64,000 nucleotides of DNA from Ricordea florida. Taxonomy: Eukaryota > Cnidaria > Anthozoa > Corallimorpharia > Ricordeidae. The notes beneath the pieces were generated by a model that saw nothing but the letters and a program-made list of their open reading frames with translations, had not been told where the DNA came from and did no database searches. Shown piece after piece: positions 1 to 64,000 of the stretch (its first letter is position 1; each line of letters opens with the position of its first letter). The stretch spans positions 8,373,477 through 8,437,476 of the forward strand of contig OX453284.1 in NCBI GenBank assembly GCA_949710005.1, given 5' to 3'. The position numbers and the translations under genes are program-made.

Positions 1-3000
1 TTAATTTTTACATGTATATCATAAACAAGTACCGGTAATCAAACATCTTTGAGGGCAACTTAGAATAAATAAGCACAAATTACACACGCCCTATGAACTT
101 GTGCAATTTTTTTTAGTCTTTGAAACATTTTCTCGTGCTCATTTATTCAAAACTGCACTCTAAACCATTTGATTACCTATACAAATACTCTTGCTTCATT
201 AGCATGAGTTTCCTTTGAAGTATGCAATTTTAGAGTGTAATTTGTAAGATTTGCTTTGAAGCACAATCCACAATAGGGTAACTGGGTAATTTACAATTGG
301 AATCCGTTTTCACGGTCAAGTAATACCATTTCATTGTGGGGGTAGTTTCTAAAGAAACTGGTGCTGTGTTGAAACATCAGTAACCCTACGGTGGTATAAC
401 TTAATTTATTAACTTGTTTGATAATACCATTTTAGGTTAGCTTCAACATTACGCTGTTTTGTAAGCTAAGAACTATGAAAACATTTAATAGACTCCAACC
501 TAACAATACAGTAGCTTACAAGGCCAGTCAAGTTATAGGGACTTTCAAGAAATGGACCCCATTACAGTTGTGCTGTAAGCCAATATCTCATCATTAGAAT
601 GCATTGAATATCTTTTCAACCAGGCAGACTGTAATATGAATTCTGGAAGAAGTAACAAATGAATAATCATGACAGGTATCAACTTACCTTCGAGATATTC
701 CAGCATTGCCATGAACTAGAACCTTTCCTAATGTATTCAGAAAACAAATTTTACTGTACGTAGCACACAAAGAACTTGAGTCATGATTTTGATTTCACTG
801 AGACCCAGACAATTTAATATGTACTTTGTATTATTATTCAAGTGGGAGTTCATAAGTGGCAAGAGTCTTGCAATGTGAAGGGTGGCAACCCCAGTACAGT
901 AGCCAATGAGGCTATTCTTTATAGACCTAATATTTCTCATGGAACTCTTCTCCAGACAAGAAGACAATAGAAGATATTAGAGTCCAGATAAGAGTCCATC
1001 CATTTTATAGCACAACGGTTCCATAGGTTCCGCTAAGAACAGTTTGCATGCATACGGAATGATAGAAGAGCAAAATGAGACGAAATACAACAAACGTGGC
1101 CTGGCTAAAGCCAGATCCCTAACTTAGTACACAAGTGCCAGGTAGGGCCTGACTGATTATGCTCTAGAGTAATTGGAGGAAAGTAACACTCCAAAATGTT
1201 AAAATAAATCAGGATGTTATGTGGTGCGGTTTGGCAATTGGTTTGTGTAAAAGCTATTTTGTTTTACTGCTGCAAAACAGGTTAAAATAGCATCATCTGC
1301 AGTTACTGTGCTGGGTAAAGGGCTAATAAGGAAGAGGAATGCTCCTGGTAATGGGTCCCTGATTCATTTCTGCAAGCAAAGGGTGTCAGATTTTATGTCA
1401 ATTTTTTAAATATTTTTTGATCATCAGGACAGAAATCCCTATGTCTACCTAGCACAAAATCACATAATATTATTTATTTATTACTACACCCACCTCCTTT
1501 CTTAAGGCAATCGTCCACAAACGCCTTCACCTGGAGATACCAAGATATGTTTTTTTCAGAGTTTCCATTACCAGCTACCAGTATTATTACTTATCTAGTA
1601 CAATCATGCTACAAAACAGAAAAACATTACTGATATTAAAAAAAAGAGATATTACCCTTAGTCTCTATTACATTCATTTTGGTAAAATTATACTAGCATT
1701 GTTATTCCATGTTGTCAAACTGTAAAATTAAAAAGTTGAGCTTAGTTAAGTAACACACCTTGGGAAAATGGATGATAATGTTTTCTGTTGGAGAGTCTGC
1801 CACATCTAATACCAGGTAACTGTTAAAAGTTGTTAATAAGGTCATAAATAAACTGAAATCTGCCACAACCCCAGGCTTCTAAATAATATCTTGTTAACAC
1901 TATTTGTTCAACTTAATGCTTATTTTGTCATTTATAAGAATATATTCTGTCTATGAATGAAAAGTATGACAAATACTACATCAATTTTATATATTACACT
2001 CAAAGTACAGGTGCGTGCAGTGTAATACATAAATGTACAACTGCCTGTATATATACCTCTTATTAATCGAGTTCGAGGTCCGTACTGTAAAATACGGACC
2101 GAGTTTTTTCCCGTCGATTTATGGCCCAAGCGCGAAGCGCGCGGGCCATAAATCGACGGGAAAAAACGAGGATCCGTATTTAACAGTACGGACCGAGAAA
2201 ACAAGGTTAATAAGATATTTATTATATCTCTGGAGTCATTTTGGCGACCAAAACAAACTTTAGCGGGCCGTACAGTGAAGTACAGCCCGCTAAATTGACC
2301 AATGACAGCGCGCGTACTAACTGAGAGATATAATAAAGATTAATAAATAAATATACATGAAAAAGATACTCAATTGTGATTGGCTATGAACAGTGCTGGT
2401 CAAGTATAACACCAGTGCAAAAACTGTAATATCAGTCTGCAAAAAGTGCAACACCAGGGAAAATTACAAATCAAAATGTGCTTACAAGTAATTGTATGTT
2501 TTTTCGTTCAATTTGTGATTTATTTGCATCAATGAGTTTTTCAAAAAGCTGTATTATTCTATTTTTTAATACTGTACCTAAAAGACATTGTACCTATACC
2601 ATTAATCTAACCTCTTATATCATCACACTTCACAACATCCTCATCAAAACCCAAAATATACCATGCATCCAAACTTTTATCACCTCACAAAAAAAAAATG
2701 AAACTGCGAATTTTAACTCCTCAAAAATCTATCACTTCTTCCTGACATTCCAAAACCAGAGTACACACCTCTGAGGTTGTAATAACTATGCTATTAGTTT
2801 ACACATTACAGCATACTTGCCAAAGATTTCTTTGACTTACCTAAAGTGTTGGGGGAAGTTAGGCCGAACAAAATTCGCTTCAATGTTTTGTCTTATACAG
2901 ACAACATGCGATACACCAGCATCTCTCAATGTATCCAACTGAAAAGCAGTTCTTAATTCAATCAATATGAATTTACTTAAGGATTTATTTATGAATTCAT

Positions 3001-5411
3001 ATCATGATACACATTAATTAAAAAAAATAACAAAGACATGTTCACTTTCAAGAAATAATCACTTTACCAGGCAAGAATTAGACAAACAGAAAAACCTGGG
3101 TGTATATGAAGTACTACATAACACCAATGTACATCAAGCACAAAGATAGTGAGAAATACTGCAGTATTAATATCAAGCTAATCAATAATTGCTATAGACC
3201 GAACGCATAAATGGCGGCCAAAAATGTATTCTTTTGTTTATATGCTAATTAAAGTCACTAACCTCGCTCTCAAGCAACAATTCTTTTGAATTATGTCCAT
3301 GCAAACGATGCTAGTGAGTCTAATTAGCACATAAACAAAAGAATAATTTTTTGGCCGCCATTTATGCATTCGGTCTATTGCAATAATATTACCTTGCTAT
3401 TCATAGCTGCTGAATAAGGACCCAAAAAAACTCCTGGTACGATTTCCTATAAAATTGAAATGAAAAATTATGTAATTTCAAACATTCAGCCAAAGTTGTG
3501 GTTCACTCAAGACAGGTAGGATCCCAACAGTGATTGAAAAACAAGAGGTTCATCAACCTTTTAATTAATAACTTAGATATTACCTGCATCTCTCTTCTCA
3601 TTGAATATGCCCAGTCCTGGAAGAAATTATAAGATAAAATAAGAACAAGGCAGTCACCAGTTTAAACATCTCTATAACCCTTAGTGTTGTGTGAGTGTCA
3701 GTGAGCAATTTTCAAAACGATGAAGTGCATAAATGCAAATATTGATGTATCAAGGTTGCTTGGATTTTAACACTTATAAGGTCATTGCCAGCAGTTTGGT
3801 TCTAAAGAACCAGACAATAGAAATTTTAATGCTTTAGACAATCAGAAATGGGCAAGATGAAGCAAAGTACATGGCTGGTAGTGCTCACTTTAAGGTGCAA
3901 TCAGCTCAACATAACTTCCATCTGGTCATCTGGGACTGGTGGATTTTCGTGTTGAGTGAGCAATTTTCCTCATGACTTGCATGATAGACAAGCCAAGCAA
4001 ACTACATGGGGTATCAGTATTATGGGGGTAGTTTCTAAAGAAACTATAGTGCTGCGGCAGTGGGAAATTGGAACACAAGAAATTGGGATAAACAAACAAG
4101 TTAATAAAGTAATTTGTACCACCGTAAGGTAAAAGAAGGGGGTGCTGACATTTCAAGCATTAGCCCTTCGTCATTTGCTCTGATGAAGGGCTAATGCTCG
4201 AAACATCAGCACCCCCTTCTATTACCTTATGGTGGTACAAATTACTTTGTCAACTTGTTTGTTTATCCCAATTTCTTGTACATGGCTGGGGTATCAGTCG
4301 GCCTAATGTACTTTCGCTGCAATCATTGACTGGAAGATATCTTTGGGCAGTAATGTTTTGCCTACAGGGCATTAAGAAACTGTTCATCCTAACACTTCCA
4401 GTTTCAGTAGCTCCAGATTTATCATTCAAAAGATCTAAGCAAGAAGGCAAGTGAAGTTGGCAAGCAATTAGAGTTGCTTTCCCAAAGGACATCTAACCCT
4501 TTTACCACCAAGAGTGACTTTACAGATTTTACTCTGTCTAACGCCAAATGATCTCACTCTTCAAATGGAGACCCTTAGGAGGTAAATAGGGTTAAGCTGC
4601 AGTAGTGTTTCCAGAAGACTCTATGCATGACTACTGCTGGCTACAATTGTAAAGGTGTTGTGAGAAACAAATTCTCATAAACCTACAATAACAAAAAGAT
4701 AATAAGCAAGTACATTTTACACTGCTGTTGTTGTCAATTTATTTATCCCCTGCCCTTTTGGCTCATCCTCAGTGTAAAAACCTGTTATGTTTACAAGTGA
4801 TGTAGAAAAAAGAAGCCAAAAGAGACAAAACTATAGAGACTAAGAATATAACAGGGAAAAGAAAACAAAGAAAAACTTCATAGGTTTTTACACCGAGGTA
4901 AACCCGGGCCTTTTGGATCTTGATACATGTAAATGTACACATAATCCACTTTGAAGACATACAGAAAGTTTTCGATTTTGATTTCATGTTAGATTTTTTA
5001 CATATATAGTCTCAGAGTATTTAGAAAGAGATGAATATGAGGATAAAACATTTCATTCGTCGAAGTCAAGTCAACTTTAAGCGCTATAGGAAACAGAATA
5101 TAATAATAGTCGTGAACAGGAGCCCAAAATGACAACTTTTCCTCGTTGTTTAATAAAAATGGTGTTGCTAAATGCCATTTAGTCCCTAACTAAAGTGATC
5201 TTTAACAACGTAGAACGGTTGTTAATTGTAATTTCGAAATCAAATTTCGTCAATTTCCGACCAGACACTCGATGAAACTAACAGCGAAATAGCTCATCAA
5301 ACAAACGACAACACGAGCTGTGAGTAATCCACTTACCACTACTTCGTCTTTGTTAGGAATATCTGGAAACTCGAGTGTAGGTTGACACTCGGGACTCCCA
5401 GCAGATTGCAT
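1..5411 (-). CDS. STYX: STYX pseudophosphatase (3' end outside window)
   Basis: Serine/threonine/tyrosine-interacting protein, a catalytically dead dual-specificity phosphatase that binds phosphoproteins. Visible coding exons on the minus strand, 5' to 3': 5411-5337, 3616-3584, 3446-3393, 2938-2841, 1819-1759, 1530-1494 and 727-688. All have AG acceptors and GT donors, and the phases chain without a break. Readable landmarks are MQSAGSPEC at the start, DWAYSMRREMQ, EIVPGVFLGPYSAAM, VCIRQNIEANF, YLVLDVADSPTENII, and KVLVHGNAGISR in the signature loop. The usual active-site Cys of HCxxGxxR is Gly (HGNAGISR), as in known STYX proteins, so the protein should bind but not hydrolyse phosphate. The last visible exon ends in phase 2; the following alpha-helical C-terminal segment was not found in bases 1-687, so the gene is cut by the window edge. 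It shares a promoter region with FKBP3. Identification rests on remembered family sequence and is strong. Confidence 0.93.
33..180. repeat. GTAATCAAA inverted-repeat element
   Basis: CCGGTAATCAAACATCTTTG...GAATAAATAAGCAC on the left is mirrored by CGTGCTCATTTATTCAAAAC...CATTTGATTACC on the right. A second full copy is at 28801-28965. Partial copies are at about 11735-11815 and 25065-25135. Confidence 0.6.
333..424 (+). repeat. MITE family B fragment
   Basis: Shares GGGGTAGTTTCTAAAGAAAC, AAACATCAG and ACGGTGGTATAACTTAATTT with the longer copies at 4021-4280 and 38691-38885. Intergenic or 3' intronic in STYX. Confidence 0.6.
2040..2340 (+). repeat. GC-rich hairpin MITE, copy 1
   Basis: The core (2078-2200) is a near-perfect palindrome: GAGGTCCGTACTGTAAAATA with its complement, and ATGGCCCAAGCGCGAAGCGC pairing with GCGCGCGGGCCATAAATC. 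A second small inverted repeat follows (AGCGGGCCGTACAGTGAAGT and complement). The whole unit recurs inverted at 14405-14700. It lies downstream of STYX exon 5, within the intron. Confidence 0.75.
3193..3380. repeat. Inverted-repeat MITE beside STYX exon 3
   Basis: TATAGACCGAACGCATAAAT and GGCGGCCAAAAATGTATTCT at the left pair with the complement at the right (ATTTATGCATTCGGTCTATT). The arms are about 60 bp. The right end is about 12 bp beyond the donor of STYX exon 3 (exon end 3393). Confidence 0.75.
4021..4280. repeat. MITE family B, long copy with hairpin
   Basis: Arms TTTGTACCACCGTAAGGTAA and GGGGGTGCTGACATTTCAAG pair with CTCGAAACATCAGCACCCCC and TACCTTATGGTGGTACAAAT around a CCCTTCGTCATTTGC centre. 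GGGGTAGTTTCTAAAGAAAC marks the outer part. In STYX intron 1. Confidence 0.7.
4494..4595 (-). repeat. TAACCCTTT MITE, copy 1
   Basis: Begins TAACCCTTTTACCACCAAGA and ends AGGAGGTAAATAGGGTTAA. Interior GACTTTACAGATTTTACTCT matches, inverted, the copies near 10.3 kb. Confidence 0.65.
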
Positions 5412-5575
5412 CTAGAAAAAATAACTTGCGTTAACTACGATATTATTTATGATTATTCCATCTATAAGCCAGAACATAAAGGAACATTTCTTTCTGAAAA
5501 CCAAAACAACTCACAGGCGCTTACTGTCTCCAGTCTCCTCCGCGGACTAATTTTGGAACAACTGAAGCACCAAAG
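5412..5575. promoter_or_regulatory. Bidirectional STYX/FKBP3 promoter region
   Basis: Only 164 bp separate the STYX start codon (5411, reading left) from the FKBP3 start codon (5576, reading right). Both 5' untranslated regions and the core promoters must lie here or overlap the opposite gene, unless non-coding first exons exist elsewhere. No TATA box was recognised. Transcription starts cannot be set from sequence alone. Confidence 0.6.
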
Positions 5576-7437
5576 ATGGCGGAGGAAGAGCACTCGAGAT
5601 CGTGGACAGACCAACAACTACAAAGCGAAGAAGTGTCGAAAAAGGACATCATCAAGTTTTTGCATGAGCATGCGTCTTTTGAGGCAAGTCTAAAACAGCA
5701 AATGAAACCCAAGCGGTGCTTTCTTTTGAGATTTAAGTTTATGTGACAACGTGGCTTTTCGTTGAACGTTTGTTCATACGAGCGCGCGCGCAAAGAAGTC
5801 AATGTTTTGTATTCTTTAATAGTATAAAGGCTCTAAAGTTACGGGTGAAAGGCGTTCGGAACGAGTTGTTTTGCTTTGGTTAAGACACAGCAGTGTCCCA
5901 ATTGGTTAGGATGCTAAGTGTTCTACATGCAGTCCCCCTCACGGCCCCGCCCTCGCCAATCCCTCTGGCATATTGCAAACTTCCGTACACACGTCGTGAT
6001 ACGTAATGCGGAAACTTGGTTAATAGAAATGGCCTTCTCATATTGATTAGCACATTTATGAGTGCGTTTCCTATGGTATGATCCGGATGTGGATTTGTGA
6101 TCCGAGTTCACACGGATCATGGGGCAGAGATCTCATGTATTTACCCACCACGAGTCCCCTGTACGTAATTGAATGGTACGTTGACGTAATTGAATGGTGA
6201 ATTTAATAATTTTACATATCTTATGTAGTCTGGGACTCGTCGTGGGTATATACATGAGATCTTTCCCGATCATGGGGTATCAGAGAAACCGATGAATCCC
6301 CTCTGGGAAAGGATCGGTTCCTCTGATGAGCCGTGAGCAGTGTGATCTCGGATCACAAATCCAGCTACGGATCACACCAAAGGAACACACTCTAATTTAT
6401 TGATTCTGAATCATGAGACCGCGCGAAGTCATTACTTCAATCTAAAATTACAACTTTGTGTTTTGAGTCGAAGTCTTTCTAAGGTGTTTGTTTTCTGTCT
6501 TGAAGTGTCGCCTTTGGAGCTGCATGTTTTTGACAACGTTAACCTTTGAATTATTTTTAAAATCTTTGGGCAATATGAAGTGGAATTTCAGTCATTGATT
6601 TACATTAATGTTGTCGTTTAAGGTCAAAATGGTTCCAAAATAATTTGATTTGTTTTTTCTTTTGTTTCAGATTAATTTCCATAATTAATGTTCTTCTCAG
6701 CATCTTCTTTTCCACTTGTGCTTGTGTTCCTTAGTTCTTGGTCTTGTGTCACAACTTTAAGGCAATCCTGCCCTCCTCAGGTGACTGTAGAGTCAAGAGT
6801 CTTTCAAGATAATTTCCATAATCCTCCAATAGTCTGAAACAAAGGAAAAAAACAAATCAAATCAGTTTGGAACTATTTTGACCGGAAATTAATTTTAACC
6901 TGCAACATATACTTTCTTAATATAAAGTTGGATAATGTATAGATAAGGAATTTTTGAGCAGTGTTAAATTTGATTTATAGAACAGGAGAGTGGTATTCAT
7001 AATTTAAAAAGTTGCCAATGCAGTAAGTTATTGTGTGCGCCATTTGGTGTTGTTATTTCTCCATGTGTTAATGGTTGAGCCTTTTGTCTCAGCAGTTCCT
7101 GAAAGACCATAAGCTTAATGGCAAACTGAATAATATTGCCAAAACAAGCAAGAAGGACCACCTAATTGCAAGCTACAAACAACTGTTTGAAGTCAAGGTA
7201 ATGGCAGGTTCTGCAGTTTTCTTTAGTTAGTGGGTGGCTACCTGCCATTTTTTCATTGAATAATTATTGTTGCTATTACCATCATCTTTATTGATCTTTA
7301 TCATTATTATTAGTATAGGTAATAGCATGGTTTGTAGTGATATTTGGTATAAATACCACGAGGGATATTTCGAAATTGTTGTACGTAATTTCAAGAGCCG
7401 TTAGGCGAGTGAAATTTGAGACAATTTTGAAATATCT

Positions 7438-7469
<32 letters not shown>

Positions 7470-10400
7470 ATCATGCTATTATTTGTTTATACTACTACTC
7501 GCAAAAGGTTTGTAATTTTCACATGTAGGTATTTCAAATTCAGTAGAAATACCACTGCTCTTAACCAATCAAATGACAGAAATTTCTCATGTAGTAGTAT
7601 AATACTAGAAATACGACTCCCGCAAAACCTCGCGAAGCTAGTTTTTAAAGAACTTGTAATTGTTTTTCCTGAGGGATAAAACCCCAATTTATGTATTTAC
7701 TTATTATTCTATCATTATAACTTTTCTCATTTTCTCATTTCTTGTGTTTATTATGATTATTATTATTATTATTGTATTATTACTATTATTATTATTCTAA
7801 TTACTGGTATTGATATTATTATTATCATTTTTTTTTATGTTAAACATAATATACTGTTATGGGGTGGGGGCGTATGTCCTAATCTGGGAAAAGGTTCCTC
7901 TGCTACTTCAAGCAGTACAGCTTTCTTTTGAATAGGGTTTGTATCAGAGGTGGTAAAAATTACTCAACTCTGAACAATACCATTTCTTCTTTTAGGCTTA
8001 GAGTCTAGTCATGATTGTCACAGCCAAAGGATCTTGAAATTCCCTGACTTTTACCTGGAAAATGTAAAATTTCTCTTACCAACTAAATTAGAAAAGTCAC
8101 AAATTAGTCCTGGTAATGGTCTCCAACCTCTCCTCACAGCCAACCCCTAAACCCATTTATTTAATATGCTTTCAGAAAGTCACACACAGTGAACATCAAT
8201 TTATAGTTTCTTAAGATAACAAAGTCATGGAAAAAGGATTGATTTTCTTGAAAATCCAAAATCAGCTTTTAATCAGTCATGTAATTCTATCAATCCAACA
8301 CATTTCGTGTCACATTCTTGGTTACACCAAACCAACGCTGAATTGCCAAGAATCAAATCAGCACTCTTAAATTTCACATTTTCCTGACTTCTCTCAAATA
8401 CTTAAACTTTTCCTGACTTTATTTGAAATTCCCTGACTTTTCCCTGACCTTAAAGAATTTTCTTACCCTTAATTACCATTTCCTGACCTGTGGCAATCAT
8501 GTTAATGCAGTTAGTTTGGAAAATCATGATTGAAAGCATAGGGCATTTAGGAAACTTCAATGATTTGTTATTACATACAGCAACCTTGCAATGAATATAT
8601 AAGAAAGATTGTAGAAATTTTGGCATTACAAACTTTATTTTCTCCCTTATAGAGTTTTTCCATTGTAAAAGGTCAACTGTATGTTGTGGTTGTTATTAAA
8701 TATTTGTATTTGACATCATAAAAATGAATTAAACAGCATTAAGGAAAAAGGTTAAGATTTTATGCTTCATTTTGCAAAGTAGGCCTTAACTTTTCATTTG
8801 TGAGAAAATGGTGGGGGCTAAGAGAGTAATTCCAAGGGATACATGGAACTCAAAGGTAAACACGCATTTTGAAATGGCTATGGAACTTGTCTGTCCCAAC
8901 GAAGCCTTTTAATTACTTAATACATATATGTAGCAAAGAAATATAGCAAAGAGAAATACTACTCAGAAGTCAGTAATAACATCAAATAATTGCATTGATC
9001 ACTGATAATATTGCAGAACCAGTCACTTATTGTTTGCTATCTTTTCTGTTAAAAATGCTGAACATAGCTGCTACATCAAACAAATCTACAATATATTTTC
9101 ACTGTTGCAATGATATCAGATCACATAATTATAAATAATTGCTATGACAACCGCAACCTCTGTATTGGGAATTTCTTTAAAATGGAAGGCAATCGTTTCA
9201 CTACGAAAAATACCTACTTGCATTCTCATTGCAGTATAAATACTACGTGACTGTCATCTTTCATTTCTTTGCGGTTGGTTACTGTTTCCCCTTTCCTGAA
9301 ACTTTTTTCACGACGATATGGTAATCTGTTTCTTCGTTCGTCCTCTGATTCTGTCTGTACGCTGTTGCCATGATTTTCCTTAAATTCTGTTTTCATTGCA
9401 GTTTGCCTTGTGATTATCATATTTTCCAGTGTATCTCAATATTTTTGAAGTCGTACTCGGTTTCCGTTCTAAGTCTCTCATGTCCTGTATAGCAAAAGCG
9501 AGTCTTTGTTACTATCTATAACAAATTCAATTTCCCATCTAACTTGATTGCATTCCTGGTCCTTTTCCTTGCTGTTTCCTTTCCCTTTTTTGAGCGAGCA
9601 GTTGTTGTCTCTGCTGCGATGTCTCTTGTTATCGTCCCTGCCGTAGTTTGTTAATCTATTCTTTGAGTCGCCGCTTCCCGTGCGCTGATTTTTGCGGCAT
9701 TCAAACTTACTCGACGACGATCCCTCGCCGCTCTTTCTTGTATATCTCGGAGATCTTCTTGCTGAGATGTACTTCCAGGATTAGTGAAATCGGTTTCCAC
9801 AAAATTCACATTATTTTCAAAACATCATTCACGGAATTCGAAATGGCGGAAATTCACATGAAGTAATGTTGCCAGGTAACCTGGCCTGCGAACGGACACC
9901 TTTAAAATATAGATATATATATATATATAAATATATATACATATATAAAAACTCTCGGCTCAATTTACTCGGGCTTGCGAGCCACGTGGTCTGACCGAAG
10001 GCGACACGATTAGTAACCTCGCTACGCTCGGCCTTCGGCCTCGCTTCACGAGGAATTATATTATTATTATTTTAATATATTATTTGATATGACAAAGAAA
10101 TAATTTTTCTTTTTGGGGTGACAATTCCTATAGTCTAGTCTCAACCTCGTAGCACCTTTCTCAATGTGAATGTTCATCCAGTGGAAAGATGGCACATTTT
10201 TGCATTATCATTATTTTTATTAATTGTTATCATTGATTGCATCTTACTGGAATTATATTAAAACTGGTAATTAACCCTTTTACTCCTATGGGTTCTCCCT
10301 GTGACGAGCATAAAAATCATCAGATGTTAGCTGGAGTGAAATCTAAAAAGTCACTCTTAGGAGGGAAAGGGTTTAGAGAGATAGTTTTTTAACCCTTAAA

Positions 10401-13400
10401 CTCCTAATTGGTCTCCCTGTGATGAGTAAAGTCATTTGGCGTTAGCCAGAGTAAAATCTGTAAAGTCGCTTTTAGGAGAGAAAGGGTTAAACTAAAATCC
10501 TACATAGGTCCTGTATGTCTCCTGTAGTCCTCCAATAAAACTTAGGAAATGTAGTGCCAAGAGCCATTCAAATGATGTTGTTTTATGCCTGACCGGCAGC
10601 TGTCAATATTTACACTTGCAGGCATTCAGGAAGTCAGATGATGCCAGTTTGGAAGACCAGCTAAAAGAAGCAGCAGAGAAAACTGCAGCAATGCATTTAA
10701 ATGAAAAAAAGAAGGAAAGGGAGAGGAAAAGTTCTGAATCAAAGGATTCCAAGAAAGAGGTATTAAATGATCAATACTTGACAAAAAGTGTATATATACA
10801 GTATTTATATATACATGTACATGCCATTGAAAAACATAGTATATGTGTTGTGGTTCAATTCTTTCCTTGGTTTAATTTTATTTTCCTTTGTTTCTTTTCT
10901 TATGGTAATGTTGATAATGAGTTTGAAACATAAGAAATTAAAGGATAAAATTGAACCACTACATAAATAAGTGTACAGTTTATGTTGGTTCTTTTACAAG
11001 TACAATGAAATGAAACAAGTATTTATAAGGTACAAGTCAACCCTTTTTTATTTGTGTGGGTAATGTAATACTGTAAAAAGTGAATCACTCATACCTTTAT
11101 GCAGCAATAAAATGCAATTTCAGTTCTTTTGTTTGATAGTAGCTGAATAAGGAGCCGCCCCTCCCATGCACCTTGCCTCTTCATTTCAGCAATCGATTAA
11201 CACAAGCACATTTTCTTCTTATGCATGCAGTGTTACTAACAGCAGCCAAGTCTTAATGATAATGAATTTGTATAGCGCACTTTTTCATATGGATATGTTC
11301 AAAGGCGCTTTACATCAATTCTGCTATATTATTTACGGTAATTACAATCAAACTTTACAAAGATAAACCACACCACCGGGTTCTACGTCCCCTACTCTTT
11401 TCGAACAGTGTTGTGGGATGTTTAACGTCCTACAAGAGCAGTGCTGTGAGATTGGACCTATGGTTTTTCGTCCTTATCCGAGAAGACTAGAATGTCTAAC
11501 CATTTGCAGATGTCATTACAAAGGCAGCACTTTCTCCTCAGTTACGTTAAGACCCTGAGTGTTGGTCTGGCTGAGGTTTGAACTTATGACCTCCTGCTCG
11601 ACAGGCCAGCATTCTACCAACTGAGTTAACCAGGTAGCGGTTTAACAGGCATACATACTCTTTTTCAATTCTTTTTCAATCTGGAATACATGTCAGACAA
11701 CAGATTACACTCACCCTGACAGGCTCTTGCAATTTTGTAGTCCTTGAAAAATTTACTTGTGCTTATTTATTCTAAATTGCACTCAAGATCTGTTCATTAC
11801 ATATGTATACAAGTGATACTGGAATTCTGGCAATCATTTCCTAGGAACCAAAATTTTCCAAGAAAATTTTGAAGCATGGAGATAAGGCAACCTATGCATC
11901 AAAAGGTGACAGGGTGTCTTGTTTTTACACTGGCAAGCTGGAGAATGGTGTTGTATTTGACAGCAACATTGCCGGAGCAGGTTCGTCATGACACTTAACG
12001 TGTAGGTGTAGTTGCGAAATAAGTTGGATTACATCTCAATCTCTTTTGAACCATAGTACTTGTTTAGGGGTGGCAAATGATCCTTCCAAAACTTTGAGTT
12101 TCACAAAATTGTAGTTGAATTTCACGGGTCTTGCAGTCTCGTTTTTAACAGTTATGTGCATCTCACAGTCTCAACATTTATACGAAAGAGTCTTGCACTG
12201 AGAATACTCGGTATCGCAATCTAAAAAGTCAAAATGTCTTGGGCTTGCAAAGAAAAGTGCTAGTCTCGCCATCTCGCAAAGTCTCGCATTTACCATTTGC
12301 CGCCCCTATGCGTGTGGTGGACTGTCTTCTGTTAGGTTCTTCCTATTGGTTGTGCTCCCCGTAAAGGCACTCAGAAACTAGCTTGAGTGTGACATTTGGG
12401 CATTTTATTATCTTACTGTAAAGGAAATCCCTGTCTGAATTTTGCTATACCTTAGATACTTGATGGGGAGATTAAGGTAAGATTGTTGAGGTTTACCCTT
12501 TTTTAATGTGAACCATTTTTCCTTTATAAATGGGCATATTGTGGGGGCCAGATCATGATGTAATCCACCATTTGTATTAAACTCAACCTTTTTGTGATTT
12601 GTGTGTGACAAGTTAATATTTGCGCCTGTTACCAAGACCCCTACCTTTCTAAGAATTATAAGTTATTTTCCCTCGTAGGTGGTTCTAAAAAGAAAAGCAA
12701 AGATGAAGGAAAGCCATTTATCTTCCAAGTAGGAAAAGGGTTGGTTATTAGAGGGGTGAGTATGTTAATTTATCAGAGTAAACTTTTTCTGATCAATAAA
12801 TCTGCTATAACAAATGACACAAGCTGGAAGTGCAAGAAGGATGTGATGTGACATGATGCAGTTGCAGAGATTTTTGGGGTTGTGCAAGAAGATATGCATT
12901 TGGTAAGTAAAAGAACATAGGCAATTGTCCTAATATATTCTTCCCTTTGCTAGCCTGCAAATGCAGATGTTTTTCTGTGACTTGATTCTCTGTGCCCAGG
13001 CAGAGAGAATTGAGTACTGGAAAAGGGGCTACATTCACAGACCTGTTCCTCTGCTTGTTTTTTCATCTGTTGAAACTGTGAAAATAGGAAAAGCGGAGCA
13101 GCCCAGGCCATGTAAAATAAAAGGTGTATATTACTTCTTTTCCTCTCCTGCGTTACCGAGAGTTCAGGAAATAGTCGTAACACTGCTAAACTGACTTTTC
13201 TTGAACATGTATTCTTAACTTTAATGGAGACAAGTGAATTGATATTACAGGTAGATAATAACTGGCAAAAAAAAAACATTTGGTACAGGTGCTTTGATTC
13301 TGCGGGAAACAAAGGAATTTACCGCTCATGGTATTTTCCATGTCCTTTACTTGCTTTGAGATGATTCCTTTTATTTGAATGTCAAAATAATCATTCTTCA

Positions 13401-14108
13401 ATATTATAATTGGTTTTAGTGGGATGAAGGACTTATGACCATGTCAAAGGGTGAGAAGGCAGAATTAATCATTGAGCCAGAATGGGGATATGGCAAGAAA
13501 GGCAACATTGATGCCAAGTATCCTTTTGTTGTTTACTGTGATGTAAACTGAATAGACATCTACTCCTAATATTAGGAATAATGTGGGATTTTTTGTCCTA
13601 CATATGGTTCTATAGTGTATATACCATTACATGCATCAACCTGTAAGACTTGAAATTCTTGTCCACATTCAGTCTACCAATTAAGTACCATATTTTGAAA
13701 GCAAAAGAAACCAAATGAACCAATTAGTGGCAACAACCTCAAAGTCTGGGGCAAGTAGTTTCTAAGTATGGTAGTAGGGAAATATTGAATCTGGACAAGC
13801 TGTGAACGTGATCGAGTTACTCATGGGTTTCTGATACATGTTACGATATTGGTTTGGGTACCTTTACCCTTCATACTTTGGAAACAGAGTACACCAGTTA
13901 CCTCCCAAAATGCAACATTCAGGAGCAATCAATCTTTTGGTTGGGGTGATCCTGACTGGAACATATGTATATTCTAGGTCTTGAAATTATGCCAACCTCA
14001 ATGCATTCGTTGTTTGTTCCTTTTGTGAAGTTTTCCTTTACTCATAGAAACAGCATTCCGCCTCAATCAAAACTGATTTTTGAAGTGGAGCTTGTTGACG
14101 TGATTTAG
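5576..14108 (+). CDS. FKBP3: FKBP3 / FKBP25 nuclear peptidyl-prolyl isomerase
   Basis: Nuclear FK506-binding protein 25, a prolyl cis-trans isomerase that binds nucleic acid. Seven coding exons: 5576-5683, 7093-7197, 10622-10759, 11845-11980, 12679-12755, 13420-13517 and 14048-14108 (TAG), together 240 residues (human about 224). The N-terminal exons encode the helical BTHB domain (SKKDIIKFLHEH, then FLKDHKLNGKLNNIAKTSKK). Exon 3 is a charged Lys/Glu linker. Exons 4-7 form the FKBP fold. Its pocket residues are visible: CFYTG, VVFDS, VIRGWDEG, EWGYGKKG and LIFEVELVDV. The SKKKSKDEGKP insert matches the basic loop of FKBP25. The first intron starts with GC (GAG|GCAAGT). This donor is needed to keep frame, because the nearby GT donor at 5688 would shift it. 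The exon 2 acceptor is a tandem CAGCAG, so one Gln may be optional. A SINE and several MITEs lie in introns 3 and 4. Confidence 0.95.
6052..6402. repeat. Nested inverted repeat
   Basis: Outer arms: GAGTGCGTTTCCTATGGTAT...GGATTTGTGATCCGAG on the left, and the complement (CTCGGATCACAAATCCAGC...AAGGAACACACTCTAA) on the right. Inside, at 6122-6268, lies a second inverted repeat (AGATCTCATGTATTTACCCA and complement TGGGTATATACATGAGATCT type arms) with its own centre. In FKBP3 intron 1. Confidence 0.7.
7322..7480. repeat. Inverted repeat in FKBP3 intron 2
   Basis: AATAGCATGGTTTGTAGTGA and TATTTGGTATAAATACCACG pair with CGAGTGGTATTTATGCCAAA and GTACAAATCATGCTATT. About 120 bp beyond FKBP3 exon 2. 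Confidence 0.65.
7748..7829. repeat. ATT/TTA microsatellite
   Basis: Imperfect (ATT)n run in FKBP3 intron 2. Confidence 0.9.
9910..9952. repeat. (AT)n microsatellite
   Basis: ATAGATATATATATATATAT-type dinucleotide run. Confidence 0.9.
10272..10490 (+). repeat. Two tandem TAACCCTTT MITE copies
   Basis: 10272-10374 and 10390-10490 each start TAACCCTT..ACTCCTA and end AGGAG.GAAAGGGTT.A. Shared interior: GGTTCTCCCTGTGA / GGTCTCCCTGTGATGAG and GGAGTGAAATCTAAAAAGTC / AGAGTAAAATCTGTAAAGTC. In FKBP3 intron 2. A longer related copy is at 29352-29538 in a Pellino intron. Confidence 0.7.
11254..11641 (-). mobile_element. tRNA-derived SINE
   Basis: On the minus strand the 5' end reads ACCTGGTTAACTCAGTTGGT (A-box like) and GGTCATAAGTTCAAACCTC (B-box like), spaced as in a tRNA. 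A roughly 250-bp body follows and the 3' end reads GCGCTATACAAATTCATTAT, a tail shared by cnidarian SINE/LINE ends. It occupies FKBP3 intron 3. A tRNA gene is excluded because the acceptor stem is not paired and the body follows directly. Confidence 0.75.
12066..12308. repeat. AGGGGTGGCAAATG MITE, copy 1
   Basis: Left end AGGGGTGGCAAATGATCCTT, right end TTACCATTTGCCGCCCCT. Interior CAGTCTCG/GTCTCGC repeats. FKBP3 intron 4. Confidence 0.7.
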
Positions 14109-14404
14109 TTGTTCAAGTGTTTACTGAGTTTTAAGATGTTGTATGACCTCAGTATAACTGATAGCCTGTGCACTGAGAAGCACATAACGTCATGAACAAA
14201 TGCATTTCTGGAGAGCTGAACTTAGTGTTTATATCCACATGTATAGGGAGAAATATCTTGCTTGTGTTAGTTAGAAGGGATCTTGGTATAGTGTCAGCTA
14301 GCTTTGAGGTACTGCTAACGGCTTAGTCTTAAGACAACTTGCAATTTGGTGTCTTTCACAGATTGGCAACCAAAATGTCAAAGTGCAGAAAGAGTGCAAG
14401 GTAG

Positions 14405-14700
14405 ACGTGTATTCACTTCCCTTCTATCTCTCAGTTAGTACGCGCGCTGTGATTGGTCAATTTAGCGGACCGTACTTCACTGTACGGCCCGCTGTATTCA
14501 AAAGTTTGTTTTGAGATATAATAAATATCTTACAAACCTCGTTTTCTCGGTTCGTACTATAAGTTACGGACCGAGTTTTTTTCCGCTTGGATTTATGGCC
14601 CGCGCGCTTCGCGCTTGGGCGATAAATCCGAGTGGAAAAAACTCGGTCCGTAACTTACAGTACGGACCTCGAACTCGTTTAGTAAGAGGTATATATACTC
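14405..14700 (-). repeat. GC-rich hairpin MITE, copy 2
   Basis: Reverse-complement copy of 2040-2340, 300 bp after the FKBP3 stop. It shows the same order of parts: GTACGCGCGCTGTGATTGGT, the GGACCGTACTTCACTGTACG hairpin, then the long ATGGCCCGCGCGCTTCGCGC hairpin. A downstream FKBP3 transcript would fold into a strong stem here. Confidence 0.75.
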
Positions 14701-16052
14701 AACATTATGATTTTTCTGATACCCGCCTCAGTCTATCCGCTTACTTCTCGGAGTGTAAAGTTACACCTCAAAATCTTCCTCGTCAGAATTCTAAAGTTTT
14801 CCTCCAATATTCCGATAAAAATTTCCGAAGTTTTCCGAATGTTTCGAACGGCGGTTTCTGTCCAATCCAATCGTACGATTTAACGAGCTCTGGCCACACA
14901 CAAGAAGCGTCGTTTTAACACGCAGAATAGGCCTCTCTTTTCTTAACTTTTTGTAGTGATTGATAATAGTTTTTTGTCCTAATAGCAAAGATTTGTGCCC
15001 AGAAATTATTGTGAGTCAATTTCTGATTAAACGAACGAATATTTTCTCTAGTTCGGCCTCCGTGGCATTGATAGGCATATATAACTTTAACCAAAGAAAA
15101 TGGTTAATCAAACGGATTGCTTACTAAAATAAGCTTCATCGCCGTACGATTTAAAGGGTGCTGCCGTTTTGGACGGTAGTCCTTCTTCAAATCGAATGTT
15201 AGGAATAAGGTGGGGCTAACGCTTGAAACCACAACACCCTTTACATGTTATGTTGGTAAAACTTTCATTGGGGACCTTTCATTTTTTTTACGACGGAGGA
15301 GGGGGCTGGTGTGATTCTGGAAGAACCATTTAAAAATTGTGTGACCCCCCTCAACCTGCCAATCCCCCCCCCCTTGAAGCAGCGATTTCATTGATGGGCT
15401 CCTGTTAAAACATTATGCCATTTAAAAGTATTTTTGGGATGGGCCCCTCGAACGCCGGTTTTTTCGCAAATCCCACCACCCCTCCCCCTCCCACTTCCTC
15501 GTTTGACGACGACTCAACACCGACGCAACGCCAGTTTCCTTAGAACCAAGTCATTTTCACACATATAACTTCAGTTGAACAAAATGCTTGCAAGTAAATC
15601 TTTTTACCAATAAACTGATGAACAAAGTACAGTATGGAAAATACTTTGCATTATTTTTGGTCTCGATGTATTAAGTAACGGTAGTGGACAATGATGGATA
15701 CTTGACACCAGCACTTTGCTAACTAGCGGATACAAATATTTAACGTAATGTAACTTACCCTAGAATGTAAAAATTATCGTACTTCTACCTTTTCTACAGC
15801 CCGAGGCTGTTTAATTTTCGGAATGCATAATTTTGGGATGTAGCTTCTGACATTTTGCCCAGTCTCCCCGAGAATCAAACTTTGGTTCATGCAAGTTAGT
15901 ACAAAACCTACAATGTGGCTCGAACATTTTTGTCTTAATCCTCGGCAAAAGTGACCAAACGTGTGACAATTGAGAAGTTAAAGCTATTTTTTATCACTAA
16001 AACTATCTCAGTTATCCCTTATCCCTAAAATTATTTTGCCAGTTATCTCTTA
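14701..16052. other. FKBP3-Pellino intergenic DNA, first part
   Basis: No gene recognised. It contains a decayed G/C-run repeat (about 15270-15505) related to the element at 51082-51456, and a fragment resembling MITE family B near 15170-15260 (GCTAACGCTTGAAACCACAA). Confidence 0.5.
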
Positions 16053-16314
16053 GGGACGGACCATTAGAAAAGTGATGGGGGGGGGGGGGGAAACAAAAAA
16101 AAATTCATGCAAGGGAAAATGCCAAGAAAAAAAATTCATGCAGAAGGAAGGTCCAATTGTGACTTTTTCACACGTAGTAAAAAAAATTCGTGCAGAGGAG
16201 TTCACCGGAAAAAAAAATTCCTGCACAAGCAGTGAGCGAAAAAAAAAAATTCGTGCAAGCTGAAAATTCCCCACCCCCCCACCCCCGCCCATCACTTTTC
16301 TAATGCTCCGTCCC
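16053..16314 (+). mobile_element. PIF/Harbinger-type MITE, copy 1
   Basis: Inverted ends GGGACGGACCATTAGAAAAG... and the complement GGGACGGAGCATTAGAAAAG. Flanks are TTA (left) and TAA (right). The interior holds A-runs joined to TTCATGCA, TTCGTGCA and TTCCTGCA motifs. TWA 3-bp targets suggest the PIF/Harbinger group. No coding capacity; the glycine-rich ORFs come from the G-runs. Confidence 0.8.
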
Positions 16315-16317
16315 TAA

Positions 16318-19300
16318 GACCAAGACCTCAAGGTGTGCGCCCGATGACCGAGACCTGACTCAACCATTTTGTTATGTGACTGTCACTCTTTCTCATCCTC
16401 CTTTCCTCTAGACCGCGAACAGTCCTTCTTTTTTTTCTGACACTTTGTGCGCGATGCGCGAACCGGCACGGTATGAGCACGACGGTGCGCTTCGAAGCCA
16501 CGAGAAGTGAGAAACGCGGGCGCAGGCGCTAATTTCCCTCTCCGGATAACCTCAGGATCCCTCGCGTCTGTTTCTTCTCAGCACCTCCCGCAAGGGCTAT
16601 ATATACTCTGGGCCTTGTGGCTTTTCTGGCCTAGCCTGCGCCATTGCATATGACCATTATATGAGGATTTTTTATTCATATCTTTTGAAATAGAAGTGCA
16701 AAGTCGCAAAGCCTTACGAGTCATATGGATAAAAGTACAACTGACGGCAAATGGTCTGTTAAGGAGCAATAAAACGGTTCCTGATTCGGTTCTGTTCATA
16801 CCTTCTGTATCAAAGTGGCCGATATTGGAAGGATGCTTAAAAGTGGCTATTTCTTTGGATATTAAAAATTGATCTTTTTATTTTAATTAAAGTAAGAAAC
16901 GGCGGTACATGTGGTCCACTTACGAGAACCCTTCCCCTCCCTACTGGGGTTGTTGTTTTTGTTTCGTCAGGCTTGCCCAGACATATCCCTCGGGAATCCC
17001 TTGAATTCGTACGGGTGTATGATGTCTCCATGACAGATATTTCAACCAAGAACCGCTTTCAATTTGTTGGGGTAACGTAATGAATATTTTTTTCACTTGT
17101 ATCTATTTTAACTTGCGTTTAGAACCTTCAGTAGCATGGATGTACACTGATCCGCCACGAACCAAACATGATTATATCTTTCAACCCACATTGAAAACAT
17201 GAGTAGAAGCTAGCTTTTCCTTACGGGTCCCTTTTACAGTGGCCTAAGTCTTTAACGGTTTTTCCCTCGTAGCATTTGATCATTTACATTGCAAAGCAAT
17301 TTTGTATCGTTGATTCGCGAAATCAGCGTTAAGACTTCAGACGGCCTATAAGCCAACTCGCGGATTATCTTAATACAGTTTTAAAATTCAGTGGTTTCGT
17401 TTTCGACCCTTTCCTGTTTTACTTTTCAAGCGATTATTTTTCTTAGATTTTGGAGCAACGGCAGTCTTTGAAAGGAGTGATTTTTTCCGTAGTATGTTGG
17501 CGTTACTTGTAAAATATCCTCTTGAATGATAATAATGTCTTATTTATGGATTCAAATTTGCCGAGGCCTTCCGCCGTGGGGTGTCGATGACTATTCAAGA
17601 TTAAAATACCATATACGCGCTGTTTTGTATTTTCATATTTTTAATGCAATTTCATTTGCTACACGTTGGATGTGGAACTAAGATATATTCAAACATCAGG
17701 AACGTTTTTGTTGGGGTTGAATTCTTATTCAACCTCCTACTTTACTGTATGAATGGATTTATTGAGTAACAATTGAACTCTTCTGTTTTCGGTCGCATGG
17801 CGAAGACATGTCGCCAGGTGTTTGATTTTAAAATCGCGAAAATTAGGCGGTATTCCAAAATGCGGTCACTTTACTGATAGCTTTTGTTTTGATGTTCTTA
17901 ATTATTAACCAGATGTAATGTTAAAAATGATGTGATCTAGTAGCTCTTACTTGGTTCTGTGACAGCGCTATTCACATCTCACTAGACTAGACTGGTTTAT
18001 TTGTTTGCAAAGCATCTTTGCAGCAGTCAAAAGAAACATGTTTTTTTCGTTTCCACAGAAGCAGCCAAATTTTCAGTGACATAATTTGATAACCATGATA
18101 ACATAATTAGTGTTGATTATCATAATTTCAGAAATTTGATTGTGATTGACAGCTGCGCAAGAATCAGTCTTGAAAAACTTCCGTCTTTAACATCAACAAA
18201 ATTAAGAGCATCAACATCTCCTGTTTTTATTGGTAATCAAACAATATACAATTTTTCAGGTAATGCTGATAAAGTAGGTCAAGTCTCAAATAATTCACCC
18301 CATGCAGTGGTTCGTATTGACATCTCAAAGGGAACAATGCAGGCAGCAATGTGAATGATATACCGGTACTTTTGTTCCAGAATTATTGACTTACAGTGTA
18401 ATTGTTGATACTGCAGCTTGGACGTTTGGAACTCAAAGCCATGTGAAAATACTCAAAGTATATTAATTCATTATAATTAAAAGTAAAAAGCATATTTAAG
18501 GGCATTGCAAAGATTACAGTTCGGATTAAATTGAAACACATCAGTAACATACTGTAAACACTCCAGTTTGGCAGTCCTTGAGTTGAAAGCTTACCACTTT
18601 TTGAGAGCTGAAGATTTAATTTGAAAAGGTAAGGGAATTAGCATTCATGTTTTCATGAATTGTAATTGAAAAACCATCTTGCCATTAAATGCAAGAGGGT
18701 CCAATTATTTCAAAACCTGCATGGACAAAGGTGAAATCACTGGAATCTTGCAGTAAAACCGTACTTAAAGGCAACGTTAAGTCAAAAAGAAACCGCCATA
18801 TGGGTAATCTTGCAAAACCGCAATACCGCACTTTCAAAGAAAAATTACCATAGAACTAATCCAAAAATAATGCAACACTGCATTACCGCAAATCCTTTAA
18901 ACATTTCCCTTAATGACTTCTAAGGTTTAACCCTTGGTTACAAAGGTTAAGTACTTGAAATACTGGTATGTTATTTCACATTCCAAAGTATACAGAATTA
19001 ATCCAAGGATGCATCTGTCAGCAGTTCAAATGACTGTGCCTAAAAGTATTATCTTAAATAAAGATGCGTGCATAGGCATGTTCTACATGCATCATACATG
19101 TTAAGCAAAGACCAACTACCGGTATCCGACAATAATGTAATATTTTAACTGGTATTTTCTCAGCAGTTCTCAAAAGAGTGCATGAATAGTTATTTGTTTC
19201 TGATACAAAGTAGTTTCAATTTGGATCTTTTTTCTGGTTCGCATTTTTTGTATCATTTGACAATATTATTTAGAAAGGGGTATTTTTGGAATGGAAGCAA

Positions 19301-19514
19301 TATTTCTATCACTTGCTGGGCCGAAAACCCCCTATTGTTTCTTTGGTAAATGATTACCAATCTGTCTATTGACTAATGTCTGTTTTAAAAAATAAACAAA
19401 GCCATCCCATTTGTAGTGAAATCCTCCCAAATAAACAGATGGGTACATGTGGCTAATGTATCTAGAATTGGTAATTCTCTGTAGGCAGTTAATTTTGCTA
19501 GACCCTGCGGCTCT
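16318..19514. other. FKBP3-Pellino intergenic DNA, second part
   Basis: No firm gene. A 72-codon open frame at 18136-18354 follows an acceptor-like TTTCAG and has ordinary composition, but has no recognised partner. Non-coding first exons of the Pellino gene may lie here. Confidence 0.45.
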
Positions 19515-20085
19515 TGATTTACAAGCGGCCATTGATTTACAAGCTCTTCTCGTGTTCTTCCAACATCCTGTTCGGTTTATTATGCGGCTAAACTCATAGA
19601 AACTGCCGTTTAATGCTTGATTAAATTTGCACTATGGTTTGTAGAACACTGGACTAACTCAGCCCATTGTTCTCAACAAAAGATCATTTGTTCAAGTCTT
19701 GTCAGCTGCATTAATCATTGAGTTACTGTAAGTTATCCCTTGTCAACAAGATATGAAATTTCTCTCTTCATTCTGAGAAATGTTTACCAGTGTAATCACT
19801 TGCAAAATATTTTTCAGCACTCCAAAAGAAATTTCATATCGCTCCGTGGTCATGTAATATCCTCTATCTATTGCTGATTATCCATGTTTATTTAAGCTAT
19901 AAACCATAGTTTCTATGGGTTTACCAGCTTAATAAACCACGTGGGATGTTGGGAGAACACGAGAAGAGCTTGTAAATCATGAGCCACAGGCAAGTGATTT
20001 ACAAGCTCTTCTCGTGCTCTCCCAGCATTAAGTGGTTTATTATGCTGGTAAACCCATAGAAACTGCGGTTTATTGCTTTCATGAA
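19515..20085. repeat. Three-armed foldback repeat
   Basis: GATTTACAAGCTCTTCTCGT...GGTTTATTATG(C)...AAACTCATAGAAACTGC occurs at about 19530-19605, inverted at about 19895-19975, and again direct at about 19990-20075. The last two form a tight palindrome centred near 19980. It ends about 280 bp before the first recognised Pellino exon. Confidence 0.7.
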
Positions 20086-20364
20086 CAAACTTTAAAGACA
20101 GAAAATGTTTCTCTTTTCTATGAGTTTACAGGCACAATAACCAGTAGGTTTTCGACCAATCAGCGTGTGGGTAGTATCTGAGTTTTTTTATAAACATGTA
20201 TATTAATATGCTGGATTTTCTATTACTATAGTAGGTTTTGTGAAAATAACTCTAATGATTCCAGTATGCATTTAGTGTGCCACATTGTTTCTGTAATTTC
20301 CATTTTCTTGGTGCCATGTTAGCCTGAATATATGGATCAATAAGAACAAAAATTTTCTTTTTAG

Positions 20365-23300
20365 GATGGGAATGAGGGTCTACCAATGGTCAAACGAACA
20401 AAAACAGATGATGCAGGTATGACATCTGTGCACAGTGAAGAAAAAGACACTGTATATGGTGCTCTTGTCATCTTAGGGTAAGTTTAGGTAATTTCTTATA
20501 ATATTATGCAACTGTCCTACAGTATGGAACATGTATAACTCTCAGAGTTATAATTTGCTCCCAATGAATAGTGCATTACTGTATCAGTATATATAAAAGC
20601 CCAGTAAACAAGCTTGCCTTTCAATCCAAATCAATTAACTGAAAGTGCTGATTGCATGCCATGTGAATCTGTTACACACAGTAAAGTGTTGTCTGTGAGC
20701 TCACAGTGTCTATATTGCTCACGGTTAGTCAACATAACAGGATGTCGCCCTCCGTTCTTTCCTTTGCACCTTGAAACTAATAAAACGCAAAAAAGAACTT
20801 GGTCAACATTCGGTCATCTTGACATCACCTTTGCTCAGTATGATGCATTCTATTTAATTTGTACATGTGTTTTAACAGTAATTTGTACTCTTGTTGTAAC
20901 GCATTTTAGGTAATATACTGTCAGTGATATGTTTTTTAAAAAGAATGATTTGTTTTGTGGACAATTAAATTTATATATAACATTTTGTTATATTTAATTT
21001 TTATTTTTGATTGCGTTATTTGAATATTTTACATTGTATGTATGAAATTGAATGGAAAGTCAAAGTTGACACTGCATGGATACAGGTCATAAGTTTCAAC
21101 CATTGTGTTTAATACTGTTTATACAGTCTTCATGATTTGGTTATTTGGAAACAAAATATGATTTATCATCATTATTACAATATGATTATTACCATCAATA
21201 ATAGATTATTATTAGATACACAAGATGCATGGTGTTAACAACTTTTATTATTAGAATGCCCTTCTCCTCTATTATTTGAGGTTCCTATCTGCATGACTCT
21301 GAGTGTATAGGTCACTGAGATTGGAGGCAATGATTTTTGGACTCTTTGGACTTTTTGGATGTCCCATCTTTTCACCCTTGAATGTTTTTACTTAACTTTG
21401 AGTAACTTTAAATGTATAATTCTTGGTCAGTTACAATGGTACTCTCCCCAATGGAGAGCTCAAGCGCCGTCACTGCAGCTCGTATATTTTGAGAAAGAAG
21501 GGATCCCCCTCAGGAGTGCAACCCTTCAAACTCCACCTGGCTTCTTCTAACACTGGGATGCAGGTGTGTTTGTGTGTGTCGTGAATTGCATTGAGCAATT
21601 TGTATCCTGAGGGGTGCCACAGGGTTGCTTAGAACTGCAAAGGTTTGGCTGCTTTGTTTCTGGTTACTTTCAAAATGTTGCATGGCATGGTATTACTGTA
21701 TGAGCTGAAAAAACAACTTGAAAAACAAACACTATTAATTGATCGCCCAAAAGTATGATTATTGGTATTAATTACTTTGGCATCAAAGACTTGAAGACTG
21801 TTGAGTTTGATCAGCTAGGTGAAGGTACTGTACATACATGTATACATACTGTATACAGTACTAGAAGAGTGTGGCTGAAACTGGATTTTTAAGTGGCACT
21901 AATTCATATTCTAACCAACACTCTGAGCAGGCAGCATTGTAAGATTCACTATTGTCTTGTTGAAATACATGTAGCTCGTGGTATGTCAATTAGGTTAATA
22001 TCAGTTAAGCTTTAGTCTGCTACAAGGAAAATAACATTGTCAGTTCATCAAGTATCATGTAGGTTGAAATAACGTGTACTTGTTCAGTGGATTATGCCAA
22101 CTCTTATTGTGGCAACCCAAAATCTCTGCTAACTCGAAAAAATTCTAGTTTGTCACTTGGCACACAGTTGACATGTTGATTTATCAGTTAGTTGTTTAAT
22201 TGGGTCAGTTGAGCATAGACTTTGTCCACTTACTTAACCCTAACCAGATTGCTAAATGTAATCTTTTGTCTCACAGCATTATTTTTTGGGGTGGTGATTG
22301 TGTTGTTTCCACCCTGACTACTACTGGTCTGTTGGTCTTAACAAGAAATATTGCAATGTGAAAACCACCAGCCAATTAGTAACTATGCTCTGAGTGAACA
22401 GACAGGTTATGTTATTATTATGGTAGTATTTTCCAAAGTTAATAAGAGCTTTCTGGTCTATAAAGCCTCAATCAGATATCATGTTGGCTTAAATGTTGTT
22501 AGCTGAAACTAAAATTCTCCTCCAAGGTAGGCACGGTTTTATACAAGTACCGGTACCTTCACCTATGCATCCAGGCCAAACAGTCTTCAAAACTGAAAAA
22601 AAAAAAGAAAACTGTTATTGTTATTATGCACCACTTGTTTTCTTCCAATTGCTTTAATATTATTCTGCAGAACTGAGTGGAATTTGTTGGAGTAACTTCG
22701 AAGCTTTTAAGGAGTTACATGTAAATTGTGCCATGCTTGTAAAATTAAGTTAAGCTTAAGTTTTGGTATGTTATTTTATTTTGTTATCAATTGCTCATTT
22801 ATGAAAATGTGATATTGTTCTTTGAATTTTTTTATTGTACTGTAATTTTTTTTGTTAATTTTTGTTTAATTTTCACATCACTTTTAATGAATCTTATGTT
22901 ATGAAAGTACTATATTATTAATGTAGTGATTGTGCTATCAACATCCTTCCAGTGCAACCATGCAGTCACTATAAGTAACACCACTTTATAAACCCTATGC
23001 TTTAACTTGAATTGCCATGGTACACTTCTGTGATTCCTTTATTGAGATAAACAAAGGTCTCTTTTGTTATTTTGCTGAAACAAAAGTACCCTAAAGAAAT
23101 CTGAACAGAAACGCAAGGCTTTGGCATGTGTTTTTTTTAAATTAAAATTGCAGGACATTTCTTCTATCATGAAAACAAGTCTACACACAAAATTAATGTG
23201 GCAGTAAACAAGAATTGGCCATATAACAACTTATTCCCCTTTCATTATACAGCTTTTCAATTATTCTTTGGAGGTCAGCTGTTACATAGATATGATTCAA

Positions 23301-26300
23301 TATGCCAGTGCCTTATCTCTATTTTTGCGTTTAAGCATTTCGTTTTGGGGGATTAAAGCATTTGTAGGGCCAAAGACTGTTAATGCCTGCCCTGCCTGTC
23401 AGGCTAATCTAATTAACAAACAGTACCTTATTTCTCGAAAGTGAAATCAAAAATTAATATTCAGGGCACAGACATTCCAACCATTAGATGAGACAGTCCC
23501 TGGAAAATGTTAAGCCGGTCAATCTATATGTTTTTTTTTGTCTTGTGCTCAAACGCTACCTGTTTTGTAAAGCAAAAGTAGGACTAGGGGTGACAAATGC
23601 TGCCTCCAGAATCTTTGGTCTTGTAAAATTCTAATCCGATCTTGAAATTGTGGCAGCACTTGTAAAAGGTCTAATTTAAAGTGCATTTATTTCAGTTGTG
23701 AAGTCTGTGATTTTTGTCCCCTAGGTCTCAAAGTCTCAAATTTGTTACCATAGCTTATTGGCATAACTAGACATTTGACCAGATGACTCATCAGTTTTTT
23801 TCAGCACGGGGTATAATGGGCTCGGATTTTCGAAAATTGTTTAGTCTCGGTCTCTGATTTCTAAACAAGGGTCTCGGCGATCCTTGGATTTTACCATTTG
23901 CTACCCCTAAAGGACTGTTTTGTTTTCTGTAGTTGTTAAAAGTGACAAGATGTATGACTTCTCTTCCCCTGGGCTTATGATTTTGAAAAAGTGTATGACC
24001 TAGTATAAATTTAATGTATTGAACACTAAGTAATACAGAATGCAGTACTCTCTGACCAGCTATTGTTGTTTTTAGCACAGTGATGTGTCCAACTGTACAG
24101 AAGACCTAATACTAATCTTGGTAGCTGAGAAAGATCCTTTCTTTTTTGGCATATCAAATTGGTGTTAAGCACCAGATAGTAATAATTATTACATAACTAT
24201 AACAAGCTGAAAGAAGAGGACTTCTGATGAACTGGAATTCCTCTTGCTTACACAAAGCTACAGTTGTTAATATAACTAAAGATGCAGTTAAAGAATCTGT
24301 ATACATGATAAATGTTAAAATATTAGTTAAAATGTGTATCAGTCCATTCTGGAAAACTACAGCTATGTGTATCATATGCTAATGAGTTGCGTTCAAATAG
24401 ATTGTTAATTCAGATGCTCATAGTGTATCATACACATTGTCACGAGATAATGCAGTCGTGGTGGAGTACAGGAGAGACTTTGCAACAGATATGTTTCAGG
24501 TGCGGAAAACTGTTACACCGTCATTGTGTACATGTGTTTTTAGGGTATGGGTTATTGACCATACGTGAGGTCAAGATGGCTGTATATTGGCGTAGTTCTT
24601 TTTCGCTCTATTACTGACTGAGACATACAGTAATCAAGGACAATAAAAGCACAAAAAAGAACTTGTCCGATATGCAGCCACCTTGTCTGAACAAGCTTGG
24701 TCAGTAAAGGAATTTGCTTTGTTTTGTTTCACGGGACAACCTGGTAAATCCCGAGTGGGCAAGATAAGCCCATCCTGCTTGCCTCCTGGCTACCCAAAAA
24801 ATGACCATTAAAATCTGCCGATTTTTACGTGATGAAAACGACCTTTATAATTAGTTGTTTTTTAACCCCAAAAAATGACCACCTCAAACAGCTGATTTTT
24901 GCATCTTAAAAAGGACCTTTTAAATCAGCCGACTTTTAATCCTAAAATATGGCCATTAAAAACACCTAATTTTTAAGTGATAAAAAGGTGCTTTAAAATC
25001 AGGTGATTTTTTACCCTAATTAAACTTTTCTAAGACCTGTGCGCTAGCTTGTAAGAGGAGTGCAAATTGAACTGTGTGTGAAAATGTGCAAGTGCTTATC
25101 TATTTCAAATGGAACTTAAATCATTTGATTATCACTTCCAATTCAATTTTACATTTCTGCCTTTGATTTCAACTTTCTGCCTTCAATTTTAACTTTCTCC
25201 ATGGTTTGGGATCATTGCAGGTATGCTCCCAGCCAATCATCATTTTTAAATTTTTGCATGTTTGTTATTATCCATTTTATTAAAGGATTTTCAATATTAT
25301 TGATATAAAGTGGTGATATTCAGTGGAACATGTTAAATTAAGGATTTGATAATTTTGGCCTCTTTGGTGAAACAGGGTGCGAAAAAAAAAACAAGCTATA
25401 TATTATATCAGATGTCCATCATGTCATTGCTTAATTCCAATAAGATAACTTTTGTGAAGAACAAATTATCTATACTTCCCACGTGCATGATTATTGAGTT
25501 TGAGGAATGCAATCCTCATTTGTCTTCTTTTCTCCGAATGTCCAGATTGGACGGTCCGCAGACTCCAAAATTGACTTTGTTGTCATGGATACAGTTCCTG
25601 GAAATAAACACTCAGAAGTGGACCAGAATGTTCAGAAGAGCACAATATCCAGGTACTCCTGTCGTATTGTGGTAGACAGAGACCCCCCTCACACAGCCAG
25701 AGTGTTTGCGGCAGGATTTGACAAATCCAGCAATATATTTTTAGGGGTAAGTTTTCAGGATTTTTATCCTTCCTTGCTTGTATCCAGTGACAATAATAAA
25801 GATCATTTTGAGAACATGCAGACAGTAAACTGTAACCCTTTATGCTCAAAACTGACATGGTACAGTATAAAGTGATAAAAATAATTATTCAAGGTTGGTT
25901 TTAATTTTCATCAATAGGAAAAAGCCCCCAAATGGCAAAATGAAGAAAACATGATGGATGGCTTAACAACCAATGGTGTCCTGTTGATGAATCCCAAGGG
26001 AGGTCCTTCATGTCAGCCAACAATATGGCGAGAAATTTCCGTGTGCGGCAATGTTTATGGACTCCGCAAAACACGGTCGTGCACAGAAAGAGGAAAAACA
26101 GTGAGTGATGTCATAAATTTGACTCTGTCAGAAGCTTTCAGTTGTACTGAAAAGTAAGTTGAAACCTTACAATATTCCAAGCTACTTGAATCCTGACCTA
26201 TAAAACTGAGAATAATATCAGTTCTCATATCTAGGAGTCATCTCTGGTTTGACATGAAGTCTTTTTCTCAAACATTTGTCTGAAACTAAATTAAGATGTG

Positions 26301-29300
26301 CCAAATCTTTACTTGTTGTTTTCTCATTTCAGCGACCTTAGCCTGTTGGGCTAGTCGAGGTTTTATTTCAAAACTGTTTAGGGAAAATTTAAAAATATGC
26401 TTTCAATTAAAGTCTATCAATTTTTTTATAACAGGTGTCACTTATGTTAATTATGATATTTTATTATTATGATTATATTTCTAATTATAATCATTATTAT
26501 TATTATTATTATTATTATGATTATTATAATTATTATTGTGATGATAATTATTATCCATATACTGTATGCCAGTAAAACATTGTTGGTCTATTTGTGGCAT
26601 AATTATACATACCTGTAATACATTATGTACTTTAATACGTTCTATTATCTATGTATGCTCATTACATTGTTAAGAGAGTTCTTCATTTTCTTCACCCGAG
26701 GGAGTTTCTCACCTTTATTTAGGCAAGACCTCTTCAACTGCAGCCTGTAAAGTCAGTCAAATTATGTTAACACAGTAACAATTGACTTTGGTCTTAAGAC
26801 AGTGAATGATTTATAGCGAAATTGTATTTTTGCTGGGGTCAGGTAAGAGCTATTACACAATGTAGGTAAAACATTAAATAGAGTTCAAAGCCTATTTTAC
26901 TCACGTTATCTTTTCTGGTGTCGTTTAATCCTCGCAGGTTGAAGAAGAGTCCAACGTGTTACTTGATGGATCACTGATTGATCTTTGTGGTGTTGTTTTA
27001 CTTTGGAGGTCTGCAGAAGCATTGAAAGAAATGCCTGTAAGTGAATACTTGATGTTAAGTGAGCTTTTCCTCTCCCAAGCAACTGCTTCAACAAAAAGCT
27101 TAGATGCAAGAAAAATCAGTGGAAATTGCAAACAGCATTGGGCAAGGAACATTGACCATTAGAATTATGGGTGATCAAATTCGAGGTTTACCATGTAAAA
27201 TTGTTGAAATAACATGAATTTCGCACGCCTCCTGGGAAGGGGGAGGGAGGGAGGGAGTGGTGGTATACCCTAGATTATCAAGAATGCAGTGTCAATCACC
27301 CTCAGAATTACAGTCAGGTTAATTGTTGTTCCTTTTGTCTCTCAGACTATAGAGGTCATATTTCCCCACTCTCCCACCCCCAGAATTACAGAATTACTGC
27401 AGGGTGAGACGAAAATGAAAAGATCAGGTTACCCTTCGGGCAAGCTGTTACTTGAGGCTACTAGCCCGAAGCTCTGAGGAGCTAGCCCGAAATTAAATTG
27501 TTTATAGAGAATAATCAGATTTAATTACGCAAAATACAAGTACTGATACCAGGCATAGATATAAACTAATTTTCCGTAATATTTTACAGTTTACCCCCGT
27601 TGACGGTCAAAAATATTATAAATTTACGGAAATCACAACACAGTTATTTTTGTGAATATCATGAACGTTGCGATCGGTCAATTAAACTAGCACTGTAATC
27701 TGAAGTCCGTCGACATTCGATGAAGTAAATTATCTTCAAAGCTCGTCAAGCTGACAAACTGTATTGAGGCAACTAAAATGCGGCGCAAAACGTTGTCACG
27801 TAACTATCATTTGGTCTCAAAATGTTATCATTTTCTCTCAATGACACTTTGGTATTAAGGCTCAATTTATTGTCAGAAAAGAGGAACCAACGGTGTTTGC
27901 CCGTCGGGCAAGTTACGATAAGAAAACACTAGCCCGACAAGTCATTCCACTAGCCCTGGGCTATCGGACGGCATTTTCGTCGCGCCCTGTACTGTGGTCT
28001 CTCAGACTATAGAGGTCATTGATATTTCCCCACCCCCAGCCCCAGAATTACAGTCAGGTTAACTAGATACTGTGTTTCTCCCTTTTGTCTCAGACTATAG
28101 ATGTCATTGATAAAATGCGGGAAGGTCTTAACGCATCTCGTCCTCAGTGTCCCGTTGGACTTGTGACCTTAAAATTTCCTAGTCTGGGGGTGAGCTTACA
28201 CATTCTTTACTACTGCTGTTCAACCTTCTATCCATTGACCACATGACGCAAAGGACTTGTAGACATGAAAACGTTTTCTAATAATTCAAATATAACGTGT
28301 AAATTATTAATGGATCCTAAGCAGTGTTCTCCTTTCCAGGAGATAACCGGTAAAATTTATCGCCTGTAACAGCACTTGTTACCGCCTAAAATGGCCTGTA
28401 ATTCTTGAAAATTCAACAGCTACGCGAGTGTTTTACCGGTTTGAAAAACTCCATTACCTGTTGATATGAAATAAAAGGAGAACACTGATCCTAAGTCAGG
28501 AATTGAAGTTAAATTGTTGGAAAACCAAATCAAGTAATTGCGTCAATTAAAAACAAAGAGTAACGATTCAGAAATATTGACTGCGTTCAGACAACTTACT
28601 GATAGTTTCGGCTTTAACTCGCGAGGATGGAGATGGACTACAACTTGCGAAATTTGGGCTATTTTTTTTTCTTCACTCCTGAAAAAAATTCAACGCCCTG
28701 ATGGATTTAGAGCACGTCAATCCCAAACAGTGCAGAAAGTTGAAATTAAGTGCAGAAATTTGAAATTAAATTTTTGTATGTACATTTATATTATTAACAA
28801 GTAATCAAATGATTTCGAGTCCAATTTTGGATAAATAAGCATTCGTAAATTTTTCAAAGACAACAAATTGCCCTTACCCTCGAGGATCGTGCAATTTTCT
28901 CAGTCTGATAAATTTACTTGTGTTCATTGATTCCAATTTGCTCTCGAACCTATTTGACTACCTATGCAAAATACTCAAGATATTAAAAGAGTTGCCCAAA
29001 CCAGTGGAGCTGTAAAGAAAAGCAACAAGAGGAAAACTAAGATAAAGACAACAAAGCAAAAACATTTATGTGGGGGTAAACAGAGTTTACAGACTTTTGT
29101 ATTTTCCGTAAGGAACAATTTTCATTTCGAACATAATCCCATCGTTATTGCGCTCATACGTTGTTTGACTTTCAAGCTTAGCAATTTAGTGATGTCAGTG
29201 TCGGCAGTCTGCGGGTTAGCTGTTGGTCGACAATCAACCCATTTGTCGATAGTGGAAGCTCTTTCTTCAGTAGCCAATACTGAGGAAGGTACCCGCATAA

Positions 29301-31611
29301 CAATTGGGGAAACCTTGGCACTTGGAAAGTTAACAAAGCTTTATTTCAAGACTTACCCCTTTCACTCCCAGAAGTGATCAAAATGGAACTTCTCTTTTCC
29401 ATAACAATACAGTGTAAGAAAAACTGACTATAAGAATTCACTATGAAATAATATCAAATTCTCAAAATTTGTTTGCAACAAAATGTATGGTACTCAGTTA
29501 GGAGAATTGCCACTCAGATCTTGGGAGTGAAAGGGTTAAAATAGCTCCTTGAAGTCTCACCCAGTTTGATTACTGATCCCATCGGAACAATTTGGGGCCA
29601 ACCTGAAATATATACGTGATTCATAAGGGTTGTTTTTTGTTATAAAAGAGGAGTTTGTGCGTAGTTTTTCTGATTTTTAAGTTGCTTCAATTCATTTTTT
29701 TTCTACAACAGCACACATCTGGCAGCAGTGCTGCAGGTAAACAGCCTTACGTGTACCTCAAATGTGGCCATGTACATGGCTACCACTCCTGGAATTCACC
29801 TGACATACTTGGTAATGACAAAAGGACGTGTCCCGTGTGCTTACAGGTGAGAAACACGAAACAGCTTACTCCATTGTTCAATAAGGTCACATCTGATGTG
29901 CATGCCATCTTGTTTCGAGTACGTTTGCACTACCATGAATGGAAACATACACATCTCTATAGCATAACATTTACAGTACTCACCTTGAGATTGCATTTCA
30001 CCAAAGGCTAGTACGTTAGGTTTCAACGTTGACACATTGGGTAGTACGGGTTCCCTATCCCTTTGCCGGGGCGGATTTAGGAAAAGAGTGTAAACGGTGC
30101 GCACCCTCCCCTCCCTTCCCCGCTCGAGACGACCTGCAGCTTCCTTTTATAGCTAGTATTTTGCAAAAAAAGAAATACAAAAATAGAAAAAGAGAAAGTC
30201 TATGACTTATTAGTTTTGAAATAAACCATGAATCATAAGCCTTCTTCTTCGTTGTTCGCTTTTAAAATTTGTGTACGTCATCCGTGAGTTACGTCATTCC
30301 TTAGAGGTACGCCCTCTCCTTAGAAAAATACTAGGTGTGCCCCTGCATTGAACGCATGTTACCTCGTTTTCTGATAGCCAAGCCACCACCTACCAGAATA
30401 GGGATCAGCTTACCAAGTTCACTGTACGCAGGAAATATCGAAGCCAATCGCTATATACTGAAGAAATGGTAAACGTGCAGCGTGCTACCATCGAGTTATG
30501 GACGCACGCGGGAGGTTGCTGAACACGCAAGAAGCGTAAGAGATGTCTAGCTTCTTGAGTGCTTAGGAAACTCCCAAGTGCGTCCATAACTCCCTGGCTG
30601 CAAAGCTGCTGCGTTTACCATTTCTTTTATAACATAAGACTTCACAACTTCACAATGTGACGTCAGCATACAAGCCATGGGCAAATGGATCGCGCGTATT
30701 AGCCAATCATAGCGCGCTTTCCCAAAGCTATGTTATATGTTGTAACGCCTTTCTTGAGTTAGTATTGAAAGAATTGATATTCAAGTTAGTAGTGACACGT
30801 TACTTTGTATGTTTTTTTTGTTGTTGTTGTGGTTAGGCCAGTAGTTATGTGCCTTTAACTCTGGGAAGGGAGCCAGCATTTTATCAAGGAGGAACAGAAC
30901 CTACTCATGCTTTTGTACCTTGTGGACATGTTTGTTCCGAGGAAACGGTTCGGTAAGTCGAATGGTTGCATTTTTCGCGGTGTTTCATTCGCTATTATTC
31001 TCCGCTGATCGGCTTCTCTGCAGTTCACGGAATAATTATTACAATACATTGATTCAGGGACTGATTTTCACAAGAAGGAAGTTATGATAAAGAAATTGCT
31101 AGGAAATTGTACGAGATGTTCATTTAAACGCTTGCGATAATCGATGGCATCGTTCGCTCATCGATGTCATCAGTAAGTAATCGATAGGCCACAAAATGTT
31201 TTGTCATTAATTACTCATCGATTTTCCATTGATTATCGCTAATAATTACGGTGCGACTACTCGAACAAAGGCCACCAACATAAATTTTCACTTTTCATTG
31301 ATGTCAGTTATCATCGATTTATTAGGTCTGGTTTTATTCAAGCTCACTGATCCAAAACTGGGCCTGCCCAAGGATAAGCGCATCCCCCAAGTTATTGTTT
31401 TAATCCCATTATAGCGCTAGTCGGCTTTCTAGCAAGTGGGCTCAGTTCATATTCAGCTAAAAAGGGTTTCCATTGTTATGTGTTCAGGTTTTGGCAGCAA
31501 GTTCCTATTCCTCATGGATGTGATGCATTTCAAGCTATTTGTCCTTTCTGTGCTCTTCCTTTGGAAGGCGAAGATGGCTTCGTAAAACTCATCTTTTCAA
31601 GCGACGAATAA
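20365..31611 (+). CDS. PELI: Pellino E3 ubiquitin ligase
   Basis: Pellino family RING-like E3 ligase that ubiquitinates IRAK-type kinases downstream of Toll/IL-1 receptors. Recognised exons: 20365-20477, 21431-21563, 25546-25746, 25918-26100, 26938-27036, 28094-28189, 29712-29846, 30837-30952 and 31488-31611 (TAA). Phases chain correctly and total 399 residues from 20365. Signatures: GALVILG/YNGTLPNGELKRR, IGRSADSKIDFVVMDT, STISRYSCRIVVDRDPP, MDGLTTNGVLLM, IWREISVCGNVYGLR (FHA domain), then LDGSLIDLCGVVLLWRS, SRPQCPVGL, and the C-terminal zinc ligands in YVYLKCGHVHGYHSW, RTCPVC, HAFVPCGHVCSEE and AICPFC. The start is unsettled: the first in-frame ATG is 20386, but the exon is open to its acceptor at 20364 and an upstream exon may supply the start. 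About 34 residues expected before IGRS were not found. Which vertebrate PELI paralogue is closest cannot be decided. Confidence 0.93.
23585..23909. repeat. AGGGGTGACAAATG MITE, copy 2
   Basis: Left end AGGGGTGACAAATGCTGCCT, right end TTACCATTTGCTACCCCT. Same GTCTCGG-rich interior. In the long Pellino intron where an expected exon was not found. Confidence 0.7.
24541..24745 (+). repeat. Uninterrupted copy of the GAGGTCAAGATGGCTG repeat
   Basis: Matches the two flanks of the element at 42755-43110 with no insertion (GAGGTCAAGATGGCTGTATA near the left side, AACAAGCTTGGTCAGTAAAG near the right). It therefore serves as the empty-site form. Intronic in the Pellino gene. Confidence 0.6.
24793..25025 (+). 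repeat. Degenerate tandem repeat, 50-65 bp unit
   Basis: About four units built from AAAATGACCATTAAAATC, GATTTTTA, GTGATGAAAA and GACCTTT recur with drift. Pellino intron. Confidence 0.6.
26458..26556. repeat. (ATT)n microsatellite
   Basis: Imperfect ATT array in the Pellino intron before exon 26938-27036. Confidence 0.9.
27296..28110 (+). repeat. Three tandem copies of the Pellino exon-6 acceptor region
   Basis: A unit with CAGAATTACAG, a T-rich tract, and CTCAGACTATAGA(G/T)GTCAT occurs three times. The acceptor junctions fall at 27345/27346, 28005/28006 and 28093/28094. Only the third continues into the real exon (28094-28189). The first two run into C-rich sequence after the copied exon start. 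The 590-bp element at 27400-27989 lies in the second unit. The spare acceptors are potential decoy splice sites. Confidence 0.75.
27400..27989. mobile_element. hAT5-like non-autonomous element in a Pellino intron
   Basis: Ends CAGGGTGAGACGAAAATG and, inverted, CAGGGCGCGACGAAAATG (16 of 18 match), flanked by the 5-bp duplication TACTG (27395-27399, 27990-27994). Subterminal CGGGCAAG / CTTGTCGGGCTAG motifs occur near both ends. CAGGG ends suggest the hAT superfamily, and a 5-bp duplication fits the hAT5 subgroup; this assignment is inference. No transposase. It splits a tandem copy of the Pellino exon border. Confidence 0.72.
28801..28965. repeat. GTAATCAAA inverted-repeat element, second copy
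   Basis: GTAATCAAATGATTTCGAGT...GGATAAATAAGCATTCG on the left pairs with TTACTTGTGTTCATTGATTC...TATTTGACTACC on the right. In a Pellino intron. Confidence 0.6.
29352..29538 (+). repeat. Long member of the TAACCCTTT-type MITE group
   Basis: Left end TTACCCCTTTCACTCCCAGA, right end TTGGGAGTGAAAGGGTTAAA. Sits 170 bp before Pellino exon 7 (29712-29846). Confidence 0.6.
30462..30626. repeat. Inverted repeat in a Pellino intron
   Basis: AAGAAATGGTAAACGTGCAG and GAGTTATGGACGCACGCGGG pair with CTCCCAAGTGCGTCCATAAC and GCTGCGTTTACCATTTCTTT. 210 bp before Pellino exon 8. Confidence 0.65.
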
Positions 31612-33401
31612 GATACTGTTCATTCTACTTTAGTTATTGATTACCCATCTTGTTAAAAATATTAGGTCACACAATTCTTATCTGTGCTGTTTACAAACCG
31701 ACGTATTAACGACGTATTAACACCAGTTAACATCAGTCTCGGCTTTAAGCTTTAGTGACGATGAGTTCTATTGAGCGGCGTTAAGCTGACTGTTGAATGT
31801 AATTTGGCGATTGCTTGGTTTCGCATTGCTCCGATAAACGCGATCGGCTCACGAACAGCAGACAATAAGCGGCAAACTAAAACAAACCAAGACGGGCTCT
31901 CGTTCGTTTTCCCGGGCTTAGTGCTGACGACCTGTACTTGCTCTGAGGTGTCATTGGTTCATTTTGCTGTGTGCATCAATTGTGATTGGCCAGTGTATAT
32001 TAATTTGCCAACAGTCAACTAAAAATCGCTGTGTTATCAAGGTCGTAACATAGTGTCAGAGGCTTTCATAGTTGTGCAAAAGGAATGGTAATCTGTAGAT
32101 ATGCTCAGACTCTGAAGGACACGATTTCTATCTCTGTCTTTTCTGTGCGAGTCTCTAGGCTGGCCAAAAAGCTGACCTCTGGAGGAATCACAAGCCATGA
32201 AAATCCTAATCAGTATCCTTGAAGTGAATCCTTAAGGACTGGCAATTTTCTTTTTGCTCAGGGATAGGAAATGTCAACTTTGACTCTTATGGGATCACAG
32301 ATTTAAATTTTCTGCTAAAACATAGCAACAGTTACAAACATCAAAGGTGTGTGCCCAGAAAATCGTCGTGGTCTCATAAGCATGGGATACAGGAGCGTTT
32401 ATAAGGTATAATGCGTAATTTTACTAAAAAATGATTATTCATTTAGCGCGCTCGTTTTTGGGTGCCATGCATGAGAGTGTTTAAAATTGAGTTCAATCAA
32501 TTGAGTATTCTACTTATCTCGTGACGTCGTCCATCGACGGTTAAAGTTTATTGACAGTAAAATTTAGGGTATTGAAATTCGTTAAGTAAACCATTTTCAC
32601 TTTTTATAATTCTTATAGCTACAAATTTTATGTTCCAAGGCATACTGTATCTGTTTTATTATACAAGGGTTTAAATTTGCCCTATTATCTTCTTTCAGAT
32701 TTGGTAGCGTATAGTTCTTAGAGACCGGGCAGTGTATGTATGTGTCACGCTTTTAAGCTATCTCACGCTATTTCACGTCACGCTATTTAAGCGGTTCCGC
32801 CAAGTAACTAGTAATTAAAAAATTATTTTAGAATTGATTAGTATTGAATATATGGTTGTAAATGATTCGAAAAAGTAGCACAATATGTGTAGCGCCTTGT
32901 TAAGCCCTAGATAATTGTCACGAACAGTTGCTCGTTTCTCAGTAGTCCCGAGATATTTCGTGACATTTTCGAGCTCATTAAGTCACACTGTAGGTTGATA
33001 ACAAAATCTTGTCGCCCGATAAACTTGGACGTGTTCCCTTTAAAAAACATAAACAAGACTTGTAGAATAAGTGCTTCATAATTTTAGATTAGCTTTTTGT
33101 GTCCGAAAAGTTTTCGGGACTTTCGAGAAACGTTCGTTTGGCATAAATAATGGATGCTGTAGGTAGTGTACAATCGACTGTTCACTCTTAGCTTAAAACG
33201 TATCTTGTTTAGTGTAAAAGTGCTGTGGGTTTATAGGACAGGTTGCGTGTTATGGGTACATTTTACTGTATCTCAGTACCAATAGCTAAACAACGTAGTG
33301 TTTTACTTCTAAGAAAATGTTCTAGTCTTTTTTAATTATCGATAAAACGGTAACCTGTGCTAGTAATCCTTAAGGGCTTTAACCTGCCTTATTGCCCACA
33401 A
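31612..33401. other. Region 3' of Pellino
   Basis: Presumably the Pellino 3' UTR, then unique-looking AT-rich sequence. No coding exon, RNA gene or clear element was recognised. Confidence 0.45.
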
Positions 33402-33549
33402 TAACGTCAATCTTGTTCCCAGAACCCGCGATCCCTTGACCTGCGGTCGGGGACGGGGGCTCTGGGAACAAGATTGCAATGTCGCCTTTCTCTGGGTTGT
33501 TAAGATATCACGTGATATATTAGAAAACAAAACAACTGTTGTCTTACTC

Positions 33550-33752
33550 AGGACGCTTACCATTAGCCAGAACTCGCCGGTCAGACCAGTCCATTTGTAA
33601 AGAGAATTCCACTATAAATCAGCCAGATCAGTTCATTTCTACACAGCATGTATAGCGGTGACAGGTTTTTTAGCGAAAACTCGCAAAAGAAGCCTACTTC
33701 GTTTTCAATTTGACCTGCCCGGCTGGTCAGTTCTGACTTTTGGTAAGCGCCC
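33550..33752. repeat. Inverted repeat
   Basis: GCTTACCATTAGCCAGAACT and CGCCGGTCAGACC on the left, with GACCTGCCCGGCTGGTCAGT and TCTGACTTTTGGTAAGCGCC on the right. A separate hairpin (ATCTTGTTCCCAGAACCCGC with GGCTCTGGGAACAAGATTG) lies just before it at 33402-33478. Confidence 0.6.
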
Positions 33753-33828
33753 TCAGTTCTGGTGACTTTTTTGGTTTTCGAAATTAACTGGTTACTTGTT
33801 AACTGCTTTATAGAATGTAGAACGAAAG

Positions 33829-34415
33829 CCCTGTCCAAACGGGAAATGTTTGGCGACTAAACATCGAACATTGTCCGTTGACCAAACATTTTATCGTTTG
33901 GCCACCTTGTTTCAGTTGGTGGTGTTTGATCGTGTTTGATCGTATTTGGTCGTGTTTGATCGTGTTTGACAAAATTTGAAGGCCATCAAACATCCAATCA
34001 AACAACATTTCTTTTGTTCTCGTGATTGATGGACAATATTGTCCGTTTAGACAGCCGTATCAAACAGGTTTGGCGCGCGCATGCGTACCACGCATGTTCA
34101 GCCGCTTGCATCCATATCTTTGTGGCCCATAGCTCTTTGCTTGTAGAGCTTGATCTGTGTTTCATCAAACATGTTTTGATCGTTTGGGTACTCAGTTCAA
34201 CATCAACATGTTTGCTCACCAAACAATTTTTTGGGTCGTGCCCAATGTAATATAATTTATTCATTTCCTTTGTTAGTTAGGGTTGGGCACATTGTTAAGA
34301 ATTGCTCTGTGTCCTTTGTTTTACGTCAGTTGTGTGAATAAATTATATTACACCGGAGATGAGCCCAATTTTTGATAATGTTTCGTTGCCAAACATTTCC
34401 CGTTTGGACAGACGT
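33829..34415. mobile_element. Non-autonomous DNA element with CTGTCCAAACGGGAAATG ends
   Basis: Left GCCCTGTCCAAACGGGAAAT and GTTTGGCGACTAAACAT; right GTTTCGTTGCCAAACATTTC and CCGTTTGGACAGAC. The interior holds repeated GTGTTTGATC units (about 33925-33970) and many ...CAAACA motifs in both directions that may be transposase sites. The duplication is not clear. Confidence 0.65.
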
Positions 34416-35092
34416 TAAGTGTTTAATACTGTTGTAGCTAGCGATTTTGTGCAAGGCCTGATACAGCAAGTGGCGATATCCTTCGGGATGGAAATACTGC
34501 TTTACTCGTTTTCTTTGAAGCAAAGGTTTATTGTACTGCTTTTAGCAGGCAAATGTAATCAATAAAACATTTCTTTCAATCCTAATGATGTGAATGTACA
34601 TTATTAAATTTTGCATCTTACTAAGTCCGTAAGTTAAACGACTGTTAAAAGATAGAAGTACTGCAGAGTTTTCCTTATATTAGCTTCTTGACTATCGTAT
34701 AGTCTTCATCCAATCTTACCGGTAGAAGGAGAAGAAGGATGGATTTGGATTGTAATTTGATTTTGGGTTTTGCATGCAGAACGCTTATGAAACCCACCTA
34801 CTTTTCAAATCTGTAATTCCGCTTATTTTGATAGTTCGTGTTTAGTATATGATCAGCTTCCAATTCCTATAAAGTCATGCGCTTTCAATACATCAATGTT
34901 AAAACGAAAGCGGCTCATTCGCAAAATCAGAGTTTTCTGAAAATCAAAAATGAAACCAGTTTAATTTTTCTTTTGGCTTATTTCTGCCTCTCACAGTCTT
35001 GAAACTAATTCAAAAGTAAGGATAGTTCTACAAATCGAACTTATACAATTTACATCAGGGTTTTTTAGTACAGACGGTGCGTGTTAAGCGGA

Positions 35093-35578
35093 CTATAAGC
35101 TATAAAGTATCGAACGAGGGAGAACCATAAGTCTCGGTGTCATTAAAATTGTTTTGGCCTTCTCGACACTCGAAGCTTGACGGTAAACAACATACAAGTA
35201 CGCTCCTTCACCAAAAACCAAAATGGTGGAAACAAAACCGCAGATTGCAGAAGCTTTGAGCGTAAGATCTTCCGCGTGCTGGTCTCCCTTAACATAAACC
35301 ATGGAAGAGCCAACAAGGAAGGATAAAGCAGCCAAGAAGCACGAAAGAAACCCAACGAAAGGCTGCTTCAAAACTGGGGGAAGCACCTTACACTGATGAG
35401 TCACTCGTAAAGCAATGTGCACGACCAAGAAGACAAACGCTAATGCCGCCACAAAGATGAAGCCAACCTTCGATAGAGGTGATAATCCAGTAAAAATCAC
35501 ATTGGAGGCTTATCTGACTTCTTGGTAGCGGCTCTGTTGGAGCGTTATGGTCTTGAGTGGTTTCAGCCATGTTTCATT
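35093..35578 (-). pseudogene. MARVEL-like multi-span membrane protein, frame broken or missing an exon
   Basis: On the minus strand an open frame from about 35508 to the stop at 35093 encodes three strongly hydrophobic helices (GFIFVAALAFVFLVVHIAL; FVGFLSCFLAALSFLVG; AICGFVSTILVFGEGAYLYV). Spacing and polar loops resemble helices 2-4 of a MARVEL domain (CMTM/MAL-like), which is a tentative family call. Just upstream, an ATG in excellent context (AAACATGGC, 35570) opens MAETTQDHNAPTEPLPRSQ, but in a different frame; the membrane frame has a TAA between them. Either a one-base indel has broken the gene, or the membrane part is an internal exon entered at an acceptor such as the AG before GTTGGC (TATCGAAG|GTTGGC), with the first helix on an unrecognised upstream exon. 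Confidence 0.4.
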
Positions 35579-36461
35579 TGGGATTTTCACCTGGTTAACG
35601 GCTTATCATCACTTAAAATTCTTCTTTCTGTTATCTCGTGAAACATATGAATTGTTAATAATTCTCTGAATTTAAAATTTAAAACGTTGAACAACAATTA
35701 AGTTGTCAGTTTCAAGCCTAATCGGACTTGATGAGAAGCGAAAACATTTTCTTATAGTTAGTAGAGGGGACTATGATTTTCTGCTGGTTGTACAGTAGTC
35801 TGATTTCCAGTGTCGGAATTTCCTCTATTGCTTCTCAGAGGACACACGGTGTCAATACTATTACGGTACACGTTCATTTGCAGAAATCCTCCTTAGTTAA
35901 CACTGGTTATCAGCAGCTGAATTAATTATAACCCGCTAAGATAATCATCTTACCTTATTGTTGGCATAACAAGCCGGATAAATTGAATAGTGACACAAAG
36001 CTAGTTGATACAGACTCGTATCAAAATACATTGCGATTGGCCTTGCTCTGATTGGTAAGCAGAGTTAAGTCTTGTTATAACTGGCGGACGCCCGCGTGAA
36101 ATCGTTTAGTGTCAGTAATAGCAAGGGTACAGAATCAGTACGGGTTGCGAGAATGAATACTGAGGAATTAAACTTGCGCTCAGTAATCTAGACTAGACCT
36201 GTTGGGTAATTTTAAATCTTTAATGTAGCAAATGTAAATGAATGACAGTGCAGTCCTTCAACTGCGACGCTGAACAAAAACGGATTGAGCTGAAACTGAA
36301 ATAATATTGCCACGATCAACCGAGGTCTGATTCCGCTGAAAGGAATAAATTGTTCTCTCTGCATACACTATGCAGTAGCTGTATATGTCCATTGAAACAC
36401 TGTACAAGTCAGATATGACTTTTGTGTTTCTTTTTTTTTTTCAAATACTCATCCAGCTAGT

Positions 36462-36610
36462 TAGTATTGATAATAGGACTGAGTGGAATCCAATTCGGTC
36501 TGTAATTATTCGAGTGATTAGCAAAATCAGACGACCGCATAGCGGGAGTCCGATTTGTTTAATCACGAGTATGTTTGTAGACCGAATTGAACGACACGAA
36601 GTCTTATAAC
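36462..36610. repeat. Inverted repeat with GACTGAGTGGAATCCAATTC arms
   Basis: Left GACTGAGTGGAATCCAATTC and GGTCTGTAATTATTCGAGTG, right CACGAGTATGTTTGTAGACC and GAATTGAACGACACGAAGTC. A half copy is at 51910-51970, next to a PIF/Harbinger-type MITE. Confidence 0.6.
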
Positions 36611-36752
36611 CAATTAATCATAATCATGTTTAACAAAATTTGTGATATATAAACTTCTTTTTTCTTTAAATCAAAGCACATGAAATTCCAAGAGCTTTTT
36701 TTGCTAGCAGTGAAAAAAAAAAATAGCCATTTGAGCTCGTGCGTTATGGCGA

Positions 36753-36784
<32 letters not shown>

Positions 36785-38690
36785 TGTCCTAGTTAACTGT
36801 CCTACCAAGGTTGAAATCAGGGCAGTTGATAGCCAATCAGATTTGAGAATTTTGTTATAGTTATAACTGTGTCAATAATAAAGCATTAGCACTTCGTACT
36901 GAACAGATCCCTGGATGAATTACACGCGTGGTGCCTAATTAATAGACTTACCTCCCATCCAGGCAAGAGCGAGGCCATCTTTCTATGTCCAGGTAATCCT
37001 CCGAATGCTTCTTCCCCAAATACTCTGGTTGGAAATTCAGTGATTAACTGGGTGACCAAATCAAGACTGCTGGGAATGACAGTCGATGACAAGCTTACCC
37101 GGCTCCCGCACGTATTATATTGGAGCTCAAGAAATCATTTAAATTGATGATAAATTAAACTTACTCCTGTAAACAAAGCTTTCGCCTCGATTTTTACTGA
37201 TTTTTAAAGTGATTCTACCCTCATTGTCCAATGGTCTCGTTCTATGGGGATCGTGTCGGTAACAGTGGCATAGTAAGAATACAGGCACCATTGTGCTCGT
37301 TTTAATACCTTACTTGACTCCATGTCATAGGGAAGGTTGAAAACAAGTCTAGCTGCTCTGTAATGGAGCCCTTCCAGAGACCGAATGTAAATCTGTAGTT
37401 TTTACTTGTATCCATAAGGCGTACCACCAAAGACTACAGAACTCTGTTACCGGCCACATCATTTCGAGACGGTCTGTAGGATATATACATCACGAGTGCA
37501 GGATTCAAAAGCCATCCCGCGCCTTCACACCAGCTACATGAAAGACTCCGATCCCTAACCTAAAGAGGTGCGCTACTCTGGAACTGCTTGACAAGCAAAC
37601 CTTGCGAATTAGTTAATTTCACCTGTTATGGGAGCCTAAAGCGCAAACTGGAATTACTGGAATATTTTAGGAATTTTACTTTTCTAAAGCGTCATCAGCA
37701 TCCACATGCACTCTCAGATTAGTTACACGCAAATCCTAAAGATAAATCCTCGAAAATAAATTCTGTAATTTGCATGAAACTTTCCAATTTAATTAAAGTT
37801 AATTTTACCTAAACTTTTATAAGTGCACATCAGATCCTTAGACAAACGACCCCGCAAGCTTCATAGCTTTAATAATTACAGTTTTTTATAAAAGGACTTG
37901 ATTGACTGTTTTATCGATTGATGTTCACGTAATCGACATTCAAAACAATAGAGATGTCATATTTGTTTCACTGAAGTGTCCATATCTCCGTTTTGCGAGA
38001 GTCCATATTAGTCTATACTTGACCACCCCCCCCCCCCCTTTCCGCTCTTACACAATATAATTAACTGGAAAAGAGCCTTTTACGACTCAGCCTTACGAGC
38101 CCTATGTTTTTCTTCCAAACTGAATACGTATTTCCTGAAGACGCACTTGAAAACTCTCTCGCACGTAAATTTTCTATGGAGAACTCATTTGGTGAACAAT
38201 GTCGTTCTACAGGAGTAGTGGAACGATCCAAAAGCAATAGTTCTGCACTTTAAAATATTTGTTACAGCATTACATTAATTGAAACAACCAGAACTGATGG
38301 GGACTGAAGAGCAATCACACAATAAAAATTTTGTGGGGCGGAATAAAAGAATAACGATCTCCCTTGGAATAATTGATTACATTGTCCGGAATAAGTAGAC
38401 TTTTTCAACAGAATAATGAGGTTTTTTTTTCACTGGAATGATGGAATAACTACAATTTCTGAGCAGCAAGTAACACTGTTCCTGTTGTAACAGTAATTAG
38501 TCTGTGACATCGTGTGGCCGCAGTTACAGGGTACTGAAGGGGGGTGGGGGGTGGAGGGTGGGTACCAATCCCATTTCCCAGCCATTTGTTTTTTTTTTTG
38601 CCGAAATTCCACTTCCAAGTGCTCAAATCCCATTCCCACTAGTAAAAGTCGAAAAAAATTCCCGGTGACCGAATCGCTGTTCCAGTGTCT
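36611..38690. other. Intergenic DNA upstream of the CDYL-like gene
   Basis: No firm gene. A minus-strand stretch at 36958-37090 reads like protein (LITEFPTRVFGEEAFGG) and ends at a good donor (GGGAG|GTAAGT), but no partner or family is recognised. C-rich and G-rich runs occur at 38025-38040 and 38538-38560. Confidence 0.4.
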
Positions 38691-38885
38691 CAAACACAAC
38701 AAATTGGGATAATCAGACAAGTTGATAAAGCCACCGTAAGGACGTTTCGCGCTGGCGAAGGACTAAAGCTCGAAATGTCAGCATCCCCTTTACTTTATCA
38801 ACTTGTTTGCTTGTCCCAATTTCTTGTGTTTCAAATTCCCCACCGACGCAGCTCCAGTTTCTTTAGAAACTACCCTTACAATACC
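38691..38885. repeat. MITE family B, third copy
   Basis: Contains AATTGGGATAATCAGACAAG, CACCGTAAGG, CGAAATGTCAGCATCCCC, ATCAACTTGTTTGCTTGTCC and AGTTTCTTTAGAAACTACCC, the same parts as 4021-4280. It lies about 320 bp upstream of the CDYL-like start codon, so it may fall in the promoter or 5' UTR. Confidence 0.65.
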
Positions 38886-39207
38886 AGTGACTTTAAAAGT
38901 CCCATTTTCCCAGGACAAAATCCGGCCAATCTCAATTCTCATTTTACCCTTTCAGGATCCTCCAATTCGGCTAATCTTCACTTTCTGAAAGCTCGCCTCT
39001 TTACAGTCTGCCTTACCAAGCACAGCTTGAGACCGCATTAAACATAACCAGCGGAAACTCTTTCTTTCTCATGCGAGGGAATTTAAATAATGGCGCAGGC
39101 GCTTAACTTCAGGCATAGCGTGCACCATTCAATAATATCAAACTTTTTTATTTGTCTCCGCTTCTTGTGTTTAGAAGCATAATTTTCTCTCATGGTCCTG
39201 TGTAGTC

Positions 39208-42200
39208 ATGAAAATAGACGCCTCAACGGTTAGTCCCACACCGGACGAAGAAAACGACGAGGTTTTAGTGTCAAATTCTGAAAAACCTTTAGAGGAACCA
39301 AGCGTACAAGGGTTGGATTGTGGAGACAATTGTTTGAATGGCATTAAATGGCCGCCCGAGCATCACAAAAAGATATCGAGTAGTCGAAAAGCAGGGCTTA
39401 CTATCAATGGTTTCAGGCGTCTTAATCCAACTTTAGTCACACATGGTGGAAGAACTTTGAAATTGCCTGCTCGCTACATCGAATCAGACTCGGACGATGC
39501 AATTACTTCTCCAAGCAAGTTTCACTCAGGTAAGAAGAAGAGGCGTTCTTCCAGTTCGTCGCGTCGTAAGAGTTCCAAAATTTGCAAAAATGGTAGGACC
39601 AAACCTCTGGAAAGTGATTACTCTAGTTCATCCAAAGACTGTAGCAGAAAAAGGGATGTTTTGTCTTCTAAACCGATCAATGGAGAAAGAACGGAAGTCG
39701 GACTCCAGATTAACCATGATGGCGTTCCGACATTTGGCGTGGTTGAGACTTTGTCAGCATGTTCTTGTTCCAGTAGTCAACCGATTGATCCACTTTCCTT
39801 GAAAAGAAATGTAAACGAGCAGTGTTTGCGTACGGACACCAATAATTCTGTTCAACCACCGAAGAGAAAAGGAAGACCACCTAAGAACTCGAGACCACTA
39901 AAAAATCTTACTTCGATTTCGGTTGACAATCGTTCGCCACATGGCAATTGTGTTACAAGTGCCACGAAAGCATCTCTCGCGTCACCTTCAACTTCAAAAT
40001 TCGGTAAGAAAAGAAAGCTGTCGAAAGGTATACGCAATTCTCAAGACAGTTGTGTTTCATCGAGCAGTGACGAGAGCGAGTCGATGGTGCCGACTCCCAA
40101 GAGAAGGGGTAGGCCGCCAAAGAATTGTTTAGTGAGTTGTGAAACAAAACACAAAATCTTTAGGACACAAAATGGCGTTAGAAAACCTTGGGTGCGGCCC
40201 ATGTTGAAAGCTGTGGACAAACGTTCATTGCTCAAGACTCCTAGAGGTTCTCTAAAGTATTTGCTGGGTTCGCCGGACAAGGTTATGTCGGCAGTGAAGT
40301 CGAAGTTTGTGAAGCTGAACGGTTGTAACCTTGTGCCTTCAAAGGAAACGGAAGTTGTCAAACCTAAACGCGGTCGTCCACCACAGCCAAAATCTGAACT
40401 TTCAAACGATGTCGACGGTTTTGAAAGCGGTGCTTTTCACTTCACGGGAGAGGAAGGCCAAAATGAAGCCATTATACCAACTTTAAAACGCAAATTAAAG
40501 AAGTTAAAACTCAAGAAAAGTGAGGATAAGAGACCCTTAGCTGTTAGGGCACTTAACAACAAAGTTGTTTCACAGCACCTTAAACGAAAAGCTGTTCATA
40601 GGGCCAAAAGAACCCTCAAAGTAAGAAAGCAGCTTGCTACTTCCAAAAGTGAGTGCAAGTTAGATAGTGAAATTGTGGGCAGCTCTGAGGTGCCTCAGAA
40701 ACGTAGAAGAAGAAATAAGGCAGACAAGATTCTTGGAATGAAAAAGAGTTTGTCAGGGACTTATGAGTATTTGATCCAGTGGAAAGATGGAACAAGCTCA
40801 TGGGCGCCATCAAATGAACTGGTTGATTATGAGGTGGACTTTAAGTGTTTCCTTGGTCACGAGGACCAGGAGTTAACTGTTGTCAATAGACTCGCATATC
40901 ATGCTTATTGGAAAGATGACCTAATTCAGCGCCATGGTGACCAGTCTGCAGAAAGCAGATTCCCACTAGTTGATGACTCGGCAGAGCTCCTCTCTTCAGA
41001 AGAAGTGCCAGCTGAGGACTCTTTACATGAGGAATTTGATGTTAGTGATAGACAGTATATCTGCAAAGAGGTTTCTGTTCAAAAGGTGAATGGATGTCTT
41101 CATGTAACTGTCACCAGGACATCTAGTAAACGAAGGAAAATTAATGAGAGAATTTTGGACTCGCTCACTCTTGTTCTGGAGGATGCTGCCACTGATGAGT
41201 CAGATTTTGTTGTCTTAAGTGGTCTTGGAGACGATGACTTTTGTGGTGTGAGTCTCAGTGATATCACAAGATTGCCATGTGAGGATGAACCCAGGAACTA
41301 CAGAAGAGACGTGGACAAAATACGGTAAGTTGATAAGAAATATGGCGTTTTTTGTAATAACATATTATGACAAGAGTAGTGCTTGGATTAAGGTGAAAGA
41401 TGGATTTGTATGATGTGTGATATGCTGAAGCTGTCACAATAATTGTCTTTTGTTGTAACAAATTATGACAGCTACCTGTTTGCAGCAGTTCTTATTTAAT
41501 GGTGGTTGTTTTGAACTTGACAGAATTCAATAGTACTTCAAGACTGCTAGCCAGAAAATGCTCTGTGTTGCTTATCTTCACTTGATTGGGAAAGTAATTA
41601 CTGGTCATTTTTAATACAGTGATAGAGTACACCTGAAGGACAGTTGCTCTTGAGCGTTTGTGAACAAAAACAAGCAGCTTTCAGTTATTGTACATAGACA
41701 TGATCTCTTGTGCTACAACAGCACCTTCCTGGCTTCTTAACTAGTTATCATGGTAACACAATCCTTCCAGTGAGAAATTTTATCTCTTCGACTGGATACT
41801 AACTGCACAATACTACCAACTAGTGACAGAAATATGAGCAAGAGAATGCGATTTTCTTTTTTCCAAACTACAAAATAAACAGCATATTTGGTTTTATCTT
41901 GACCTTTTCCACAATGACTGGTTTTATTTAGATGTTACAAAATTTGACACAACACTTGTGTTAGATCCAACAATGTTTCATTCAGATTCCCAATTTCATA
42001 ACCCCCCATTATTAATATCATTATATTTCTTACCCTATTAAATTAACAGAAGGTTGAGATTATTGCTAAGCAATGTTTGCTCCCTCCTTATAATCTTATT
42101 ATTGTACTTACTTAACTTTCCCTAATGCACACACTCTTCCTCCCCTTATATCCACTGTGCAGTGGTGACTTGTGAACCCATTAAGTTGATGATCCCATTA

Positions 42201-44506
42201 CGTACAACACCATGAAATGCCACAAAGGTTGCTAGCAAAACTACTGTTTTTCTCTTTTTTTTTTGTAACAACATATTTGCAAGAGTGTAACCCTGCATTT
42301 GTTTTTGGGTTTATCCTCAGGTACTTGGTACAGGTCATGATTGATTTTCCTAAGCCACTTGTAGCGGCACTTAGGAGACCAGCCCAGGGACTTGGTGCAC
42401 AAATTGTTTCTCTTTGTGACATGGTTTGTGATGAGGTAAAATCCCTGCTACTGCATATTAATTTAAGTTCACATAAAACTTCATGTACAACTATGATTGT
42501 TAGAAAAAATGTAAGAAAATGACTTTGTGTAGTTGATAGAGAATGGCTCATTCAAGTTCATTGTAGTGATGGTTTTTTAATTGCTAACTCCCCTTTGATG
42601 AATTCTTTTCAGGAAGAATAGTACATATGTGTTGTTGCCCAAGCATGAGGTCAAGATGGCTGCATATTGACCGAGTTCTTTTTTGCCTTTTTATTGACTG
42701 AGATGCAGTCAAGTTCATTAAAAACGCTAAAAAGAATGAGACCAGTCGTCTTAATAGTCTCCTTCGCAGCCGTTATTACGGTCGTCACGCAACACTCCTT
42801 CCCACTAACGGCTGTTCACGAGAGAGACACATTACTTTCCCTTTGTTTTTGAGAACCAATAGAATGCACGTTATTGTTATTGGCTACACCAATCAAATTC
42901 CTTGTTATATTTGCTGGGTGCTTGCTGTGCGCGCAAAAACAAAACATGACAGATGCACACGTGCGAAACGACTTGGACCAGGTTTCCAGAATATGGAAGC
43001 CTGCTTCTTATTGGTCAATTTTAGGGAAAGGAATGTGTCTCTCTCGTGAGCAGCCGTTAGTGGGGAGGAGCGTTGCGTGACGACCCTAATAACGGCTGCG
43101 AAGGAGACTATCGTCTTAAGTGATCAAGCTTGGTTAATAAAGGATTTATTACATGGCCATCTTGCCTGCTCGGGTAGCCAATCAGAACACAGGATTCACC
43201 TCACCTTGCTCACTTGTGAAACCAGCCATATAATAAATTCAAATACTTAACAATTATTCGCTGAAGGCGAAGTGATTATCAGGGAATATTCACCAAGACG
43301 AAATCAAGGTGAATATTCACCGATAATCACTTAGCCTGAGGCGAATAATTGTTTTGGTATAAATACACAGTTGATTATTTCAAAGAAAGAAAAGAAAAAG
43401 CAATGTACAACATGAAAAAATTTTATTTCATCAAAAGCGCGCGAACGACTGGCAGCCATTTTGTTCATCGAGGTGATTATCGGCTGATAATCCGAGATAT
43501 TGAACCAATCAGAGCACGCAATTTTGTATAATCACTTGAGTATTTATACTAAAATCATTTAATGTGTTTTCAATGGGAATGTATTTAATATCTTTTTTGA
43601 TATCTAGATACTATAATGTAGTGCCACTTACATTTACCTCCCCTCTCATTGTTTATTAAGGAAACCCTACTGTAAAAGTACTAAACAATTAGATTATGAG
43701 TGCGAGCTTTCTATCGTGTGATAGTTGATGAGGGCACAGCCCTCGTCAACTATCACGCATAGAAATTGAGAGTGAATCTACTTGTCATTCAAAACTTTGT
43801 CTTTCCTGGAACTGCCTCGACCACATCGGACACTTCAAAAACGTGAAGAAGTGGCGGCCATTTTGTTAACAAGGGCACACTGCTACGCTACTCACTATCT
43901 ATCACGGAATGGATAGTGGGTAGCGTAGCCAATTAGAGCGCAGCATTTGTGATAGAACGCTAGTAGATTTATACTAATATGAGATATTGCATCACAAGAA
44001 ACACTTGAAGGTGGTTGGTGTTCTGTTGTACTATTTGCAACCATTAACCTCAGTCATTTTGATATCCCTTGTGTTTGTAATAATAGTGTAGATTAGTAGC
44101 ATGCTGACTTTGAATGACTTGCCTTAAGGCATCCATGGGAAAGCCAGTAAGTCTACAGAATGTGTCCAAAGGAAGAGTTCCGTACTGTTTTCCAAGACTG
44201 ATGGGACACACAACACTTAATGAACAAGTCCTTATCGGACGCAAGGTACCAAAATCACAAGTGCACTGCAGGGAATCGGCATCTGCGGCTTTCAGCAAAA
44301 TGCAATTCACGGCAAATTTGTCAACATCGTTGAAAGCCATGACAGTGCCTCACCGAATGGTTTATGACGACAATTTCCAAAGTGAGAGCACAGTTGACAC
44401 ATTAACTGAACTTGGGAAACTGATTGCAGATGAAGAGAGGAAAGCAAGAGAGTGTATAGATGACATTAACATCTTATGGAGGGAAGTTGTATCCCAAGAT
44501 ATGTAA
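39208..44506 (+). CDS. CDYL: CDYL-like chromodomain/crotonase corepressor
   Basis: Chromodomain-Y-like nuclear protein; in other animals CDYL proteins bind methylated histone H3 and act as repressors. Exons 39208-41324, 42321-42435 and 44129-44506 (TAA) join in phase to give 869 residues. The first 490 residues are basic and Ser-rich, with three AT-hook cores at about 217-226, 296-305 and 385-393 (PKRKGRPPKN, PKRRGRPPKN, KPKRGRPPQP). A chromodomain lies at about 503-555 (KADKILGMK, YEYLIQWKDG, SSWAPSNELVDYE). From about 617 to the end the crotonase fold matches CDYL: VQKVNGCLHVTV, DDDFCGVSLSD, FPKPLVAALRRPAQGLGAQI, CFPRLMGHTTLNEQ, and the ADEERKARECIDDI tail. Trp525 and Trp532 of the methyl-lysine cage are present, but the first cage aromatic seems replaced (Asn503/Lys504). 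The chromodomain is internal instead of N-terminal. The exon 3 acceptor lacks a clear pyrimidine tract. A Mutator-type element sits in intron 2. Confidence 0.85.
42640..43180. repeat. Interspersed repeat interrupted by a MULE-type MITE
   Basis: The flanks of the Mutator-type insertion (42640-42754 and 43111-43180) join into one repeat also seen at 24541-24745. Shared landmarks are GAGGTCAAGATGGCTG, GTTCTTTTT, AAAAAGAA and AAGCTTGGT(T/C)A followed by AAAGGA. A weaker partial copy lies at about 20745-20860. Confidence 0.65.
42755..43110. mobile_element. Mutator-like MITE, 356 bp, about 90-bp inverted ends
   Basis: Starts TAGTCTCCTTCGCAGCCGTT and ends in its complement. The inverted ends match over roughly 90 bp with a few differences, and a perfect 9-bp duplication TCGTCTTAA flanks them (42746-42754, 43111-43119). 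It lies in intron 2 of the CDYL-like gene and is inserted inside another repeat (42640-43180). Non-coding. Confidence 0.88.
43220..43560. repeat. Compound inverted repeat in CDYL-like intron 2
   Basis: A strong hairpin (ACAATTATTCGCTGAAGGCG...GAATATTCACC with GGTGAATATTCACCGATAAT...GGCGAATAATTGT) is followed by a related GTGATTATCGGCTGATAATC unit near 43475. TTGGTATAAATAC and GTATTTATACTAA mark the right half. Confidence 0.6.
43695..43985. repeat. Hairpin-containing MITE before CDYL-like exon 3
   Basis: TTTCTATCGTGTGATAGTTG and ATGAGGGC pair with GCCCTCGTCAACTATCACGC and ATAGAAA around ACA. CTATCACGGAATGGATAGTG and TGTGATAGAACGCTAGTAGA complete the element, which ends 140 bp before exon 3. 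Confidence 0.6.
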
Positions 44507-46833
44507 CTTGTTGACTTGTGAGATTCATTAGACTCTTGGTCTTCCCAAAAAATCATTGTTACAATAATAATTTGTAAATCAGTCATGACTTATTCGCAAT
44601 TGAGCATTATTAAGTGTTAAGGTTGATACAGAAGGTATGACGCACAACATTATTTATGTTGTTTGCAGGATGTTAAGTCCATTTATTCAACTGGAGGACT
44701 GCATTTACATAGAGTTAATCATTAAACCACCCAATATAAATAGCATTATGAGGAGTGAGACAATCACAGTGTTGTTTGTTTGTTATTAATAATTATATTG
44801 TTATAATAACCTCAACAACAATACCGTCAAGGACGGAGGAAAGTTGAAGCGTTGAGTGGTAATTTCCACTCAACAGTTGCACATTATTTTGCATAATACG
44901 TTAAAAAAATAGAATATATCTCCTATTCAGTCCTTTAAGATGAGTCTCTGTTTCTGCAATTAGAAATCTAATTGGCATTATCTGACACTGGAAAAAATTG
45001 TCATTACGGTCTCTCTACTTTGTACAGAAATTGTAATATTATCAATAGACGAGTTCTGAATATTGTACAGGTTATCTCATGTATAAACTAAACTTGATTT
45101 AGGAAATTCAATTTTTCATACGCGCATACAAAAGACAATGGTAATGGTGTGAATGTTCATCTGTAGTAACTGAACATTGATCCATGCAACCATTAATAGT
45201 GTATATTACTTTATGCCAGAATTTACAAAAAAAGTTGAAAAAGATCTGTGATTTTTTTACTTTCAAATATGTTTATTTTTGTTTTCTCTTGTGTTGTTCC
45301 TCAGATGACTTTACATAACAGTATGTTTCATCAAAGTTTGTGATTGAGTACTATTGTTTGTCTCTGAAGTAATACAACTTATGTATTCTGTCAGTGTCAT
45401 TTCAAGTGAGATGTCATAGTAATTATTTGATCTATCTTAAAACATTACCAAGTACTCCCTATTTTGAAACCTGAATTGTTTTTATTACTTGCCAGTGATA
45501 GCAGGTTTCAATTCATGAATCATGATTGCCTCAGTGTTACATTGTTAGAAACTGAGTATTGGAAAAAAAAATCTTGCACTTCTTCCTTACCCATCAGGAT
45601 TAAAGGGAAATCTGATTGTGACTGGCCTATGCACATTTTCCAGTGCTTTGTGCTGACAGCTTGTAATTGTGTTTTGTTTTGATTGGTCCAATAGATGTCA
45701 TTTAAAATTGCTTTGAGTCTAGGAATTTTCACTGCTAAGTCCCCTAGTGCAACGTATTCAAAACACCTCACCAAGGTTGCATATCTTACCTAATGAAATG
45801 AAACTCAATTCTAAAATTCATTTTTGTCAGGAATTTTTGTTTTCGGCATACCTTCTTCCTCCAAAGTGGAATGCTAAAACAAAAAAACAAATACACGACA
45901 CTGGTTTCCTATTAAATTGCAGAGCCCATGCAACTTTTTTTTACATATTCCATTGATGTCATTAAGTGGGTTGAAGTGTATCAAACATATACAATCCTTA
46001 GATGCTAAGAGTAATTAGGTGATAATTTTGGTTCACCTTAATACCAGTTGTGTTGCTTTTTCATTTTTCAAGACCTTACTGGAGCTGATGGACATCAGTG
46101 CTTTGTGATAGGTTACAGGCTTCTTGTTTTTTTGACTCTGTTAGCTCTCATAAATGGCAGTTTGGTCCTAACAATACAAAATGATTCACATAAGCAAAAT
46201 GTTTGCATGGGCTCAACCATTTTATTGGAAACCACAATTTCTACATGACTTATTTCTCCAAAAACATTCTATACAGAGTCCTGTTTTCCAATCAATACAG
46301 TTAGACATCATGAAAAAATTTAGCTGATTTTGAAAATGTTAAGTCCTAATTGTCACATACAATAGTTTTTCCCAATCTTACATCAATGTGTTTTAGAGAA
46401 CTATTACTTGTGGCACAAACTCCTGAATGGTCACCAAACTTTGTGTGCTACAATGTTTGGAATTTTGTATTTATTGACCATATTTATTCTGTACCTCAAA
46501 TCAATTATGGCTGCATAATAATATTCTTAGTAATGCAGTAATGACTTAAGAAACACGTTTACAAATACTCAAACACTGACAAGCATCAAAAATAATATTA
46601 ATACATATTTTTGTGCATTTTTGTACTGTTATGTATAGGTAGTTTTGGACATAGTTGGGCAACGTTAAGAAACAAATTAAAGAATGTGTTTGGATATAAT
46701 ATAGTATCTTGTTTATTATGAGTTGTGAGTTCATCAGCATAATTGTTTTGGGGCAAGATGTTTCATAGATGCGTATTGATTTTGAATTAAATGGTTTCAA
46801 TGAATGAAAGAACTAACTAGTTTCTCCTTTAGA
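44507..46833. other. Region 3' of the CDYL-like gene
   Basis: AT-rich sequence that probably includes the 3' UTR. No exon, RNA gene or delimited element was recognised up to the candidate exon at 46834. Confidence 0.45.
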
Positions 46834-46938
46834 AAGAGTATAGATGGAAGGCCGACTTTTTATGAACTCCTGAATGGGTTATTCCTTGAAAGATCAGGAA
46901 ACAGGAAAAACATGGCAATAATTATTGATACTCCATAA
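46834..46938 (+). CDS. Candidate terminal exon, unknown protein
   Basis: A pyrimidine-rich acceptor (TTTCTCCTTTAG) is followed by an open frame reading KSIDGRPTFYELLNGLFLE, then RSGNRKNMAIIIDTP and a stop at 46936-46938. The residue composition looks protein-like and the acceptor is good, but no partner exon was identified and the protein is not recognised. It could be an alternative last exon of the CDYL-like gene that ends 2.3 kb upstream, part of another gene, or chance. Confidence 0.28.
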   Translation, partial: KSIDGRPTFYELLNGLFLERSGNRKNMAIIIDTP

Positions 46939-47104
46939 AAGCAAGCCTGTCAAGAGACACATCACAAATTTTGGAGCAAGGTGGAGGTACGCACTCAAAA
47001 TTCATTTTTTTTTAGTTTGACACCAAGCACTTCGCGATAAGCCCTTTAATGTAGATTGCAATAGTATTGATTAAGGTTTCCAGCCAAGGATCAGTAACTA
47101 ACCT

Positions 47105-47513
47105 CAGGGGCGGATCCAGGGGGGGGGGGTGGATTAGGTGGCTAGCCACCCCCCATTAGAACATCCCAGAAAAAATATTAATATAAATAAATAAATAAAT
47201 AAAAGAAATCAATGTAGTGGTAACAAGAATAAATAAACTCTAAATACGTCCATTGAACAAAATCCTTTTCATGTGTCCCTGGGTATTCTTTTAGGATCTA
47301 TTGCTTTGGAAATCTATTAATTTAAAACTATGCAAATTTGCAATTTCAAAATTAAACGAGGCTTGGTAGTAAAATTTATTCCAGTCATGTTAACGTGCAC
47401 AAGGACTACTGCAACGTTTTGGGGTTGCCGTTGTAAAAATTTAAACTTAACATTTCCTTCGGTGGCCGATTGATATCAGCTACCCACCTTTAAACAATCC
47501 TGGATCCGCCCTG
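47105..47513. mobile_element. CAGGGGCGGATCCAGG MITE (hAT-like ends)
   Basis: CAGGGGCGGATCCAGGG on the left and CCTGGATCCGCCCTG on the right. The next blocks also pair (GGTGGCTAGCCACC type sequence against GTAGCTGATATC is weak). CAGGG ends suggest hAT. A decayed relative (GGGGCGGATTTAGG) starts at about 30068. No clear 8-bp duplication was found. Confidence 0.6.
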
Positions 47514-48189
47514 GCTGAACCTGTCTCAGTACATCTAATGGCATCACAAGGCACACTGCAGCTCTGTTGCTTTGGAAACGCCATCTTCTGCTGGCTTGAA
47601 ACAAGCCGTACTGTAGGGTTTTTTTTTTTTTTGCATCTTAACTACCAAAACATGGGAACATCTGTATACATCAACTCACCAACCTCGGTATTTTGAATTA
47701 ACTGGTTTGCTCACTATCTCTGGATATTCAACACTTGCCACCTCCACTTCGGTGTATAATTGTTAACTGTTCACTTCTCTGTGAGGTGAACTTAAGTGCC
47801 AGGATTTCTATAGGATAGCCTTGTGCAACTGAGTGTTGTCGAAACAGCCCATTGTTGACACAGTTTTACCATGACTTTAATGTGCGTGAGGCTGCTTTAT
47901 TGGTATCTACTAAAACATTGAATATTTATTTATTTATTTATTTTATTTATTTATTACATTTTAATGGCAATAAAAAAAATCTAAGTCTAAAGGCATACCC
48001 AAACAGGCAAAGCCATAAGGAAAATCTGTAAGAGAGTGGAACACTCCATGCGAGACAGATCACCATGTAGCTAATCTAAATAAATAATCATATAATAACA
48101 ATCAAGAAAAAAAATTAAATCAAATATTCGTTCCTCACTTAAAAACTTATTCAACCCCGACGTAAAAACTGCACAACTTGGAGATAACC

Positions 48190-48519
48190 CCCGGGGGGGG
48201 GGGGGGTACTCCCTTATAAGGGCTTAATGGGGACGTGCGGCCAGCCAGGGTATGTTTTTCGGGATTTTTGTCTTAAACAGGGTATCGAATTTATCATTTT
48301 TTGTCTTAATCAGGGTATTGATTTATCAATTTTTGTCTCAAACAGGATATGATTGTCTTACACAGTGTATGGTTTCGGGTTAAGTGTCTTAAACAGGGAT
48401 TCAAAAATCGGAATTCTCTCTTAAACAGGGTAGGAAAATCAGTGATATTTGTCTTAAACAGGGTCAGGGTATGAGGGGGCGCGCCGCACCTCCCCACCCA
48501 GGGATATATCGAGTACCCG
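48190..48519. mobile_element. MITE with internal CTTAAACAGGG tandem units, 10-bp duplication
   Basis: Flanked by a perfect direct repeat GGAGATAACC (48180-48189 and 48520-48529). Short inverted ends: a C/G-run followed by GTACTCCC on the left, and GAGTACCCG on the right. The interior repeats GTCTTAAACAGGGTA-like units about seven times at 35-45 bp spacing. Non-coding. Confidence 0.75.
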
Positions 48520-49366
48520 GGAGATAACCTAATATCTAAGGGTATCGAATTCCACATCTCCACAATTATATTAAAATAATATATATTATGTCCACTATCC
48601 ACAGCGATTACCGTGAGGGAATAAATATATTACTGCGAAATACTAAAAGGCATTTATAACGTAGAATTAGTATTATGCATTATCTTAAAGGCCTAGCACC
48701 CCTATCTGCATCAGGCTACTCCGTCAATCCCAACTTTTAGCTTTCACTCTTACCGCAATTATATAAGAAAAATTCCAAATTATAAATGTATTTCTTTAAC
48801 ACTGAAATTCCTCTAAACGTCCTCCCATATTTGCATAGGCGTTTTCTGTGTTTTAAATAAAGAATTAATTTTGGCTCATTTGATGAAAATATTTTAGCAT
48901 CCACTCTATTTCTAATTATTAGTTCTAGAAGTAAATTTATTACACATATTAGAAAAAAATACAACACGTAAACGTGTACTGATCCACAAAAACGCGTTAA
49001 ATGCTGTTTCACAATCAGAGCTCAACATTCTCTGGAGGGGGAGGGGGGCGGTTAAAATTTGGGCTAGTGGCATAAACTGGGGGGGGGGTAGGTAATTTTT
49101 GGTTACACGCACTTTCTGGGAGGGGTAGATTTTTCATCTGCCTTAGATGGTTAATAAATCACCGACTCCCCCCCTCCCCCCGCCATAGATAACAAACAGT
49201 CTCCAAACGCTCACTACCCCTGTCGTCAGTACAGGTTTTTCACGCTCAATTCTCGCGCCTTGCATTGCGGCTTTGCCCCTCATCGCTTGTACCATGATAG
49301 TTTGTGCATCGCGCCCCGCACAGAGAGAAACAGGAGAGAGAAATATAAAAAGTACACGCTTTGCGG

Positions 49367-50522
49367 TGTCACAGCGTTTTGGGCATCCCCGCGTTTTGGG
49401 CATCCCCATTCCCATATTACTGCAGCGTTTTGGGCATCCCCCGGTACCCTCCCGGGATGCCCAAATCCCTAGTGTTTTGGTCATCCCCTCCAAAACAATT
49501 TGGGATTTGCGGGAAAATCGAAAACCTTTTAGAGATGGATTCCGCTAAATATACAAATCTGTTCCAGTCTCTTAAAAATAAGGTTTATCCGGAAGGCTTT
49601 ACAAAGCAAGACAAAACAACTCTTAGAAAATTCGCCAAAAAGTTGAGTATGACTCAAAATTAGAGTCCTTGTTCTACGTGGCCAAGGAGAAGGATGGCAC
49701 AGCGCTTCGAAGACTTGTTATCGCCGAGGAAGATAAAACGAGGGTCTTCGAAGAGTGCCACTCTGCTCCTTTTTCTGGACACGCCGGCTGCGATAACACT
49801 CTGAGGAAAAAATCAAAGAGCGGTTTTACTGGCCTGATTACTACAAGGACACGATAGAAATGGTTAGTTACAAATTTTATTTATTTGTCAATGCACCCTC
49901 TTGATCGTGTTTTTAAACCCGCGTTGGTAATCGAATTGTCACCCCACCTCTGGTTATTTCTGATGATTTGAGGCCTCTGTAATTGTGTCACAGCCTTTCC
50001 TGTATCAAGTAGCGCTGCGGGATTAAGTTGTGCAGACCTCAAATGTCATGAAATGAATACTATGAATTCAACACCGCAAAACGCAGTTCTATTCATGTTT
50101 GTCTTTTGATTGCTTTGTTTAGTATTCTTATTTTTGGCTGTTTGGAATCAGACGATCGCAGCTGCCGGCGATTGCGGCATTGCTCGCTTGTAAACAGTTC
50201 TAGTGAATAAAATTGAAAGCTTTGCAAACAATGAAGTGTTGTACATCGAAGCGATGTTATGCGGTTGTAAATTTCAGTTTCGTCATGTTTTGAGCCAACG
50301 TTTACTGCCTATGGGTTTTTTTTTCTGCGCAATTAACCCGGCGAAAAGTGTCAGACGACATAATTCTAACAAGCATCTACACTATTTAGCCGTAAATTCG
50401 TGATTAACAATCCCGACTTTTCCCCAGTCTGAAATAATTTAGGCAAAGTCGAAGCGATCAGCGTTTTGGGCATCCCCCACCGGGGATGCCCAAAACGCGG
50501 GGATGCCCAAAACGCTGTGACA
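49367..50522 (+). mobile_element. Ginger-type DNA transposon, non-autonomous, with integrase-like remnant
   Basis: The ends are inverted copies of TGTCACAGCGTTTTGGGCAT, extending through two GCGTTTTGGGCATCCCC units (49367-49407; reverse at 50482-50522). A 4-bp duplication GCGG flanks both sides (49363-49366, 50523-50526). TGTNR termini and 4-bp duplications are the published signature of Ginger elements, and the cargo fits. Open frames at 49534-49857 encode an N-terminal piece (MDSAKYTNLFQSLKNKVYPE), then RRLVIAEEDKTRVFEECHSA and PFSGHAGCDNTLRK, an HHCC zinc-finger type leader like that of KRBA2/Ginger integrases. Two single-base breaks (about 49658 and 49808) interrupt it. KERFYWPDYYKDTIEM follows, ending at a donor-like GTTAGT at 49861. 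The catalytic DDE core is absent. Confidence 0.85.
49534..49860 (+). pseudogene. KRBA2/Ginger-like integrase zinc-binding fragment
   Basis: Broken coding remnant inside the Ginger-type element. The first frame opens at ATG 49534 (MDSAKYTNLF) and runs to MTQ at about 49655, where one missing A shifts it. The second frame reads LESLFYVAKEKDGTALRR and on to the histidines of ECHSAPFSGHAG. A length change in the A-run at about 49808 shifts it again before IKERFYWPDYYKD. The two cysteines that complete the HHCC finger would lie on a later exon after the GTTAGT donor and are not present nearby. Confidence 0.7.
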
Positions 50523-51081
50523 GCGGTGATCAAGTACCACCAGCGCCGTAGCTAGAGGGGGTCCTGGGCTGCTCGTGACCTCCTTTTCGAGGTGAGCAAA
50601 TAAGATGGGAATGGGGAAAGTAATGTTTGGGTGAATGTAATTTACATATACAACTATTCTGTAGGATAATCATCCTCCCCTCCCCCCACTCGCTCACTGC
50701 TCATCCCCAACAAGTATTTCTAGCAAACCACCTCGTGGATGTAAACGTTACAATCAGGCAAGTACTGTTTGGCACAGTGCGACCACTCCTCCCTTCCTTA
50801 AAAAATCCTAGCTAAGCCCCAAGATCACAAAATGGCACATGATCCCTTAGCGGAACGTTTTTGGTTTATCTCGCCTAGTTTGTCTAGCTGAATAACTGCT
50901 ACCATGGAATAGGAATAGAGGAGAAGAGATTGGATGAGATGAGATTTGAAATTAAACGGTCCGTGAAAAACCAAGCCCAAGTTCTTTGGGCTTTGTCACG
51001 CGTTCCTCCCCTCGTGAACGGAGAAACAAGTGAGAAAGTCCAAGGGCCTTCTGCATAGGAGGCTATGAGCAACATGGCTTA

Positions 51082-51456
51082 GGGACCATTCATTTTTTAA
51101 GGAATAGAGGGGGGGGGGGGGCTGGTGGGATTTGGGAGGACCACGCGAAAAAAATGGCTTCAAAGGGGGGCCACCCCAAAAAAAATGAAGAAAAAGGGGG
51201 AGTCAAGCGAAAAAAAAGCGATGAAAAAGTGGTATGAATTCGAAGTTTTCATAAATTGATGAGAAATTCTCCTGCTTTATTCATGAAATATAAACATCTT
51301 TTCGAGGTGGCCGGGGGGGTCATCCCAAAAAAATATTCCTTTTGAGGGGGGGGTCATGTGAAAAAATTGGCAAGCTGAGGGGGGGTCAGTCAATTTCCCA
51401 CTGACACTCCCCCAAATCCCACCAGCCCCCCCATCCCTTAAAAAATGAACGGTCCC
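51082..51456. mobile_element. Second PIF/Harbinger-type MITE family
   Basis: Inverted ends GGGACCATTCATTTTTTAAG / GGGACCGTTCATTTTTTAAG with a TTA duplication (51079-51081, 51457-51459). The ends continue into G-rich CTGGTGGGATTTGGG and its complement. The start GGGACC/GGGACG resembles the other family. A decayed relative is visible at about 15270-15505. Confidence 0.78.
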
Positions 51457-51976
51457 TTATGTCGCGCTCTGGGTGAATTACCACGCCTCCAAACATATTA
51501 TAAAGCCAGGAAGAGTCAATCTCGCTCCCAGAACCCGTTCCTACTTGTCCTCTCTCTTTCTCTACAACTGGTAAAGAAAACGCGGGCTCTGGTGACCAGA
51601 TTACTGGAGATGAAGCGTGACTTCTATGTATTTAAAGAAGCAGTCTTGTTACGCCTGCACCAGTGGCACGGCTGCAAAAGTTCATTCCGCCCAGTCAGGC
51701 CGGAGAAAGTGGCTATCCTTTTGTAATAGTACAAAGATATGAAGACAACAATGGAGTCTTAGACATTGCTTTTTTGATTTACTTATAAAAAGCCCCATAT
51801 ATACTTTTAATAGTGCCTTAAGTATTATTAAAAGTATATATGCTAGTCTTCTTCAAGCGATGGGGTCAACTGATTCCGGCTCACCATTATGTAGCTGTGT
51901 GGTCTGCTCTGATTTTGTTATTAATCACTCATATGACTACAGACCGGACTCCACTCAGTTCTGTTATCATTACTAA

Positions 51977-52272
51977 GGGACAGACCATTAGAAAAGTGAT
52001 GGGGGGGGGGGGGTGGGGGTGGGGAATTTTCAGCTTGCACGTTTTTTTTTTCGCTCACTGCTTGTGCAGGAATTTTTTTTTTCAGGTGAATCGCTCTGCA
52101 CGAATTTTTTTTACTACGTGTGAAAAAGTCACAATTGGACCTTCCTTCTGCATGAATTTTTTTTTTACCTTCTTCCTTGCATAAATTTTTTTCTTGGCAT
52201 TTTCCCTTGCATGAATTTTTTTTTGTTTTTATTCCCCCCCCCCCCCCCATCACTTTTCTAATGGTCCGTCCC
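51977..52272 (-). mobile_element. PIF/Harbinger-type MITE, copy 2
   Basis: Same family as 16053-16314 in opposite orientation, with TAA on both sides (51974-51976 and 52273-52275). It is inserted next to a fragment of another inverted repeat (51910-51970) that is related to the one at 36462-36610. Confidence 0.85.
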
Positions 52273-52283
52273 TAATTATACTC

Positions 52284-52479
52284 GTAATGACATCAATTGA
52301 TCAACGCAGTTATGTACACAACTTACACAGCTGTGAAATTAAAGCCTAAAAAAAACTCAGGCCTGAAGGGGATTCGAACCCATGTCCTCTGCGATTCAGG
52401 CCTGAGTTTTTTTTCAGGCTTTAATTTCACAGCTGCTTAAGTTGTGTACATAACTGCGATGATCAATTAATGTCATTAC
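52284..52479. repeat. Palindromic element with a tRNA B-box at its centre
   Basis: GTAATGACATCAATTGATCA, GCAGTTATGTACACAACTTA and CACAGCTGTGAAATTAAAGC are mirrored on the right by GCTTTAATTTCACAGCTGC, TAAGTTGTGTACATAACTGC and TGATCAATTAATGTCATTAC. The centre carries GGGGATTCGAACCC (about 52368-52381), the complement of a tRNA B-box, beside AGGACATGG-like sequence on the other strand. Confidence 0.65.
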
Positions 52480-53128
52480 ATATTACTCCGCAGATCAAAT
52501 ATATGGAATTTCATATATTCATTTGCATCAATTATTTCTCTGCATATTCAGGACACGACATTGTATCGAGGAACAGTAAGCAAGACGGCTTGCAGCAATT
52601 CGTTGGACACACCGTATCAGGGTCTGAGTTTTCGAGTCACCCAGAGGGTCTGAGTTTTAAGACACCCCATCTTGTTGTTTGTTCTCCTCATCTGTTGGCA
52701 GATAGAGTGCAACATGTTCAGCTCTGGGTGTCATACTATTAAGGTTCTGGATTTGTGTCCAAGTGAGAGTTCCTAAATCAGTAAGAAAAAAAATAATCAC
52801 ATATCACACACATTAAGATCGATGACGTTTTGACAGTCCAAATATCTTCACTACATCTACTGATTAAATAACAACTTTTTTAAATCAATAAAACTTAGCA
52901 TCAAAACAATAGCACATGGAAACATTATTTTGTACTTACAATGTACGCCACATAAACTTGTTGAATTCCCTATCGAGAACAAGAAAAATGCCAGTTTCAC
53001 AATGACATTATGGGATTTTTTGGGGTATATATTTAACACCCGGTAGAGGCAAGAGCTGTCGCAGCGGAGAAGGAAAGATGGAAAAGCTTTGTGGAGGCCT
53101 TAACAATTAATGTGTCAGAGGGCACTTA

Positions 53129-53341
53129 GGGACGGACCATTAGGAAAGTGATGGGGGGGGGGGTGGGGAATTTTCAGCTTGCACGAATTTTTTTTTTCTA
53201 ATGGTCCGTCCCTAAGTGCATGAATTTTTTTTTTTACCTTCTTCTTTGCATGAATTTTTTTTCTTGGCATTTTCCCTTGCAATGAATTTTTTTTTGTTTT
53301 TTTTCCCCACCCCCTCCATCACTTTTCTAATGCACCGTCCC
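53129..53341 (-). mobile_element. PIF/Harbinger-type MITE, copy 3, rearranged
   Basis: Same family, with TTA on the left and TTG on the right. A complete 3' terminus (CTAATGGTCCGTCCC followed by TAA, ending at 53212) occurs in the middle, followed by the rest of an ordinary copy up to a second terminus at 53341. The first 84 bp thus form a mini-element with its own two ends. Confidence 0.75.
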
Positions 53342-54153
53342 TTGGAAGATAGGTAACCGTTGGTTAATATTTAACACCCACAAAATTCCCAAACTTGGCA
53401 AAGCCAGACAAGTCACACACTTTCAAATTTGAGATTCTTGTGGGTATATTCTTAAAATACTCTTAAATATCTAAAATTGGGAACCTGGTAACGCAACTTC
53501 TTCGAACGGCAGGTTATCAAACAGGTCAGCAACTAGAAATGTCTTCACAGTGACATGTAATTCTCCTTGACGACTCACCGCTTGTCTTTACTCGATAACA
53601 AATACAATGTTAGTAGTCACTGAACAAGCCAATCAGTCAACAAACATACTAACTTGCCAGAAACTGCCTGAAAAAAAAAACCTTAGACAAACGGTGGTTA
53701 TCAATTATGAATTCAGTTTTGGCTTTGTGACCCTTTGTCCGTGTCTCGTACAACACGGTGAAAATTTAAGCGTTACTGGTTTTCAAGGATTCTAGAACTG
53801 AAATATCAACATTGTACCATTGTTGTTAAACCTTGGCTAATCGAATTCCATAAGTAATAGTAATGGTTCCAATTACAGCACTACCAGCCCTTCCCATCCT
53901 TCGCTTCTGTTCCTCCCTGATTAACACCTTAAAAACGTTTGTGTTATCCTCGGAGTCTGTTGTCACATTTCAACTTGAGTAATTAATTCTACATAAGATA
54001 CCAGCAAAGTACAGTTTTCCGTCATTCCTGAAGCCACAAATATTTGTTGAGGTGGCTGCATCCTAACCTTTCATTATGACAGACTGAGAGATCTTTAACT
54101 CTAAAGTGGAAACAGTTTTTAAAGGTTTATTTATTTACTGTTCATCGGCGAAC

Positions 54154-54274
54154 ATGCCAATCGCCTTTACCGAGGACAATAGGGAGCTTGAGACGTCCAC
54201 TAAGATGCCACTAAACAATAGAGTCATTGAACGGCACAATGAAACTGTACACGCAAAATACAGTCGCCTAGAGG
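54154..54274 (+). CDS. Candidate first coding exon, unknown protein
   Basis: An ATG at 54154 opens MPIAFTEDNRELETSTKM and continues for 40 residues with a polar, charged composition to a good donor (GAGG|GTATGT at 54275), phase 1. No downstream partner was recognised. The frame also stays open past the donor to 54417. Function unknown. Confidence 0.25.
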
Positions 54275-54434
54275 GTATGTTTCTTTGCAGTCCTCCGCAA
54301 AACCGCAACATAAAAATGACCTTTTTCAAGTTTTCTGAAAGATACAGTGTACAGCGGCAATTTTTTGAAAATGGAATGCGAACGGTTGGAAAACTCTACA
54401 GTTTGAAAGAAATATAGAAAGTAAAAAAACGCGC

Positions 54435-54535
54435 CTACTGTTCATTTTTCCGCTGTTGCCGGCTTCGTCCTCCTGTTTGGTTAAGCTTCTTAACGTCAAA
54501 AGCCAGCAAGGCGATGAAAATACCCGCGAAAATAC
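54435..54535 (-). CDS. Candidate last exon with transmembrane helix and basic tail
   Basis: On the minus strand, after the acceptor GTGTGAAAG|GT, the frame reads IFAGIFIALLAFDVKKLNQT followed by a Gly/Arg/Gln-rich tail and a TAG at 54437-54435. A hydrophobic helix followed by a short basic cytoplasmic tail is what the last exon of a tetraspan-type membrane protein looks like. Upstream exons were not identified in the 5 kb to the right. Confidence 0.28.
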
Positions 54536-56759
54536 CTTTCACACATGATCAACAAGGGTAGAATGCAGGGAAGGCTCCATATGCCCATAAAAGGAACCAT
54601 GTTACTTCTTTGAATCAGATTCAGTTCCATAAAGGTCAAATCCAGTAGTTCTATTTCACTTCTAAAGAATAACAATAAGACAAAGGAAATCAAGAACCAT
54701 GCGTGTTTATAGAACTAATGAGACACTGCCGCCAAAATGCGCAATTCTCCCACGCAAACCCGGGTACAGACCTCATCGTTGATATAAGCTCCCAGCGCTA
54801 CTAGAGCTCCTTATTGCATGAAAAGTTTAACGTTTTCTCAGTCCGTACACGTTATTGAACAATGTTATTAGGTTACTCATAGGAATACCTGGTAAAACGG
54901 GGTAAATAAAGGCTACTCCTTTTCTCACTCAGTTACCCAATTAGTCTCTCTAACTCCGGCAACCTCTATTTATTTACCCACCCAATGACTTACCCATTGC
55001 TAACTCATTTCATCCTTTACTCTGGTAAACCTCGCACTGAGTAACTGGAAAGAGACTTTGCATACAGTGGTCCAAAACTATGGAAGTGCTAAAACATAAC
55101 GTCTATTAAGACTAGAGCTATCATCTGCCAAGTCTTGTCTAGTTTTACTTCGTACTCCTTAATTACTTTTAAACGCTGGCTCGGCTTTCATATAAAAACT
55201 AGCTTGTTTTTCCTTTCTGTTGAAATACCGAGAGCAACTGAAAGATCACCTTCTCACCAACAAATGACCATTCTTAACGTTTCCCGGAAGATGTAAGTTT
55301 AGAGGACGAAAGGCAGCCATCAAAATCATGATCTTAAAACAGCTGAACACGCAGTTATACATTATCGAGGAAAAATACGCACAGAATAACTCTGGCTTTC
55401 AGTTCATTCTGCCTCACGAGCTGGCCAATGAAACAACACCGGCATAAGATAAAACCGCTTAATTTCATCTTAAGTCACTCATTGTATAGCCGTACACTAT
55501 GAGTTAAACTAGTGTATAGTTTTTCCACTTAATTTTTGATCTTGATTCCAATTTCTTTTACAATACAATCAATGTTGCTGTAGACGTTAACTTCAAACCG
55601 CAAACAGGCTAATACAAGTAGACTGAAACTACGTGTAAAGGTTTCATTTTTTTAAGCCATTAAATGATAATGATATGTTGATCCAAACGGTGTGGCCGCA
55701 GTTATCAACACAAATGTAACCTGTATATTAAAACAATATCCGTCATTTGGGTTTTGTTCTGAAATGCTTGTGATCGATAAATATAGGACTTTCTTCACTT
55801 AACTGGCGGAGTCAAATAATTAGTGGTTCACTTCAGTAGTGATAAGCAGTTTTACACAGGAATTACACATGAAACGGGAAGACAGTCCAGTGAACAGCTA
55901 AGCCCTTACTCTGCTCAACTGCAACGTTAACTGTTGGTTACAAACTGTTTCTGCTGATGAAACTATAAATAGTACAACCTCCATTCGTACTTTCCATATC
56001 ACAAAAGCCTGTGCAAAATTTGTTGCGCCTCAAAGACAGCGCGTTAACTTTTTTTCTTCCTTGAATCCTGGTCATCGAGCCACGAAAATATGGCCCGGCA
56101 AATGATCATTTTCAAAGACGCGTCGCGGAGTGATTTCTGACTACCTTAGAGGATCGGGCATCTTCAGTAAAATTAGAGCCCATAATTTCATTCTTCCTAA
56201 TGTCCTAAAAATTTTTTCTTTATATTTAATTTCGTAGGCTATCTGATTGCTAGTAAGATTGTAGTAGTGATAATATTACGTTGCTTGTTTATTGTTATAT
56301 TAATGAATATATTCACGTTAAATTGAGCACTTCTGTTGCTCTTTTATTTTGTTCCATAATCTTTCACAGTTCTGTTTGTCTCACGATCGACGTTGTCGCT
56401 TGGTAGTGCGGGATCGCGACGGTTTGATATCGATCGTCCGTTCTTCTTCAGGCATCATATTTTAAATTAAGACTTCATCATTCCATTTAAAAGTTTCTTG
56501 ACATTCGCGATTTTCAATAAATTACTTGAAATTCAATGATACAACTTGTTATATCTCTTAGATTCTAATCTCTAGGCACCAGCTAAATTGCAGTGAACAA
56601 GAAGAGCCATAAGATCTTTGGATTCATGTTAAAAAGTTGCTTTTCTGTAGAAAGTCTCGCACTCACAAGTTGACTAGGATACATTTATTAACATGCTTAG
56701 TAGTTAAATCCTAATGAACTCGAGGACAAAGAATCACACACGAACGTACAATTTTCCCC

Positions 56760-58023
56760 GGCATAGTCTAAAAGCTGGACTGGACCCTGGACTGGATCCT
56801 GGACTCTGGACTCCAGATTACAAAAAATATCAAAAAAAAATTAAAGTAAAACTGAAAAAAAAAAAATTAAAATTGTTGTTCAAAACACAGGGTTTTTGTT
56901 GCCACATGTCACGTGACACGAGTATTTAATATAAGACATAATGATAATGAATTAATGTGTTTAGCCGTTTTCTAGAATATCACCCAACGCTGCCACCTCC
57001 GGGTAAAAAAAAATAATATAAATAAAAATTGAAAAAATAAATTGAAAAAACAAAAAAATCTATATTGAATAAAGATACTGGGTCGCAAGCATGGTTTTTT
57101 GTGTATAACACCGGGTTTTTGCCTCACCATAAGATGGGGGGTGGGGGCGGTGTGGAGGAGGGAGGGTGCATGCACATTTTTGGCAAAGTGTCAATATAAT
57201 CGTCAATGATCCAAAAAGGCATCGGCCTAACAGTTACCTTGAAAGATAAACACTTTTGTTGTACGGGTAATAGAAATGTCGCGGTTGTTCTGTCTAAACT
57301 GGTGCGTGCCGACAAGAGGTGGTTATCATATCTTAACTACAGTTTCTACAATAAAGAAAATCGTTCAGTTGACACCCAGAGCATATGTACTGGTAAATAT
57401 TGTAATAGTCAGGGCTCCTGTAATAGTATGCTAACGTATAGTCACGTTTTAATATTAAAACTGTTGCAATATATCCTACGACGATCATTTCAATATGTTT
57501 AGGGGTTTGCTAACAATCAGCAATTGTTTTCCATCATCCACCCCTTTGCACCATAGATCACAAAACAAAACACTTTGCCAAAAATGTGCATGCACCCTCT
57601 CTCCTCCACACCGCCCCCACCCCCCATCTTATGGTGAGGCAAAAACCCGGTGTTATACACAAAAAACCATGTTTGCGACCCAGTATCTTTATTCAATATA
57701 GATGTTTTTTCAATTTCTTTTTTCAATTTTTATTTATATTATTTTTTTTTACCCGGAAGTGGCAGCGTTGCGTGATATTCTAGAAAACGGCTGTAACACA
57801 ATAATTCGTTATTATTATGTCTTATATTAAATACTCGTGTCACGTGACATGTGGCAACAAAAACCCTGTGTTTTGAACAACAATTTTAATTTTTTTTTTT
57901 TCAGTTTTACTTTAATTTTTTTTTTTTTTTTTGATATTTTTTGTAATCTGGAGTCCAGAGTCCAGAGTCCAGGGTCCAGTCCAGGGTCCAGTCCAGGGTC
58001 GAGTCCGGCTTTTAGACTATGCC
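56760..58023. mobile_element. Mutator-like foldback element with 430-450 bp inverted ends
   Basis: A long left arm (56760-57190) reappears inverted as the right arm (57571-58023). The termini are GGCATAGTCTAAAAGC and its complement, flanked by a perfect 9-bp duplication ATTTTCCCC (56751-56759 and 58024-58032). Long inverted ends with 9-bp duplications are typical of Mutator-like elements. Each arm carries subterminal GGACTGGACC/GGACTCTGGA type repeats and the palindrome TGTCACGTGACA. The 380-bp centre (57191-57570) has one open frame (57206-57502) with no recognised domain and no transposase. Confidence 0.85.
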
Positions 58024-58032
58024 ATTTTCCCC

Positions 58033-59832
58033 CTATGATTTCCGCTAGGGTTGCAATTAAAATATATTTACTAAAAGAGTATAATTCTTAAAGGTCTATT
58101 AATTAAAATCACTCTAGACAGTAAGAACCGCATGGTCAAACAAACAGGACAAAACATATTTAAAACAATTTGTTCGTATTTCAAAACTCCTAAAACGGTG
58201 ATGGACAGACAGGAATAAAACTCTTTGCTATACGAGTTTCAGCGGCTTATCCAAATCGCAATATTATGACTCTGGAATATCATGTTTATATATATGCGTA
58301 GTATAAAGTGTTATTCATCTGGATGGCTTACTCTTACTTCTTTGAGTCATCGGTTAATTCTTCTTGATAAAAGAAATTCATTTTATTCAAAGAGCCCCTG
58401 CATATAACGATCGGCAGATGATGTACAGTAGTTCACAGATACAGGTGTGTATTTTTTTTAACTAAACTTGTGGACATATATGAGATAGACGACAGCCACG
58501 TTAGCACACTTTCATACCAGAGTCATTCAGTTGTAGACAAGTCAAAACGTTTCAAATATTTTTCACTCAGTTAAACACAAGCAATCAAGGTGACATGTTC
58601 ATACAACACCTGCCCACACCAGTCAAGAAACTTTGACAAATAACACTGAGGCATATAAACAAGCTGTCACGAAACCATCCTTACGATAGCGTTTTCCATG
58701 ATTAAACTAAGGAAAAGAAAGCAAAACTAATAAATATTGCTTATTCGATATTTCTGAGCCCTAATATTCAAGTTTTGTAAAAAAGTTGTATCATGATACT
58801 ATGGTGTGATATGTTTATAAATGCATTACAACAGCAATATGGAATCTATGTACCTGCAAATCAAACCATCCAATAAGCTGAGAACAAGCCGTGAACGAGC
58901 AGCTTAAAAAAGACCCTCTCCACGGCGTTTCAGACACCTTCACTGGAGAACAGCAGGCAAAGAAGATGAATACAAAACAATAATCAAGTTTGCAGACATT
59001 TCACTTCAAGGTTTGTGGTAAGTTATTTTCCACTTTGTAAAAAGTTTACTTCTGCAGGAATTCATGAAGGCAAGTTTACAAGTTTAATCGGCATCATTTG
59101 TGATTCGAAGTGACGAAACTGGAGGAGACATTTAGGCAGGTCGGGGTAGAAATTAGAATCTACAATCTCACCGTTATCAGCTGGACTTTTTCGTATGCAG
59201 CTCAATACATATTTTCTCTGGAAATTGAAAACGCCAGTTTTGATAACAAAATATATGCAACTCACGGTTGTGGTTGATTCAGTGGAGTGCCATTTGCCCA
59301 TGTGTGCACGCTACTTAGCAAATGCTGTTGCTTAAAGGCTTTAAGCTTGGTTTGGCTCTGTTGAGTTTTCAACCGATGTTAAATATTCGATCACAAAGCG
59401 GCGATGGAAATCACTTTACAGATGGTTAAACACCTCTTCAAGTACTATCGGGAAGCACCGCGTTTTATTTGCTAAACACGTGGCATACACAGCCCCTTGA
59501 AGACACCTTAACAAAAATTAAATCGTCACCCTTTGAAGTTCTACGCCGAAAAAAACTTGCAATAACTCTCAGTAACATAAAAATATATCCCGTTCTATGA
59601 ATAAAAGTTTTCATCAAAGGGTCCCGCGAGATAGCACATAGTGATATACAAAGCCGGTTAGTTGGTGTGAATACTGGTCAATGGGTCGTCTTTTGCAAAA
59701 GTAGGACTTAGCGAAACCGTTCCTACACGAGTCGTCCACTCATACGTGTACTGACTGGTACCTTTGTACCAGATCACTTCAATCAAGAATTACAGAACTG
59801 GCCAAACTCGTTTAACTCTACCGCTGGGAACC
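58033..59832. other. Unassigned stretch between the Mutator-like foldback and the small ORF
   Basis: No gene, element or RNA recognised. A minus-strand frame at 59062-59301 lacks any motif. Confidence 0.4.
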
Positions 59833-60036
59833 ATGGTCGCGAATCTCTATTGGATCTCCAGTACCAATTCAGTTATGTCGAAAAATCATTGCGTTAAAGG
59901 ACTTCCAGCTTTAGCTTTCACTGCAGAGAACAAAAGAATGGATAGTTCGTATTTCGATTTCAACACAGAGAGCGAGAATAAAAAGGCAAAGGGCAAAAGA
60001 AAAAATGAGTCAACTACTTGTGCTGTTTCATCTTAA
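59833..60036 (+). CDS. Candidate small ORF, 67 aa, unknown
   Basis: An ATG in strong context (GGAACCATGGTC) opens a 67-residue frame ending at TAA 60036. It contains a neutral N-terminal half and a Lys/Glu/Ser-rich C-terminal half (SENKKAKGKRKNESTT). No domain or homologue is recognised. It could be a short gene, a 5' exon or chance. Confidence 0.22.
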   Translation: MVANLYWISSTNSVMSKNHCVKGLPALAFTAENKRMDSSYFDFNTESENKKAKGKRKNESTTCAVSS

Positions 60037-60843
60037 TAATTTCTCGGAGAAAAGTTATTTCGTGCCAGGTGTCAAAAATTCAAAGTGTACAATAGCTCTT
60101 TTTCACTTATAAAAATATTCCTAGATATCTGGCAAACAGTAAATCTAATTATTATGATTACAGTGAATCAAATTCAAATCCCAACAACTACGTTTTGCTG
60201 CGAATACAGTTGTGAACTATGTAAAGAGTTTAATCGGGTTGCGGGTTACTGGCCAATTGCTGTTTGTCAGTCGCGCAGTAGATTGTTAATTTTAGAGATC
60301 ATCCGTAAGCTTTCAAGTTTTTTACTGTGCATTTTTTTCCTTGTTATTCGAAAATATTGGATGTTCGTCAGGGCTAAAAACGTACTACTAACTGATTGAA
60401 GTTATTAAACTTGAGATGGGTGAGACCTCCGTGACGACCTCCGCTGTGACGACCTGACACGTCATGGAACGCTATAGCCAATAGCAAGAGAGCCCAGAGA
60501 CTGTGATGAAATACCATGGTATATAACATCGCCTACTATTGGCCAAAGATATTCAAGGCATGATAGATCTTTCCTCTCACTTAGGTCAGAAAATTAATAC
60601 AATGCTACAACAAGCTGATGATAAAGTTGTAGTAGAGTCTGTGGAGCCATAGCAACGTGAATGGAGTGAATTAGGTGAATGAAAAGCGTTCATAAATGCC
60701 ATGCATGGTGATTAAGAGGGCCCAACTGAGAGATAAGGCTTTTCGTATTAGCAAGCCAGGTTAACTTGAGATCCAGAACGTTTTTTCAATGACGTCATTG
60801 CATATCAATTAAAATAGGATTGTATTTAAGATAAATCTGCTTA

Positions 60844-61119
60844 GGGACGGACCATTAGAAAAGTGATGGGGGGTGGGGAAAAAACAAAAAAAAATCATGC
60901 AAGGGAAAATGCCAAGAAAAAAAATTCATGCAAAGAAGAAGGTAAAAAAAATTCATGCAGAAGGAAGGTCCAATTGTGACTTTTTCACACGTAGTAAAAA
61001 AAATTCGTGCAGAGGGTTTCACCTGAAAAAAAAATTCCTGCACAAGCAGTGAGCGAAAAAAAAAATTCGTGCAAGCCGAAAATTCCCCACCCCCCATCAC
61101 TTCTCTAATGGTCCGTCCC
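60844..61119 (+). mobile_element. PIF/Harbinger-type MITE, copy 4
   Basis: Same family and orientation as copy 1. Perfect TTA duplication (60841-60843, 61120-61122). Interior TTCATGCA/TTCGTGCA units in A-rich context are well preserved, suggesting fairly recent insertion. Confidence 0.87.
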
Positions 61120-61345
61120 TTACTTTCAACTTTTTGCATAATGTAGGACCGCATATTATCCGCAAGAACGTTAAGGGTATTAAATTTTTTTCTAGTGAAC
61201 AAGGCTGTGATCCAGTTCTGACCATGCGTAGTTTTTTTTTGGAGCTCGGTGGATGATCATGTTCGATTTGTTAATAATAAGTTCTTTTAAATCATCTCTT
61301 CAGTCTTTTAAGTATTCCATAATATGCATTTTCTTTTCTATTGTA

Positions 61346-61736
61346 GTGGCAGTGATAGTGATAGTGGTAGTGATTGTGGTAGTGATAGTGATAATGGTAG
61401 TGGTAGTGGTGATGGTGTGATAGTGGTGGTGATAGTGATAGTGGTAGTGGTAGTTGTAGTCATAGTGGTAGTGGTAGTGGTAGTGGAAGTGATAGTGGTA
61501 GTGGTAGTGATAGTGGTAGTGATAGTGGTAGTGATAGTGATAGTGGTAGTGATAGTGATAGTGGTAGTGGTAGTGATAGTGATAGTGACTGAGTGGTAGT
61601 GGTAGTGATAGTGGCAGTGGTAGTGGTAATGATGGTAGTGGTAGTAGTAGTAGTGGTAGTGGTAGTGGTAGTAGTAGTAGTGGTAGTGGTAGTGGTAGTA
61701 ATAGTGGTAGTGATAGTGATAGTAATAGTAATAAAT
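61346..61736. repeat. Hexanucleotide microsatellite (GTGATA/GTGGTA)n
   Basis: About 390 bp of near-perfect GTGATA and GTGGTA units abut the 3' end of the LINE fragment. Read on the LINE strand, the tail continues as TATTAC, TATCAC, CACTAC units, so the array probably grew from the microsatellite tail of the element. All six frames are open or nearly so, giving meaningless Val/Ile or Thr runs. Confidence 0.95.
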
Positions 61737-63093
61737 TGCTTTATTTGCATGACCGCATCATTTTACAGTATTGCAAAAGCATGCATATGACAATCAAAAT
61801 ATAAAACAAACAGCACTAATAATAATCTTGAAAAATTCAGTTACATTACTAACAATGAATCACGTATTTTCATACAGGAGGCGGAAACAAACTTCATAAC
61901 TAACTTATTTATATGTTTTTTCGAATTCATTATCAGTTTTATGCTTTCTGGAGATGATTTCTTGTCAAAGTCAGGTATTATTCGATTGATTTTATTAATA
62001 AATGCCTGTCTCTGTACTGAGTATTTGTTACATTGAAAGGGGAAATGAATCTCATCTCCAAGGGACATAATCTATTTTCTCTTGGCAAATGATCGATTTG
62101 GTATCGACCATGTTCAATCATAAGTTTGTGATTACTTATTTTAAATTTAACAAAATTCTGTCGTTCGTCATAATGTCTTAGCTGGTAGAGATAATCAGAT
62201 GTAGAATATTCATCTTTAAAAGTTTTATAAAATTCTAGTTTTTTTTTTTTTAATTTTCAAGGCTGTGCCGCCAAAAAGATAGATATTTATTTGGTATATC
62301 GTCTAATTTTATCATTATCTAAAGATTCAGCATCTGAACTGGTTAGATTGTATTGTCCAAGCATGTTTATGAAATTGGGAAAATATCCGGAATTTTTCAT
62401 AGAATGTATATTCTTTGACATAAGGAAAGACGGTTTGACTATAGAGTCATTATCTTTGTTGTTGAGGTAAACAAAATATTTCATAATTTTCTGATTTATC
62501 GGGATTAGCAGCGGCAATCTATCAAGTTCAGCTCTGCAAGCTATGTTAGAGGCCTTATTGTTAACCTCTAAGTAACGTTTACAGATTGGGAATACCATGG
62601 TGTCAAAAATTTGGGATGCAGTATTAGGATTAAGTTTGTTAAGAATTGTCCGCTTCCGAATACTAGAAAACGCGTGAAGGGCCTTTTCTTTTAAGTGTTC
62701 GAGTGCAAGTGTAAAGTTTGCCTTTGGAGTTAAAGTGTATTCTTGGACAATTTCAATTGACTCACTGCTTATGTTGAATTTGATGTCAATAGATTTTTTG
62801 GTGCGTTTCTGGAATATCATAATTTTTGTTTTCTTCGGATTAATTTTTAGTTTCCATTTGTCACAATACAAGGAAAGCGCATTTAAACAGTTCTGTAATC
62901 CAGTTTTCGATCTTGATAGAATAACTAAATCATCTGCGTACAAAAGTGAATTTATTTTTTTCCCATTTGGAAGAACAAATGGGTCAGATAAGGTGTTTTC
63001 AAATAAAATGTGGTAGATTGTTTAAATAGAGGTTAAATAAAAGAGGGCTTAAAATGCAGCCTTGACGTACACCTCTGGAATATGATCAAAGTA
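61737..63093 (-). mobile_element. Non-LTR retrotransposon (LINE) 3' fragment with reverse transcriptase remains
   Basis: Read leftward from 63093, the sequence encodes reverse transcriptase motifs GVRQGCILSPLLFNLYLNNL, then FENTLSDPFVLPNGKK, LLYADDLVILSRSKTGLQNC and WKLKINPKKTKIMIFQK, and a thumb/C-terminal region to KLMIEHGRYQIDHLPREN, CPLGDEIHFPFQCNKYS and INRIIPDFDKKSSPESI (to about 61850). The catalytic YADD is intact. The frame is broken at about 63010 and again at the T-rich stretch near 62240-62290. The 5' half (endonuclease and RT fingers) is missing, which is the usual 5' truncation. An AATAAA lies near the 3' end at about 61740. The clade is not certain; a CR1/Rex-like lineage is possible. 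Confidence 0.85.
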
Positions 63094-63377
63094 GGACTAT
63101 GGTGAACTCGTGGATATGTTTACAAAACAGAGAAAAAAGAAATAATTTAAAAATTAATGAGGTGTTTTTTCAGAGTTGTGATTGAATGAACTTGAAGATA
63201 ATTTTAATAATCTATAATCACAACATAAAAGTGACCAGGGAGCTGAGTAGCTTTTTGAAATAAACATACAGTCAGTACATGACGCCAATCATTTGACTAC
63301 ACTAGGCATCAGTTATAAGGCAGGTGGCAAGCATACAGTTGTTAAAAAATTTGATAACTTAACATAAGGGTACAGGA

Positions 63378-63679
63378 TTAAATGGCACCGAAACCAAATG
63401 TAGTTCTGGTATCCTGCTGCTCACTGTCTGTGTGTTCAAAGTAACAGGGTCCTTCTGAATACGGTCTGAATTTTGTTGCCATGACATTGTCAATTTTATC
63501 ATCATTATAGTTTTTGTTGTCTACAAGTCTATTCAATGTATGCAACAGAAATATCCACCTTGATTCTGCAGCTGATAATGAACAAAACCATGTAGGATAG
63601 CCCAGCTGATGTGATGATCTTAAAATCCTTAAGACTCTCAATCCTTTATCAAGTTGAATTAGTTTATTTACCGTACCAT
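63378..63679 (-). CDS. Candidate last coding exon, unknown protein
   Basis: The minus strand is open for about 100 codons from a possible acceptor (AAATGAG|AT, exon start 63679) to TAA at 63380-63378. It reads GTVNKLIQLDKGLRVLRILR, GYPTWFCSLSAAESRWIFLL, KFRPYSEGPCYFEHTDSEQQ and ends TTFGFGAI. Its length and balanced composition with Trp, Cys and Tyr are unlike the low-complexity ORFs around it. I do not recognise the family. Upstream exons would lie beyond the right edge or just inside it. Confidence 0.35.
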
Positions 63680-64000
63680 CTCATTTTAGGTTATCAGTGG
63701 TATATATATTCAGGGTTGCACTTAAAAAAAATCACACTTGCCATCATTAATACAGCAATACATCTTTGTTTTTATCCTTATAACTTCTTGTTTTTACAAT
63801 GTAAATATGATGAGTCACACAACAGTAAGCAAAACAGGTAAGCCTATTTTTCCAACATGTCTACTTCAACACAATCTAGTTCACTTCAAGGTAAATTCGG
63901 AAATCAATAGACAGAAAACGTTTCATTGTAACGGCTTGTGGTGTATTGTATATAATATAACGCTTAATACATTTTCTACATGACTTACTCTTTTCGAACC

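Follow-up and report, generated by a model that had tools for sequence, protein, structure and literature searches.

The window analysed here, a stretch of 64,000 nucleotides, contains a transposon-like element of 1,156 bp at positions 49367-50522, with a copy of GCGG on each side. The element ends in perfect terminal inverted repeats (TGTCA...TGACA), carries arrays of a 17-bp motif, GCGTTTTGGGCATCCCC, towards both ends, and encloses the broken N-terminal part of an integrase gene. Its features are given below in window coordinates.

49363-49366, no strand: left 4-bp target duplication, GCGG, by direct reading; the same 4 bp lie beyond the opposite end
49367-49407, + strand: left 41-bp terminal inverted repeat, TGTCACA and two tandem 17-bp motifs; complementary to 50482-50522 at 41/41 positions
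49374-49488, + strand: left motif array (sites 49374+, 49391+, 49425+, 49453-, 49472+); an array is also present at a second locus, L002
49535-49651, + strand: leader piece 1, with a possible start codon and YP (codons 49586-49591), the first part of a YPYY-like motif; from translation, the motif read by eye from its description in the part of PMC2836005 used here
49651-49809, + strand: leader piece 2, in another frame, with FY (49672-49677) as the second part of the YPYY-like motif and the two H2C2 histidines (49759-49761 and 49780-49782); from translation and PF17921
49809-49862, + strand: leader piece 3, in the third frame, stopping short of both H2C2 cysteines; from translation (frame open to 49904) and PF17921
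49863-49868, + strand: splice-donor-like GTTAGT adjoining the end of the leader; from the sequence and the alignment with L002, its use as a donor being putative
49869-50460, no strand: interior without recognisable coding content by Pfam scan; possibly the remnant of an intron, joined by deletion to the 3' part
50461-50515, - strand: right motif cluster (exact sites 50461+, 50482-, 50499-)
50482-50522, - strand: right 41-bp terminal inverted repeat, the exact reverse complement of the left arm (41/41)
50523-50526, no strand: right copy of GCGG, by direct reading

Terminal repeats and motif arrays

In 30 shuffles that roughly kept the dinucleotide composition, the longest perfect inverted repeat per shuffle measured 13-16 bp, compared to 41 bp in the element, and chance was rejected as the origin of the repeat. 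The window holds 37 perfect inverted repeats of at least 18 bp with a span of at most 3 kb; that of the element ranks fourth among them by length, and is the only one of the 15 longest with identical 4-bp flanks. The inverted TGTCA...TGACA ends and the GCGG duplication of the original prediction are confirmed to the base.

The first and the last 41 bases of the element share one composition, TGTCACA and then two tandem copies of the 17-mer. With at most 3 mismatches allowed, GCGTTTTGGGCATCCCC has eight matches in the window and 8/8 lie within the element, near both ends and in both orientations, just as had been predicted. Six of them are exact (the first three sites of the left array and all three of the right cluster), and two are imperfect (49453-, 3 mismatches; 49472+, 2 mismatches). 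Shuffled sequences gave a mean of 0.05 matches, and 0/100 reached eight. On the right side, the motif at 50461+ opposes that at 50482- over a 4-bp gap, and the strand is able to form a hairpin (50455-50522; -25.6 kcal/mol, z -6.36, 0/200 shuffles equally low).

The 17-mer found one single-motif match in viral_contigs (L001), which is taken as chance because no array occurs in the 601 bases around it. Searches of viral_contigs with the paired motif, with two DNA words conserved in the leader and with a degenerate end gave 0 matches each, and a 23-bp element end gave 0 matches in genome_contigs.

A broken integrase leader

Behind the left end lies what reads as a single N-terminus, similar to that of Gypsy-like integrases, which has been broken twice and is spread over three overlapping pieces in three frames. 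Joined across the two frame breaks, the leader matches the Pfam family Integrase_H2C2 (PF17921, cut-off 25.5 bits) at 1.1e-11 and 45.1 bits, covering profile positions 4-46 of 59. All single-frame pieces score under the cut-off (E 3.4e-4 to 0.028; piece 2 alone 5.6e-4, piece 3 alone 0.028, and 49797-49904 0.0081). The zinc-binding leader that had been proposed is therefore real, but amounts to half a domain, as the His-His half of the H2C2 zinc finger is present in the joined leader and both cysteines are missing. The likeness to KRBA2 proposed along with Ginger is putative; the name KRBA2 does not occur in the 8 listed of 164 papers from a literature search. The YP and FY residues stand at the place expected for YPYY, in a reading made by eye without a reference alignment. 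A PDB search with the leader returned six distinct sequences at E <=1, the best being the N-terminus of Ty3 integrase, a weak match (E 0.014, query 20-107). The leader protein gave 6 pattern stretches and 0 relatives in viral_contigs.

A Pfam scan of the stop-to-stop frames of at least 25 aa over 49868-50460 (20/20) returned nothing beyond the leader piece. Outside the leader, none of these 20 frames matched a DDE core, GPY/F, OTU or Ulp1 in Pfam, which upholds the earlier view of a copy that has lost its catalytic domain; the lack of these parts is as expected of a deletion derivative. Neither a tRNA scan nor an Rfam scan of the window gave a match.

A second locus

The joined leader was also used to scan genome_contigs, where 20 pattern stretches included one relative. 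This second locus, L002, is JAAXHI010000390.1, a contig of 5,051 bp filed under a MAG of Candidatus Poribacteria, isolate Plut_88885. The presence of an animal-type transposon with a donor-like site among sequences binned as bacterial suggests that L002 is probably eukaryotic host contamination of the MAG, and the whole contig (1-5051) probably is eukaryotic. Its GC content is ∼49% (N counted in length) compared to 33-44% in the window, so that its host may be another organism. The contig also holds a tandem repeat (1474-2589) and, at 8-1465, an open frame resembling a helicase (AAA_30, 1.6e-9).

L002 shares the left end, the motif array, the leader and the donor-like site with the window element. 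Its left end begins at base 4552 with TGTGA, is preceded by CCTC, and agrees with the left arm of the window at 37/41 bases. This identity inside the TGT boundary compares with 24/100 outside it, and for the 200-bp flanks 49/200 shuffles reached or exceeded the similarity score. The similarity starts at TGT, which supports a mobile family bounded on the left at this point; at the level of sequence comparison, L002 confirms the left boundary independently. The array of L002 has six sites with 1-4 mismatches in the order + + + + - +, compared to five on the left of the window element (+ + + - +). With the limit raised to 5 mismatches, six matches lay elsewhere in the window, beyond the element, and four in bases 1 to 4,540 of L002; given this background, the two L002 sites with 4 mismatches carry little weight when taken singly.

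At the protein level the leader of L002 is 80% identical over query residues 5-110, and its DNA is 88-89% identical to the window in two stretches. The alignment runs through GTTAGTTACAAATTTTA to the last base of the contig, with the donor-like site kept. The L002 copy is degraded: the stretch around the ATG of the window is absent from the alignment, and SQ takes the place of YP. The leader also contains an 80-base N run. Over 63 comparable codons, from which four codons past a frame break were left out, 6 silent and 12 amino-acid-changing codons were counted, with 7, 5 and 10 differences by codon position; the counts do not point to a reading frame under selection, and purifying selection on the leader was rejected. 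A two-row alignment gave 100 stretches and 0 relatives in viral_contigs. Further copies with the same ends had been foreseen, and the left end, array and leader do recur at an unrelated site; the right end lies off the contig, so that one of the two joint ends is seen there.

Other features of the window

A large fold-back occupies 56775-57996, with inverted arms of several hundred bp within which runs of 111 and 71 bp match perfectly; its ends are rich in TGGACTC/GAGTCCA repeats and its flanks are without an identical 4-bp duplication. Four places in the window (16048-16317, 51972-52275, 53124-53344 and 60839-61122) carry a dispersed element that has CTTAGGGACGGACCATTAGAAAAGTGATGGGG at its inverted ends and contains A/T-rich units of 31 bp. 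An open frame of 717 aa with basic-rich stretches (39175-41328) has no Pfam match at E <=0.01. The window further contains, on the minus strand, a reverse-transcriptase fragment (62287-63021; RVT_1, 6.3e-11). A frame resembling an exon (29646-30011) encodes a Pellino RING domain (4.2e-15), by which the host can be recognised as an animal.

Discussion

With a probability of about 0.8, we take the element to be a Ginger1-like DNA transposon of the cut-and-paste class, residing in an animal genome and reduced by deletion to a non-autonomous derivative. As far as sequence features can tell, the ends, the repeat length, the GC-rich duplication and the YPYY-like leader point to Ginger1 over Ginger2. 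The Ginger-type transposon of the original prediction thus stands with its exact ends, 4-bp duplication and H2C2 leader, and is narrowed to the Ginger1 group, but the published Ginger1 targets do not include GCGG and the core is missing, which is why we call the element Ginger1-like and not Ginger1. Other points count against this placement as well: CCTC before L002 is likewise off the published targets, SQ replaces YP in L002, the YPYY motif was read by eye, the right end and the duplication fall outside L002, and no full-length copy was found among the contigs scanned.

We infer that the short element was moved in trans. A fuller copy elsewhere would supply the integrase-type transposase, which may bind the paired 17-bp motifs within and beside the terminal repeats as its putative sites, cut at the TGT/ACA ends, and join these ends to the target by 4-bp staggered cuts that would leave GCGG at each side. 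The internal deletion most likely extended from intron 1 as far as the 3' region. Perfect arms and a perfect duplication beside a twice-broken, core-less gene suggest that the copy moved after being shortened, and intact ends around such a gene fit a copy moved in trans. By our own arithmetic, perfect arms of 41 bp are still compatible with a divergence of up to ∼7% at the 5% level, so a recent insertion after decay is not proven.

The timing of the deletion could have been different, with an autonomous copy inserted whole, losing its core in place, and never mobile as a short element. A single copy is in view, and the leaders are degraded in both the window and L002, as they would be if such decay were common in the family; identical arms and a perfect duplication around a gene that is twice broken and lacks its core speak against it, weakly because 41 bp is short, and we regard decay in place as a less likely course that still carries some weight. 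The arrays might also be a captured host satellite or regulatory repeat instead of transposase sites, and the left sites do differ in number between the window (five) and L002 (six), as in a small tandem repeat. Two units form most of the terminal repeat at each end, however, and all eight window matches at up to 3 mismatches lie within the element, which makes a captured repeat unlikely.

Derivation from Ginger2/Tdd, or from a separate lineage of integrase-type transposons, would accommodate the GCGG duplication outside the published Ginger1 targets and the loss of YPYY in L002, and there is no DDE core from which to build a tree. Ginger2 prefers AT-rich RTATAY targets and has no YPYY in the account of PMC2836005 used here, in contrast to the all-G/C duplication and the YP...FY leader read by eye at this locus, and we judge this origin quite improbable. 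A solo LTR left by a Gypsy-type retroelement would have TG...CA ends and could have a duplication of 4 bp. It is disfavoured by the 41-bp perfect terminal inverted repeats and by the integrase leader inside the element, and we give it next to no credence; to our knowledge, LTRs do not have perfect terminal inverted repeats of this length. Our estimates for these alternatives overlap, as they concern different steps.

With the non-autonomous Ginger1-like derivative as the preferred reading, the element taken alone is one more decayed copy of an animal transposon whose kind is already known. L002 adds a second locus, and with it a testable family whose left boundary is known. It can be speculated, though we doubt it, that the two loci represent a Ginger1-like lineage of marine animals with ends built from paired 17-bp transposase sites, in which the number of sites varies, the strict NCGG/CCGG target rule of Hydra has been abandoned, and short copies are mobilised in trans. 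Ginger elements have their enzyme in common with retroviral and Gypsy integrases. Ends, target sites and motif arrays from a new host would therefore help to explain how an integrase acts as a cut-and-paste transposase.

Comparison with known systems

In the open-licence literature searched, no paper was found that brings Ginger together with DNA transposons, Acropora and Cnidaria; of two papers pairing the word with scleractinian corals, one has it in the author name Gingeras. Ginger1 elements, according to the parts of PMC2836005 used here, have TGTNR ends, terminal inverted repeats of ∼40-270 bp and 4-bp GC-rich duplications, which in 112 Hydra elements are CCGG (75%) or CCGT/ACGG (24%); duplication lengths for Ginger1 and Ginger2 are given likewise in the consulted part of PMC10045372. 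The Ginger1 protein has YPYY (∼40 aa) immediately before its zinc finger, followed by H2C2, DDE and GPY/F, its gene has 0-4 introns, most families encode OTU or Ulp1, and elements are 2.6-7 kb long (PMC2836005). The window element resembles this description in its TGTNR ends (TGTCA, and TGTGA in L002), 41-bp repeat and GC-rich 4-bp duplication (GCGG on both sides, in one copy), and it has half of an H2C2 finger after a YP...FY stretch read by eye, in a gene that putatively bore an intron. It differs in its target, which is GCGG in the window (with CCTC before the left end of L002) and neither CCGG nor CCGT/ACGG, in its length of 1.16 kb, and in being without DDE, GPY/F, OTU and Ulp1. The 17-bp motif arrays are a further difference, the word 'subterminal' being absent from the main text of PMC2836005. 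Non-autonomous Ginger copies with the same ends as their relatives are described there from B. floridae and N. vectensis, so that this kind of element is already known.

Ginger2/Tdd shares TGTNR ends, the H2C2 finger of which half is present here, repeats of ∼50-180 bp and, in metazoan families, the 4-bp duplication, and it likewise has a short family, Ginger2-1N1_NV, of 252 bp with 52-bp repeats (PMC2836005, as above). It differs in its AT-rich RTATAY target and in lacking YPYY in that account, whereas the joined site in the window is TTTGCGGTGAT. The CMITE elements of Acropora are also short, non-autonomous inverted-repeat elements of corals, but as presented in the portion of PMC2872659 used, they have TTAA duplications, repeats of 13-14 bp and a link to piggyBac, and are unrelated to the window element. 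Imagin, a Ginger1-derived crustacean gene, has an N-terminus of YPYY and H2C2, comparable to the YPYY-like motif and half zinc finger of the window element, and resembles it in its loss of catalytic function and in a multi-exon origin, which is putative for the window element; in the consulted part of PMC12863088 it is a conserved host gene under purifying selection and without inverted repeats, whereas the window holds a broken element with intact ends.
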